From Leptolyngbyaceae cyanobacterium M33_DOE_097 (GTDB lineage Bacteria; Cyanobacteriota; Cyanobacteriia; Leptolyngbyales; Leptolyngbyaceae), in NCBI GenBank assembly GCA_015296075.1, contig DVDV01000363.1:1-45404 (forward strand): 45,404 bases of DNA. Direction: 5' to 3'. Positions 1-45,404 of this stretch are shown piece by piece (within the stretch, counting starts at the first letter, position 1; each line of letters begins with the position of its first letter). Made by a program: the position numbers and the translations under genes. The notes beneath the pieces were generated by a model, which saw only the letters and a program-made list of their open reading frames with translations, ran no database searches and was not told where the DNA came from.

Positions 1-148
1 AGAACCGACGATAGTGTCAAATAACCCCCGTTCGCTCAACCGTTCTGGCTCTCTTGGCTCTCTCAGATGTCCTTACAATACAGGCATTTTCAGGACTTGA
101 ACAGCCTTTTGCCATACTGAGAATTGCTGGCGATCGCTCGTACCGATT

Positions 149-556
149 GTGCCTGCCCAATCAGCCACCCCATTTTTAGCTGAACTTTTAGAAGCAAATT
201 TTGACACCACCCAAGAGGTGCGTTACGCCATTCACCAGGATGTTTTGTGGGGTGTTTTTCAGCATAGTGTGGCAGGGCTATCGCCAGCGGATTTTGCAGC
301 AGCCCTTCAACGCTTATTAGTGCTGAAGCAGCAGGGCATTGATGCGTGCTTCACCCAACTGATAGAAAAACGAGTCCGGCAGATTATCTCACTTGCAAAG
401 CAGCAGGGACAATCGATGGACGCCACCCTCCAAACCCTCGACCATTTTTATGAGGAAGGTGTAATGGGTGATATGTCGCTTGGCACAGGAGCCAAAGAAG
501 AAACCCTGGCAGCCTGGCGGTATCAGCTAGAGCGACTCTGGGATGAGGTCGAATAA
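149..556 (+). CDS. Conserved hypothetical protein, all-helical
   Basis: Encodes 135 residues from a GTG start. I do not recognise the family. The sequence looks almost wholly alpha-helical, acidic at the C-terminus (ends LERLWDEVE) and without signal peptide or membrane segment, so a soluble cytoplasmic protein is likely. It converges tail-to-tail with the GH10-like gene, with only 15 bases between the stops. No ATG lies near the N-terminus in this frame. The first 148 bases of the window carry no other gene. Confidence 0.6.
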   Translation: MPAQSATPFLAELLEANFDTTQEVRYAIHQDVLWGVFQHSVAGLSPADFAAALQRLLVLKQQGIDACFTQLIEKRVRQIISLAKQQGQSMDATLQTLDHFYEEGVMGDMSLGTGAKEETLAAWRYQLERLWDEVE

Positions 557-571
557 TCCTTAAATCGTGCA

Positions 572-2101
572 CTAGGGAGTGCAATATTTGCGATCGCGAT
601 CAGAGCCTGGTTCTTGCCACGAGTAGGCAAAGTGGCTCAGAGATCGCAACTGGGGCACCGATTGGCGCAGGGCTTGCACTTGCACTTCGAGTGGTGGACG
701 GTTGCTCGTTTTTTCTTGCCAAATCCCCGCTAAAACGGGTTTTACCTGGCTTGGATTGGGTGCAATCGTCAACACGCGGCGAATTTGGTTCACAATGCAG
801 TCGGGCTTGCCACAAACCGCGTAGGACATGGGGTGCCACTCCAGATACTGTGGGAAATACTCCCAAAATTGCAGGCGCGAATCATAACCCTGCCCAACCG
901 ATTGGTTCCCCTCTGGAAAAAACACCACCCCTGCAGGCAGTTTGGCTCGTCTGACAGGTTCAACACCCACATTGAGAAACTCGTACACCCCTTGAAATGC
1001 ATGGGCGATCGAGAGACGCCATAACTCCGACTGCAAAACGCTCACTTGCTGAGCCAACGGCAACTTTGAGAGCGGCTTATTGGTGCGCCCCTGCCACATG
1101 GGTTCACCCTCTTGGGGATATTGCTGATTCACATCTTTTAAATCGCTGACCTTTAAAAAGCCTTGCTGAAGGTAGCGACGCATTAATTCCATACCTTTGT
1201 AATTCAACGCGCGTCTAAAGAAGATCGTGCGGGAAGCATTGCCATAAATCCACAAATCCTGTACACGGCTGGTTACAGAACCCGCTCCAATCAAACGGGG
1301 GTAGCGCACATAGTCAAACAAAACCCCATCTGGTTTGTGGCGCATCACCGTATTCACCAGGTTGGCAAAGTCTTTGCGTGCCTGCGGATCGTAGGGATCG
1401 ACAAAAGCATCATCAACACTGGTAAAACCTTGAGATCCATCGACTGGTGCGAGACGAGCGGTTAAAGTGTCTTGCCCAAAACCATTGCGTGCCAGCGCTT
1501 GGGAGCGATCGCCCCGATTAAAGTAGTCCGACCCAAAGTTTAGGGTAAACATCCAGGAATAGACCTTTAAGCCGCGATCGCGCCCTTTTTGAATCGCTTT
1601 TCCCAGCAGGTCAACGTTTCTAGCCCGCGTACCCGCCATCACCGAGCGCCAGGGCGTTGGATTTCGATCTTCAGGCAGCAATACTTTACTCGTCGCAAAT
1701 GTTTCAACATAGACCTGGCTATAGCCCCGATCGACAATGCGATCCATTACCGCTTCCAGGCTACCAGGACGAGCATCACAGGGATACAGGCGGAGCCAGA
1801 TCGCCGCTGTCTGAGGCCAGGTTTGCCGCCGACATCGTTGCAGTTGAGCTGCATGTTTCGCAACCAGACCTTTGTATTGATTAGCAGCTTTGCGATCGCC
1901 CTTTAATAAAGCCCGCAACAGGCGTGACTTCTCAGCGATCGCTTGGGGAGTTTGCTGGCAGTAAGGGGGGACTTGAGCCGTTGCTGAAGCGGGTGCCATC
2001 ATGCTGGCAAATAAACCCAGAGCGGTCATACAACCGACTCGCTGCCAAAACTGAGCGGAACCTTGAGCAAGTTGCTGTGAGAAGGGATGATTTATCCGCA
2101 T
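572..2101 (-). CDS. Secreted GH10-like glycosylhydrolase (GHL10/DUF187 type)
   Basis: Putative exported carbohydrate-active enzyme. The ATG at 2101 is preferred over the upstream GTG at 2128, because it gives a short positively charged N-terminus followed by a hydrophobic stretch (GCMTALGLFASMMAPASA), a good Sec signal. After a helical spacer, the body starts with WPQTAAIWLRLYPCD and GYSQVYVETFATS, resembling the start of the (beta/alpha)8 barrel in GHL10 proteins. The motif PDGVLFDYVRYPR matches the strand-4 acid region of that family (D-G-[IV]-x-[FL]-D-Y-x-R-Y). The C-terminal part (WHPMSYAVCG, LAGIWQ, FAYSW) also fits the late barrel strands. About 509 residues. Substrate unknown; peptidoglycan or exopolysaccharide are guesses. 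It stands alone on its strand. Confidence 0.7.
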   Translation of the reverse strand: MRINHPFSQQLAQGSAQFWQRVGCMTALGLFASMMAPASATAQVPPYCQQTPQAIAEKSRLLRALLKGDRKAANQYKGLVAKHAAQLQRCRRQTWPQTAAIWLRLYPCDARPGSLEAVMDRIVDRGYSQVYVETFATSKVLLPEDRNPTPWRSVMAGTRARNVDLLGKAIQKGRDRGLKVYSWMFTLNFGSDYFNRGDRSQALARNGFGQDTLTARLAPVDGSQGFTSVDDAFVDPYDPQARKDFANLVNTVMRHKPDGVLFDYVRYPRLIGAGSVTSRVQDLWIYGNASRTIFFRRALNYKGMELMRRYLQQGFLKVSDLKDVNQQYPQEGEPMWQGRTNKPLSKLPLAQQVSVLQSELWRLSIAHAFQGVYEFLNVGVEPVRRAKLPAGVVFFPEGNQSVGQGYDSRLQFWEYFPQYLEWHPMSYAVCGKPDCIVNQIRRVLTIAPNPSQVKPVLAGIWQEKTSNRPPLEVQVQALRQSVPQLRSLSHFAYSWQEPGSDRDRKYCTP

Positions 2102-2400
2102 GGGAGAGAATAAAAAGTTACATGGCACATGGTGATTATGCCCTCTTCTTCACTGCCTGCGACCTTGAAAGTGGAATCTTTTTAAGGCTAAAGAGGGAGA
2201 AAAAAGAAGCCAGGAAACAGGAAAAATTTGACGCTAATGATCATGGATTAAATAAAACTGAATATTTTGTCGTCTAAAGGGGCAAACGGCCGCTCGCCCG
2301 TTCAAGAAATTGTCGAAGTTATTTAATTCGCGTTCCTAACCAGATTCGACAAGCACCAGTAGCGCTCCATCAAGTCAGATTCAGGAAGAAGTTGAGCTAC

Positions 2401-3186
2401 CTAGATTTGGAGGGGATCACCAATCTGAATTGTTTTGCCTGCTTCAGAGTCAGGAACACGGGTGTTGATGGCTAAGCGAAAGAAGTGGTTAAAGCGCGAT
2501 CGCTCAACCCAATCGGGTAGCGTCTCTTTGCGATTGGCAACAAATGTCTTTTGAAAGTTAGGGTAAGCTTCGCCCGTCACTGGATTGCGGGTCACAACGA
2601 CGCATCGCTGACAGGGATTGACACCTAAAAACTGCACTGCACCAAGCTGAAAGGGACGGGTACTTTCAGCGGTTGTAAACAAACCGTCTTCCCAAAATGG
2701 AGGCACATCGCCAATTTCGATATTGGCACGAAACCGGGCACGAACTTCTTCTACGGTGAAGTCTGGGTACCAACTCGCGATCGCCTCCAGGGTTGCCGTG
2801 CTAACAATTGTTGGCCCTGGGGAAGCCGTGTCATCTGGAAAGCCCATTGTCAGGTCTTGCTTGAGCTGCACCGGAAAACCAAAATACTGGCTCAACCAGC
2901 TTTCTAAGTTTGGCTCACCCGCCGCTAAAGAAAAAGTTTGAGTTGGCTTATCCCCCTCAACGTGCAACGTCACCTGGCGATTGGCTAGATCGAATCGCGA
3001 TCGCACCCGATGAATCGACTCATGCCGCTTGCCGTTGACGTAATGCCCCGCATCATCAAACAGGGCAAACTCGCGATCGCCTTGCAGTGCCCCACTTGGG
3101 AGAACAGTTGCAGCATCAACCCGAACGCTATTTAAAGACTTGACTGGGTAGAGAAATAACCCAACCACTCTAGGAGTTGCACTCAT
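2401..3186 (-). CDS. MOSC domain protein (MOSC N-terminal beta-barrel + MOSC)
   Basis: Member of the molybdenum-cofactor sulfurase C-terminal (MOSC) superfamily, also called YcbX/mARC-like. The N-terminus (VVGLFLYPVKSLNSV, then GDREFALFDD) is the typical MOSC_N barrel. The C-terminal MOSC domain carries the conserved cysteine region NPCQRCVVVTRNPVTGE and ends with IQIGDPLQI. Known relatives bind molybdenum cofactor or carry sulfur; the substrate here cannot be read. The ATG at 3186 overlaps by one base the stop codon of the HEAT-repeat gene upstream (TGATG), which argues for translational coupling and selects this start over the TTG at 3189. About 261 residues, normal for the family. Confidence 0.85.
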   Translation of the reverse strand: MSATPRVVGLFLYPVKSLNSVRVDAATVLPSGALQGDREFALFDDAGHYVNGKRHESIHRVRSRFDLANRQVTLHVEGDKPTQTFSLAAGEPNLESWLSQYFGFPVQLKQDLTMGFPDDTASPGPTIVSTATLEAIASWYPDFTVEEVRARFRANIEIGDVPPFWEDGLFTTAESTRPFQLGAVQFLGVNPCQRCVVVTRNPVTGEAYPNFQKTFVANRKETLPDWVERSRFNHFFRLAINTRVPDSEAGKTIQIGDPLQI

Positions 3187-3944
3187 CAAAGAAAACCTTC
3201 TTTCTCCAAGGCTTCTAACTCTTCGATCATTTGTAGCCCCCGCGTGTCTCCCAGTTTTAAGAGAGCAGCCCGCGTGTCTTCGCGTACTCCCAGGTCTTTG
3301 TCTTCAACAAAAGTTTCTAGCAAAGCGTCTACGGCTGTCGCATAAACCACGTTGGAAGGCAGTTCGCGACACAGTTGCCCCACAGCCCAGGCACAATTAC
3401 TACGCACCGCAGCCACCTCATCTTGCCGCAATGCCTCAATCACCGCTGGAATGGCGGCAATCACGCATTCGTAGCTGACCTCTGACATTTGAGCGAGCGA
3501 GCTAGCAGCCCACAACCGCACCGCTGGAATGTCGTACTTAAGGGCATTAAGCAAAGTTGAGAGCGTCCGGCGATCGCGGCAGTTTCCCAAGGCCCAGACA
3601 ATGCCCTTACGCACATAACCGTTAAAATCTTCGGTGTAACGGCTGATCAGTGGCTCTACGGCATCCGCACTGGGGTTGCGCCCTAACCCGTAAGCCGCAC
3701 TCACCCGAATCAACGGGCAGGCTTCATTTAACAAGCGAATTAAATGCGGAATTGCACGAACGTCTTGCAATTCACAGAAAGCTCGGGCCGCCAACATCCG
3801 CTGGTTTGGGTCAGAGGCTTCAAGCAATAGCAACATCTCCTCTGGATCTGGCTTCGGCTCATTTACCACCTCTTCCATGTGATCCAGAGGACTGTCAAAT
3901 TCGACTTCTACGTCGAGCAGGCTTAAGTCATCATCGTCATACAT
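3186..3944 (-). CDS. HEAT-repeat protein
   Basis: A 252-residue soluble helical-repeat protein. A very acidic leader (MYDDDDLSLLDVEVEF) is followed by about five HEAT-like units, recognisable from repeated A-x-x-L-G and V-R-x-x-A-A-x-x-L patterns: VRAIPHLIRLLNEA, IRVSAAYGLGR, VRKGIVWALGN, VRLWAASSLAQM, VRSNCAWAVGQL and VREDTRAALLKLGD. Relatives in cyanobacteria include phycobilin lyase-like and regulatory scaffolds; nothing in the sequence identifies a lyase. It is first in a two-gene unit, and its stop overlaps the MOSC start, so the two proteins may act together. Confidence 0.8.
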   Translation of the reverse strand: MYDDDDLSLLDVEVEFDSPLDHMEEVVNEPKPDPEEMLLLLEASDPNQRMLAARAFCELQDVRAIPHLIRLLNEACPLIRVSAAYGLGRNPSADAVEPLISRYTEDFNGYVRKGIVWALGNCRDRRTLSTLLNALKYDIPAVRLWAASSLAQMSEVSYECVIAAIPAVIEALRQDEVAAVRSNCAWAVGQLCRELPSNVVYATAVDALLETFVEDKDLGVREDTRAALLKLGDTRGLQMIEELEALEKEGFL

Positions 3945-4205
3945 ACTGTCACTTTACATTACAGGATGCGACTAACTGACACCTTATCCTAAGAAGTTAT
4001 CTTTTTTAAGAAGCAAAAGTCAGAGCGCGATCGCCTCCTGCTTCGATGTCTAAAGGCTTTTTGAGCGTTACTGCGTCACACTTCAGCAAGGGTTTTCTAC
4101 AACCTTCTACCCAACGTTAGATTTAACTGACTCGATGCAATTTTGGTTTAAACAACAGGCCTCACAGTCCTCTGTAAAGGGTTGGCTGCATCGCTTCACC
4201 CTCAT

Positions 4206-4886
4206 TTACCGCTTTTGTGCGCGTCTGCCTGCCACCCCTAAAGCTGCCGCCACTCCCACACCAAAGAGAGTCGCAGGCTCAGGAATTGGCTGTATCGGCT
4301 CAATCGTCTCGAAGAAAAGAGTCGCTCGATAAATTTCGCTTGAAAAACTAGAAGTATAAGAGTTTTCAAACGTTGGAGGTTCGTAGTAGGTCGTTGTACC
4401 TTGCATGAACGCGTTTAACAAATTGAGCTTGGTCATGAAAAATACATTGCCGGAGTAGGTTGAGCAACACGAACCCGGACGCCCCTCACTACCTGAGAAA
4501 AACGTGTTGTCACTCTGACCAGTGATGCTGACTAAATCTCCATCGACAAAATCGAGTCGAACATCGTTGGCAAGGCTTAGTTGCAGGATTGCCGGTTGAG
4601 GATCAACGGATCCATAAGGTAGGGAAACAGCCCCCTCAAGCAAAAACTGCAACCCATTGACTTCTTGATTTAGCTGGTCGAGACGAATTGACTCTAAGCC
4701 GATCGCCGTTAAGCTAAAGTTCTCTTTTTCGCTTTCGTAGGCCAGGTAACCTGAAAAGTTACTATCTGTTGAACCCAAGTAAAAATAAGCCGCTTCCACA
4801 GGCTGAAAACTTGCGGATCCTAAACTCACAAATAAGGTGATTGCAGGCAAAAATATCTTCTTAAAGTGATCGGATTTCAGCAACAT
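4206..4886 (-). CDS. PEP-CTERM exported protein
   Basis: A 226-residue secreted protein. The N-terminus has lysines followed by the hydrophobic run IFLPAITLFVSLGSASF, a Sec signal with cleavage probably after PVEA. The C-terminus is a textbook PEP-CTERM sorting tag: IPEPATLFGVGVAAALGV, then the basic tail AGRRAQKR. The tag is known to be processed by exosortase, placing the protein at the cell surface or in extracellular matrix. The middle is beta-rich, with no enzymatic motif and a Cys-Cys pair (PGSCCSTYSG). It is monocistronic, with long spacers on both sides. Function unknown. Confidence 0.85.
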   Translation of the reverse strand: MLLKSDHFKKIFLPAITLFVSLGSASFQPVEAAYFYLGSTDSNFSGYLAYESEKENFSLTAIGLESIRLDQLNQEVNGLQFLLEGAVSLPYGSVDPQPAILQLSLANDVRLDFVDGDLVSITGQSDNTFFSGSEGRPGSCCSTYSGNVFFMTKLNLLNAFMQGTTTYYEPPTFENSYTSSFSSEIYRATLFFETIEPIQPIPEPATLFGVGVAAALGVAGRRAQKR

Positions 4887-5306
4887 TTTGTATCAATCCT
4901 ACTCAATAAAATTACTGGTATTAGTCTTATAAGTCAGCAGGCTTAAACCTGGAGGACTTTAATAAAAAATTAAACAGTTACGCTCTAAGGTTTTTATTTC
5001 TTGAAGCAAAATTTTAGGCGCGATCGCTTTTCTCAGTCCTCTCTAATAACTTGCTCGGTTGAGGTCAGATTAGTTCTTTAAACGACATCTAAAGGCTGCT
5101 GCACGTGAATCTTAATTCTGGGGGTTAACGGCCACCGCTTTATAAAAGCTTTAAATTGTTTGTTCCTTCTAGGACTGCTGTAAATCAGATCAGCACCTTT
5201 TTAAGTGATATATTTTTCCGTAATTTTCTACGTAAGCAATGTAGCTATTCGCACTCCTCATCTTTTTAAGGTTTAGAGGTTTACCAAGCAAAAGTGGAGC
5301 GTTGCG
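4887..5306. other. Intergenic region between divergent genes
   Basis: About 420 bases separate the PEP-CTERM gene (minus) from the membrane operon (plus). The stretch is AT-rich, has one HIP1 octamer (GCGATCGC near 5021) and stop codons in all frames. I see no RNA gene or strong hairpin. Both promoters must lie here, but I cannot place their boxes with confidence. Confidence 0.5.
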
Positions 5307-6020
5307 ATGAATTATTTTTCAACTGTGATTGCCCTGTTGCGCGATCGCCAAGCTTTTTTAGAAGAGATCCACGATGGCGTTAAGCTAAAAAGCAAAATGT
5401 CTTCTCTCTTGATTTCAAGCTTTTGTTTCTTTGCTGTGTATGGTTTGATCATTGGTAGCTATCATGCCCTTTATGGGGCAAACAGTGTCGGTTTTCATCC
5501 TCCCTTTCAGATTTTTTCCTCAGCAATTAAACTACCCGCCCTGTATTTAATTACGTTATTAGTTTGCTTGCCAACGCTTTACATCTTTAACGTACTATTT
5601 GGCTCCAAACAAACCTTATCGCAACATTTCACCTATCTCTTAACAGCCATTTCAGTGATTGCAATCTTGCTACTTGGCTTTGCTCCGGTCACGCTTTTCT
5701 TTTTAATTACCGTACGCGATTACCACTTTTTCTTATTACTAAATGTCGCAGTCTTTGCCTTAACTGGCATTTTAGGAGTGTCATTTCTTTACCAAGTTAT
5801 GCGCCCGATCGCCGATGATGACGACCAGCAAAATATTAAAATTCGCACTAGCATTTTGCGGTTTTGGTTAGTGCTCTATGGGTTTGTGGGGAGTCAACTT
5901 GGTTGGACTCTGCGCCCCTTCTTTGGCTCACCCGGCCAATTTGAGCTATTTCGTCCGAATGAGGGTAGCTTTTTCACAGGCGTTTGGAATGCGTTAGTCA
6001 ACCTGCTAACAAACTCATGA
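5307..6020 (+). CDS. Five-helix conserved membrane protein
   Basis: A 237-residue integral membrane protein with hydrophobic segments at about residues 32-54, 72-97, 110-136, 140-164 and 182-200. The N-terminus (NYFSTVIALLRDRQAFLEEI) is amphipathic. A conserved-looking motif, GSQLGWTLRPFFGSPGQF, follows the last helix. I recall this W-x-L-R-P-F-[IF]-G-S-P-G motif from uncharacterised cyanobacterial membrane proteins, some named as actin-binding WH2 proteins, a label the sequence does not support. Its stop overlaps the start of the next gene (ATGA), so the pair forms one translationally coupled operon. Confidence 0.75.
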   Translation: MNYFSTVIALLRDRQAFLEEIHDGVKLKSKMSSLLISSFCFFAVYGLIIGSYHALYGANSVGFHPPFQIFSSAIKLPALYLITLLVCLPTLYIFNVLFGSKQTLSQHFTYLLTAISVIAILLLGFAPVTLFFLITVRDYHFFLLLNVAVFALTGILGVSFLYQVMRPIADDDDQQNIKIRTSILRFWLVLYGFVGSQLGWTLRPFFGSPGQFELFRPNEGSFFTGVWNALVNLLTNS

Positions 6021-6715
6021 GTGAGCGTTTAGAGTCCCTAATAATTTCTGAGCGAGAAGTTGAAACCCTGACAGGTCTAGAGGTTAGCCCAATCTTTGTC
6101 GGTGGCGCTTTGACTGGCATCTACCGCCCGTCGGTGCTGGGCAAGCCAGGGCATCGGTTCTACATGCTTCTCACAGAGCTGATTGTGGCTGCCCTACTGT
6201 TTATGGTGGCAATTCCGATTGGGTTGTTTTTTACGCGGGGACAAAGCGGCGGCATTCAAACCGGGGGGGCGATCGCGCGTTTTTTGCTACTGACAACCCT
6301 GCTCGCCATCGCTGGTTTAGGGATACGCTATCGCTTCATGCGAATTCGGCAAAAACGACTCAGGCGTTTGCTGTCACTGCTCGACAAGGTTGAGCAGTTT
6401 AATGACATTATTCGTGCGATCGCCTTATCTCAACAACTATCCAGCACCGCACCAGGCGAACCAAGCAGCATTCACGAAGCCCTTGAACTGACGCGCAGCA
6501 ATCTCACTTATGGGTTGACCATTGAGCGAATTTTGCGAGAAAATCAAGGGCTTTTAACCCGCCAACAAGAGCTGCTGAACAGCCTGGAAGCCAATCTTGT
6601 GACGTTGCGATCGCTCGAGTTAGAGCAGCAGGCCATCACCTATCAACAATTGATTAAGGATGCGTTAGAAATTGGGCTGAGTGTGCAGCAAGAGTTGCAA
6701 AAAGTTGCTCGTTAA
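6017..6715 (+). CDS. Two-helix membrane protein with C-terminal coiled coil
   Basis: The start is taken at 6017, where ATG overlaps the upstream stop (ATGA), rather than the upstream in-frame ATG at 5984. The 232-residue product has a soluble N-terminus, two membrane segments (about residues 50-72 and 87-105) and a basic hinge (RQKRLRRL). A long helical region rich in Leu, Glu and Gln follows (LTRQQELLNSLEANLVTLRSLELEQQ), probably a cytoplasmic coiled coil. No enzyme motif is visible. Strict coupling to the five-helix protein suggests that the two form a membrane complex. Function unknown. Confidence 0.75.
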   Translation: MSERLESLIISEREVETLTGLEVSPIFVGGALTGIYRPSVLGKPGHRFYMLLTELIVAALLFMVAIPIGLFFTRGQSGGIQTGGAIARFLLLTTLLAIAGLGIRYRFMRIRQKRLRRLLSLLDKVEQFNDIIRAIALSQQLSSTAPGEPSSIHEALELTRSNLTYGLTIERILRENQGLLTRQQELLNSLEANLVTLRSLELEQQAITYQQLIKDALEIGLSVQQELQKVAR

Positions 6716-6798
6716 CACGGAGCCTTTCGAGAAGCTGCTAGGCTAGAAGTTTGCTAAAAAAGTAAGCAGAACTCAGCTAAGCCGACTAAGGTATGCCG

Positions 6799-8022
6799 AT
6801 GGATTTGTTGGAATATCAGGCCAAAGAACTGTTTCGGGAGGTGGGTATTCCGGTGCCCCCCTCGCAGCGCATCGAACACCCCAAGGATATCAAGGGGCTA
6901 ACCATTGCCTATCCGATCGCGCTCAAGTCCCAGGTTTACATTGGGGGGCGAGGCCGCATGGGTGGGGTGCGGTTTGTGGAGAATACGATTGATGCGATCG
7001 CGGCCGCTCAGAGCATCTTTAACTTACCGATCATGGGCGAGTATCCTAAAGTGTTGCTCGCAGAGGCAAAGTACAACGTCGAGCGAGAATTTTACTTTGC
7101 GGTTATTCTCAATCGCGCCATTCGTCGTCCGGTTTTGTTGGGTTCTATCAAAGGTGGCATTGACATTCAGCAACATGCTGAGCAGATTCAACACGTTGTT
7201 GTTGAGCAAGAGTTTTCACCTTACTATGCTCGGCGATTAGCGATCAAAATGGGCTTAGAAGGCAGCCTCATTCGTTCGGTAAGCGATATTGTCGAGAAAA
7301 TGTATCGCCTTTTTGCCAGTCGAGACTTAGATCTGGTTGAGATTAACCCATTAGGCATCAGTCAAACGGGCGAGTTAATTGCGCTAGATGGCAAAGTGAG
7401 CGTCAATGACGATGCGTTAAAACGCCAGACCGATCTGGCCGATCTAATCGTTGACTCCGGCGGAGATGGGCACAATCCCCAACAGACGCGGTGCCCGGTG
7501 TTTCTAGAACCAGATGGGCAGATTGGCATTCTCTGTAATGGCACTGGGCTAACCCTTGCAACGGTTGACCTGATCTGTGGGGCAGGGGGCAAGCCTGCGG
7601 TATTTTTGAACCTGGGTAGCGAAACCCAAACCGATTCTTCTGCCGAGTCACTCAAGGAACAATTGACTCAAGGGCTAGAGCAATTGGCGCAAATTAAGCA
7701 AGTCCGTGTGTTGCTGGTGAATTTGGTTACAGGGCTGTTGTCGTACAGCGAACTGGAGACGGTAATCGCGGCTTTTTTAAATCGGCGATCGCGCGAGCCA
7801 CGGGGTGTGAGTGAAATTCGTCCCGACACTCTGATTACCCACACGATTCGCATTCCTCAAATGGTTGTGCGGCTGATGGGTTGCCCAGAGTCAGAAACCG
7901 ATGATAACAACGGTACAAAAACGGACTTGCTGAGTGGTGCAGCTCAAGTTGCAGTCGTGACATCCCTTGATGAGGCCGTCGCTCAAACCGTTGCGCTGGC
8001 CAAAAACAACAATCACGCTTGA
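6799..8022 (+). CDS. sucC: Succinate-CoA ligase (ADP-forming) beta subunit-like, ATP-grasp
   Basis: ATP-grasp subunit of succinyl-CoA synthetase, which joins succinate, CoA and ATP in the TCA cycle. The N-terminus MDLLEYQAKELFREVGIPVP matches the family signature. Also visible are VYIGGRGRMGGVRF (nucleotide binding), DLVEINPLGI and ALDGKVSVNDDA (metal/ATP site). The ATG at 6799 is preferred over 6793, because TAAGGT at 6787-6792 sits seven bases upstream of it but directly against the earlier ATG. No sucD alpha subunit lies downstream; in cyanobacteria the two genes are often unlinked. The C-terminal tail (TDDNNGTKTDLL) is slightly extended. It converges with the LysR gene. Confidence 0.88.
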   Translation: MDLLEYQAKELFREVGIPVPPSQRIEHPKDIKGLTIAYPIALKSQVYIGGRGRMGGVRFVENTIDAIAAAQSIFNLPIMGEYPKVLLAEAKYNVEREFYFAVILNRAIRRPVLLGSIKGGIDIQQHAEQIQHVVVEQEFSPYYARRLAIKMGLEGSLIRSVSDIVEKMYRLFASRDLDLVEINPLGISQTGELIALDGKVSVNDDALKRQTDLADLIVDSGGDGHNPQQTRCPVFLEPDGQIGILCNGTGLTLATVDLICGAGGKPAVFLNLGSETQTDSSAESLKEQLTQGLEQLAQIKQVRVLLVNLVTGLLSYSELETVIAAFLNRRSREPRGVSEIRPDTLITHTIRIPQMVVRLMGCPESETDDNNGTKTDLLSGAAQVAVVTSLDEAVAQTVALAKNNNHA

Positions 8023-8062
8023 GCAAACTGAGAAAATAGAGTGCAGAACTTCCCTGACTGAC

Positions 8063-9004
8063 TTAGTACTGTAAACTAGGCAGGCGATCGCTGCCTTGCA
8101 CCGATTTCTGAGGTGTAAAGGGATAGACAGAAATGCATTCAAAAGTTTTCAACATCTCTAAGAATGCATAAATATGAGGCGGTTGATCCACTTTTGCCCT
8201 GATCGCAAACCGAATCGTTCTAAAAAAAGGATTTGGCAAGCTATGCACCTGAATCATCGCTGGAATTGGCTCAGCCGCCAAACGCGGCAAAATTGCGGCC
8301 CCTAAACCTTGAGCAACCATACTCACAATGGTCGAGTCTGACTTTGCTAAATACTCTGTATGAATCGTTTGGCAATATCGTTCACAATGTGCGTACGCTT
8401 GTTTATCTGATGTGAATTCATTGGCAGGCACAATCAGCGGATAGGTCTTTAATTGCTGCCAGGTCAACTTTGAATTGATCAGATGTAGAGTTGGAGGAAG
8501 CAACACAATATACTCATCTTGCAAAAACTCCCAGGTCTCAAACTCATCTCCCATAAAATCATCAGTAAAGCCAATATCTGCAAGTCCTTTCTGTAAATCC
8601 TCTTCTACACTCTTTTCATCAAATTGTTCTACGACACTGACCGAGATCCCTGGAAACTGCTGTTGAAATTGGCTGATAATGACCGGTAGGATGTGAGTCG
8701 CGACACTGCGAATCGAGGTCAAACGCACCTTTCCCTGCTTGAGCCGTCGCGTCAAATGTGCCTCTTTCAAAATCTCTTCTTGCAGGTTGACCATTTGCCG
8801 AGCGTAAGCCAAGACGCGCTCACCTGCCGGAGTTAAACTCGCCCCATGTCGCCCCCGCGAAAAAAGCGCAATCCCTAGATCGGTTTCCAGAGCCGCGATC
8901 GCGTTGCTTACAGCCGACTGCGACAGCTCTAGCTGCAAAGCGGCTTCACTAAAACTATTGCACTCAGCGATCGCGATCAGCGCATGTAGCTGAGACAATT
9001 TCAT
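8063..9004 (-). CDS. LysR-family transcriptional regulator
   Basis: Typical LTTR: an N-terminal winged helix-turn-helix (LSQLHALIAIAECNSFSEAA, then LSQSAVSNAIAALE and LGIALFSRGRHGASLTPAG), a linker helix, and a periplasmic-binding-protein-like effector domain (VRLTSIRSVATHILPVII, FEVSV-like strands, VAQGLGAAILPRLAAE). ATG at 9004 gives the usual LTTR N-terminus; in-frame ATG 9028 and GTG 9049 are possible. It is divergent from the CobW/nitrile hydratase genes across a spacer of over 800 bases, so by LTTR convention it probably controls that cluster. The inducer (nitrile, amide or metal) is not readable. Confidence 0.88.
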   Translation of the reverse strand: MKLSQLHALIAIAECNSFSEAALQLELSQSAVSNAIAALETDLGIALFSRGRHGASLTPAGERVLAYARQMVNLQEEILKEAHLTRRLKQGKVRLTSIRSVATHILPVIISQFQQQFPGISVSVVEQFDEKSVEEDLQKGLADIGFTDDFMGDEFETWEFLQDEYIVLLPPTLHLINSKLTWQQLKTYPLIVPANEFTSDKQAYAHCERYCQTIHTEYLAKSDSTIVSMVAQGLGAAILPRLAAEPIPAMIQVHSLPNPFFRTIRFAIRAKVDQPPHIYAFLEMLKTFECISVYPFTPQKSVQGSDRLPSLQY

Positions 9005-9370
9005 TTGGCTTTGGTGCTTACGTTTCATAGCTTTTTGGCAGGGTAACACACATCATTTAGGTTGATTGTTTCAAAAACCAAGCCAGCTTGACGTATCGTA
9101 TCTATCGATTTTTGTGATGGATGTAATCTAAAAAGCGTTTTGATTTCTTTTGAGGGTTTACCTACTCTGTAGGCATGTTTAGGACTAATAGCAATTGTGT
9201 ATGAGGCTACCTATTACTGCTGATCTCTTTAGGGCGTGCTTTGAAAGTCCAGGAAAGGTGTTTTAGTTTTGGAGGATCCTAGCCCTCTTGAAAAGGGGAA
9301 GAGGGATTACCTCAATTTAAAGGGGGGATAAGGGAGATCCCGTTCTATAGATCTTCATAGCAAACTGGTA

Positions 9371-9411
9371 TTAGGCGGCAAAATATTCGCTTTCATCTAA
9401 TTTTTAATCTT
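9371..9411 (+). repeat. Dispersed 41-base intergenic repeat, copy 1
   Basis: This 41-base stretch (TTAGGCGGCAAAATATTCG and following) matches 21884-21924 with only six or seven mismatches, in the same orientation. Both copies lie in spacers. They may be the conserved core of a larger degenerate element; no protein is encoded. Confidence 0.6.
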
Positions 9412-9668
9412 CATTAAAAAGAGGATTTTTGGGGAAGTTAACAGCACTGATAATGCGATCATTTCCACACTTTAGGTTTCTTCTTAGTTGCAACCAGTTG
9501 TTTTTGAAGATTAATCTATTAATTTCCTCGCTAATGCGGCATTAAAAACTCAAGCAAACCAACATAAACAGGATGAAGAAAAACCACTAGACCCTAAAAG
9601 GATCTGATAATTTTGAGTAGAAACTTCAGCCTTTAACATCAGAAATCCAAAGGTTAAACCAGTTATCT

Positions 9669-9693
9669 TGACCAGCATATGTTGGCCAGGTCA
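9669..9693. promoter_or_regulatory. Palindromic candidate operator upstream of cobW
   Basis: TGACC at 9669-9673 pairs with GGTCA at 9689-9693. Inside lies the near-perfect palindrome CCAGCATATGTTGG (9672-9685). It sits about 230 bases upstream of the cobW start, in the LysR/cobW divergent spacer, as expected for an LTTR or other dimeric regulator site. No T-run follows, so it is not a terminator. Binding is inferred. Confidence 0.4.
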
Positions 9694-9925
9694 TGATATT
9701 TTTATTTTGCATATTTTATCCATAAAAATTTGTATCAAGATTGAATTGATTTTGTTTCAGAAATCACATTTGTTCAGTATAAGTAGTGCAATAAATAAAA
9801 CAAGTTTGTTTAACTAGAGAAAATAGAGAACTCATTATTTAATGAGTCTATTTAAATAGGTAAGCAAACTTTTCCCTAAAGGCGATGGTCATTTGAGGGC
9901 AAATTTAAGGGGGATTCTTTCGATT

Positions 9926-10888
9926 ATGCTGCTAGCTAAAGCTATTCCTGTGACCGTGATTACGGGGTATCTCGGTTCCGGAAAAACCACATTGCTAAAC
10001 CGAATCTTGACCTACGAACATGGCAAAAAAGTTGCTGTAATTGTCAATGAGTTTGGCGATGTAGGTATTGACGGTCAACTTGTGCTGAATGCCGACGAAG
10101 AAATTCTAGAAATGAACAACGGCTGCATTTGTTGCACCGTCAGAGGCGATTTGATTCGCATGATTGGGAATTTAATGGACAAGCAAGAAAAGTTTGATCA
10201 TCTGGTGATTGAAACAACTGGACTAGCTGACCCAGCACCCGTAATCCAATCCTTTTTTGTCGATGAAACGATGCGAGCTAAGACTGAGTTGGATGCGATC
10301 GTCACAGTGGTTGACGCTAAACATATTTGGGAGCATTGGGATAGCAGCGAAGCCCAAGAGCAAATCGCCTTTGCTGATGTGATTTTATTGAATAAGATTG
10401 ACCTGGTTTCTGAAGAAGTACTAGAAACTTTAGAAAGTCGAATTCGTGCGATGAATGCTTTTGCAAAAGTCCACCGCACTCAAAATTGTGAACTAGCGAT
10501 CGATGCAATTTTAGGAGTTCGAGCATTTGATTTAAAGAATGCGTTATCCATTGATCCTGACTTTTTGAGTGAAGCCGCTCATGAACATGATGAGACTGTC
10601 TCTTCAATTTCAATTGTTGAATCAGGGGCGATCAGTAGCAACAAACTGAGTACCTGGCTGAATCAATTAGTGCAAGCTCAGGGCAAAAATATCTTTCGCA
10701 TGAAAGGGATTTTGAATGTCGATGACGAAGATCGCCGCTTTGTACTTCAGGGTGTTCACATGCTGCTGGATGGGCGTCCCGGCAAAGCCTGGAAGCCCAA
10801 CGAAAGTCGTCGCAATGAGATGGTTTTTATTGGGCGAGATTTGCAAGAAAACGTGCTAAAGCAAGGTTTTCAATCGTGTCTCTTATAA
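9926..10888 (+). CDS. COG0523 (CobW/P47K) G3E GTPase, putative metal chaperone
   Basis: G3E-family GTPase of about 320 residues. Visible motifs are the Walker A GYLGSGKTTLLN, the G3E switch E-F-G-D (NEFGDVGIDG), the metal-binding CxCC in NNGCICCTVRGDL, GLADPAPV, the base-recognition motif NKIDLV, and a C-terminal CobW_C domain (IFRMKGILNV, VLQGVHMLLDGRPGKAW). The ATG at 9926 is chosen; AAGGGGGAT lies about ten bases upstream, and the TTG at 9893 is less likely. Family members insert or deliver metals, including the activators of iron-type nitrile hydratase. Here it heads a cobalt-type nitrile hydratase cluster, so it probably serves maturation of that enzyme. No long His-rich tract is present. 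Confidence 0.88.
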   Translation: MLLAKAIPVTVITGYLGSGKTTLLNRILTYEHGKKVAVIVNEFGDVGIDGQLVLNADEEILEMNNGCICCTVRGDLIRMIGNLMDKQEKFDHLVIETTGLADPAPVIQSFFVDETMRAKTELDAIVTVVDAKHIWEHWDSSEAQEQIAFADVILLNKIDLVSEEVLETLESRIRAMNAFAKVHRTQNCELAIDAILGVRAFDLKNALSIDPDFLSEAAHEHDETVSSISIVESGAISSNKLSTWLNQLVQAQGKNIFRMKGILNVDDEDRRFVLQGVHMLLDGRPGKAWKPNESRRNEMVFIGRDLQENVLKQGFQSCLL

Positions 10889-11035
10889 ATTTAGAGCGTT
10901 GATTAGTTCAACCTTAGTGTTGAAAATTTCATTACCTCAAGTCATTTGGTTCCATTGGTGATGATGCCCTTCTTACAAAAGCGAGCAGAAGGGTTGGGTG
11001 TACGAATTCGTTGATCTGCATGGGGAATAAATGGA

Positions 11036-11551
11036 ATGAAAAAACTAGACGCTTACAGTGTCAGCATTGGGGTTTTAGGTGCGATAGATACCTTTCTCAC
11101 TGCGACAGTTCTGCCGATTCCAGTCTGGGTAACATTTATTGCTTGGGCATCCTTCTTCATTCTGGGGGGAAAGAAGTCAGGATTAATCCAAAGCATTGCC
11201 TCTAACCTGACTGGAATTGCGATCGCCTCTTTAACATTACTTGCCATCTCCATCATTGGGGGCAGTCCGCTGATTGCAGCGATTTGCGTGGGGTTGGGCA
11301 GTGCTGCCATGGTGCAGGCTTCCAAGGTGCCAATTTTGACAGCGATTCCCGCGATTGTGTGGGGGTTTGCTTCGACTGTGGGCACAACTGTCGCGACGGG
11401 CAAGCCGATTACCACACCGGGAATTGATAACCCCGCGATCGTTGCTGCTGCTGCCATGATTATCGGTGGTTTGTTTGGTTATCTCTCTGAGCTATGGGGC
11501 GATGCCATGACCAAACCAAGCGTGGTCGAGCGTGAGCAGACTCGCGTTTAG
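11036..11551 (+). CDS. DUF1097 family inner-membrane protein
   Basis: A 171-residue hydrophobic protein with about five membrane segments (for example VTFIAWASFFILGG, LTGIAIASLTLLAISIIGG, VAAAAMIIGGLFGYL) and small-residue-rich helices, matching my recollection of DUF1097/YcdZ-type proteins. Between helices lies GKPITTPGIDNP. The family has no established function. Position between the GTPase and the nitrile hydratase subunits suggests a transporter for nitrile, amide or metal; that is inference from context. The gap to cobW is 147 bases and to the beta subunit 57 bases, consistent with one transcript. Confidence 0.75.
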   Translation: MKKLDAYSVSIGVLGAIDTFLTATVLPIPVWVTFIAWASFFILGGKKSGLIQSIASNLTGIAIASLTLLAISIIGGSPLIAAICVGLGSAAMVQASKVPILTAIPAIVWGFASTVGTTVATGKPITTPGIDNPAIVAAAAMIIGGLFGYLSELWGDAMTKPSVVEREQTRV

Positions 11552-11608
11552 AGATTGAGTGTTGGTTTACCCTGCGTTTTGATGCGTTGATTTTCTAGAG
11601 GAGAGCGA

Positions 11609-12328
11609 ATGAAGCTACAACACTTTATTGGTGGGCTGGAAGGGCTAGAACCTTCTAGCTTTGAGAAGCGAGTTTTTGTGCAACCGTGGGAAGAACGGAT
11701 CTTTGGCATTCACGTTGCGATGATGGCGTTGAGTAACCATCTCGAAGTCAATCAGACGGTGCCAACCAACTTCAAAAGCTTTTGGACGTGGGGACATCTG
11801 CGCACCGGGGCAGAAAACATGAATCCCTTTGATTACTTTAAGTACCGCTATTACGAAAAGTGGTTGGGCGGCATTTCTGGCTTTTTTGTTGATTCTGGCT
11901 ATGTCTCAAAAGACGAACTGGATGCAAAAACAGCTGCTTATTTAGAGAAACTGGATGCACCCTTACCAGAGGGAGGTGAACCCGCGATCGACGAACAAGT
12001 CATCGAGTATCTGAGGGTCGGGGATTCACCGAAGTGTGATGTGCCTGTTCAGCCCAAGTTTAAGGTTGGGGATGTTGTGACGGTTCGCAATCCTCCTCCG
12101 GCGGATCACTGTAAGCTACCGGGCTATCTCCGCACCAAGCAAGGGGTGGTTGAAGAGGTTTATGAGGGTGCCTACAACTACTACTTTCCCACAGGTGATG
12201 GAGTGGGTGACCCAATGCCAATCTATAACGTAAAGTTTGACTCTCATAGCATTTGGAGCAATTTCACAGAGCCTAGCACAGCCATTTATGTGCAAATCTT
12301 TGAAGGCTATTTAGAAGATCCAGCCTAG
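11609..12328 (+). CDS. nthB: Nitrile hydratase beta subunit
   Basis: Beta chain of nitrile hydratase, which hydrates R-CN to the amide. AGGAG lies six bases before the ATG. The N-terminal helical half matches the family: HFIGGLEGLEP (usually HDxGGxxGxGP), WEERIFGIHVAMMAL and YYEKWL. The C-terminal SH3-like barrel has FKVGDVVTVRNPPPADHCKLP, GYLRTKQGVVEEV and the final FEGYLEDPA. The two arginines that hydrogen-bond the oxidised cysteine ligands appear to be kept (LRTGAENM and GYLR), judging by alignment from memory. At 239 residues it is a single fused chain, unlike thiocyanate hydrolase, where this region is split into two subunits. Beta-before-alpha order is typical of cobalt-type operons. 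Confidence 0.92.
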   Translation: MKLQHFIGGLEGLEPSSFEKRVFVQPWEERIFGIHVAMMALSNHLEVNQTVPTNFKSFWTWGHLRTGAENMNPFDYFKYRYYEKWLGGISGFFVDSGYVSKDELDAKTAAYLEKLDAPLPEGGEPAIDEQVIEYLRVGDSPKCDVPVQPKFKVGDVVTVRNPPPADHCKLPGYLRTKQGVVEEVYEGAYNYYFPTGDGVGDPMPIYNVKFDSHSIWSNFTEPSTAIYVQIFEGYLEDPA

Positions 12329-12368
12329 TCTTTCAGTTATTGATTGTGTGTATTAAGGGAATGAAAGA

Positions 12369-12977
12369 ATGAGTGAAGCTGTTGACCGCGAAACTTATAG
12401 CGCTGCCCGAGTGCGTGCGTTAGAATCCCTGCTGATTGAAAAGGGACTCATCACGGGCGAAACGGTAGACAAGGTGCTTGAGTTTTTTGAGAAAGATATG
12501 GGGCCGTTTAACGGTGCCAAGATCGTAGCAAAGGCTTGGGTAGACCCTGAATTTAAGCAACGATTGCTAGATGATACCCCTTCCGCGATCGCCGAAATGA
12601 GCTTTCCGCGCGGTATGGCGGGTGCTGAGGGTGAACACATGAAAGCCGTAGCGAACGAACCCGGAGTGCATAATCTGATTGTGTGTACCATGTGTTCTTG
12701 CTATCCCTGGCCTGTGTTGGGTCTGCCGCCCTACTGGTTTAAAGACCCCACGTTTCGGGCGCGGGCAATTCGCGAACCACGCAAGGTGTTGCAAGAGTTT
12801 GGTCTCGACATTCCAGAGTCAACCGAGGTCAGAGTTTGGGACACCAGCGCCCAGATTCGCTGGTTTGTGGTGCCTGAGCGACCAGAAGGAACTGAAGGCT
12901 GGAGTGAAGATCAACTAGCCGCAGTCATTAGCCCAGAAGCAATGCAAGGTGCCGCCAAGGTCGTCATACCAACTTAG
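12369..12977 (+). CDS. nthA: Cobalt-type nitrile hydratase alpha subunit
   Basis: Catalytic metal-binding subunit, 202 residues. The claw-setting motif VCTMCSCYPWPVLGLPP has Cys106, Cys109, Ser110 and Cys111; in the family two of these cysteines become sulfinic and sulfenic acids. Threonine after the first cysteine (C-T-x-C-S-C) is the hallmark of cobalt enzymes, while iron enzymes have serine. Downstream PYWFKDPTFRARAIREPRKVL and VRVWDTSAQIRWFVVPERP complete the fold. AAGGGA precedes the ATG. It follows the beta gene by 40 bases. A degenerate palindromic repeat separates it from the activator gene. Confidence 0.93.
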   Translation: MSEAVDRETYSAARVRALESLLIEKGLITGETVDKVLEFFEKDMGPFNGAKIVAKAWVDPEFKQRLLDDTPSAIAEMSFPRGMAGAEGEHMKAVANEPGVHNLIVCTMCSCYPWPVLGLPPYWFKDPTFRARAIREPRKVLQEFGLDIPESTEVRVWDTSAQIRWFVVPERPEGTEGWSEDQLAAVISPEAMQGAAKVVIPT

Positions 12978-13010
12978 AAATGGAAATTGAATAAGTTTGA
13001 TGTTTGGCAG

Positions 13011-13069
13011 GGGCAGGTTTTGCCGTTAAATCCATTGCAGGGTTACAGATGGGCCTGCTAAACCCGCCC
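13011..13069. repeat. Degenerate palindromic cyanobacterial repeat inside the nitrile hydratase operon
   Basis: GGGCAGGTTTTGC at 13011-13023 and GCTAAACCCGCCC at 13057-13069 form an imperfect inverted repeat around a 33-base loop. The same right arm, GTTAAACCCGCC, recurs near 16971-16984. This resembles the common intergenic cyanobacterial family whose arms read GGCGGGTTTAGC/GCTAAACCCGCC. It lies in the 161-base gap between the alpha subunit and the activator gene and could form an mRNA hairpin that sets relative expression. Confidence 0.55.
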
Positions 13070-13127
13070 GTACAGTTTGCGGATTGATTAAATTCGCGCT
13101 CCTTAGCGAGTTAAGCCTTAAAGAATT

Positions 13128-13133
13128 AGGAGG
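13128..13133 (+). promoter_or_regulatory. Strong Shine-Dalgarno site of the activator gene
   Basis: AGGAGG at 13128-13133, extended by TGAT, sits five bases before the ATG at 13139. This decides the start: the in-frame GTG at 13133 falls inside the ribosome-binding site itself. It is the best such site in the cluster. Confidence 0.75.
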
Positions 13134-13138
13134 TGATC

Positions 13139-13501
13139 ATGCAGATCAAGTTTGAGCAGTTTGCCACAACCAGTATGTTGGGCAGTGAAGATGCCCCTCC
13201 GCGTAGCAATGGCGAACTACTGTTTGCACGAGATTGGGAGGGTCGCGCCTTTGGCATGGCGATCGCCCTCTCCAAAAAGGGACATTATGAGTGGGAAGAT
13301 TTTCGCCAGGGGTTGATTGCTTCGATTGCTGAATGGGAAGCCAGCCACTGCAAAGACGACCCCGATTGGGACTACTACCAGCGCTGGTTGCTGGCACTCG
13401 AACGGCTGACCTTAGAAACTCAATTAATTGATCCCGAAGAACTGGAAAGACGGACATTTGAGTTGCTTGCTCAGGCTCAAACAAGTTCGCCCAATGCTTA
13501 A
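13139..13501 (+). CDS. Nitrile hydratase activator, P14K-like
   Basis: A 120-residue protein homologous to the N-terminal half of the beta subunit, as known for small activators of cobalt-type nitrile hydratases. Diagnostic stretches are LFARDWEGRAFGMAIAL, GHYEWEDFRQGLIASIAEWE and DWDYYQRWLLALERL. In the known systems such proteins bind the apo-alpha chain and swap it, carrying cobalt, into the mature alpha2beta2 enzyme. Presence of this gene together with a COG0523 GTPase gives the cluster both kinds of maturation factor known for nitrile hydratases. Confidence 0.85.
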   Translation: MQIKFEQFATTSMLGSEDAPPRSNGELLFARDWEGRAFGMAIALSKKGHYEWEDFRQGLIASIAEWEASHCKDDPDWDYYQRWLLALERLTLETQLIDPEELERRTFELLAQAQTSSPNA

Positions 13502-13694
13502 GTCTCACTTTTCAACTGTGGCTGGTCAGTTCCCTGTATTCGCTGGTGGTTAGGTGTTTCACACATATCACGAACTCCATTCAACCAATCGTATCTAATT
13601 TATTTGGACTGTAGCGGGTACGTTTTTGATTCCCTGCTACTGAAAGGCTGAACATTGTGCATTTAGGTATTCGCGTATTTTTCTGTGAGGTAGC

Positions 13695-14390
13695 ATGACC
13701 CATCCATTTCCCCTGGCAGCAACCAGTTCTTTCTGGAAGCGATTCTTCTCAGCCCCTACATGGATTACGAGTTTAGGGCTTGTTCTATTGGCCTCTCCAG
13801 CCATGGCTCACCATGCAATGGAGGGGAAAACGCCCAGCACCTTTGGGGCAGGATTTTTGTCTGGGCTGGCGCACCCGATCATCGGGCCAGATCATTTTGC
13901 CTTTGTGGTGTCTCTGGGCTTGCTGGCAGCCCTTAAACCACAAGGCTTTGGCATCCCGATCGCCTTTTTGCTGTCTGCCATGCTGGGTACCGCCCTCCAC
14001 ATCACCGGAGTTGAGATCCCTGGTGTTGAGTTGTTGGTTTCCGGGTCGATTTTGGTATTTGGGATTCTCCTGGTGGTCAAGAACAGCCCTGCCACACCGG
14101 TAATTATGGGTCTTGCCTCACTTGCAGGGATCTTTCACGGTTACGCCTATGGAGAGTCCATTTTTGGAGCTGAAACAACGCCCTTGCTGGCCTACCTTCT
14201 GGGCTTTACAGCGATTCAAATTGCGATCGCGGCGAGTGCTTTTGGCATCAGTCGGCGTCTACTGCAAACCAGCAAAAATCTTCAGTTGCCTTCAAACTTC
14301 CGCTCAGCCGGGTTTGTGCTTTGTGGAGTCGGTGTTGCTTTCTTAGCGTCTCAGATTGGTGACTTACTCTTTGCTCTATCAGCCCCCTAG
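13695..14390 (+). CDS. HupE/UreJ-family nickel/cobalt permease
   Basis: A 231-residue membrane protein of the HupE/UreJ family. A cleavable-looking leader (FSAPTWITSLGLVLLASPAMA) is followed by HHAMEG and the family signature HPIIGPDHFAFVVSLGLL (H-P-x-x-G-x-D-H), whose His and Asp residues bind the metal. About six further helices follow, including GIFHGYAYGES. Known members take up Ni or Co. Placement at the end of a cobalt nitrile hydratase cluster points to cobalt. GAGG precedes the ATG. I looked for a B12-box in the 193-base leader and found none. Confidence 0.85.
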   Translation: MTHPFPLAATSSFWKRFFSAPTWITSLGLVLLASPAMAHHAMEGKTPSTFGAGFLSGLAHPIIGPDHFAFVVSLGLLAALKPQGFGIPIAFLLSAMLGTALHITGVEIPGVELLVSGSILVFGILLVVKNSPATPVIMGLASLAGIFHGYAYGESIFGAETTPLLAYLLGFTAIQIAIAASAFGISRRLLQTSKNLQLPSNFRSAGFVLCGVGVAFLASQIGDLLFALSAP

Positions 14391-14836
14391 ACTAAACTAT
14401 ACGGGTGCTTTCCGTTGTACATAATTATTTTAGAAGTGGAGTCGAGAGATTATCTTTTGGCTCCACTCTAACCCGTTTGGGGCAATCGCCCTTTAGATTT
14501 AGCAGCCAACGCTCAGTTGTGTTGCCCAATATGGCTCGCGATCGCTGTTTAATTTTCTACTTTTAGTTTGAAAGGAATCTTTTGCTGCTAACCTAACACC
14601 ATTCGTAAAAACATAGTTGCCTTTAGTCAGTAACCATCAATTCAAAGTTCTAGGTATGCCTTTGACGCAAAAAGATGCCTGTTTTCCCTCAACGAGTAGT
14701 TGCGGCAAAAGAATAATTCGTTTAGCTATCCGAATTGCAACAGAGCAGTCAAAAAGTTAATCGATAACAAATATTTTTACCTTTTCTCCTGCATCTTTGA
14801 ATCAGGCTCGTTTTTTCTTATGGTATGTAGACTGAC
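14391..14836. other. Intergenic region with a hairpin after hupE
   Basis: About 446 bases without a gene. AGTGGAG (14435-14441) pairs perfectly with CTCCACT (14461-14467) over a 19-base loop, 45 bases after the hupE stop. No T-run follows, so it may be a processing or weak termination structure. The remainder up to cysK is AT-rich, with one HIP1 site; the cysK promoter should be in its last 100 bases. Confidence 0.5.
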
Positions 14837-15775
14837 ATGATGCGTATTGCCAAAAATGTTACCGAACTGATTGGACGTACCCCCTTAGTGCAACTCAACC
14901 GTATTCCACAGACAGAGGGATGTGTGGCTCAGCTTGTTGTCAAGCTAGAAGGGATGAATCCAGCAGCGTCGATCAAAGATCGAATTGGCAAAAGCATGAT
15001 TGAAGCAGCGGAAGCCGCCGGGTTAATCGAACCAGGTAGAACAGTCTTAGTCGAGCCAACAACGGGCAATACTGGCATTGCGCTGGCGATGGTGGCTGCC
15101 ACCAAGGGATACCGCCTGATTGTAACAATGCCTGATACCATGAGTGCCGAACGGCGAGCCATGCTCAAAGCCTATGGAGCCGAGTTGGAGCTGACTCCTG
15201 GCAGACTATTTAGCCAGGGTGCTGTCGATCGCGCCAATGAAATTGTTGCCAGCATGCCCAATGCATTCATGCCGAATCAATTTCTGAATCCGGCCAATCC
15301 TCAAGTTCATCGTGAGACGACCGCTCAAGAAATTTGGAATGACACCGAGGGTCAGGTTGATATTGTGGTCGCTGGAGTCGGTACGGGTGGAACCATCACT
15401 GGCTTAGCAGAAAACTTAAAACAATATAAACCAGCGTTACAAGCGATCGCGGTTGAGCCAACTAACAGCCCAGTCTTATCAGGCGGAGAGGCAGGTTTAC
15501 ACAAAATTCAAGGAATTGGGGCAGGCTTTATTCCACCTGTGTTGCGGTTGGAGCTGATTGATGAGGTGATCCAGGTGAGCGATGCAGCGGCGATCGTTTA
15601 CAGTCGGCGCTTAGCCCGCGAAGAGGGGTTGATCTCTGGCATCTCAACAGGCGCAAACCTTTGTGCAGCGATACAAGTTGGTAAACGTCCTGAGAATGCA
15701 GGAAAGCTAATTGTATTGATTCAACCAAGTTTTGGGGAGCGGTATCTAAGTACTGGTATATTTGATGCTGAGTAA
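14837..15775 (+). CDS. cysK: Cysteine synthase (O-acetylserine sulfhydrylase)
   Basis: PLP-dependent enzyme that makes cysteine from O-acetylserine and sulfide. The lysine that binds PLP lies in [11 protein letters not shown]. The substrate loop is [12 protein letters not shown], the PLP-phosphate loop [10 protein letters not shown], and the C-terminus carries [23 protein letters not shown] and SFGERYLST. At 312 residues it has normal length. Two ATGs are adjacent at 14837 and 14840. It stands 446 bases after hupE and is probably transcribed separately, perhaps with the desaturase. Enzymes of this fold can also form beta-cyanoalanine from cysteine and cyanide; this sequence alone does not tell. 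Confidence 0.9.
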
Positions 15776-15820
15776 TTCTCTACTCACTTATTGTTTGTCG
15801 TAATGTTTTGCAACATCGAG

Positions 15821-16888
15821 ATGGCAAACCCAAATATAAAAAACATCGGGGCAATTGGTTCTCAATCAATTTCATTTGACAACTTATTTCTTCAACCAAA
15901 CTGGGATTACGCGGCTCTCGCTTACATTCTAGGCAGTTACATTAGTTCAATCGGTCTATTGCTACTCCCCTCTGGGTGGGCAAACGGATTAGGGGTGATT
16001 GGGTTAACCCATAGCCTTGTCTTATCGGCCTATATGACTCACGAATTTATACATCGGCCAATTTTCTCTAATCAACTTCTGAACTGGCTTGGTCGAAATT
16101 TAATGGGTTGGCTCAACGGTAGCTACTACATCCGCTTCCAAGAGTTACGGAAGATGCATCTGGCTCACCATACCAACCGCATCGACTACTGCCGCTTTCA
16201 ACTTGTGCCTTTCTTAAAAGCTTTACCACCGCCGATACGATGGTTTTTTCTCGGCTCTGAATGGCTTTACTTCCCATCCCTTGCCTTTCTACTACGTATT
16301 CGCCTTTTGCTGCTTTGCCTCTGGAAACCTCACTCTCCGTTTGAACGAATCAAACTTATCTTTCTTCTAGTTCTAAGGCTATCTTTCTTTCTATCACTAG
16401 GACTTATCTCTCTAAAAGCGTTATTACTTTATTTTTTAGCTTATTGTTGCATGCTCCATATACTTAGATTTATGGATGCTTTTCAACATACTTATGAGTC
16501 CACTTCACTGGGAGGCTCTCTACCAGCGTGGGTTCAAGACCTACCGCCCCAAGTAGCCAACGTATATGAGCAAGCAAACACTTACTCATATGTGATTTCA
16601 CAGGAGTATGCTTGGCTTAATTATCTATTGCTCAACTTTGGTTACCACAATGCCCATCACCAGGTCATGTATTGCCCCTGGTACCACTTATCAAAACTCG
16701 ATCGCGCGATAGTTTCCGATCGCAAAGTTGCTAAACTTCCGTTTTGGAAATTGTTGAAAAATTACCATCGGTTTCGCGTCTCACGCATCTTTATGGGTCA
16801 GGGTGAAGTGTCTCCTCAACCCAATGGGTATCAGATTGAACGCTTTTTTGGGGCGATCGAAGTTTCTTTTCTCGTAATCCCAAAGTAG
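15821..16888 (+). CDS. Membrane fatty-acid desaturase family protein
   Basis: Di-iron membrane desaturase or hydroxylase of about 355 residues. Three histidine boxes are visible: HEFIH, HLAHH and, near the C-terminus, HNAHH, with an additional FQHTYE. Hydrophobic pairs of helices flank them (ALAYILGSYISSIGLLLL, LIFLLVLRLSFFLSLGLISL). Substrate and double-bond position cannot be read; it is not clearly DesA, DesB, DesC or DesD. The ATG at 15821 (MANPNIKN) is favoured; ATG 15803 and TTG 15791 are possible. It starts 45 bases after cysK on the same strand, so co-transcription is plausible. Codon composition appears more AT-rich than its neighbours. Confidence 0.8.
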   Translation: MANPNIKNIGAIGSQSISFDNLFLQPNWDYAALAYILGSYISSIGLLLLPSGWANGLGVIGLTHSLVLSAYMTHEFIHRPIFSNQLLNWLGRNLMGWLNGSYYIRFQELRKMHLAHHTNRIDYCRFQLVPFLKALPPPIRWFFLGSEWLYFPSLAFLLRIRLLLLCLWKPHSPFERIKLIFLLVLRLSFFLSLGLISLKALLLYFLAYCCMLHILRFMDAFQHTYESTSLGGSLPAWVQDLPPQVANVYEQANTYSYVISQEYAWLNYLLLNFGYHNAHHQVMYCPWYHLSKLDRAIVSDRKVAKLPFWKLLKNYHRFRVSRIFMGQGEVSPQPNGYQIERFFGAIEVSFLVIPK

Positions 16889-16907
16889 TTATATTAAATC
16901 CGGTTCA

Positions 16908-17029
16908 TCATTCATTCAGGTTGCCTATGGGCTTTGCTTCGGCACATCTCGATTCGCTCGGTTCTGTCTGTTAAACCCGCCTATACAAATATCAGTTTAC
17001 GTAAAGATGAATTCCTGAAATATGAATGA
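16908..17029. repeat. MITE-like element with inverted ends
   Basis: TCATTCATTCAGG (16908-16920) and CCTGAAATATGAATGA (17014-17029) are inverted copies, apart from a three-base bulge. Between them lies a degenerate copy of the GTTAAACCCGCC repeat (16971-16984), also seen at 13057-13069. About 120 bases and no ORF: either a non-autonomous element or a decayed palindromic repeat, located between the desaturase and the broken methylase. Confidence 0.45.
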
Positions 17030-17075
17030 CAGACATTAGAGGACAATGATCTACTTAAAAGTAAGGCAATTTATC

Positions 17076-17942
17076 TTACGCTAAACAGCCAGGACTGATG
17101 ACTAAAACTTCTTCCATCGGATTCCGCAGATCTTCGGTTGAACCTACATGGTAGTAATGATGGTAGATAGTTTGTGGATAGTTTGAAAAATGTTGGATCA
17201 GATGTTCATTCTCACGATACTTATTTTTCTTCCACATTGAGTAGGCAAAGCCACAGGGCAGTTCTTTAACCGCTGCTGCTAGCTCATCTGCATCCGTCGA
17301 ATCCCAGCGACCAAAGTAGTCGGTATGCCTGCCGATATAAGGGGGGTCGAGATAGACAAAATCATCGGCACGCGCTGAGGCAAGAGTGTCTCGCCAATCT
17401 TGCACAAGAAAATGCCAGTCTTTACCCTGCAAGACTTCTGCAACCCAATTAACCTGGTTACAAATTTTGGTGATGTAAGCTGGACGAAAGCGATCGCTCT
17501 TTTTACAGAAAGGCACGTTAAACTTTCCTTTAGCGTTAAATCGAATCACGCCATTAAATGAGGCACGATTTAGAAAAATAAAATCAAAGGGATTACCAGC
17601 CAGATTAAACCGCTCTCGCACTTCGTAGTAGTAGTCTGCTCCGCATGTCTCCAACTTCTTTCCTTCGACTTCCAGATACGTCCTCAAAGAGTTCGGCGAA
17701 ATAATCCCCGACTGGATCGAGCGATAAACTTCGACCACGTATTTGTTTGTATCTGCAATTAATGCTTTATCCGGTTGAATGTTGAAAAGAACCGCTCCAG
17801 AACCCAAAAATGGTTCAATCCAACGGCCTTCACCATTCCACTAAATGCTCGCTAAAATCAGCGGCACCAGTTTTGTCTTGATGCCTTGAGATTTGATCGG
17901 AGGAACTTTTGGCTTTTGACCAGAACGTGGCAAAGGGAACAT
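17076..17942 (-). pseudogene. DNA adenine methylase (Dam/D12 class) interrupted by an in-frame amber codon
   Basis: The open part (17076-17807) encodes a D12-class N6-adenine methyltransferase: catalytic motif YLDPPYIGR, GNPFDFIFLNRASFNG and the C-terminal VGSTEDLRNPMEEVLVI. Its only start is a TTG that cuts motif I in half. Reading upstream in the same frame gives WNGEGRWIEPFLGSGAVLFN, completing the AdoMet-binding E-P-F-x-G-S-G motif. A TAG codon at 17841-17843 follows, then 33 more codons back to an ATG at 17942 (MFPLPRSGQKPKVPPIK, then GIKTKLVPLILASI). All are in one frame, so a single nonsense change (CAG, GAG or AAG to TAG) splits a gene of about 288 codons. No restriction enzyme is adjacent, so it was probably an orphan or solitary methylase. 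Unless TAG is read through, the truncated protein lacks a complete motif I. Confidence 0.85.
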
Positions 17943-18012
17943 GAAAACGAAGCTAGCCCAAAGTCAGGATAATCAACAAAAATAACACCTGAATTTAAGC
18001 ACTAATTATCCA

Positions 18013-19011
18013 CTACGACTTAAGAAGTTTACGCTTTGCTTTGCTAACAAACTGCTGCATTTTCAACTGCGTGATGCGCCAGGATGTTAACGCTGGGATA
18101 GTAGCCGGATTGTTTTGCTGATAGTCAAAAAATTGGTTCACGTCATGTAGGATGGTGCGGAATCGCTGCACAATTTTTTCTTCGCGATAGTCTGCAAAAA
18201 ATGATTCTGGCAACGTCACTGGCTGCCCGTGCGACAAGACTTTCAGGATTCGCTGCACATCATAATCAATTGCATAGCCAGCAATTTTTTGGCAATTAAA
18301 CCCAGGGTCTAAATAATCGGCTAAGGCATGGTTCACGCTGGAAAAAACATGACAACCACAGGCGATCGCTTCCATTGGGGGCAACCCAAAACCTTCGGTG
18401 ACACCCTGTAAGGTCCAATATTCTGCCGAGTCGTAGAGATACACTTTAGTGCGATTAAACAACTCTGTGAGAGAGTCAATAAACGAGTCTAAAACGTAAA
18501 CATTGCAGCATTTCTGCAAAGCTGGCACAAGCTGATTTCTAACATACGTCGAGGTTTTGCGCGTTTGCACCAAGACATCAATATCTCGCGGCAAACCCAG
18601 ATTTTGAAACTCGTCTGAAATTTGATTAGGCAAATAGTAGATCAGCGAATTGGGTGCCTGTTGCCCCCAGTACCCCATCGTATTACGACTGACTGTAATG
18701 ATAGGAACGTGCGACGGTAGCCGAAACCCATAGTTCGAGCTATGCGCGTGATAAATCACATTTTGACGTTGCAAGCGGTTTGCTAATTTGGGTACGTCAA
18801 ACCCCCAGCTCACCACAAAAATGCTGTCACGCTGTTCGCCTTTTTGAAGTAGGTCATCTAAAAACAGGTGCCCCTCTTCTCGCTGCCGATAAGTAACAAC
18901 CGCTGCCTCACAAATTTGCTTGGCTAACTCTAATGTCTTGAGTTCGGCAAACAGTCCGCCGCAGGCAAACTTGCGGGTTGTACCAGGCACAAGAAAATAC
19001 AGCGTTCTCAT
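18013..19011 (-). CDS. Glycosyltransferase, GT4/family 1 type
   Basis: About 332 residues of a GT-B fold. The C-terminal nucleotide-sugar site reads EGFGLPPMEAIACGCHVFSS, the usual E-G-F-G-L-P-x-x-E-A-x-A-x-G motif. The N-terminal domain opens MRTLYFLVPGTTRKFACGG and contains VVSWGFDVPKLANRL and HAHSSNYGFR. Acceptor and sugar unknown. The ATG at 19011 is chosen over the GTG at 19056, because it begins directly at the first beta strand. The C-terminus is basic (SKAKRKLLKS) and could touch the membrane. It sits between the broken methylase and the transaldolase, with no polysaccharide cluster around. Confidence 0.8.
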   Translation of the reverse strand: MRTLYFLVPGTTRKFACGGLFAELKTLELAKQICEAAVVTYRQREEGHLFLDDLLQKGEQRDSIFVVSWGFDVPKLANRLQRQNVIYHAHSSNYGFRLPSHVPIITVSRNTMGYWGQQAPNSLIYYLPNQISDEFQNLGLPRDIDVLVQTRKTSTYVRNQLVPALQKCCNVYVLDSFIDSLTELFNRTKVYLYDSAEYWTLQGVTEGFGLPPMEAIACGCHVFSSVNHALADYLDPGFNCQKIAGYAIDYDVQRILKVLSHGQPVTLPESFFADYREEKIVQRFRTILHDVNQFFDYQQNNPATIPALTSWRITQLKMQQFVSKAKRKLLKS

Positions 19012-19100
19012 TGGTCTCGTATTCACAGCATTGATTAACAGTAGCAGCTCTCGCACTGAAATATGATTCTCGTAAATGAACGAGTTAGAGCCGCTCGCCC

Positions 19101-19793
19101 CTACCCACTCATGCGCTGAGCCGCTGCCTCAAAATCGATCGCGGCCTGGTTAGTTGCCGCCACATCAAAAAACTCGGCGGCGATCGCGGCTGAAAAGGTG
19201 AATGTGTCCAGCCCGTGAGCCGTTAGATAGAGAATGTCTTCAACCGAGCGAATGCTAGCCACCAGTAACCGCAGCGCGCTATCGACCCCAGCGATCGCCC
19301 GTTCCATTGTCGCGATTTCGTCTCGACCGTTGCGGCCAGCGTCGTTAATTCGGCCCAGATAAGGCGCAGCGTACTCAACCCCAAGGGCGATCGCAATCAG
19401 TGCTTGATGCGCCGTGTAAACCCCGGTAAGTGTGGTACGCACCCCCCGCTCGACTAACTGCGCTGTGGCTTCCGTTCCCATACGGGTAACAGGGACTTTA
19501 ACGACAATCTCAGGGGCGATCGCGCCGAGTTGCAACCCCGTTGTGACCATCTCATCGACCGTCGCGCCCCAGGTTTGAATTTGAACCTCGCGAGCGCCCA
19601 AGTCTAACGCCTGCCTCGCTAAATCCTTTAAAGTGTCAACCTGACAGGGTACTCCGGCTCGCTCTAACAACAGGGGGTTACTCGTCACCCCATAAAACAT
19701 CCCTGTCGGGAACCAGGTTTGCCAGTGTTGCACCTCCGCCGTGTCAAGGTAGAGCTGCAACCGTGAAGTCAGCAGGCGATCGCCACGCACCAT
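19101..19793 (-). CDS. Transaldolase / fructose-6-phosphate aldolase family protein
   Basis: Short class I aldolase of 230 residues, the size of the TalC/FSA branch rather than the longer TalB transaldolases. Family marks are LYLDTAEVQHWQTW, GVTSNPLLLERAG, the Schiff-base lysine Lys99 in EIVVKVPVT, TLTGVYTAHQALIAI and the barrel C-terminus ATMERAIAGVDSALRLLV. The probable role is transfer or cleavage of dihydroxyacetone units in sugar phosphate metabolism; FSA and transaldolase activity cannot be separated here. It lies on the minus strand, with 89 bases to the glycosyltransferase. Confidence 0.85.
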   Translation of the reverse strand: MVRGDRLLTSRLQLYLDTAEVQHWQTWFPTGMFYGVTSNPLLLERAGVPCQVDTLKDLARQALDLGAREVQIQTWGATVDEMVTTGLQLGAIAPEIVVKVPVTRMGTEATAQLVERGVRTTLTGVYTAHQALIAIALGVEYAAPYLGRINDAGRNGRDEIATMERAIAGVDSALRLLVASIRSVEDILYLTAHGLDTFTFSAAIAAEFFDVAATNQAAIDFEAAAQRMSG

Positions 19794-19915
19794 AAATCCA
19801 CCCCAATCAACACCACAAACGAAGCATAAAGCAGTTAGCTACGCAGGTTTGCAGCAGCCATTCCAGAAACCAGAAACTTCCACAGCATAACCACAAACCC
19901 CAACCCTACCTGGCT

Positions 19916-20287
19916 TCACTCACCCTCGATCGCATGTTGCTTGAGATCCGCAAGTGTCACGTACTCCAACGCTGCCGCGTGCGTCGATGCCAGCACGACA
20001 GGAGGGGCTACGCCATCGTCAAAGGCTTCCTTCCAGCGGGAGGCGCACAGACACCAGCGATCGCCCGGCTTCAATCCTGGAAAGGAAAACGCAGGTACAG
20101 GCGTTGAGAGATCATTGCCCTGAGCTTTGGTGTAAGTCAAAAACTCTTCCGTCATTTGGGCGCAGACCACATGCACGCCCACATCTCCGGCCCCTGTGCT
20201 ACACACGCCATCCCGATAAAAGCCCGTCATGGGAGACGTGCAGCAGACCTCCAAGGGGCCTCCCAAAACATTCTTTCCGTCAGCCAT
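19916..20287 (-). CDS. DUF2237 family protein
   Basis: A 123-residue soluble protein matching the highly conserved DUF2237 pattern: KNVLGGPLEVCCTSPMTGFY, STGAGDVGVHVVCAQMT, GNDLSTP, FPGLKPGDRWCLCASRW and LEYVTLADLK. Several cysteines (CC, C, CLC) are family-conserved and might bind metal. The family has no established function. GGGAGAAGGGCA stands just upstream of the ATG. It is probably co-transcribed with the ArsC/Spx-like gene, 30 bases away on the same strand. Confidence 0.88.
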   Translation of the reverse strand: MADGKNVLGGPLEVCCTSPMTGFYRDGVCSTGAGDVGVHVVCAQMTEEFLTYTKAQGNDLSTPVPAFSFPGLKPGDRWCLCASRWKEAFDDGVAPPVVLASTHAAALEYVTLADLKQHAIEGE

Positions 20288-20317
20288 TGCCCTTCTCCCA
20301 AAACTATTTCTTATAGC

Positions 20318-20674
20318 CTACACGCCCAGCTTTTGCCGAATCACTTCTTCCTTGTCACGAAACCCGACCAAAACAGCCGTGCCACCTTTGACAAACAAGG
20401 GGCGCTTCAGCAGCATGGCATCTTTGGCAAAGGCATCAACCCATTGCGCATCCGTCCATCCGTCTTTTTCAGGTCCGATCGCCCGATAGGATTGTCCCGA
20501 AGTATTTCGCATCGGTTTCGCGCCCAGGGCTTCGACCCATTCAGCAATCATAGTCTTAGTCGGGGGTTGCTCTTTAGTATTGATAAATTCATACTCCACA
20601 CCCTTCCCCTCTAGCCATTGAAATGCCTTTTTGCAGGTGCCACAGTTCGGAATTCCATAAACCTGAAGTGCCAT
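20318..20674 (-). CDS. ArsC/Spx/MgsR-like thioredoxin-fold protein
   Basis: A 118-residue protein of the arsenate reductase-like family. The N-terminus LQVYGIPNCGTCKKAFQWL carries a C-G-T-C motif; the family arginine/proline region appears as LLKRPLFVKGG. This pattern fits the Spx/YffB branch better than classic ArsC, so a redox regulator or glutathione-dependent reductase is more likely than arsenate detoxification. The start at 20674 is decided by GGAG six bases upstream; the in-frame ATG at 20689 lacks such a site. No ars genes are nearby. Confidence 0.82.
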   Translation of the reverse strand: MALQVYGIPNCGTCKKAFQWLEGKGVEYEFINTKEQPPTKTMIAEWVEALGAKPMRNTSGQSYRAIGPEKDGWTDAQWVDAFAKDAMLLKRPLFVKGGTAVLVGFRDKEEVIRQKLGV

Positions 20675-20869
20675 CGCTATCTCCATCACACAAATAACTA
20701 ACTACCATGATTCACTGAATTTAGCCCCGTCAAGGAATAACCCAGCAAAAATCGCACTCTCTATTTTTGCCGCAGATGCACCACATCGTCGATCTTTGCC
20801 AGACTCACCCGCCGCACAAGCTCACCCCGCACCTCACCCGTTTAGACGAGTCATTGGTAGGAGGCAAAA

Positions 20870-20899
20870 TTGAGACACCATCCCCTACTCTAGTAATTA
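20870..20899 (+). promoter_or_regulatory. Candidate promoter of a small RNA / dapB leader
   Basis: TTGAGA at 20870-20875 is followed after 18 bases by TAATTA at 20894-20899 (or after 15 bases by TAGTAA). The match to sigma-70 consensus is moderate. It precedes two hairpins, the second a strong terminator, 140 bases before dapB. Confidence 0.4.
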
Positions 20900-20974
20900 C
20901 AGTGAATTCCCACTTTTGTGGGTTCCTTGAAACTGTTGAGACTCAATTGCCTGACGCTTTTGTCAGGCATTTTT
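20900..20974 (+). ncRNA. Candidate small RNA or dapB leader attenuator
   Basis: About 75 bases: a 5-bp hairpin CCCAC-TTTT-GTGGG (20909-20922), a linker that contains the short inverted repeat TTGAG-A-CTCAA (20936-20946), then a 7-bp terminator hairpin with T-tract. No plausible gene ends immediately upstream on this strand, so the terminator belongs either to a small RNA or to a dapB leader that ends transcription early. I do not recognise it as Yfr1, Yfr2 or a lysine riboswitch; it is far too short for the last. Confidence 0.45.
20949..20974 (+). terminator. Rho-independent terminator upstream of dapB
   Basis: GCCTGAC (20949-20955) and GTCAGGC (20962-20968) form a perfect 7-bp stem with a six-base loop, followed by ATTTTT. 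Orientation is plus. It ends about 60 bases before the dapB start. Confidence 0.75.
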
Positions 20975-21036
20975 CTTTGTATGACCAACTCACCTGACAG
21001 ATTAGAATACCAGGGTTGATGGTTTGGCAGGTGTAT

Positions 21037-21855
21037 ATGGCTCCGATCCCGGTTTTAGTTAATGGCGCAGCAGGTAAGATGGGGCGCGAAGTCGTGAAGG
21101 CCGTCGCGCAGGCAGACGATATGGTGCTGCTGGGGGCAGTCGATCGCAGCCCAGAGCATCAAGGCAAAGACGCGGGAGAATTAGCAGGCTGTGGTGCTTT
21201 AGAAGTCCCCATCACCGACCAGTTTGAGCCGATGGTGGCAATGCTGTCGCAAGAAAAAGAGCTGGGTGTGATGGTTGACTTTACCCACCCTGACTCCGTG
21301 TACGAGAATATTCGCTCGGCGATCGCCTATGGGGTGCGTCCAGTTGTCGGCACAACTGGGTTATCTCCGGCTCAGCTTAATGAGTTAGCCGAGTTTGCCG
21401 ATAAAGCCAGCACTGGATGCCTAATTATTCCTAATTTCTCGATTGGCATGGTTTTGCTGCAACAAGCAGCGGCAACTGCATCTCAATATTTTGACCACGT
21501 TGAAATTATCGAGTTACACCACAACCAAAAAGCAGATGCCCCCAGTGGCACAGCGCTACAAACTGCACAACTTCTGGCTGAGTTTGGCAAATCGTTTAAC
21601 CCGCCCCAGGTTGAAGAAACTGAAAAACTCGCGGGGGCGAGAGGCAGCACCGCTGATGCCAACATTCGGATCCACAGTGTGCGTCTACCTGGCTTAATTG
21701 CCCACCAGGAAGTGATTTTTGGTGCCCCCGGCCAAATTTACACCCTCCGGCATGACACCAGCGATCGCTCCTGTTACATGCCAGGAGTGTTGCTGTCGAT
21801 TCGCAAGGTACGCCCACTCAAATCTTTGGTATACGGCCTCGAAAAGATTCTCTAG
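21037..21855 (+). CDS. dapB: 4-hydroxy-tetrahydrodipicolinate reductase
   Basis: NAD(P)H-dependent enzyme of the lysine/diaminopimelate pathway. The cofactor loop is [15 protein letters not shown], followed by [13 protein letters not shown] and VVGTTG. The substrate and catalytic region [15 protein letters not shown] has the catalytic histidine pair and lysine, and the C-terminus has [17 protein letters not shown]. About 272 residues. The ATG at 21037 is favoured: AGGT lies five bases upstream, and the protein then begins at the first beta strand. TTG 21016 and ATG 21019 are alternatives. A candidate attenuator lies upstream and a strong terminator downstream, so it is monocistronic. Confidence 0.93.
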
Positions 21856-21883
21856 ATCCTCTGTTGAATGGGCACTTGCCCCT

Positions 21884-21924
21884 TTAGACGGCAAAATATT
21901 CGATTTCATTTAATCCGTAATCCT
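21884..21924 (+). repeat. Dispersed 41-base intergenic repeat, copy 2
   Basis: Partner of the copy at 9371-9411, same orientation, six or seven mismatches. It lies between the dapB stop and the dapB terminator. Confidence 0.6.
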
Positions 21925-21939
21925 TAGCATTGTGCGATC

Positions 21940-21975
21940 GCCCGTTCTTCAAAAAAGCAAGAGCGGGCGTTTTTT
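21940..21975 (+). terminator. Rho-independent terminator of dapB
   Basis: GCCCGTTCTT (21940-21949) pairs with AAGAGCGGGC (21959-21968) over ten positions with one G-T mismatch (G-U in RNA), followed by GTTTTTT. It is 85 bases after the dapB stop; the 5-prime base of the stem belongs to a HIP1-like GCGATCGC. Confidence 0.85.
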
Positions 21976-22286
21976 GCTAGTTTGCCTCCAGCCTCAGCCC
22001 TTACAGCAAGGACGATTTAAAGCACAGCTCAAAATTATTTTCTTGATCGGCAAACCCACACTTCTTAGTCCAGGAGCAAGCCTAATTCGGCTCACAGGCT
22101 CACCTTTAATTCTCCTTAAAGCCAAAAATCAGCCAGATAACGCAACATTTAGCAAGAAACCCTCCTGCGGATCCCTTGACCAGATAACAATAGATTTTTA
22201 AGATTAGACTAAGTTGTAGAACTGTAAAGAAAGTTTACGCATTTCTCAGTAAACTAGTTTAATCACACCCCATCGGTAACGTGCTT

Positions 22287-23147
22287 ATGTCGTACCTCAA
22301 AGGCTTGAGTCAGGTGCAGAGTCAAACAGCTTTAAGAAAACAAGTTCATCGCCTCTTTTTTGGATTTTTAGCGGTCTGCTTGCTCTGGTTACTGCCCGCC
22401 GCGATCGCGCCAGCGACCTCAGCCGCTTATGCATTCAACAATCCAGAATTGCTTCCAGCCGAGCAAACGCCTGTAATTGACTTGGCAAAGGCGCTCTCTC
22501 CCCAAGAAGAAGAGGCACTAGCCCAAGATTTAGAAGCTTTTGAAGCGGAAACGGGTTGGAAGCTACGCGTTTTAACCCAATTTGACCGCACACCTGGCAC
22601 AGCCGTCAAAGACTACTGGGGTTTAGATGACCACAGCCTGCTACTCGTTGCCGATCAGCGAGGTGGCAACCTGCTCAACTTTAGCGTTGGTGATGCCTTC
22701 TACCCATTAATGCCGCGCACCTTCTGGATCGAGTTACAAACACGCTATGGCAACCAATACTATGTGCGTGAGAATGGCGAAGCTGGCTCAATCATTGGTG
22801 CCCTCAACGCGGTGAAAGGCTGCCTCAAGCAGAATGGTTGTCAGGTAGTGCCTGGTTTACCGCAAGAGCAGTGGATTTTAACATTGGTCACTTCGATTGT
22901 CGGTGGTGTGATTTGTGGCTTTGCCGCCCATCCTCGCAAGCCGGGGCAAGCCTTTGCATGGCAGTGGGCACTTATTTTCTCGCCACTGTGGGGGATCTTA
23001 TTTATCGCCTTCGGCATCGCACCCGTGATTACCCGTACAAGTGATTGGCTTCCCCTATTCCGTAACGTAGCAGGCTTCTTAATTGGTGCGTTGGCCGCTT
23101 ATCTGTCTCCGTTCTACAGCCGCCCACCCAACGCCTCACAGGTGTAG
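22287..23147 (+). CDS. TPM-domain membrane-anchored protein (YgcG/Psb32-like)
   Basis: About 286 residues. A basic leader and hydrophobic stretch (LFFGFLAVCLLWLLPAAIA) form a signal anchor. The TPM domain follows: TPVIDLAKALSPQEEEALAQDLEAFEAETGWKLRV by position about 60-95, then DHSLLLVADQRGGNLLNFSVG. The C-terminal third has two or three membrane helices (ILTLVTSIVGGVICGFAAH, WALIFSPLWGILFIAFGIAP, NVAGFLIGALAAYLS). Known relatives include TLP18.3/Psb32, which acts in photosystem II repair, so thylakoid or plasma membrane quality control is a fair guess. The ATG at 22287 is preferred over the GTG at 22281. Confidence 0.75.
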   Translation: MSYLKGLSQVQSQTALRKQVHRLFFGFLAVCLLWLLPAAIAPATSAAYAFNNPELLPAEQTPVIDLAKALSPQEEEALAQDLEAFEAETGWKLRVLTQFDRTPGTAVKDYWGLDDHSLLLVADQRGGNLLNFSVGDAFYPLMPRTFWIELQTRYGNQYYVRENGEAGSIIGALNAVKGCLKQNGCQVVPGLPQEQWILTLVTSIVGGVICGFAAHPRKPGQAFAWQWALIFSPLWGILFIAFGIAPVITRTSDWLPLFRNVAGFLIGALAAYLSPFYSRPPNASQV

Positions 23148-23194
23148 CCACGCGATTGCTCTGGTTTAACAATTTGACTTAGCCAAGTAATTAG

Positions 23195-23233
23195 TTGCCA
23201 GTCGGACTCAAGCAGTTCAGACTGGCAATTTTT
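23195..23233 (+). terminator. Rho-independent terminator after the TPM gene
   Basis: TTGCCAGTC (23195-23203) and GACTGGCAA (23220-23228) form a perfect 9-bp stem over a 16-base loop, followed by TTTTT. It lies 48 bases after the stop. The AA in the stem may also allow weak function for the convergent acetyltransferase gene. Confidence 0.85.
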
Positions 23234-23320
23234 GTTTTGTTTGCCCAACACACAGCCGCAGTTCGCTAGCTAAGCGGGCATGGTGCCGCCTATATGACCA
23301 TAAGAGAGTTGGCACTTTTT

Positions 23321-23821
23321 CTAGCTACCGCCATTCAGTCGCAACCCCATAATGACTAAATCGCGCTCCGTCTTGCCAAATTCTGCCACTTTGGGCAAGT
23401 AACCCCAGCGTTGAAAGCCAAACTGTTCAAACAAGAACAGACTGGGTTCATTATCAGCAAAGATAAAACCCAGCAGGGTCTTGATGCCAAAGGCGGGACT
23501 CCGCCCGATCGCCTGCTGCAACAACATCCGCCCAATGCCTTTGCGGCGGTAATCGGGCGAGACATAAATACTCAACTCAGCCGTTGTGTCATAGGCTGGC
23601 CTGCCGTAAAACGACTGAAAGCCCAACCAGGCAACAATGCGATCGCCAACTTCAACTACCCAGAGTGGGCGTTTACTGGGTGAGTGCCCTAAAAACCAAT
23701 TCAATCGGCTATCAACCGTCACAGGCTCTAAATCTCCTGTCACCGTTTGATAGGGAATTGTTGAATTGTAGATTTCGACAATCGCTGCCAGGTCAGCTTG
23801 TGTTGCGTCCCGAATATTCAT
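23321..23821 (-). CDS. GNAT-family N-acetyltransferase (phosphinothricin acetyltransferase-like)
   Basis: About 166 residues. The start MNIRDATQADLAAIVEIYN is the usual first strand and helix of this branch. The acetyl-CoA loop is YRRKGIGRMLLQQAI (R-x-x-G-x-G/A), preceded by AELSIYVSPDYR and followed by FGFQRWGYLP, as in the Pat/Bar and YncA group. Relatives acetylate phosphinothricin or methionine sulfoximine, or have unknown small-molecule substrates. ATG 23821 is chosen because the upstream in-frame extension (MVASIENVWLTYS) has no family counterpart. It converges with the TPM gene. Confidence 0.82.
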   Translation of the reverse strand: MNIRDATQADLAAIVEIYNSTIPYQTVTGDLEPVTVDSRLNWFLGHSPSKRPLWVVEVGDRIVAWLGFQSFYGRPAYDTTAELSIYVSPDYRRKGIGRMLLQQAIGRSPAFGIKTLLGFIFADNEPSLFLFEQFGFQRWGYLPKVAEFGKTERDLVIMGLRLNGGS

Positions 23822-24007
23822 GCTGTAGGTCAACCATACGTTCTCGATGGAAGCTACCACAAACTGGCACTTAGAGAAGTTACCTGAAATCGTTTATGGC
23901 TAGCTCTCAACGTTAGGAACAGCCAATCTACAAAACTTCCCGCCGAAGGAATAATTTAAGCCCCTCGGCGTCGATTACAGGTCAGAAAGATTTTTTCTAA
24001 AAAGCGT

Positions 24008-24036
24008 TTGACAAATCCTGGATATATGGTGATAAT
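24008..24036 (+). promoter_or_regulatory. Sigma-70 promoter of tRNA-Asp
   Basis: Consensus TTGACA at 24008-24013, 17-base spacer, GATAAT at 24031-24036. The predicted transcription start near 24043 is about 30 bases before the mature tRNA. Best promoter match in the window. Confidence 0.75.
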
Positions 24037-24073
24037 GAAATTCGCGCCAAACACACGGACGCAACGAATACAT

Positions 24074-24147
24074 GGGACTGTAGTTCAATTGGTTAGAGCA
24101 CCGCCCTGTCACGGCGGAAGTTGCGGGTTCGAGCCCCGTCAGTCCCG
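24074..24147 (+). tRNA. tRNA-Asp (anticodon GTC)
   Basis: A complete 74-base cloverleaf without encoded CCA. The acceptor stem is GGGACTG with CAGTCCC, discriminator G. The anticodon arm CCGCC-CTGTCAC-GGCGG gives anticodon GTC at 24108-24110. The T arm is GCGGG-TTCGAGC-CCCGT (one G-T mismatch, G-U in RNA). The D loop contains TTGGTTAG. It is a single tRNA gene, not part of a cluster. Confidence 0.97.
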
Positions 24148-24184
24148 TAGAAACTGAAAGACAAACCTTGGAATCTAAGCTGTT

Positions 24185-25054
24185 TCACAGGCATCCCAAG
24201 GCAAGAGATTTTTTGGACTTTTTGAGAAGTTGTGAATTTTCAGATCCACGACATCGCGAACTACTTTTTTCTAGCTGGACGAGGGGTTGTTTGGCGATTT
24301 CAGGCAGGTTAATTGACTCCAACAGGGCTTGCCACTCGTCAACAAGTGCTTGGTTTTGCGGCTCCTGTTGGCGCAGCTCGGCCAGAGTACTTATCGTGTC
24401 GAACCAAATGCCAGCGTCAGCGTAGAGGCGAAAACGCTCTTCAGGAGGGGCGATCGCGAGCTTTTGAGTCAATCCAGAGGATAGCTCAACCCGTTGAATC
24501 ACGCCTTCAACGTAATCGGGAACAGCAGTTGAAGACTCATCGCGATCGCACCGAACGGCAAAAAGCCACCGATACGATCGCCCAACCTTGAGTGGGGGGG
24601 CGGTAGGCGGAATTTGAACCCGAATTACACCCGGTTGCGTCGGAAGGGCGATGGTACTGCGATAAATTTCATTTTCTGCATCATCTTGCAGCACAAACGT
24701 GGCTTGATAACCCGTTGCAGCCGCATAGGGGACGTAGAACCAGAGCGTTGGATGAGCCACAGTCGTGTATCCCCAAACATCCTCAATCGGAGGCAGTTTG
24801 GCATACCTTGGGTCTTGTTTCGTTGTGTAGGGCACCAGCGCCGTTAGAAGCGGATCAACCTTGGGACAAACACTTCGCTGCGCTCCGCCCCGCACCCGAC
24901 CTCTGGGTGGTGGCCCCTGCGGGGGAGTCGGCATTCTAAATGCCTTTCGTTGAGGAGCCGCGATCGCCGATTCAATTACAACCAGGGTTGGCAGGTAGAG
25001 GCCAGTCACCGCGACCAAACCAACGAGAACACCGAACCAATATGATTTATTCAT
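24185..25054 (-). CDS. DUF928 family exported protein
   Basis: A 289-residue protein with a signal sequence (FGVLVGLVAVTGLYLPTLVV), then a proline- and glycine-rich linker. The DUF928 domain follows: ALVPYTTKQDPRYAKLP, HPTLWFYVPYAA, FVLQDDAENEIYRS, PPLKVGRSYRWLFAVRCDRD and EGVIQRVEL. A helical tail with LYADAGIWFDTISTLAELR is also family-typical. The family is largely cyanobacterial and its function is unknown; the beta-rich core suggests an Ig-like periplasmic fold. It is last in an operon with CHAT-CHASE2 (28-base gap), DUF1822 and the sigma-like gene. AGGTGAAG precedes the ATG. Confidence 0.88.
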   Translation of the reverse strand: MNKSYWFGVLVGLVAVTGLYLPTLVVIESAIAAPQRKAFRMPTPPQGPPPRGRVRGGAQRSVCPKVDPLLTALVPYTTKQDPRYAKLPPIEDVWGYTTVAHPTLWFYVPYAAATGYQATFVLQDDAENEIYRSTIALPTQPGVIRVQIPPTAPPLKVGRSYRWLFAVRCDRDESSTAVPDYVEGVIQRVELSSGLTQKLAIAPPEERFRLYADAGIWFDTISTLAELRQQEPQNQALVDEWQALLESINLPEIAKQPLVQLEKSSSRCRGSENSQLLKKSKKSLALGCL

Positions 25055-25082
25055 AACACTTCACCTAAAGGGGGCTTCAGGA

Positions 25083-27434
25083 TTAGGAATTGGATAACCG
25101 TCTGAGCTTCACTACAGGCAGAGCAATTCCAATTCCGCTTGTGAGCAGCAGGGCGATCGCGGCTGGGACGAGTGGCACCCAGCCCCCAATTTGCAACAAG
25201 CCAATCGCTAAAACCGTGAGTAGCAAAGAGGCACCCGCGATCGCAGCAACTAAGCGTAAGCCCCAGCGTCGCAACGGATAGCGGGGAAAAAGTACCCAAG
25301 TCAGGGTACCCCCAACCATTGCCCAGGCACCTATCCACACCGCATCGCCCCAGAGCGGCCAAACCCACAGCAACGGTCGTCGATCCAGAACCGCGCTGAG
25401 CAGTTGGCTGACCATGTGCGCTTGCACAAACACGCCCGGTAAAGTCGTTTGTGGTGAAGTAGACAGGGAGGTTTGCCATTGATCGGGGGCTGTTTTCGCT
25501 GTTACGCCAATGATTACGACGCGATCGCGAAAGGTTCGTTCCATCGCTAGGGGAGGAACGCGACCCGACAACACATCGCGGAGAGCTACTGTATCTGCGA
25601 TCGCCTCACCCCTGCGATAGTTCAACAAAATCTGCCCACCATTCGCATCAATGCCTTGATAGGCTCCTGTGCGGCGGCTCAAACGACGAAACACCGTGTC
25701 ACCGAGGCGAAAGTCACCTCCAGGAGTAAAGCTCGGCTCCGCCCCATTAGCGACCAGATAGCGAGTCGCCAGTTGGGTACTAAAGGCAAACGTTGCCTGA
25801 CAGTGCGACGTTGCTTCCGGATTCATAAACAGCAAGTGACGCCGTAACACACCGTCAGCATCGGGTAAGAAGTCGCTGAAACCCAGGCGATCGCCCGGAA
25901 TCTCCTCCGGAGGACGAATACCGTTGGGGTCGTGCTCGCGATCGCTCACCTTACAAATGCCTACCAGGTTTTCCATTTGGCTAAGGCGACGAATTAGACC
26001 CGTTTCTTTTGGCTCGGCGGCAAAGTCGCGGTATACATCCAGCCCAATTACACGTGGCTGATATTTTTCCAATTGTTCGAGCAAGCGTGACAGTGCGGCA
26101 TCCGACAGCGAAACCCCTTTCAAATCGTAATTTTGGCGTTGTTGCTCAATATCCTCATCGTCAATCGTGACGATCGCTAAGCGAGAGTCGGGCGCTTGAG
26201 CCGGACGCAGCCGCATCAGTTGGTCAAAGGCTTGCAACTCCACAGTTTGAAAGCCACCCAGAAGCCGAATCAAATTTACCAAAAGAGCGATCACCAAACT
26301 ACTGCCAAATGCAGTCCTCCAGGTCGTTTGAGTTAGGCGCACAGGCTCTGAAGGTGGTCCCATCAAAGATTGCCAAGTGGGAGGCAGCACTGCTGGGTTT
26401 TGCCAAATAACAGGCAGCCATGTCGCACAGGGAAAAGTGGGTTCGAGGGTTTGCAGGCGATCGCGAGCCTCTCGCACCGCTTCATACAAGGGGACGTTTT
26501 GAGCGTAACCCGTCAAAAAAAACCGCAAAAAGGCCTGGGCAACCAGGTCAGGCACAGGTTCGCGCATCACAATCATCTGCGGAAGCTGCAAATCTGTCAG
26601 TTCACGCGCCAACCCTAACCCATCACAGGAGTTAAACACCGCAAGCTGTAGACCGTGGCGAACTGCTTTTTGCAAAGCGTGCTTGAGTTCCTTTAAAGAC
26701 AGGCGATCGCTGGGGTTGAGATAAATTGAGCCTTGCTCAGCAGCAGCATCGCTATGACTATGCCCTGCAAAAAAGAGAACATCCCACGGTTGTTCCCAGA
26801 GGCGATCGCTGAGTTCTTCGCGGCGTGGCTCGACCAAAAAATGCACATCTGCGTGAGGCAAGCTCTGCAGTAACTGTCGATCGGCTTGGAGATCAATGCC
26901 TTCACTATGCCCTAAGATTGCCAGAATTCTGACGGTGCCAGAGGTCGAAGGCTGAACCAAAGGTCGGGCATAACTGGGGGCACTAAGGCCAATCTCTGCG
27001 TGGGGGTAACGCTCTAACAGATCAAGCTGATGCCAGGGCAGCCGTTGCAACAAGGGATGGTCTGTTTGCAGCAAAATGCGAATCGAATCACCGGGTGAAA
27101 GTTGCTCTAGCCATTTTTCGCGCAGAGGCCGGAACGGTTCAGAACGGCACCAATCGTTCAGCAGAGTCTGGAGCTTGTGCGCCGCAATCAGACAATCGGC
27201 CCGCGTTGACACATTTTTTACCTGACGAGTTGCCGCCGAAAGTCGCGATCGCGACCCCAGCGATCGATAGAATTTTTGCCATTGTTGGTAAGCGATAGGT
27301 AACTCTGGAAAAGGTGGTAAGTTGCCAACTTGCTCAACAGAGGGGCGGGCACCTTCATCACCAATTTGCAGCAGCACTGAAAACCCTTGCTCAAAGCTAC
27401 CTTCACTAATTCTTAGAATCGCTAGCTTAGCCAT
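25083..27434 (-). CDS. CHAT-CHASE2 membrane protein
   Basis: A 783-residue fusion. The N-terminal part (to about residue 345) is a caspase-like CHAT domain with the catalytic pair visible: His225/His227 in DVLFFAGHSHSD and Cys270 in LAVFNSCDGLGLA. After one membrane segment (about 372-392) comes an extracytoplasmic CHASE2 sensor (FDQLMRLRPAQAPDSRLAIVTI, VIGLDVYRDF, GILLNYR-like strands and VVIIGVTAKTAPD). Three closing helices follow near the C-terminus. CHASE2 normally feeds kinases or cyclases; here the output module is a protease-like domain. The ATG at 27434 follows a TTG at 27437. A signal-gated protease is the simplest reading. Confidence 0.9.
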   Translation of the reverse strand: MAKLAILRISEGSFEQGFSVLLQIGDEGARPSVEQVGNLPPFPELPIAYQQWQKFYRSLGSRSRLSAATRQVKNVSTRADCLIAAHKLQTLLNDWCRSEPFRPLREKWLEQLSPGDSIRILLQTDHPLLQRLPWHQLDLLERYPHAEIGLSAPSYARPLVQPSTSGTVRILAILGHSEGIDLQADRQLLQSLPHADVHFLVEPRREELSDRLWEQPWDVLFFAGHSHSDAAAEQGSIYLNPSDRLSLKELKHALQKAVRHGLQLAVFNSCDGLGLARELTDLQLPQMIVMREPVPDLVAQAFLRFFLTGYAQNVPLYEAVREARDRLQTLEPTFPCATWLPVIWQNPAVLPPTWQSLMGPPSEPVRLTQTTWRTAFGSSLVIALLVNLIRLLGGFQTVELQAFDQLMRLRPAQAPDSRLAIVTIDDEDIEQQRQNYDLKGVSLSDAALSRLLEQLEKYQPRVIGLDVYRDFAAEPKETGLIRRLSQMENLVGICKVSDREHDPNGIRPPEEIPGDRLGFSDFLPDADGVLRRHLLFMNPEATSHCQATFAFSTQLATRYLVANGAEPSFTPGGDFRLGDTVFRRLSRRTGAYQGIDANGGQILLNYRRGEAIADTVALRDVLSGRVPPLAMERTFRDRVVIIGVTAKTAPDQWQTSLSTSPQTTLPGVFVQAHMVSQLLSAVLDRRPLLWVWPLWGDAVWIGAWAMVGGTLTWVLFPRYPLRRWGLRLVAAIAGASLLLTVLAIGLLQIGGWVPLVPAAIALLLTSGIGIALPVVKLRRLSNS

Positions 27435-27514
27435 CAATCTTAGAAAAGCCGTGTTTCAAAAATATTTTTGAGCTTCTAAAAAATTTCAAGAAATAATCTG
27501 TAAAAGATACTTCA

Positions 27515-28468
27515 TCAAATCACAAACCATTCTTCGTAGTGATCACCCACAATCGTGATTCTGACTGCAAATGTTTCCCCTGGTTCTCCCTGAAATACGA
27601 GTTGAAGATAATCATCGTTTGCCTGGGCTTGTGCTTCTAGTAAGGGTGTCTCGGCTGACTCCATCACAGCAAGAGACAAACCCGGTTCTAAATAGGACGA
27701 TCGCCCAAGCGGGTAAACTTGCAACAAAATTTCGACGGTGAGTTGATCGCGTTGAGTCAATTTGACAACCAGGGCGATCGGGTCGTGTTGCTCAAAGGTA
27801 ATATATTTTGCTTGCTCACTTGAGACGGCAGGTTTAGCGACATCGGCTTCAACCGTTGCTGCCCCCCGAAATGCAAACGAGAGTTGTTGGGGATTCAATA
27901 ATGATTCAACCGCTTGCCAACCGACTGTGATCTGGCCTGTGAGCCACTCGCTGAGACGCGTTGTTGGCGTAGTTTTGCTAGCGTGTTGCAACTGGTGCAA
28001 ATGGTCAAAAATTCGTTCGGGGGGGTGCCATGCGTTTAAGGCAATTACTTCTTGGTTAACCTGGGGCAAAAATCCAAAAATGGTGGCAGTGGCGATCGCG
28101 TCATCCACATGCACAGCCAAATATCCAATGCGATCGCCCCAGGCTTCCGGCGGTATCTGGCAGCTCTGGGTCGCTAGACTGACCCGACAACACTCCAGCT
28201 TACCCAGATGCAAAATTTCCAAATCCGCCACATCCGCACACGTCCGCACAATCGGATTCCAACTATCACTGGCAGGCAAATTTGTTGGCACCCCCAACAT
28301 TTGCAAATAATCATTCACCGCCCAAACCGCTAGCGTGTTGCGTTGCACTTGGGCAGCTTTGGTTGGGTTAGGCTGCTGCTGGGCAAACTGTCGCGCTATT
28401 TCAAACGCCGCTTGCGAAATCGGAAAATCGAATCGGGAATTGCCATTTGCCGGAGTGTACTGGGTCAT
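27515..28468 (-). CDS. DUF1822 family protein
   Basis: A 317-residue soluble protein with family hallmarks: FDFPISQAAFEIARQFA, KAAQVQRNTLAVWAVNDYLQ, LECCRVSL, VPPEAW-like IPPEAWGDRIGYLAV, then ATIFGFLPQV and the late SYLEPGLSLAVM. No enzyme motif is apparent. The family is known to me mainly from cyanobacteria, next to CHAT-CHASE2, DUF928 and sigma-like genes, exactly as here. It follows the sigma-like gene by 17 bases and precedes CHAT-CHASE2 by about 80 bases, so it is co-transcribed. Confidence 0.85.
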   Translation of the reverse strand: MTQYTPANGNSRFDFPISQAAFEIARQFAQQQPNPTKAAQVQRNTLAVWAVNDYLQMLGVPTNLPASDSWNPIVRTCADVADLEILHLGKLECCRVSLATQSCQIPPEAWGDRIGYLAVHVDDAIATATIFGFLPQVNQEVIALNAWHPPERIFDHLHQLQHASKTTPTTRLSEWLTGQITVGWQAVESLLNPQQLSFAFRGAATVEADVAKPAVSSEQAKYITFEQHDPIALVVKLTQRDQLTVEILLQVYPLGRSSYLEPGLSLAVMESAETPLLEAQAQANDDYLQLVFQGEPGETFAVRITIVGDHYEEWFVI

Positions 28469-28485
28469 AAGTTCAGCCTCAGATA

Positions 28486-29127
28486 TTAGACATATCCCTC
28501 TGATTCGCCAAATTTACGCAGGCGGGGCAAACATTTTCGTTGGTAGAAACTGCTCAAGGTTGGAATGGGTAAGCCAAACTCCGTTGAGAGGTCTTTCCAA
28601 CTGGTTTCGGGTGGTAACCGACGCAAGATCAAAACCTGGCAACTCACATCAGGTCGCCCCTCAATATGGGTCTGGCAAAGCTCACCTGTTGCATCCGCCT
28701 GTGCCCACGCCCACACGCGCTCTAAAATCGGCGGCACATCTGGCTCAGCCGCAACCTGATCTAACGGATCAAAGGTATCCGACACTTCCCCCGATCTCCC
28801 CGGCCTTGGACTCACATAGCGCTGTTGCTGCTGTTGGGCGTAAATGTGAAAGTCTTGCAACCGCCGCTTGAGGTAATAGTTGAGCCAGGTAACAACACTG
28901 CTACGGTCAGGGTTATAGCGTTCGCCAGTCCCGCGATCGCAAATGTTTTGGCAAAAGTAAACCCAGGTTTGTTGCAGCGCATCTGCATAGTAGGGCGATG
29001 GCTCTCGCCACAGGTTTGGGCTAACCAAACGAATCACCTGCGTCAGATAACGTTGGCGCAGTGGGCTACCTACAGGGTGTTGACACGCCTGGATGACTAA
29101 TCGCCGTAGCTCTTGCAGGTCTGTCAT
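28486..29127 (-). CDS. Sigma-70-like factor heading the CHAT-CHASE2 operon
   Basis: A 213-residue protein resembling a reduced sigma factor. A region-2-like helix bundle (YADALQQTWVYFCQNI, SSVVTWLNYYLKRRLQDF) and a C-terminal helix-turn-helix like region 4 (ETSWKDLSTEFGLPIPTLSSFYQRKCLPRLRKF) are visible. Region 1 and a canonical region 3 are absent. A Q-rich linker (YAQQQQQRY) lies between. It may direct its own operon, or act as a specialised DNA-binding regulator. First gene of the four-gene unit; the start is the ATG at 29127. Confidence 0.75.
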   Translation of the reverse strand: MTDLQELRRLVIQACQHPVGSPLRQRYLTQVIRLVSPNLWREPSPYYADALQQTWVYFCQNICDRGTGERYNPDRSSVVTWLNYYLKRRLQDFHIYAQQQQQRYVSPRPGRSGEVSDTFDPLDQVAAEPDVPPILERVWAWAQADATGELCQTHIEGRPDVSCQVLILRRLPPETSWKDLSTEFGLPIPTLSSFYQRKCLPRLRKFGESEGYV

Positions 29128-29201
29128 AGATGCAGCTTATCAGACCGACCCGATTCGGCTCACAGCTTAATGTTTTGTAGCATTTGGAGGAGAGGAAAAA
29201 A

Positions 29202-29948
29202 CTAGATGAAGACGAGGGGTTTATCTTTTAGCGGTGCGAAAGCTTCGGAGTCAAAACGGTAAAGGGTTGCAGGTCGTCCGGCGCCACGGGTTACTTTGAG
29301 ACCAGTATCTGCCAAAAAACCAAGCTTTAACAGGCGTGATCGAAAGTTGGAATAATCTGAAAAGTTGTCGCCCAGCACCGTGGCATAAAACTGATAGAGG
29401 TCATTTAGCGTAAACAGCTCTGGCAAAACATCAAAGGCAACGGGGCTGTACTCTAATTTATTACGCAGGCGGCGGTGTCCATATTCCAAAATTTGGTTGT
29501 GATCAAAGGCAAGTTGGGGCACCTGACTGACGGGATACCAGGCAATGCCACTGACGCGATCGGCAATCAACTCGGCTTCGGCGTAACGCACCAGGGCAAA
29601 ATAGCTAACCGATAGATAACGCACTCCATAGCTGTCTACGTTTTCGCGAGGGTCACGGTTTGGCCCACCAAACGTATAGAGCTGCTCTAAATAAAGGTTT
29701 CGGACTCGAATTTTTTCGGCCAAAATCCGATAGGCAGCCGCTTCGAGAGATTCACCCTGGCGCACGAGCGTACCTGGAAAGCTCCAAGAACCAAGAAAGG
29801 GTTCTTCTTGCCGCATTACGAGCAAAACTAAAAGGCGATTTTGAGCCGTATCGACGGAGAAAATCACATTATCGACCCCAACCTTGAAGTTCTCTAAAGG
29901 ATCGGTGTTTGCTGAACGGGTAGATTTTCTCTGCGATCGTCCTGCCAT
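29202..29948 (-). CDS. nrtR: NrtR-type Nudix-domain regulator of NAD metabolism
   Basis: A 248-residue repressor-type protein. The N-terminal Nudix-like domain (VGVDNVIFSVDT, LLVLLVMRQEEPFLGSWSFPG) has a degenerate Nudix box: GESLEAAAYRILAEKI lacks the catalytic REXXEE glutamates. It is therefore likely to sense ADP-ribose or a related ligand rather than hydrolyse it. The C-terminal winged helix follows (FTLNDLYQFYATVLG, NFRSRLLKLGFLADTG, GRPATLYRF). NrtR proteins are known to repress NAD biosynthesis genes. Its start lies inside the 3-prime end of nadD (overlap 55 bases), so the two are coupled. Confidence 0.85.
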   Translation of the reverse strand: MAGRSQRKSTRSANTDPLENFKVGVDNVIFSVDTAQNRLLVLLVMRQEEPFLGSWSFPGTLVRQGESLEAAAYRILAEKIRVRNLYLEQLYTFGGPNRDPRENVDSYGVRYLSVSYFALVRYAEAELIADRVSGIAWYPVSQVPQLAFDHNQILEYGHRRLRNKLEYSPVAFDVLPELFTLNDLYQFYATVLGDNFSDYSNFRSRLLKLGFLADTGLKVTRGAGRPATLYRFDSEAFAPLKDKPLVFI

Positions 29949-30508
29949 GCGTAGAGGTGTTCTCGATGAATGTAATCGGCAACAGGTGGAGTAAGAGCGT
30001 CGAGGTTATGGTGGTTGCGGTAGTCCGTCGAAGATATTTCGGGCGCAATCAGGTCAGCGATCGCCACTCGTGTTCCTCTCTGTTCTACTTCTGCCAAAGC
30101 GGCCTCGCTCAAATGGTATCCCGGACGGGGCACAACGAGCAGGTCAACCTGTCGGAGTAGATCATCGATTCGATACCACTTTGCCAGTTGAGGCAGTAGA
30201 TCTGCACCAATGACCAGCGTGAATCGTGCGTCATGCCAAATTGTTTTGGCCGCTTCCAGCGTATGTAAAGCGCGAGGATGACTGAGTTGAGGATAAATCC
30301 GCAGGTTCGAGCGCGGCGGACGAATCGCATCTATCAGCAGTTGTAGCATCGCGATGCGGTGTTGGAGCGGTGTTTGGTGAGACTTAAATGGATTGTCAGA
30401 TGCCCACACGGCAGCGACATCAAAGTGGTCAGCCAACCAGGCCAAAATTGCCTGGTGCCCCGCAGTAGGAGGATCTGCACTCGTTCCAAAAAGAGCAACC
30501 GTAAGCAT
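29894..30508 (-). CDS. nadD: Nicotinate-nucleotide adenylyltransferase
   Basis: Makes deamido-NAD from nicotinate mononucleotide and ATP. The nucleotidyltransferase signature reads LFGTSADPPTAGHQAIL; the first His of HxGH is Thr, as in some family members. Further motifs are DNPFKSHQTPLQHRIAML, FTLVIGADLLPQLAKWY, LLVVPRPGY and the ISSTDYR triphosphate-binding motif. About 204 residues. The ATG at 30508 is preferred to the TTG at 30514. The C-terminus overlaps nrtR by 55 bases, giving tight coupling of enzyme and regulator. Confidence 0.9.
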   Translation of the reverse strand: MLTVALFGTSADPPTAGHQAILAWLADHFDVAAVWASDNPFKSHQTPLQHRIAMLQLLIDAIRPPRSNLRIYPQLSHPRALHTLEAAKTIWHDARFTLVIGADLLPQLAKWYRIDDLLRQVDLLVVPRPGYHLSEAALAEVEQRGTRVAIADLIAPEISSTDYRNHHNLDALTPPVADYIHREHLYAWQDDRRENLPVQQTPIL

Positions 30509-30644
30509 AGACAATGGCTAGAAAGAACAAAGGGAACTCGAATCTGTTGAGTAGAGAATGCGCCGCGCAGGTAAGCAAAAGCAGCGAGAACGAACAAACA
30601 GTTTTACCTATAGTAATGACTCTCGACGCGGCATCACCTCAGCG

Positions 30645-32021
30645 TTAAGCATGGTGGGTCTGTTTTGTTAATGTTTGCAGAGAATCTGAGATTTCAACCA
30701 GCACGGCATCTGGTTGTTGAATCTGACGCACCTCAGCCGGAAGACTGGCAACTGACTGCTGCGTGCGGTGGGCAATCGTTTCGAGCGGTTCTAATGGCGT
30801 CAGCCGTTGCCCCTCACGCATCACACATTGAAGCAGGGGTTCGCCGTGTGGAACAGGGTCATCGGCCAAGCTCAGGAGATCGCGCACAAACTGTCCATTC
30901 TCAACCTGACGCACAATCTGTTTGCGCCCTGGATAGGTGACTTTGCCCGGTGCCTCTTTCATCACAGGGATGCCATCAATCTCAACCAACTTGTAAACGC
31001 CGTTAACAGGTGCCCCTGTAACCACTTGCGTACCTAGGCCATACCCGTCAATGCAGGCACCCTGAGCCTTTAACTCTGCAATGCGAAATTCGTCTAAGTC
31101 ACCACTGGCAAAGATAGCGACCTCCGGTAAGAGTGCGCGAACTTTTTGCGATAGATCGGCTAAATCGCCTGAGTCAAGCCGCACTCCGGCTAGCTCTAGC
31201 TCACCGGCCTGCATCTTGGTTGCCAGGGCTTGAGCCGCGGCGATCGTGTCATAGGTGTCAATTAGCAAGGGTGCACCGGGAAAATAGCGATGAAAGGCTG
31301 TAAATGCTTGCATTTCGCTGCCTTCTAAAGCTGACAGCGCCATCACAAGCGCGTGAGCCATCGTACCCGCTGGTTTGTGGCCTAGTTGAAGTGCCGCTAA
31401 TACGTTTGAAGTGGCGTTGAATCCAGCCGCGAGCGTAGCTCTAGCCGCCCAGATTGCCGCCTGCGGCCCGAAGGCGCGGCGAGTACCAAACTCGAGTAAT
31501 GTGGCTTGACTGCCTGCCACATCTCGAATCCGCGCTGCTCGTGTTGCCAGCAATGTCTGATAGTTCACGATGTTGAGCAAGCAGGTTTCGACAATTTGCG
31601 CTTGCCAGAGCGGAGCCTCAATTCTGAGCAGAGGCTCGTTGGCAAAGACAACCGTACCTTCGGGCACAGCCCAGACATCGCCGGTGAACCGAGCATGGGT
31701 CAATAGTTGCCAAAATTCATCGGTAGCTCCAGCAAAAATGTTGGTCGCCTGCAAAGCCGCAACCTGCTCAGCCGTAAAACAAAGCCGCTCCAGGTAAGCT
31801 AAAGCCTGCTCTAAACCCATTGCAACCAAGTAACCAAACTGATTGGGTAAGCGACGAACAAACAACTCAAAACTGGCTCGGCGATCGCCCACGCCTTCCC
31901 CCACATAACAGGCCGTCATCGTGAGCTGATACAAATCAGTCAAGAGACTGTATTGCTCCGGGTAAAGCGCCAGAAGAGACGGATCGAAACCAGCCGCCAG
32001 AGAATGGGATTGCTCGTCCAT
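30645..32021 (-). CDS. pncB: Nicotinate phosphoribosyltransferase
   Basis: First step of NAD salvage: nicotinate plus PRPP gives nicotinate mononucleotide. The 458-residue sequence matches the family throughout: YSLLTDLYQLTMTACYVGEG, SFELFVRRLPNQFGYLVAMG, LLEFGTRRAFGPQAAIWAAR, GTMAHALVMALS, LLIDTYDT, GVRLDSGDLADLSQKVR, FASGDLDEFRIAEL, DGYGLGTQVVTG and KVTYPGRKQI. It heads the pncB-nadD-nrtR operon. A TATAAT-like box (32055-32060 on the minus strand) lies 34 bases before the ATG. Confidence 0.93.
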   Translation of the reverse strand: MDEQSHSLAAGFDPSLLALYPEQYSLLTDLYQLTMTACYVGEGVGDRRASFELFVRRLPNQFGYLVAMGLEQALAYLERLCFTAEQVAALQATNIFAGATDEFWQLLTHARFTGDVWAVPEGTVVFANEPLLRIEAPLWQAQIVETCLLNIVNYQTLLATRAARIRDVAGSQATLLEFGTRRAFGPQAAIWAARATLAAGFNATSNVLAALQLGHKPAGTMAHALVMALSALEGSEMQAFTAFHRYFPGAPLLIDTYDTIAAAQALATKMQAGELELAGVRLDSGDLADLSQKVRALLPEVAIFASGDLDEFRIAELKAQGACIDGYGLGTQVVTGAPVNGVYKLVEIDGIPVMKEAPGKVTYPGRKQIVRQVENGQFVRDLLSLADDPVPHGEPLLQCVMREGQRLTPLEPLETIAHRTQQSVASLPAEVRQIQQPDAVLVEISDSLQTLTKQTHHA

Positions 32022-32290
32022 AAGTTTAATGAGTGGCAGAACATCAGCTATCCGATTATAGTAACTTTAACCAAAAATAGCGACAGTGATCGGGTTTGCT
32101 GGCTAAGAGAGATTTAAATCAGCGCGATCGCGCTCCTGAGACAGCGACTTATCTGCAATATCCTGGTAAACCAAGCAATCGTCTCAAAACCAGAACAAGC
32201 GCATTAATTTTGGTAAAATCAACCAGAAAGCACTGTCAAGCGCATCCTCTCAAGCCAAAGACTCATTCAGCCTGCTAAATCAACAGAGAG

Positions 32291-34210
32291 CTAACTGACC
32301 GTAATGCCCCGCCGCTCTTGCTGTTCGCGAATGCGATCGAGATTCCCAATCGGGATCGCTGAAATCAGCTTGCGGGTGTAGTCTTGCGTGGGTGCCTGGT
32401 AAAGCGACTCGGCCGGTGCAACTTCCTCAACTTGTCCCTTATTCATCACAATGATGCGATCGCTCATAAACTTGACCACACTCAAGTCATGAGAAATGAA
32501 GATATAGGTCAGGTTAAACTCATTCTGTAGTTCTTTTAGCAAATTCAACACCTGCGCCTGCACCGAAACATCCAGCGCAGATACCGACTCATCGCAAATG
32601 ATGAATTGCGGGTTGAGCGCCAACGCCCGCGCAATACAAATCCTTTGCCGCTGACCGCCCGAAAACTGGTGGGGGTAGCGATTTATCGCACTGGCATCCA
32701 GACCTACCCGTTCGAGCAGGTAAATCGCTCGCTGCCGCTGTTCGTTACGGTTGGCTGGCTTATCGTGGATCTGCATCGGCTCCATCACAGCCGCACCCAC
32801 TTTCATGCGGCTATCGAGCGCACTGTAAGGGTTTTGAAAAATAATTTGCATCTCACGCCGTAGTCGGCGGAGTTGTCCGGGTGAAAGATGGGTCACATCT
32901 TGCCCGTTAAACCAAACATGACCACTCGTTGGCGGAATCAATTGCAGAATGGCGCGGGCCAAGGTTGACTTGCCACATCCCGACTCGCCCACCAGTCCCA
33001 ACGTCTCACCGGGATAAACCTCAAAGCTGACGCCATTGACCGCCATCACATAACGGCTGACCTGACCAAACGTATTTTTGACTGGAAATGCGACCCGCAG
33101 GTCTTCGACCTTGAGCAACGGCTGCTTTTGGTGCAGTGTAGTCAGACGCTGCTCCATGTCGCTTGCACTCACCTCTTGCGCCATCGTCAAGGCTTCGTCA
33201 ACACCGATTTGCCGCTCTTGAATTTGAGAGGTGCCATCGGCTAATTGGTTGACTTCCATGAAATCTGAGACAGTTGGCAGGCGACGCAAACGGCGATCGA
33301 GGCGTGGACGGCAGGTTAATAGACCTTTGGTGTAAGGATGCTGAGGATCTGAAAAAATCTGCCAGACAGAACCGGACTCAACAATATCGCCCTGGTACAT
33401 CACCGCCACCTGATCCGCAATTTCAGCGATGATACCCAGGTCATGCGTGATGAACATGATCGACATGCCGCGCTGATCGCGCAGATCCCGCAACAGATCC
33501 AAAATGGTCGCCTGCACTGTCACATCTAAAGCGGTTGTGGGTTCGTCCGCAATCAGCAATACGGGATCGCAGGAAATCGCCATTGCAATCATCACCCGTT
33601 GCATCTGACCGCCCGACAATTGGTGCGGGTAGCGCTTTAGAAACTGATATTTTTGTCGATTAATTTCGCGGTCTAGCTCGCGATCGCCCGGTATCGCTGC
33701 ATTGGGGTTCGCATATTGCAACTCGGTGACATAGCGCCGCTTCATTTCCTCATCGTTGGGCAAGACGCGCACTTCTTGCAACAGGGCGATCGCCTCTCGT
33801 TCAGCATCCGCTTTGTTCAGTCGCTTGTGGAGCTGAATTGCTTCTGTAATTTGAAACCCAATCGTATAGACCGGGTTTAAGGAACTCATTGGTTCCTGAA
33901 AGATCATCGAAATTTCGCCCCCGCGAAAGCTTTCGAGCCGCTTAGGAGGTAGCGTCAACAGATCAATCGGTTCCGGCTGGTCAGCTCGCCCCCGAAACAA
34001 AACTTTGCCTCTGGTGATGCGCCCCGGTGGGGGAACTAACCCCATCACTGCCAGCGAAGTCACCGACTTCCCAGACCCCGATTCACCGACAATTCCCAAC
34101 GTTTGCCCCGGCAAAATCTCAAAAGAGATTCCCTTAACCGCACGGGTCAACGCAAAATCGGTTTTGAACTCAACTTCTAAATCCTGGACTTGAAGAACTG
34201 GTTCGGTCAT
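32291..34210 (-). CDS. Duplicated ABC transporter ATPase for oligo/dipeptides (DppD-DppF fusion type)
   Basis: About 640 residues with two complete ABC cassettes. Cassette 1 has Walker A GESGSGKSVTS, signature LSGGQMQRVMIAMAI and Walker B LLIADEPTTALDVTVQA. Cassette 2 has GESGCGKSTLARAI, FSGGQRQRICIARAL and FIICDESVSALDVSVQA. Both end in the oligopeptide-type C-terminus (PYTKGLLTCRPRL; DYTRKLISAIP). Such fused subunits (like GsiA or YejF) energise uptake of peptides or related compounds. No permease or binding-protein gene is adjacent; in cyanobacteria these are commonly scattered. Start: the ATG three codons after the TTG. Confidence 0.9.
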   Translation of the reverse strand: MTEPVLQVQDLEVEFKTDFALTRAVKGISFEILPGQTLGIVGESGSGKSVTSLAVMGLVPPPGRITRGKVLFRGRADQPEPIDLLTLPPKRLESFRGGEISMIFQEPMSSLNPVYTIGFQITEAIQLHKRLNKADAEREAIALLQEVRVLPNDEEMKRRYVTELQYANPNAAIPGDRELDREINRQKYQFLKRYPHQLSGGQMQRVMIAMAISCDPVLLIADEPTTALDVTVQATILDLLRDLRDQRGMSIMFITHDLGIIAEIADQVAVMYQGDIVESGSVWQIFSDPQHPYTKGLLTCRPRLDRRLRRLPTVSDFMEVNQLADGTSQIQERQIGVDEALTMAQEVSASDMEQRLTTLHQKQPLLKVEDLRVAFPVKNTFGQVSRYVMAVNGVSFEVYPGETLGLVGESGCGKSTLARAILQLIPPTSGHVWFNGQDVTHLSPGQLRRLRREMQIIFQNPYSALDSRMKVGAAVMEPMQIHDKPANRNEQRQRAIYLLERVGLDASAINRYPHQFSGGQRQRICIARALALNPQFIICDESVSALDVSVQAQVLNLLKELQNEFNLTYIFISHDLSVVKFMSDRIIVMNKGQVEEVAPAESLYQAPTQDYTRKLISAIPIGNLDRIREQQERRGITVS

Positions 34211-34219
34211 GGAAGTCAA

Positions 34220-34540
34220 CTAACAGTTTTTTGCGATTGTAACAGCCTCTTTCGCAGGAGTGTTGTCAGATGTAACCAGATTCCCCATCCTTTTTTCACC
34301 TTCGCCAAGGGAAATCAAGATCCATGATGACAATCAGTAATTGCTAGGAGTTTTGGATACAACCTAAATGGCTTTGGTCAATTTGTTGCAACTAGGGCGT
34401 TAGAGATTTCTATAGAAGAAGACATCCAACTGTAGGGGCGCATCGCGATGCGCCCTACAGTCATCCAAAGGCAGGTAAGCAATTAGCTTCATGGAGATGT
34501 CCTTAAGCTGGTGGATTAACTAACTGAGACTTGCAAAAGT
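34220..34540. other. Intergenic region containing a palindromic repeat
   Basis: About 320 bases between the ABC ATPase promoter side and the end of the DUF4241 gene. Apart from the hairpin repeat at 34429-34461, I see no ORF or RNA gene. Confidence 0.5.
34429..34461. repeat. Perfect-looking palindromic repeat (hairpin)
   Basis: A 33-base palindrome centred on CGCG: left arm ACTGTAGGGGCGCAT, right arm ATGCGCCCTACAGT, one unpaired G. This GTAGGGGCGCAT/ATGCGCCCTAC family is widespread in cyanobacterial spacers. It is not followed by a T-run. It may act as a processing or barrier hairpin between the two flanking genes. Confidence 0.65.
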
Positions 34541-35459
34541 TTAAGCTAGCCTTCTGGTGATGCTTTTATCTTCATCAAAAAGCATAAAGTCAGTCACGAT
34601 GCAGGCAATATTGTTTGCACTGTCATAGCCCCAATACGAAGCGTAGCCACCATCACCCCAACCAGAGCTAAAAGCGACAACATTTGCCTCAGTGTCGTCA
34701 CTAACGCGCAGATTCGCCCAGCTTCCTTTTCGGTCGTAAGGATAGACATCATTCGCTGCTGCTGCTTCATTCTCTTCCATTTCTTCTATTACGGAATCGC
34801 AATATATCTGATCAAACCGCTCAAGGGCTGCGCTTGAGAGCCTCCAAGCAGCCTCAACACTCTCCTGCCTAGCGGCTTCATAAGCGACAGGATCAGGCTG
34901 TGCCAAAGCCTCCAAAACATAAGCCGCATCTAAATCTAGAAAACCGCCTGTGCCTGAATCAACGCCATAACATTGATAAGCTACTGGACGGGTTGGATCC
35001 AGGATAGCAAGCTCCCATCTAACGGGCTTTTGTTGAGTCACTTGCAACATCGCGCAGGCAATTCTTCGATCTCTAATCGGTTTGAATCCAGCAAGACTCA
35101 ATAAAACTGGGTTAACTGCCTGGTGCGATTGTTTTGGTCAATACATTTCTGAAATCCATTGTTAATAAAGGATCACAGACCATTAACCGGCCTGAAGTCA
35201 GGGTTAACGCCCCAATCGGATGAACTGAAAACTCAACAGTTTGCAGACCCTGGTCAGGCATGTTGTATTGAAAGCTGTAGCCCGCTTGAAACGCCTTTTC
35301 AAAGTCAGTATGTACCTCTGTGTCTATATCAGAGGTATCTGGATCGTCGTTTGATGCCTGATTTTCTGAGGCCATTGGAGCAATATACCCTTTCTTGCCG
35401 ATTAAGATACTTCCAAAGCTACCGAACAAAATCAGCAACAAACGTCGTCGCTGCGTCAT
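34541..35459 (-). pseudogene. DUF4241 protein gene split by a single-base frameshift
   Basis: Two abutting frames together make one DUF4241 protein of about 305 residues. The first (35459 to 35112) has a signal or anchor (LLLILFGSFGSILI) and the domain start GALTLTSGRLMVCDPLL, then ends at TIAPGS-stop. The second (from a TTG at 35101) continues SLAGFKPIRDRRIACAMLQV and ends with the conserved SSGWGDGGYASYWGYDSA and VTDFMLFDE. On the minus strand the junction reads AGTTAACCCAGTT. Removing one A of the AA pair (plus-strand TT at 35112-35113) restores APGSYPVLLSLAGF. Either a real frameshift mutation or a base-call error. Last in the operon with the Adhesin_E-like genes. Confidence 0.8.
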
Positions 35460-35477
35460 CTGCTAAATCTCCTGCGC

Positions 35478-35918
35478 CTAGCGATCGCACACGTAACGCG
35501 CCACTGCCTGCGCCACCGGATGCCCCCGAAACGCATTACCCGCAGGGCCGCGATCGCCCGGAGCTAGCTTTGTCACCAGCGTAGAGTTCTCATCAAAAAA
35601 TTCTGCCGCCCGAATTCGCACAGCACCACTGCGACAATCTGCCGAAAGATATGCTGTCATGCCATAGGCGTTTCTGCCCCGCTCAACCAAGATCGGACGA
35701 TTGGCACTTGCATCTCGATAAACCCAAAAGAAGCGAATGGGGCCATTCCGCTGGATCGAGTTGGGGTTAACGTACCAGATCTCATTGTCATCATCTGTCA
35801 GCAGCCGCACCCAAGCATCCTGACTCAACCCGGCACCGCCCAACAGCCCTACGAACAAAGTTGTTGCCCCCAAGGTGCTGATCAAGCGGCGTAGCCTTAA
35901 ATCCCGTAATCCTTGCAT
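35478..35918 (-). CDS. Secreted Adhesin_E-like protein, paralogue 3
   Basis: A 146-residue exported protein, N-terminal signal (LISTLGATTLFVGLLGGAGLS). The mature part follows the pattern shared by the three tandem genes: AWVRLLTDDDNEIWYVNPNSI, then GPIRFFWVYRDA, LSADCRSGAVRIRAAEFFDE and the final ARYVCDR. Two cysteines could form a disulfide. This layout resembles the surface-adhesin protein E family, which is a fold-level resemblance and does not prove adhesion. The gap to the DUF4241 gene is 18 bases. Confidence 0.75.
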   Translation of the reverse strand: MQGLRDLRLRRLISTLGATTLFVGLLGGAGLSQDAWVRLLTDDDNEIWYVNPNSIQRNGPIRFFWVYRDASANRPILVERGRNAYGMTAYLSADCRSGAVRIRAAEFFDENSTLVTKLAPGDRGPAGNAFRGHPVAQAVARYVCDR

Positions 35919-35979
35919 TCTGCTTTACTCCTGTTGGATTGTGCCCAGCCATTTTAGGGCGGTCGCGGTTTGACCTGTT

Positions 35980-36417
35980 TCACCGTCGGGGCTTACAGAC
36001 ATACTGCGAAACACCACGCCCAGCCGGATTGTCACGCGCAAAACTGAGAAGTGGGCCAGAGTCTCCGGCATTCTCTTGGGCTAGCAGTTTACCGTTTTGG
36101 TCATAAAACTCAACCGTCCGAAACCGGAGGTGCATCGACTTACAATCCGCCGAGGCATAAATGTTAACGCCATGAAAGTTGCCATTTTGATAGGAGCCTA
36201 AAGCTTGTCCATTGGCAGAAGCAATGTGTAGCCAAAAATAACGAATGGATCCCTGGCGCTTGATTGAATTGCGATCCACAAAAAAGACGCGATTTTGTTG
36301 CTGATTCGTATAGACCCGCACCCAACTATCCGCAGCGGTTGCGATCGCGGCTCCGACTGTGATGACTGTTGAAACTACGAGACAACCCAACCACAACCCA
36401 CGCGATTTAAGTTTCAT
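35980..36417 (-). CDS. Secreted Adhesin_E-like protein, paralogue 2
   Basis: A 145-residue protein with signal LWLGCLVVSTVITVGAAIATA. The mature chain opens DSWVRVYTNQQQNRVFFVDRNSI, continues SIRYFWLHIASANG, SADCKSMHLRFRTVEFYDQNGK and ends VSQYVCKPRR. It is closest by eye to paralogue 1. The two conserved cysteines and the W-V-R-x-Y-T-N opening are the same. Same operon: 61 bases to paralogue 3 and 41 bases from paralogue 1. Confidence 0.75.
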   Translation of the reverse strand: MKLKSRGLWLGCLVVSTVITVGAAIATAADSWVRVYTNQQQNRVFFVDRNSIKRQGSIRYFWLHIASANGQALGSYQNGNFHGVNIYASADCKSMHLRFRTVEFYDQNGKLLAQENAGDSGPLLSFARDNPAGRGVSQYVCKPRR

Positions 36418-36458
36418 GATTTTGCTTGCTAAATAAGGAGAGTTGGATCGTCACCTGA

Positions 36459-36926
36459 CTAGCGCTTACCACAGACATAATTCGTGATGCCTTTCGTTTC
36501 AGGGGTATCCGTCGTCATTTGATCAACAAATCCCTTGTCACCCAAATTTTGTTGATCAACCAATTGCCCCTTGTCGTCATAGATCTCCATTGTGCGCAGT
36601 CGCACCACTCGTTTCTGGCAGTCAGCCGAATAGTAAAGATTCATCCCAGCGATGCGTCTGCCCCCACTGGTCGCGACGGGTAAGCCATCCGCGCGGGATA
36701 AGTGAACCCAAAAGTAGCGAATCGGCCCCTTCCGCACAATGGTCGTTTTGTGAAGATAAATCACATAGTTTTGTGTACGATTGGTATAAATTCGTACCCA
36801 ATCATCAGCACTTGCCTTAGGGATACTAAGGTTAACCACAAAGGCGGCTGTACCAATTGTCAGGGCTAACTTACGAAATAGAGTCAACACGATTGTTTCC
36901 GGTAAAGGCTGAGGCCCAATCGCCAT
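36459..36926 (-). CDS. Secreted Adhesin_E-like protein, paralogue 1
   Basis: First of the tandem set. Signal LALTIGTAAFVVNLSIPKASA, then DDWVRIYTNRTQNYVIYLHKTTI, GPIRYFWVHLSRADGLP, SADCQKRVVRLRTMEIYDDKGQ and ITNYVCGKR. The ATG at 36926 gives an unusually long leader (MAIGPQPLPETIV); the GTG at 36890 would start just before the basic part of the signal and may be the true start. Three related secreted proteins in tandem indicate recent local duplication with divergence. Confidence 0.72.
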   Translation of the reverse strand: MAIGPQPLPETIVLTLFRKLALTIGTAAFVVNLSIPKASADDWVRIYTNRTQNYVIYLHKTTIVRKGPIRYFWVHLSRADGLPVATSGGRRIAGMNLYYSADCQKRVVRLRTMEIYDDKGQLVDQQNLGDKGFVDQMTTDTPETKGITNYVCGKR

Positions 36927-37076
36927 TCATCATGGCAGGTATGTTTTACCTACTTCTGAGTTGACACCCAGTATTCCCAAAATTTTTACTAAACTTCGAA
37001 AACTCTTCAAGTTCTTTGAGCAGAGCATAATCGTAAAATTAGCGCTCTTCTAGATCGACCCTATTTCCAGCAGTCG

Positions 37077-37316
37077 TTATTGAACGTGAGACTGCGGTGG
37101 CGATAGGTGATAGCTATGAGCTGATTCAACACTTTCAACGCCTTCTACTTGCGCGATCGCCCCGACCTGATCGGCTTCTGAGCTACCCACAACAACACCC
37201 AACGTATCCATAATTTGGTTAACTTGCATTCCCACTGCACGTAGCTTCTGTGCAATTTCAAGGATGTCATCGAGACAATCTTCTGAGATTGCCACGGTTA
37301 AAGTTACTTTTGTCAT
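37077..37316 (-). CDS. Stand-alone inhibitor I9-like small protein
   Basis: A 79-residue protein with the alternating strand-helix pattern of a ferredoxin-like fold: KVTLTVAISED, a helix DDILEIAQKLRAVG, MQVNQIMDTLGVVVGSS, a helix ADQVGAIAQVEG and VESVESAHSYHLSPP. This is the layout of subtilisin propeptides/inhibitor I9, where V-x-x-V-E and the C-terminal tail lie in the protease active site. It has no signal peptide. It sits directly downstream of a subtilase gene on the same strand. GAGGTG, seven to eight bases upstream, selects the ATG at 37316 over the GTG at 37325. Inhibitor or folding chaperone of that protease is the likely role. Confidence 0.7.
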   Translation of the reverse strand: MTKVTLTVAISEDCLDDILEIAQKLRAVGMQVNQIMDTLGVVVGSSEADQVGAIAQVEGVESVESAHSYHLSPPQSHVQ

Positions 37317-37395
37317 TTCACCCACCTCAAGCGAGCGTATATTCTACAGGGTACTCGAAATGGCCCGAAAGAAAAAATATCCAGAAGAAAGAGAG

Positions 37396-37433
37396 CAGGA
37401 GGGAATCGCCTCATCCATTGTGCGTCCCTCCTG
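37396..37433 (-). terminator. Hairpin between the subtilase and the I9-like gene
   Basis: A 9-bp perfect inverted repeat, CAGGAGGGA (37396-37404) and TCCCTCCTG (37425-37433), with a 20-base loop. On the minus strand it is followed by pyrimidine-rich CTCTCTTTCTTCTGG and, farther on, TTTTTTC. It probably terminates or attenuates subtilase transcripts before the I9-like gene, so the two proteins may be made at different levels. Confidence 0.5.
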
Positions 37434-37481
37434 AGAGTAAAAACCTACCCACGCGTACTTTACACGCTGACTCTGCGGCTC

Positions 37482-38852
37482 TTATTCAGGCGCTTGCACC
37501 AGACCACTCCCCACATCACGCGAAGAGAGTGGGAGGCGTTTTGCAGCCAACATCAGCTCGGCCCAAAGATCACGTCCACTGGCTTCGGTTGCTTCGGCCA
37601 TCAAAGCGGCGATACCTGCGACATGAGGCGTTGCCATACTTGTACCGCTAATCACGTTGTAGCGCGTCGGCATCGGCCAAGCCGAGTAAACATCCACACC
37701 TGGAGCTGCAATATCAATCTGACCCCCACGTGGGTTAAGGCCCCCGTTTGAGAAGGTTGCGATTTGCAGTTTAGAGTCAAGCGCTGCAACCGCCATAATT
37801 GACGGGCAATTGGCAGGATGGCTGACTGGCACAATCAAGTTGTTCGATCGCCAACTATCGTTTCCAGCCGCTGCAATAATCAGGGTATTGCGCCGCAAAG
37901 CCCGCCGACCTACACGTTCATAAACTTTGGAATAGCTTTGTCCCTGTTGTACGGGTGCCCCCAGGGACATTGAGATAATGCGGCAACCATTGGCGATCGC
38001 CCAATCAATCCCCGCTAAGATGCCACCATCTTCGCCGCTGCCTTCATCGCTCAACACCTTACCAGCGTAGATTTGAGCATTGTAAGCAACACCATAGCGA
38101 GGCTGCGTTGAGGGCGATTGGGGGCCACAGGCCGTACCGATGCAGTGAGTGCCGTGCCCATTTCCATCCTGTACTTCTTGTCCCTCAATAAAGGATTTAC
38201 TCATAACCCCTCGCCCTTCAAAATCAGGGTGGGTCAGGTCAAAACCCGTATCTAACACCGCAACTCGAATTCCCAAACCGCTGTAAGGAGAGGAATTCAC
38301 CCCTGTATATTGCAACCCCCACGTAAAAGCTGGATCAAGTACGGTTGGGGGCAATGCCCCATCTACAACAACCTCATTCTGAGGGTTGCCTCCTAGCAAA
38401 TGGTCAACCAACTGGTTAATTGCATCTCGGTAGCCCTTGAGGTAATCCATTGAGGGGTTTACGGCACTTTGGGCAGATGGAGTCGGTTGAAACGTAGGAA
38501 ATAGACGCATACCACGCCCGTAGCTTGGCTCAGAAATCGCGTAGACGACGCGCTCTGGCTCGATTGCAATAATGGCAGGGCTATGAGCCGCCTCACGATT
38601 AAGCGATTGAATCTGATCGCCATGTAATGTAATGACAGCGACACCTAATTCATTAAAAACAACTCCATCAGTGCCACCTAAAGCCTGTGGAGTCACAGCA
38701 CTGTCAGCAAAATCACGCGATTGCGCAAGATCTTTAACGCCTGTTGAGTTACTGATGGCGCTCATTCCAGCGTCCATAGCGTCATCCTCTAACAGCACTA
38801 AATAGCGACCTGTTGTTTGGGGCTGAGACATCGAAGGAGGAAAGTTATTCAT
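37482..38852 (-). CDS. Subtilisin-like serine protease (S8) without signal peptide
   Basis: A 456-residue subtilase. The triad is intact: Asp201 (VAVLDTGFDLTHPDF), His233 (NGHGTHCIGTACG) and Ser405 (ISGTSMATPHVAGIAAL), with the oxyanion Asn331 (AAAGNDS). Residues 14-110 look like an internal I9-type propeptide (GRYLVLLEDDAMDAG, LGVAVITLHGDQ, IIAIEPERVVYA). A linker with QLVDHLLGG precedes the catalytic domain. No export signal is visible, so the protein is probably cytoplasmic. The start at 38852 has no good ribosome-binding site; the ATG at 38831 is an alternative. Confidence 0.9.
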   Translation of the reverse strand: MNNFPPSMSQPQTTGRYLVLLEDDAMDAGMSAISNSTGVKDLAQSRDFADSAVTPQALGGTDGVVFNELGVAVITLHGDQIQSLNREAAHSPAIIAIEPERVVYAISEPSYGRGMRLFPTFQPTPSAQSAVNPSMDYLKGYRDAINQLVDHLLGGNPQNEVVVDGALPPTVLDPAFTWGLQYTGVNSSPYSGLGIRVAVLDTGFDLTHPDFEGRGVMSKSFIEGQEVQDGNGHGTHCIGTACGPQSPSTQPRYGVAYNAQIYAGKVLSDEGSGEDGGILAGIDWAIANGCRIISMSLGAPVQQGQSYSKVYERVGRRALRRNTLIIAAAGNDSWRSNNLIVPVSHPANCPSIMAVAALDSKLQIATFSNGGLNPRGGQIDIAAPGVDVYSAWPMPTRYNVISGTSMATPHVAGIAALMAEATEASGRDLWAELMLAAKRLPLSSRDVGSGLVQAPE

Positions 38853-39287
38853 GCGACGGAGAAATCTCTAGAGCAACTTCAACTTGAGTCTACGCTTGCA
38901 AATCTCTAATTTCCCTAAAATCTCTCTAAAATCTCAATTATTTGTTTATCAAAATTAAAAGATTTTCTTTATCACTATTCCAGTCAACTCAATCTTTGAA
39001 ACCCTTAACCAGACGCACTTTCTTAACTGAAGGTTATAAGATAGGGGAGTTCATCAAATCCATTTAAAACTAATAAGAATTTCAAATCGCTTTATTCTTA
39101 AATTCATCCATTATGGGGATTTCAATTGAGGAAACTAAACATATGGCGATCCTATTTGGATGTAAGAAGGTTCCCACCAGAAATTTTCTCACAACACCTC
39201 TCTCATCCCACAAATCATTTAGGACTGCTATGGCAATTTGATAGCAATTAACTCAACATTACTTAACTCAACTTCAGGGTGGAAAAA
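38853..39287. other. Divergent promoter region
   Basis: About 435 AT-rich bases between the subtilase and the PPC-domain gene. There is no credible ORF, tRNA or terminator. Several A/T runs occur (for example 38946-38975). Both promoters must lie here, but no boxes are convincing. Confidence 0.45.
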
Positions 39288-39686
39288 ATGCAATTGTTTG
39301 CAGTTAGGCTACAAGCAAATCAAGATCTAAAGCAGGAACTGAGAGAATTTGTTCAGAAGAATCAAATCAAAGCAGGTTGCATTCTGACAGGAATTGGTAG
39401 CTTACAGCAGGCTGTTATTCGCTTTGCAAATCAACCAAATGTAGTTCCCCTGACTGAATACTTTGAGATTATTAGCTTAAGTGGCACCCTGTCTATTTAT
39501 GGTATTCACCTACACATCGCGATCGCGGATGCAAACGGTAAGGTACTCGGCGGCCACTTAAGTGATGGCTCAATCATCTACACAACTGCAGAAATTGTTT
39601 TAGCAGAAGCAACACACTTAACATTTTTAAGAACGCCTGACCCCCAAACAGGTTATCAAGAGTTAGAAATTGCTCAAAATCAGTAA
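39288..39686 (+). CDS. PPC/DUF296 domain protein
   Basis: A 132-residue single-domain protein of the PPC (plant and prokaryote conserved, DUF296) family. Features are the opening FAVRLQANQDLKQELREFV, GCILTGIGSLQQAVIRFA, the strand FEIISLSGTLS and HLHIAIADANGKVLGGHL, where the His residues are metal ligands in relatives. The C-terminus is TAEIVLAE. Plant relatives bind AT-rich DNA; the bacterial role is unknown, and the domain alone lacks an AT-hook. The ATG at 39288 is chosen: AGGGTGGA lies five bases upstream and the GTG at 39279 is within that site. Confidence 0.85.
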   Translation: MQLFAVRLQANQDLKQELREFVQKNQIKAGCILTGIGSLQQAVIRFANQPNVVPLTEYFEIISLSGTLSIYGIHLHIAIADANGKVLGGHLSDGSIIYTTAEIVLAEATHLTFLRTPDPQTGYQELEIAQNQ

Positions 39687-39689
39687 CTT

Positions 39690-40649
39690 CTAAAGTGTAA
39701 TCATGCCCGGTTGAGTTAAAAAGTCGGGTGAAATTACAGCGGGTTCTCCACTTTCACTATTTTGTAGCAACACACTAAATGCACCTGCCCCCAAACCACT
39801 TTGAGGAAAGATGCGATAGCAGGGAAAATCAACTAATTGCGATTGAAAATCTTGCAAATGCTCCACTTTAACAGGTTGAAAGCATGGAAATTTTTTGATT
39901 AGCCATTCAACAACTTGCTCATTTTCTTCTGGCGAATAGGTGCAGGTTGTGTAAGCAATATAACCACCTGGAGCAACAATTTGAGCAGCATTTGCCAAGA
40001 TTCTTTTTTGACGACTCGCATTATTTTTGATCGTCACTGGGTGAAAACAGCCAGGGGCTTTTCCCCCTTTTGCTAATAGCGACTGCCCCGAACAAGGCGC
40101 ATCCACTAACACAAGTGGCAGTGTGTTTGGGATTGCCTCCGCTAATATTTTGGAATCGAGCCGTAGTGCGATCGCAGGGTGAATTCGACACCGTTTTAAG
40201 TTAGATAAAAGTTGCGCCATCCGTTTACCAATCACCTCGTTACTGAGGAGCAATTGAGGCTGCAGAGCAACCCAAGCAAACACGCTTTTGCCACCCGGAG
40301 AAGCACACATATCCAAAACTAAATCGATCGGTTTTGCGATCGCAAGTAACGAAGAAATCGCGAAAACAGACGAAAAGTCAAGACAGTAATAAGCCCCGGC
40401 AGCATGTAACGCATGTTGCCCCGGTCGTTGCCCTGGAGCCAGCCGATCAACAAACGGGGGTTGCCAGAAAAGCGGTGGCTCCACCACAAAGGGACGATCT
40501 TGGGGCCGTGGATCTCGCCACAACAAACAGGTGTTATAGACCGTGGGTTGTGTCAAATGTTGAATAAACTGGTCGCGATCGCCTGCCTCTTTAAACAAGC
40601 GATGACTCAGTTTGATTAATAAATTTGATGGTTGCTCTCGTTCCCCCAC
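39690..40649 (-). CDS. RsmB/NOP-family RNA cytosine-5 methyltransferase
   Basis: A 319-residue class I AdoMet enzyme of the NOL1/NOP2/Sun group. Motif I is LVLDMCASPGGKSVFA. The first catalytic cysteine is in DAPCSGQSL (motif IV), and the second is TTCTYSPEENE (motif VI), both needed for m5C formation. YYCLDFSSVFAI precedes motif I as expected. No PUA or NusB domain is attached, so the substrate (rRNA or tRNA) cannot be assigned. GTG start at 40649. It converges with the PPC gene, with three bases between stops. Confidence 0.87.
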   Translation of the reverse strand: MGEREQPSNLLIKLSHRLFKEAGDRDQFIQHLTQPTVYNTCLLWRDPRPQDRPFVVEPPLFWQPPFVDRLAPGQRPGQHALHAAGAYYCLDFSSVFAISSLLAIAKPIDLVLDMCASPGGKSVFAWVALQPQLLLSNEVIGKRMAQLLSNLKRCRIHPAIALRLDSKILAEAIPNTLPLVLVDAPCSGQSLLAKGGKAPGCFHPVTIKNNASRQKRILANAAQIVAPGGYIAYTTCTYSPEENEQVVEWLIKKFPCFQPVKVEHLQDFQSQLVDFPCYRIFPQSGLGAGAFSVLLQNSESGEPAVISPDFLTQPGMITL

Positions 40650-40751
40650 GCGTGCCTCTCCTAAACGGCTTCCTCCTAAGTTTCCCGGCTCCTTACTCCC
40701 TCCATTCTGGCTGCTGCCTCCCCTCTCTTGGCTGCGCTTCTTTCTGCCTTC

Positions 40752-41528
40752 TTACGCCCCTTTCGCTGCAACCTCTAACAATGCATTCGCCACTTCCAAA
40801 TCAAACCAGGTCGCTTGATACGTGCCTCCCATCAGCACTTGAAACGGTTTATCCGGCTCGCCCAGGCAATCAACCACCAGCGATGCCTGAGAAAAATCAT
40901 GCTGCTGCGTATAAGGATTTACTGTCACCACCGTCGTCAAGTTCGCTTGCAGTGCGGCTTGCAACCCCTGGTAACTATCCTCAATGGCAAGGCAGGTTTG
41001 AGGCAGCAGCTTCATTGCCTCTAGCACATGCAGGTAAACATCAGGCGCTGGTTTCTTAGCAGGCACCATGTCTCCGGCTGCAATCACCTCAAACCATTGG
41101 GGACTCTCTGGACCCAGTGTGACCTCCAACAGCGGAATCACATTTTCGATCGCGCTGGTTGTGGCGATCGCCAACCGCAGGCCCGCCGCACGCGCTTCTT
41201 GAATCAACCGCCGCACTCCAGGACGCAGCGGAATTTTGCCCTGCACTAATAGCTCTCGATAGTAACGTGTCTTCGCTTGGTGCAACGCCGCCGACCAGGT
41301 AAACAGATCTTCGGTTGGGTACCAATCAGGGGTGTAGCGCTCTCGATAAAACCGAATTCGCTCTTTGCCACCCGCCACTTCGAGTAGGCTGCGATACCCA
41401 TCCACCGTCCATTCCCAATCAAGTCCAGCCTCGGCAAATGCTTGATTAAAAGCAACTCGATGACCATCTCGCTCTGTATCTGCGAGCGTGCCATCCACAT
41501 CAAAGATCAGAGCTTGTAGCTGAGCCAT
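40752..41528 (-). CDS. HAD hydrolase, CbbY/phosphoglycolate phosphatase-like
   Basis: A 258-residue haloacid dehalogenase-type phosphatase with a C1 cap. Motif 1 is LIFDVDGTLADTERDGHR (nucleophile Asp and acid Asp), motif 2 is IATTSA, the motif 3 lysine is in PAKKPAPDVY and motif 4 is AIEDSYQGLQAAL. The cap has YRSLLEVAGGKERIRFY, which is the CbbY-type G-G-K-E-R substrate loop. Relatives remove phosphate from xylulose-1,5-bisphosphate or similar by-products of Rubisco; that role is plausible but not shown here. It is 102 bases upstream of the RNA methyltransferase on the same strand. Confidence 0.87.
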   Translation of the reverse strand: MAQLQALIFDVDGTLADTERDGHRVAFNQAFAEAGLDWEWTVDGYRSLLEVAGGKERIRFYRERYTPDWYPTEDLFTWSAALHQAKTRYYRELLVQGKIPLRPGVRRLIQEARAAGLRLAIATTSAIENVIPLLEVTLGPESPQWFEVIAAGDMVPAKKPAPDVYLHVLEAMKLLPQTCLAIEDSYQGLQAALQANLTTVVTVNPYTQQHDFSQASLVVDCLGEPDKPFQVLMGGTYQATWFDLEVANALLEVAAKGA

Positions 41529-41809
41529 AACAATTTGACAGCGTTGAGCAGGGCAGTTTTTTTTGCTTTTTCACTCTACATCGAGACTGATCCAAAAAAT
41601 CGACGCACCATGCCTTCTGCCTGAAGTCTCTCAATTCAGGAGTCACCAGAGGTAGAAGGATCGACATCAGCAATCGGTTCAGCGTGAAACAACCAAACGA
41701 TACCCGCTCGATTAGGTTGCAGGCCAGAGTCTAAAACAAACCTGCAGCCACAACGATTCAAGATAAGTTGAGGGTAAGCAAATCTAACTTACAGTTCTAA
41801 CCGCTACGA

Positions 41810-42739
41810 CTACTGAATCGCCTTCATAATGAAGTCGGCCATCTCAATCAGTTGCTGCTTGTCAAAATTCTCTAGCAACACCCGGGCAGCAGCGCGTGGC
41901 TCTAGAGGAATTGAGATTTGTTGGCGATTACCGATCGCCGGGGTTGGGTTAACCGTGGGTTTTGCAACAGGCGGCGCAACCGGAGCAGGTTTTGGCACCC
42001 CTGCCAACTGTTGTAGATTTTTACTGGCGGTAATCTCGGCTGACCGCCCCGCACACAGCAAGTCTCCTGCTTGCTTGAGGTCTCTGATGATGACCGCCGC
42101 AATGGTCTGATAGGGATAGCTAGTATTGGCGACCGCCCGTTGCGTGGTTTGTAAGATCGTTTGCCACTCTTGACAGGTATGCATTTGCAGCATGCGATCG
42201 CAGAGAACTTTTAACTGCTGTCGCGTTGTTGGGCTATCGCCCTGCTTAAACAGTTGCAACATCTTTTTGAGCGCCGCATTTGTCAGTGCAGGCAAATTGG
42301 GATTCACCGCAACTTGATTGCCATTGATCAGGCGATTGAGATAGCTCTCTAGCTCGGCTAGCAGAGGCTCGGCAGTTTGCAGCGCAGCCGAGGGTTGCCC
42401 TTGAGCGGCATAAGGCGATTGAATCTCCTCAACCAGGTCCTTAAGAATATCAGAAGCTTTGAGAAACAGGTCTTCTAAATGCCGATCAACTTTGACTGAG
42501 TTTTCTGTCAGCAGCTTAAAGCAGTCTTCTAAATGGTGCGACACCTTTTGCACACCTGCAAAGCCAAGCATCGCCGCCCCACCTTTTACCGAGTGAGCTG
42601 CTCGAAACATCTCGTTGAGCCGCTCAGAATCGGCCATAGTGGCTTGTAAGTTAAGTAAGCCTTGTTCGATTGTATCGAGATGCTCTTTTGCTTCCTCGAT
42701 AAAATAACCAATAATCTGTTGCTGTTTGGTTGCCTGCAC
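41810..42739 (-). CDS. Hpt-domain phosphotransfer protein
   Basis: A 309-residue protein. The N-terminal Hpt domain (residues 1-110) has the phospho-accepting His49 in FRAAHSVKGGAAMLGF, matching the P1 domain of CheA/PilL-type kinases (H-S-V/I-K-G). A helical middle domain (KKMLQLFKQGDSPTTRQQL, IAAVIIRDLKQAGDLLCAG) and a Pro/Ala linker (PVAPPVAKPTVNPTPA) follow. The C-terminal helix ends FIMKAIQ. No kinase, CheW or receiver domain is present, so it relays phosphate from another kinase, perhaps in phototaxis/type IV pilus signalling. GTG start. Confidence 0.85.
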   Translation of the reverse strand: MQATKQQQIIGYFIEEAKEHLDTIEQGLLNLQATMADSERLNEMFRAAHSVKGGAAMLGFAGVQKVSHHLEDCFKLLTENSVKVDRHLEDLFLKASDILKDLVEEIQSPYAAQGQPSAALQTAEPLLAELESYLNRLINGNQVAVNPNLPALTNAALKKMLQLFKQGDSPTTRQQLKVLCDRMLQMHTCQEWQTILQTTQRAVANTSYPYQTIAAVIIRDLKQAGDLLCAGRSAEITASKNLQQLAGVPKPAPVAPPVAKPTVNPTPAIGNRQQISIPLEPRAAARVLLENFDKQQLIEMADFIMKAIQ

Positions 42740-42946
42740 AAGCCAATCCCCAAAGTGTATAGAACTACAAGAGCCAGCAAGTCACACTTTTAGAGTGAAC
42801 TCAAGGCACTATGCCAGCTTTCTCAGGCACATTTGATGGAGAAAACGGGGCAAAAGCCTTTTCAAGATTTATTATTCCCGCTTCACTGGCACTATTATCT
42901 CTTTTTAGGATGGTTTCGATTCCTTCCTAGGGAAGATGGAGTGACA

Positions 42947-43363
42947 ATGGACGTAAACCAAATGATTCTGTACAAAGGGGGATGCCACTGCGGTGCTGTC
43001 CGCTTTGAAGTCAGCATTACCCCCAGCCAACACGCGATCGAAGACTGCAACTGCTCAATTTGTCGCAAAAAAGGGTTCCTACACCTTATTGTACCACCAG
43101 AGCAATTTAACTTAGTGACAGGTCAAGACAAGCTCACAACTTACACGTTTAACACAGGCACCGCAAAACACACCTTCTGTCAAGTCTGCGGTATGCACCC
43201 GTTTTATTACCCGCGATCGCACCCCGGTTGGATTGATGTTAACGTGCGCTGTTTGGATGGAGATGTCTTGTCAAATTTTGAGATCCATCCCTTTGATGGC
43301 GTCAACTGGGAAGAAAATGTGGATGCGTTACGAGCCAAAGATGAGTCAAAAGCGCAAAGCTAA
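42947..43363 (+). CDS. GFA-family (glutathione-dependent formaldehyde-activating enzyme-like) zinc protein
   Basis: A 138-residue single-domain protein. Zinc ligands are visible in KGGCHCGAVRF, CNCSICRKKG and FCQVCGMHPFY, the usual GFA pattern, and the tail reads WIDVNVRCLDG. Family members are known as Gfa or CENP-V-like zinc proteins; glutathione binding is not demonstrated for this branch. The start is decided by GGAG at 42938-42941, five bases before the ATG at 42947. The 38 codons upstream in frame look non-coding. Confidence 0.87.
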   Translation: MDVNQMILYKGGCHCGAVRFEVSITPSQHAIEDCNCSICRKKGFLHLIVPPEQFNLVTGQDKLTTYTFNTGTAKHTFCQVCGMHPFYYPRSHPGWIDVNVRCLDGDVLSNFEIHPFDGVNWEENVDALRAKDESKAQS

Positions 43364-43492
43364 AACGACAAAAAGGTTCCCGCATGAAAATGGCGATCGC
43401 CACTATTTCCAGCATGACTGGCAGAGGCGATCGCAAAAGTGTCAGAATTCAATCTGAGCGGGAATTAGAGCTAAACCAGCTGACTTGATATA

Positions 43493-44836
43493 TCAAGCTT
43501 GAGGTAACAAAAAGCGAATCACAACGTAGATCGAAACAGTGACTAACTGAAGTGCCATTGTTGGAATTCCATACTTCAGAAAAACTTTGAATGGAATACG
43601 CTTACCATGTTGCTCCGCAATACCTGCTGCAACAATATTAGAAGACGCACCGACTAACGTACCATTGCCGCCTAACGTCGCACCATACATCATGGCGTAA
43701 AAGAGAGGTAGCACTTCATTCGGAAGTTGCCCTGCAAAATCAGGTGAAAGCACTTCTGGCCCAGCCATTCCAACATTGACAAGATACTGTTTGAGCAGGG
43801 GCACCATCGCTACCACCAGCGGGATGTTTGGCACAACGCTGGACAGTAGACCAACAGCAAACAACAGCGCGATCGCCCCGAAGGCGATATTCTTACCCAA
43901 GATAAACGCCAAAACCCCAGAAGCCGCCGCAATCACACCCGTCTTTTCAAGCGCGCCAATTACGACAAAAATACTCATAAAGAAGATGAGTGTACTCCAA
44001 TCAACATCGCGCAAAATGTTGTTGACTGTATCAATTTTGCTGTGATGGGCTAGTGCGAGACACAGAGCCGCACCTAAGAGCGCCACTGTAGCAGGCGAAA
44101 TGGGTACTGGTAAAGCTTCACCAATGACAAAAAAGAGTAAAACAAACCCAACAACAATTCCCCCCAAGAACAACATCCGAGGATGATTGATTTGTGGATG
44201 CGGCAAATGTTCTAGATCAGTTAGTTTAGTTGACCAAATACGAGGAAATAGAAGAGGTAGTAACGCAATAATGGTTAGAACCGCGATCGCACCACCCAGG
44301 CTAAGTTTCAAGAGATAGTCTAAAAAGCTAATATTAATCGCATCACCCACAATAAAAGTGGCTGGGTCACCGACTAGCGTTAACAAGCCAGCGCTATTTG
44401 CCACAAAAACCATCAGAATGAGCAAAGGCACAAAGTTAATTCCCAGATCTTGAGCGATCGGGGGGATCAGGGGAGCCAAGAGCATCACCGTTGTTGCATT
44501 CGGCAAAACGGCACAAATCGGAGTTGTGATCGCCACAATCCCCAGTAACAGGCGTTTTCCTTCCCCTCTTGCCAGTAAGACAATTTGCGTGCCTAAATAC
44601 TCAAAGATTCGAGTTGGCTCAAATGCCCTTACCATCACCATCACACCCAAAAAAAGGGCGAGCGTCGCATGGCTTTTGCTGATGTAAGTAATTGCTTCAG
44701 ATAGGGTGAGAACGTTAAACAGAACTAGAACTAAAGCTCCAAGCAAAGCGGCGATCGTCATGTGTAGCCACTCAGTCATTACCAAACCAATCACGATCGC
44801 AAATAAACCTAGTGCAACAGTTGCCTGCCAATCCAT
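43493..44836 (-). CDS. ArsB/NhaD-superfamily ion transporter
   Basis: A 447-residue polytopic protein with about eleven membrane helices. Two inverted halves each carry a Pro-Asn-Ala/Gly-rich half-helix: CAVLPNATTVMLLAPLI and VVPNIPLVVAMVPLL. GDPATFIVGDA in the first half and GNGTLVGASSNIVAAGIAE in the second are typical substrate-site loops of the ArsB/NhaD group. Candidate substrates are sodium/proton, arsenite or a dicarboxylate; the sequence does not decide. No ars regulator or ATPase is adjacent. It is preceded by a long leader region containing strong hairpins. Confidence 0.85.
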   Translation of the reverse strand: MDWQATVALGLFAIVIGLVMTEWLHMTIAALLGALVLVLFNVLTLSEAITYISKSHATLALFLGVMVMVRAFEPTRIFEYLGTQIVLLARGEGKRLLLGIVAITTPICAVLPNATTVMLLAPLIPPIAQDLGINFVPLLILMVFVANSAGLLTLVGDPATFIVGDAINISFLDYLLKLSLGGAIAVLTIIALLPLLFPRIWSTKLTDLEHLPHPQINHPRMLFLGGIVVGFVLLFFVIGEALPVPISPATVALLGAALCLALAHHSKIDTVNNILRDVDWSTLIFFMSIFVVIGALEKTGVIAAASGVLAFILGKNIAFGAIALLFAVGLLSSVVPNIPLVVAMVPLLKQYLVNVGMAGPEVLSPDFAGQLPNEVLPLFYAMMYGATLGGNGTLVGASSNIVAAGIAEQHGKRIPFKVFLKYGIPTMALQLVTVSIYVVIRFLLPQA

Positions 44837-45039
44837 AGATTCTCCCGCTCTTTAAATAAGGATGATGCCGCGTAGTAAGCATGTCAGGCCAAGGACACGC
44901 TCATTACGCTAGTACGACACTCAAGCAAACCACTAGTAGAGTGACTCAAACGTAAATTTGAGTGTTACAAAGGTGCATCTAAATCGCAGCCGAAAAGTTA
45001 ATAACCTCAGCCACAAATTATGATGAACCTAAATCAATT

Positions 45040-45192
45040 GGAGGAAATTCCGAAGGACTCATGCTTGAGTAATTCGTATGACTCCTCTCAATGCAAACGA
45101 AGTTAGCTGACGGGCTAGAGGTGAAAGGTCCTCCTCTCAGATACTGAAGATTAGCCCCAATAAACCGGGTCCTCCGCTCTGGCAAAGCCAGA
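45040..45192. ncRNA. Candidate structured RNA or long leader (strand undecided)
   Basis: Three neighbouring foldable units. First, GGAG (45040) with CTCC (45082), CGAA (45051) with TTCG (45073) and ACTCA-TGCT-TGAGT (45057-45070), all nested. Second, GGGCTA (45112-45117) with TAGCCC (45152-45157), enclosing GAGG/CCTC and CAG/CTG. Third, TCTGGC-AAA-GCCAGA (45178-45192). On the minus strand this could be a leader of the ArsB/NhaD gene; on the plus strand, part of a small RNA or mobile-element end. I cannot match it to a known RNA family. Confidence 0.35.
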
Positions 45193-45391
45193 CTAAGCAT
45201 GTCTTTTCAAACACCCATGGAGTTTAGCATTTTTACTAGAAAGCGGCAACTGAAAGGTTGCTGACACAGCAATTCTCATTTTGAAACATTTGTACTGAAG
45301 TCAGAGCCTCTAAAGGCTTGTGCGCTCAATTTTATGAACGGCAGAATGGGTATTCCAGCCATTGATAGCTGTTCAAAATGAATATTTTTGT

Positions 45392-45404
45392 GAGAATTAT
45401 TCTC
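45392..45404. promoter_or_regulatory. Fur-like palindrome at the window edge
   Basis: GAGAATTATTCTC is a perfect palindrome around a central T, preceded by T, giving most of the 7-1-7 pattern TGAGAAT-N-ATTCTCA known for ferric uptake regulators. A related half-site, AATTCTCATTTTGA, occurs near 45273-45286. It suggests an iron-regulated gene just beyond the right edge. Confidence 0.4.

Follow-up and report, generated by a model that had tools for sequence, protein, structure and literature searches.

The window analyzed here is the 45,404-nucleotide stretch (positions 1 to 45,404) of contig DVDV01000363.1 from Leptolyngbyaceae cyanobacterium M33_DOE_097. On its minus strand, from 17942 to 17076, it carries one reading frame of 288 codons ahead of the final stop, and translation of this frame places an in-frame TAG at codon 34. 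The features of the locus are as follows:

17076..17942, minus strand: interrupted gene for an EcoRV-type (Dam-family, D12) DNA adenine methyltransferase (PF02086, TIGR00571 and kinship to EcoRV systems)
17841..17843, minus strand: in-frame TAG, codon 34 (translation and alignment of relatives)
17844..17942, minus strand: the 33 codons 5' of the TAG, with the conserved block PPIKSQGIKTKLVP (28-sequence alignment; 28 of the 33 residues are identical to those of the nearest relative, Kovacikia minuta, G006)
17076..17807, minus strand: mechanically called, TTG-started ORF of 243 amino acids, without the N-terminal block and half of motif I (ORF list)

The preliminary description of this DNA had proposed that the TAG at 17841-17843 breaks one continuous methylase frame, and this is borne out by the translation and by an alignment of 28 sequences, composed of the window copy and 27 relatives (21 from the same order, five from plasmids and one from a viral collection). 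All 27 relatives are open from an N-terminal PPxKxQGxK block, which we take to be motif X, through DPPY, and the window copy retains both blocks. Because all 27 relatives share the N-terminal block in an open frame, the part ahead of the TAG must be regarded as real coding sequence, and a true start after the TAG was rejected on the same ground. The TAG falls between this block and motif I, the lesion is a codon substitution, and the frame is otherwise intact to its end. In the relatives the same column holds Gln (eight), Lys (three), His (three), Asp, Arg and Val (two each), six other residues once each and one gap, so the place is a tolerant one. The first in-frame ATG, GTG or TTG 3' of the TAG is found inside motif I, and the mechanically called ORF opens with TTG at 17807, its first residues falling in the middle of EPFLGSG. 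This ORF matches the truncated, TTG-started gene lacking half of motif I that automatic annotation had been expected to report. Among the D12-family matches listed for 42 genomes of the order, only the window copy has an inner stop. Provided that the assembly is right, the gene has the mark of a pseudogene, a disabling lesion in a frame that is open in its relatives.

The part after the TAG scored 137.7 bits with the Dam-family model TIGR00571 (cut-off 114.85) and 96.1 bits with the D12 model PF02086 (cut-off 22), the latter rising to 124.2 bits when the match was read across the stop, with one TAG inside. Within the family, the gene shows identities of 46-59% to five plasmid methylases and shares their N-terminal block: 58.6% to the enzyme from Acinetobacter, 56.5% to Geobacillus, 49.8% to Latilactobacillus, 49.2% to Rhodothermus and 45.8% to E. 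coli pLG13 (NC_005019). In each of these five plasmids a restriction nuclease is annotated close to the methylase, that of pLG13 as the type-2 restriction enzyme EcoRV, and all five records match the EcoRV nuclease model PF09233. The other D12 methylase of the window genome (on contig C154) has FLKWAGGK at the position of the block. The single best record is on plasmid pA of Kovacikia minuta CCNUW1, about 77% (76.5%) identical. EcoRV is reported to cleave GATATC (PMC4081073), which, together with the kinship to EcoRV methylases, suggests GATATC as the target of the EcoRV-type adenine-N6 methyltransferase that the window gene encodes. In Microcystis panniformis, also a cyanobacterium, SMRT sequencing has reportedly detected N6-methyladenine at GATATC (PMC4730716). 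The hexamer occurs 982 times in the window genome versus 542 times for the reversed pattern; it is not depleted, a count that is uninformative on methylation.

An EcoRV-type methylase (E <= 1e-20) is present in 22 of the 42 genomes of the order, all from one family, the window genome included. None of the 42, again including the window genome, has a match to PF09233, the one model used for the nuclease, which a more diverged nuclease would escape; the methylase of the window thus stands apart from an EcoRV restriction-modification system with its cognate nuclease. A selection of neighboring genes scanned in the window contained no nuclease either. Around the three closest relatives, the first two ORFs on either side make 12 in all; 10 of these were scanned for a nuclease, and each of the 10 matched some other Pfam family. 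The window genome holds no second copy of the EcoRV-type methylase at E <= 1e-20; its two remaining D12 matches, considered as candidates, are the different methylase on C154 and a match of 46 positions on C182. A scan of the collection of genome contigs returned one distant match only. The viral collection likewise gave one match, to an EcoRV-type methylase that is 57% identical and is carried by a contig of 74 kb (L137, 5001-5711).

The rest of the phylum presents a different picture. PF09233 was matched in 14 of the 386 genomes of a phylum sample. In this sample the methylase (E <= 1e-40) was matched in exactly these 14 and in the window genome; in all 14, the methylase and the nuclease match share a contig and are no more than 500 bases apart. 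The nuclease match spans 672-732 bases in eight of them and 93-189 bases in the other six, all of which belong to genus g63, where the best stretch is this short in six of the seven matched genomes. In these six (G152, G287, G289, G305, G362 and G407), a fragment of an EcoRV-family nuclease stands beside an open methylase. The contrast between 22 of 42 genomes with a methylase and none with a nuclease in the order and 14 of 14 others in the phylum sample with a nuclease or a fragment of one raises the question of whether orphan GATATC methylation has a role in these cyanobacteria. In the available text of papers including PMC8262939 and PMC5173035, no EcoRV-type orphan methylase in this group is mentioned, a weak negative, as subscription journals mostly lie outside the coverage of the search.

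A codon model was fitted to nine of the 28 sequences over 293 sites; the TAG was masked, and branch lengths were near saturation. Omega was 0.093 on the window branch and 0.072 elsewhere, with twice the log-likelihood difference at 0.57, and three control branches gave 0.058-0.117. By a fall of about two log units, omega of the window branch lies at about 0.05-0.18, and an omega of 1 was about 10 units worse. The gene was therefore under strong constraint over most of this branch, and a simple mixture argument puts the neutral share of the branch at about 12% or less, which means that the inactivation, if real, was recent. Of 73 otherwise invariant positions, the window copy departs at three, a larger number than in 26 of the 27 relatives; this may point faintly to relaxed constraint and tells against a loss that is purely recent.

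We suggest that the locus probably records ordinary decay: an orphan EcoRV-type methylase recently inactivated by a nonsense codon, a loss that would be tolerated because no nuclease partner was found. The nonsense codon would end translation between the N-terminal block and motif I; since the stop separates the two, the gene should yield no active enzyme, and this methylase would leave GATATC sites unmethylated. Because the genome gave no match to an EcoRV-family nuclease, the cell should survive loss of the methylase, and the lesion could persist, the TAG being a recent step in the decay. This is in agreement with the earlier suggestion of a decaying orphan methylase, which gains from the lack of a PF09233 match, from the single copy and from a lesion that leaves a start without the N-terminal block. 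What is added to that first reading is the type of the methylase (EcoRV, with GATATC as its predicted target) and the test for a nuclease partner.

The main competing explanation is that the TAG is an assembly or sequencing error, so that the organism would have a sense codon at this place and an intact orphan methylase. The lesion is single and the rest of the methylase frame is intact and constrained, as would be seen with a base-calling error, and the genome assembly consists of 437 contigs (6.96 Mb). However, a control with ABC_tran gave 98 matches in the window genome, none with an inner stop (150 of 212 candidates scored), which indicates that the assembly is not generally poor, although the stronger constraint on ABC_tran than on an orphan methylase leaves room for one wrong base. 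In the gene of the nearest relative, only 133 of 2664 possible single changes produce a stop, so most random errors would look different, and the departures at three of the 73 invariant positions also speak, if faintly, against an intact gene. The sequencing error raised in the preliminary description thus loses ground through the ABC_tran control while keeping the otherwise intact frame in its favor; we consider it unlikely, and the stop is probably carried by the living organism.

It could also be proposed that translation resumes after the TAG, giving a product active alone or together with the 33-residue peptide, as the part after the TAG retains DPPY and most of the invariant positions. 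However, a restart at the first available start codon would begin inside motif I, and in 27 of 27 relatives the N-terminal block is in one frame with the rest, which makes a split gene very improbable. The intact downstream frame is the sole point for amber suppression or read-through to a full-length enzyme, for which there is hardly any probability: TAG ends 19 of the 39 long ORFs picked in the window and is thus an ordinary stop there, and no CUA anticodon was present among the tRNAs read by ARAGORN, an incomplete set for which 150 out of 334 candidates had been scored and in which no tRNA-Phe or tRNA-Ile appears. As a separate observation, an 11.7-kb contig of the same genome (C282; L138, 1055-2404) carries nine tRNA genes in a row, for Glu, Lys, Thr, Thr, Gly, Gly, Val, Arg and Ala; several of the anticodons duplicate ones present elsewhere in the genome, and none is CUA. 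Methylases are phase-variable in some bacteria, and this is all that speaks for a reversible switch, which had been raised earlier as a phase-like inactivation. Between 16900 and 18200 there is no tandem repeat, no direct or inverted repeat of at least 14 bases, and so neither a repeat tract nor an invertible segment; moreover, the lesion is a codon substitution, and we regard such a switch as extremely unlikely. Promoter-like sites (two versus a mean of 2.5) and terminator-like sites (two versus 1.0) were both near the shuffled level.

In a tree of the 28 sequences, the copies of the order fall into three groups. The first contains the window copy, Kovacikia, G026 and G012 (support 100), with the plasmid gene of Acinetobacter attached to it (84); within this group, the window copy and Kovacikia form a pair (96). 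The second contains fifteen other copies of the order (98). The third contains the genus mate G001, G014 and G015 (98), to which pLG13 and Rhodothermus attach (81). The copies of the window group occupy different genomic places. The methylase of G001, the only genome from the same genus, belongs to another clade, is 48% identical and lies elsewhere in its genome, and the DNA flanking the window gene has its matches in G001 on three further contigs, so that no empty site emerged. A comparison of the G001 methylase locus (L050, 9442-14999) with 29897-34219 of the window showed that this methylase immediately adjoins the gene corresponding to 32291-34219 of the window; the window methylase is about 15 kb from that gene and of a different clade.

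Neighborhoods were compared for 18 of the 21 relatives from the order (all but G062, G063 and G064). A HisIE-like gene, its identity tested with Pfam at two of these loci, adjoins the methylase in 11 of the 18, nine in the large group and two (G014 and G015) in the third. Loci of this arrangement include L056 (5087-6659), L055 (9584-11123), L054, L058 and L061; in G014 and G015 the methylase of the other clade lies at the HisIE-like gene in the opposite relative orientation. The common spot of the large and third groups fits a favored site or a replacement in place, and it makes it less safe simply to count three independent uptakes. Only tentatively can the three clades be read as EcoRV-type methylases having entered this family more than once, each time being kept without a nuclease. 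If true, such repeated nuclease-free retention would suggest that GATATC methylation is itself useful there, and the window strain would be a natural loss-of-function mutant in which this use could be measured.

Compared with known systems, the recent nonsense inactivation proposed here would be one more restriction-modification relic running down, in which the methylase is broken and the nuclease is not found. The M.EcoRV-type methylase of pLG13 is 45.8% identical to the part after the TAG and has the same N-terminal block, but it belongs to a complete restriction-modification system with nuclease and regulator and has no stop. The orphan methylase on Kovacikia minuta pA is the nearest relative, and its genome likewise has no PF09233 match, whereas its frame is intact and it occupies another genomic place. 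According to PMC6471742, some orphan methylases adjoin degraded nuclease genes and others come by mobile elements. The methylases of genus g63 resemble the window case in that the methylase outlives the nuclease; they differ in having no stop in the matched part. Together, these cases form a series leading from the complete pair, through a methylase beside a nuclease fragment, to the orphan methylase and finally to the broken orphan of the window.
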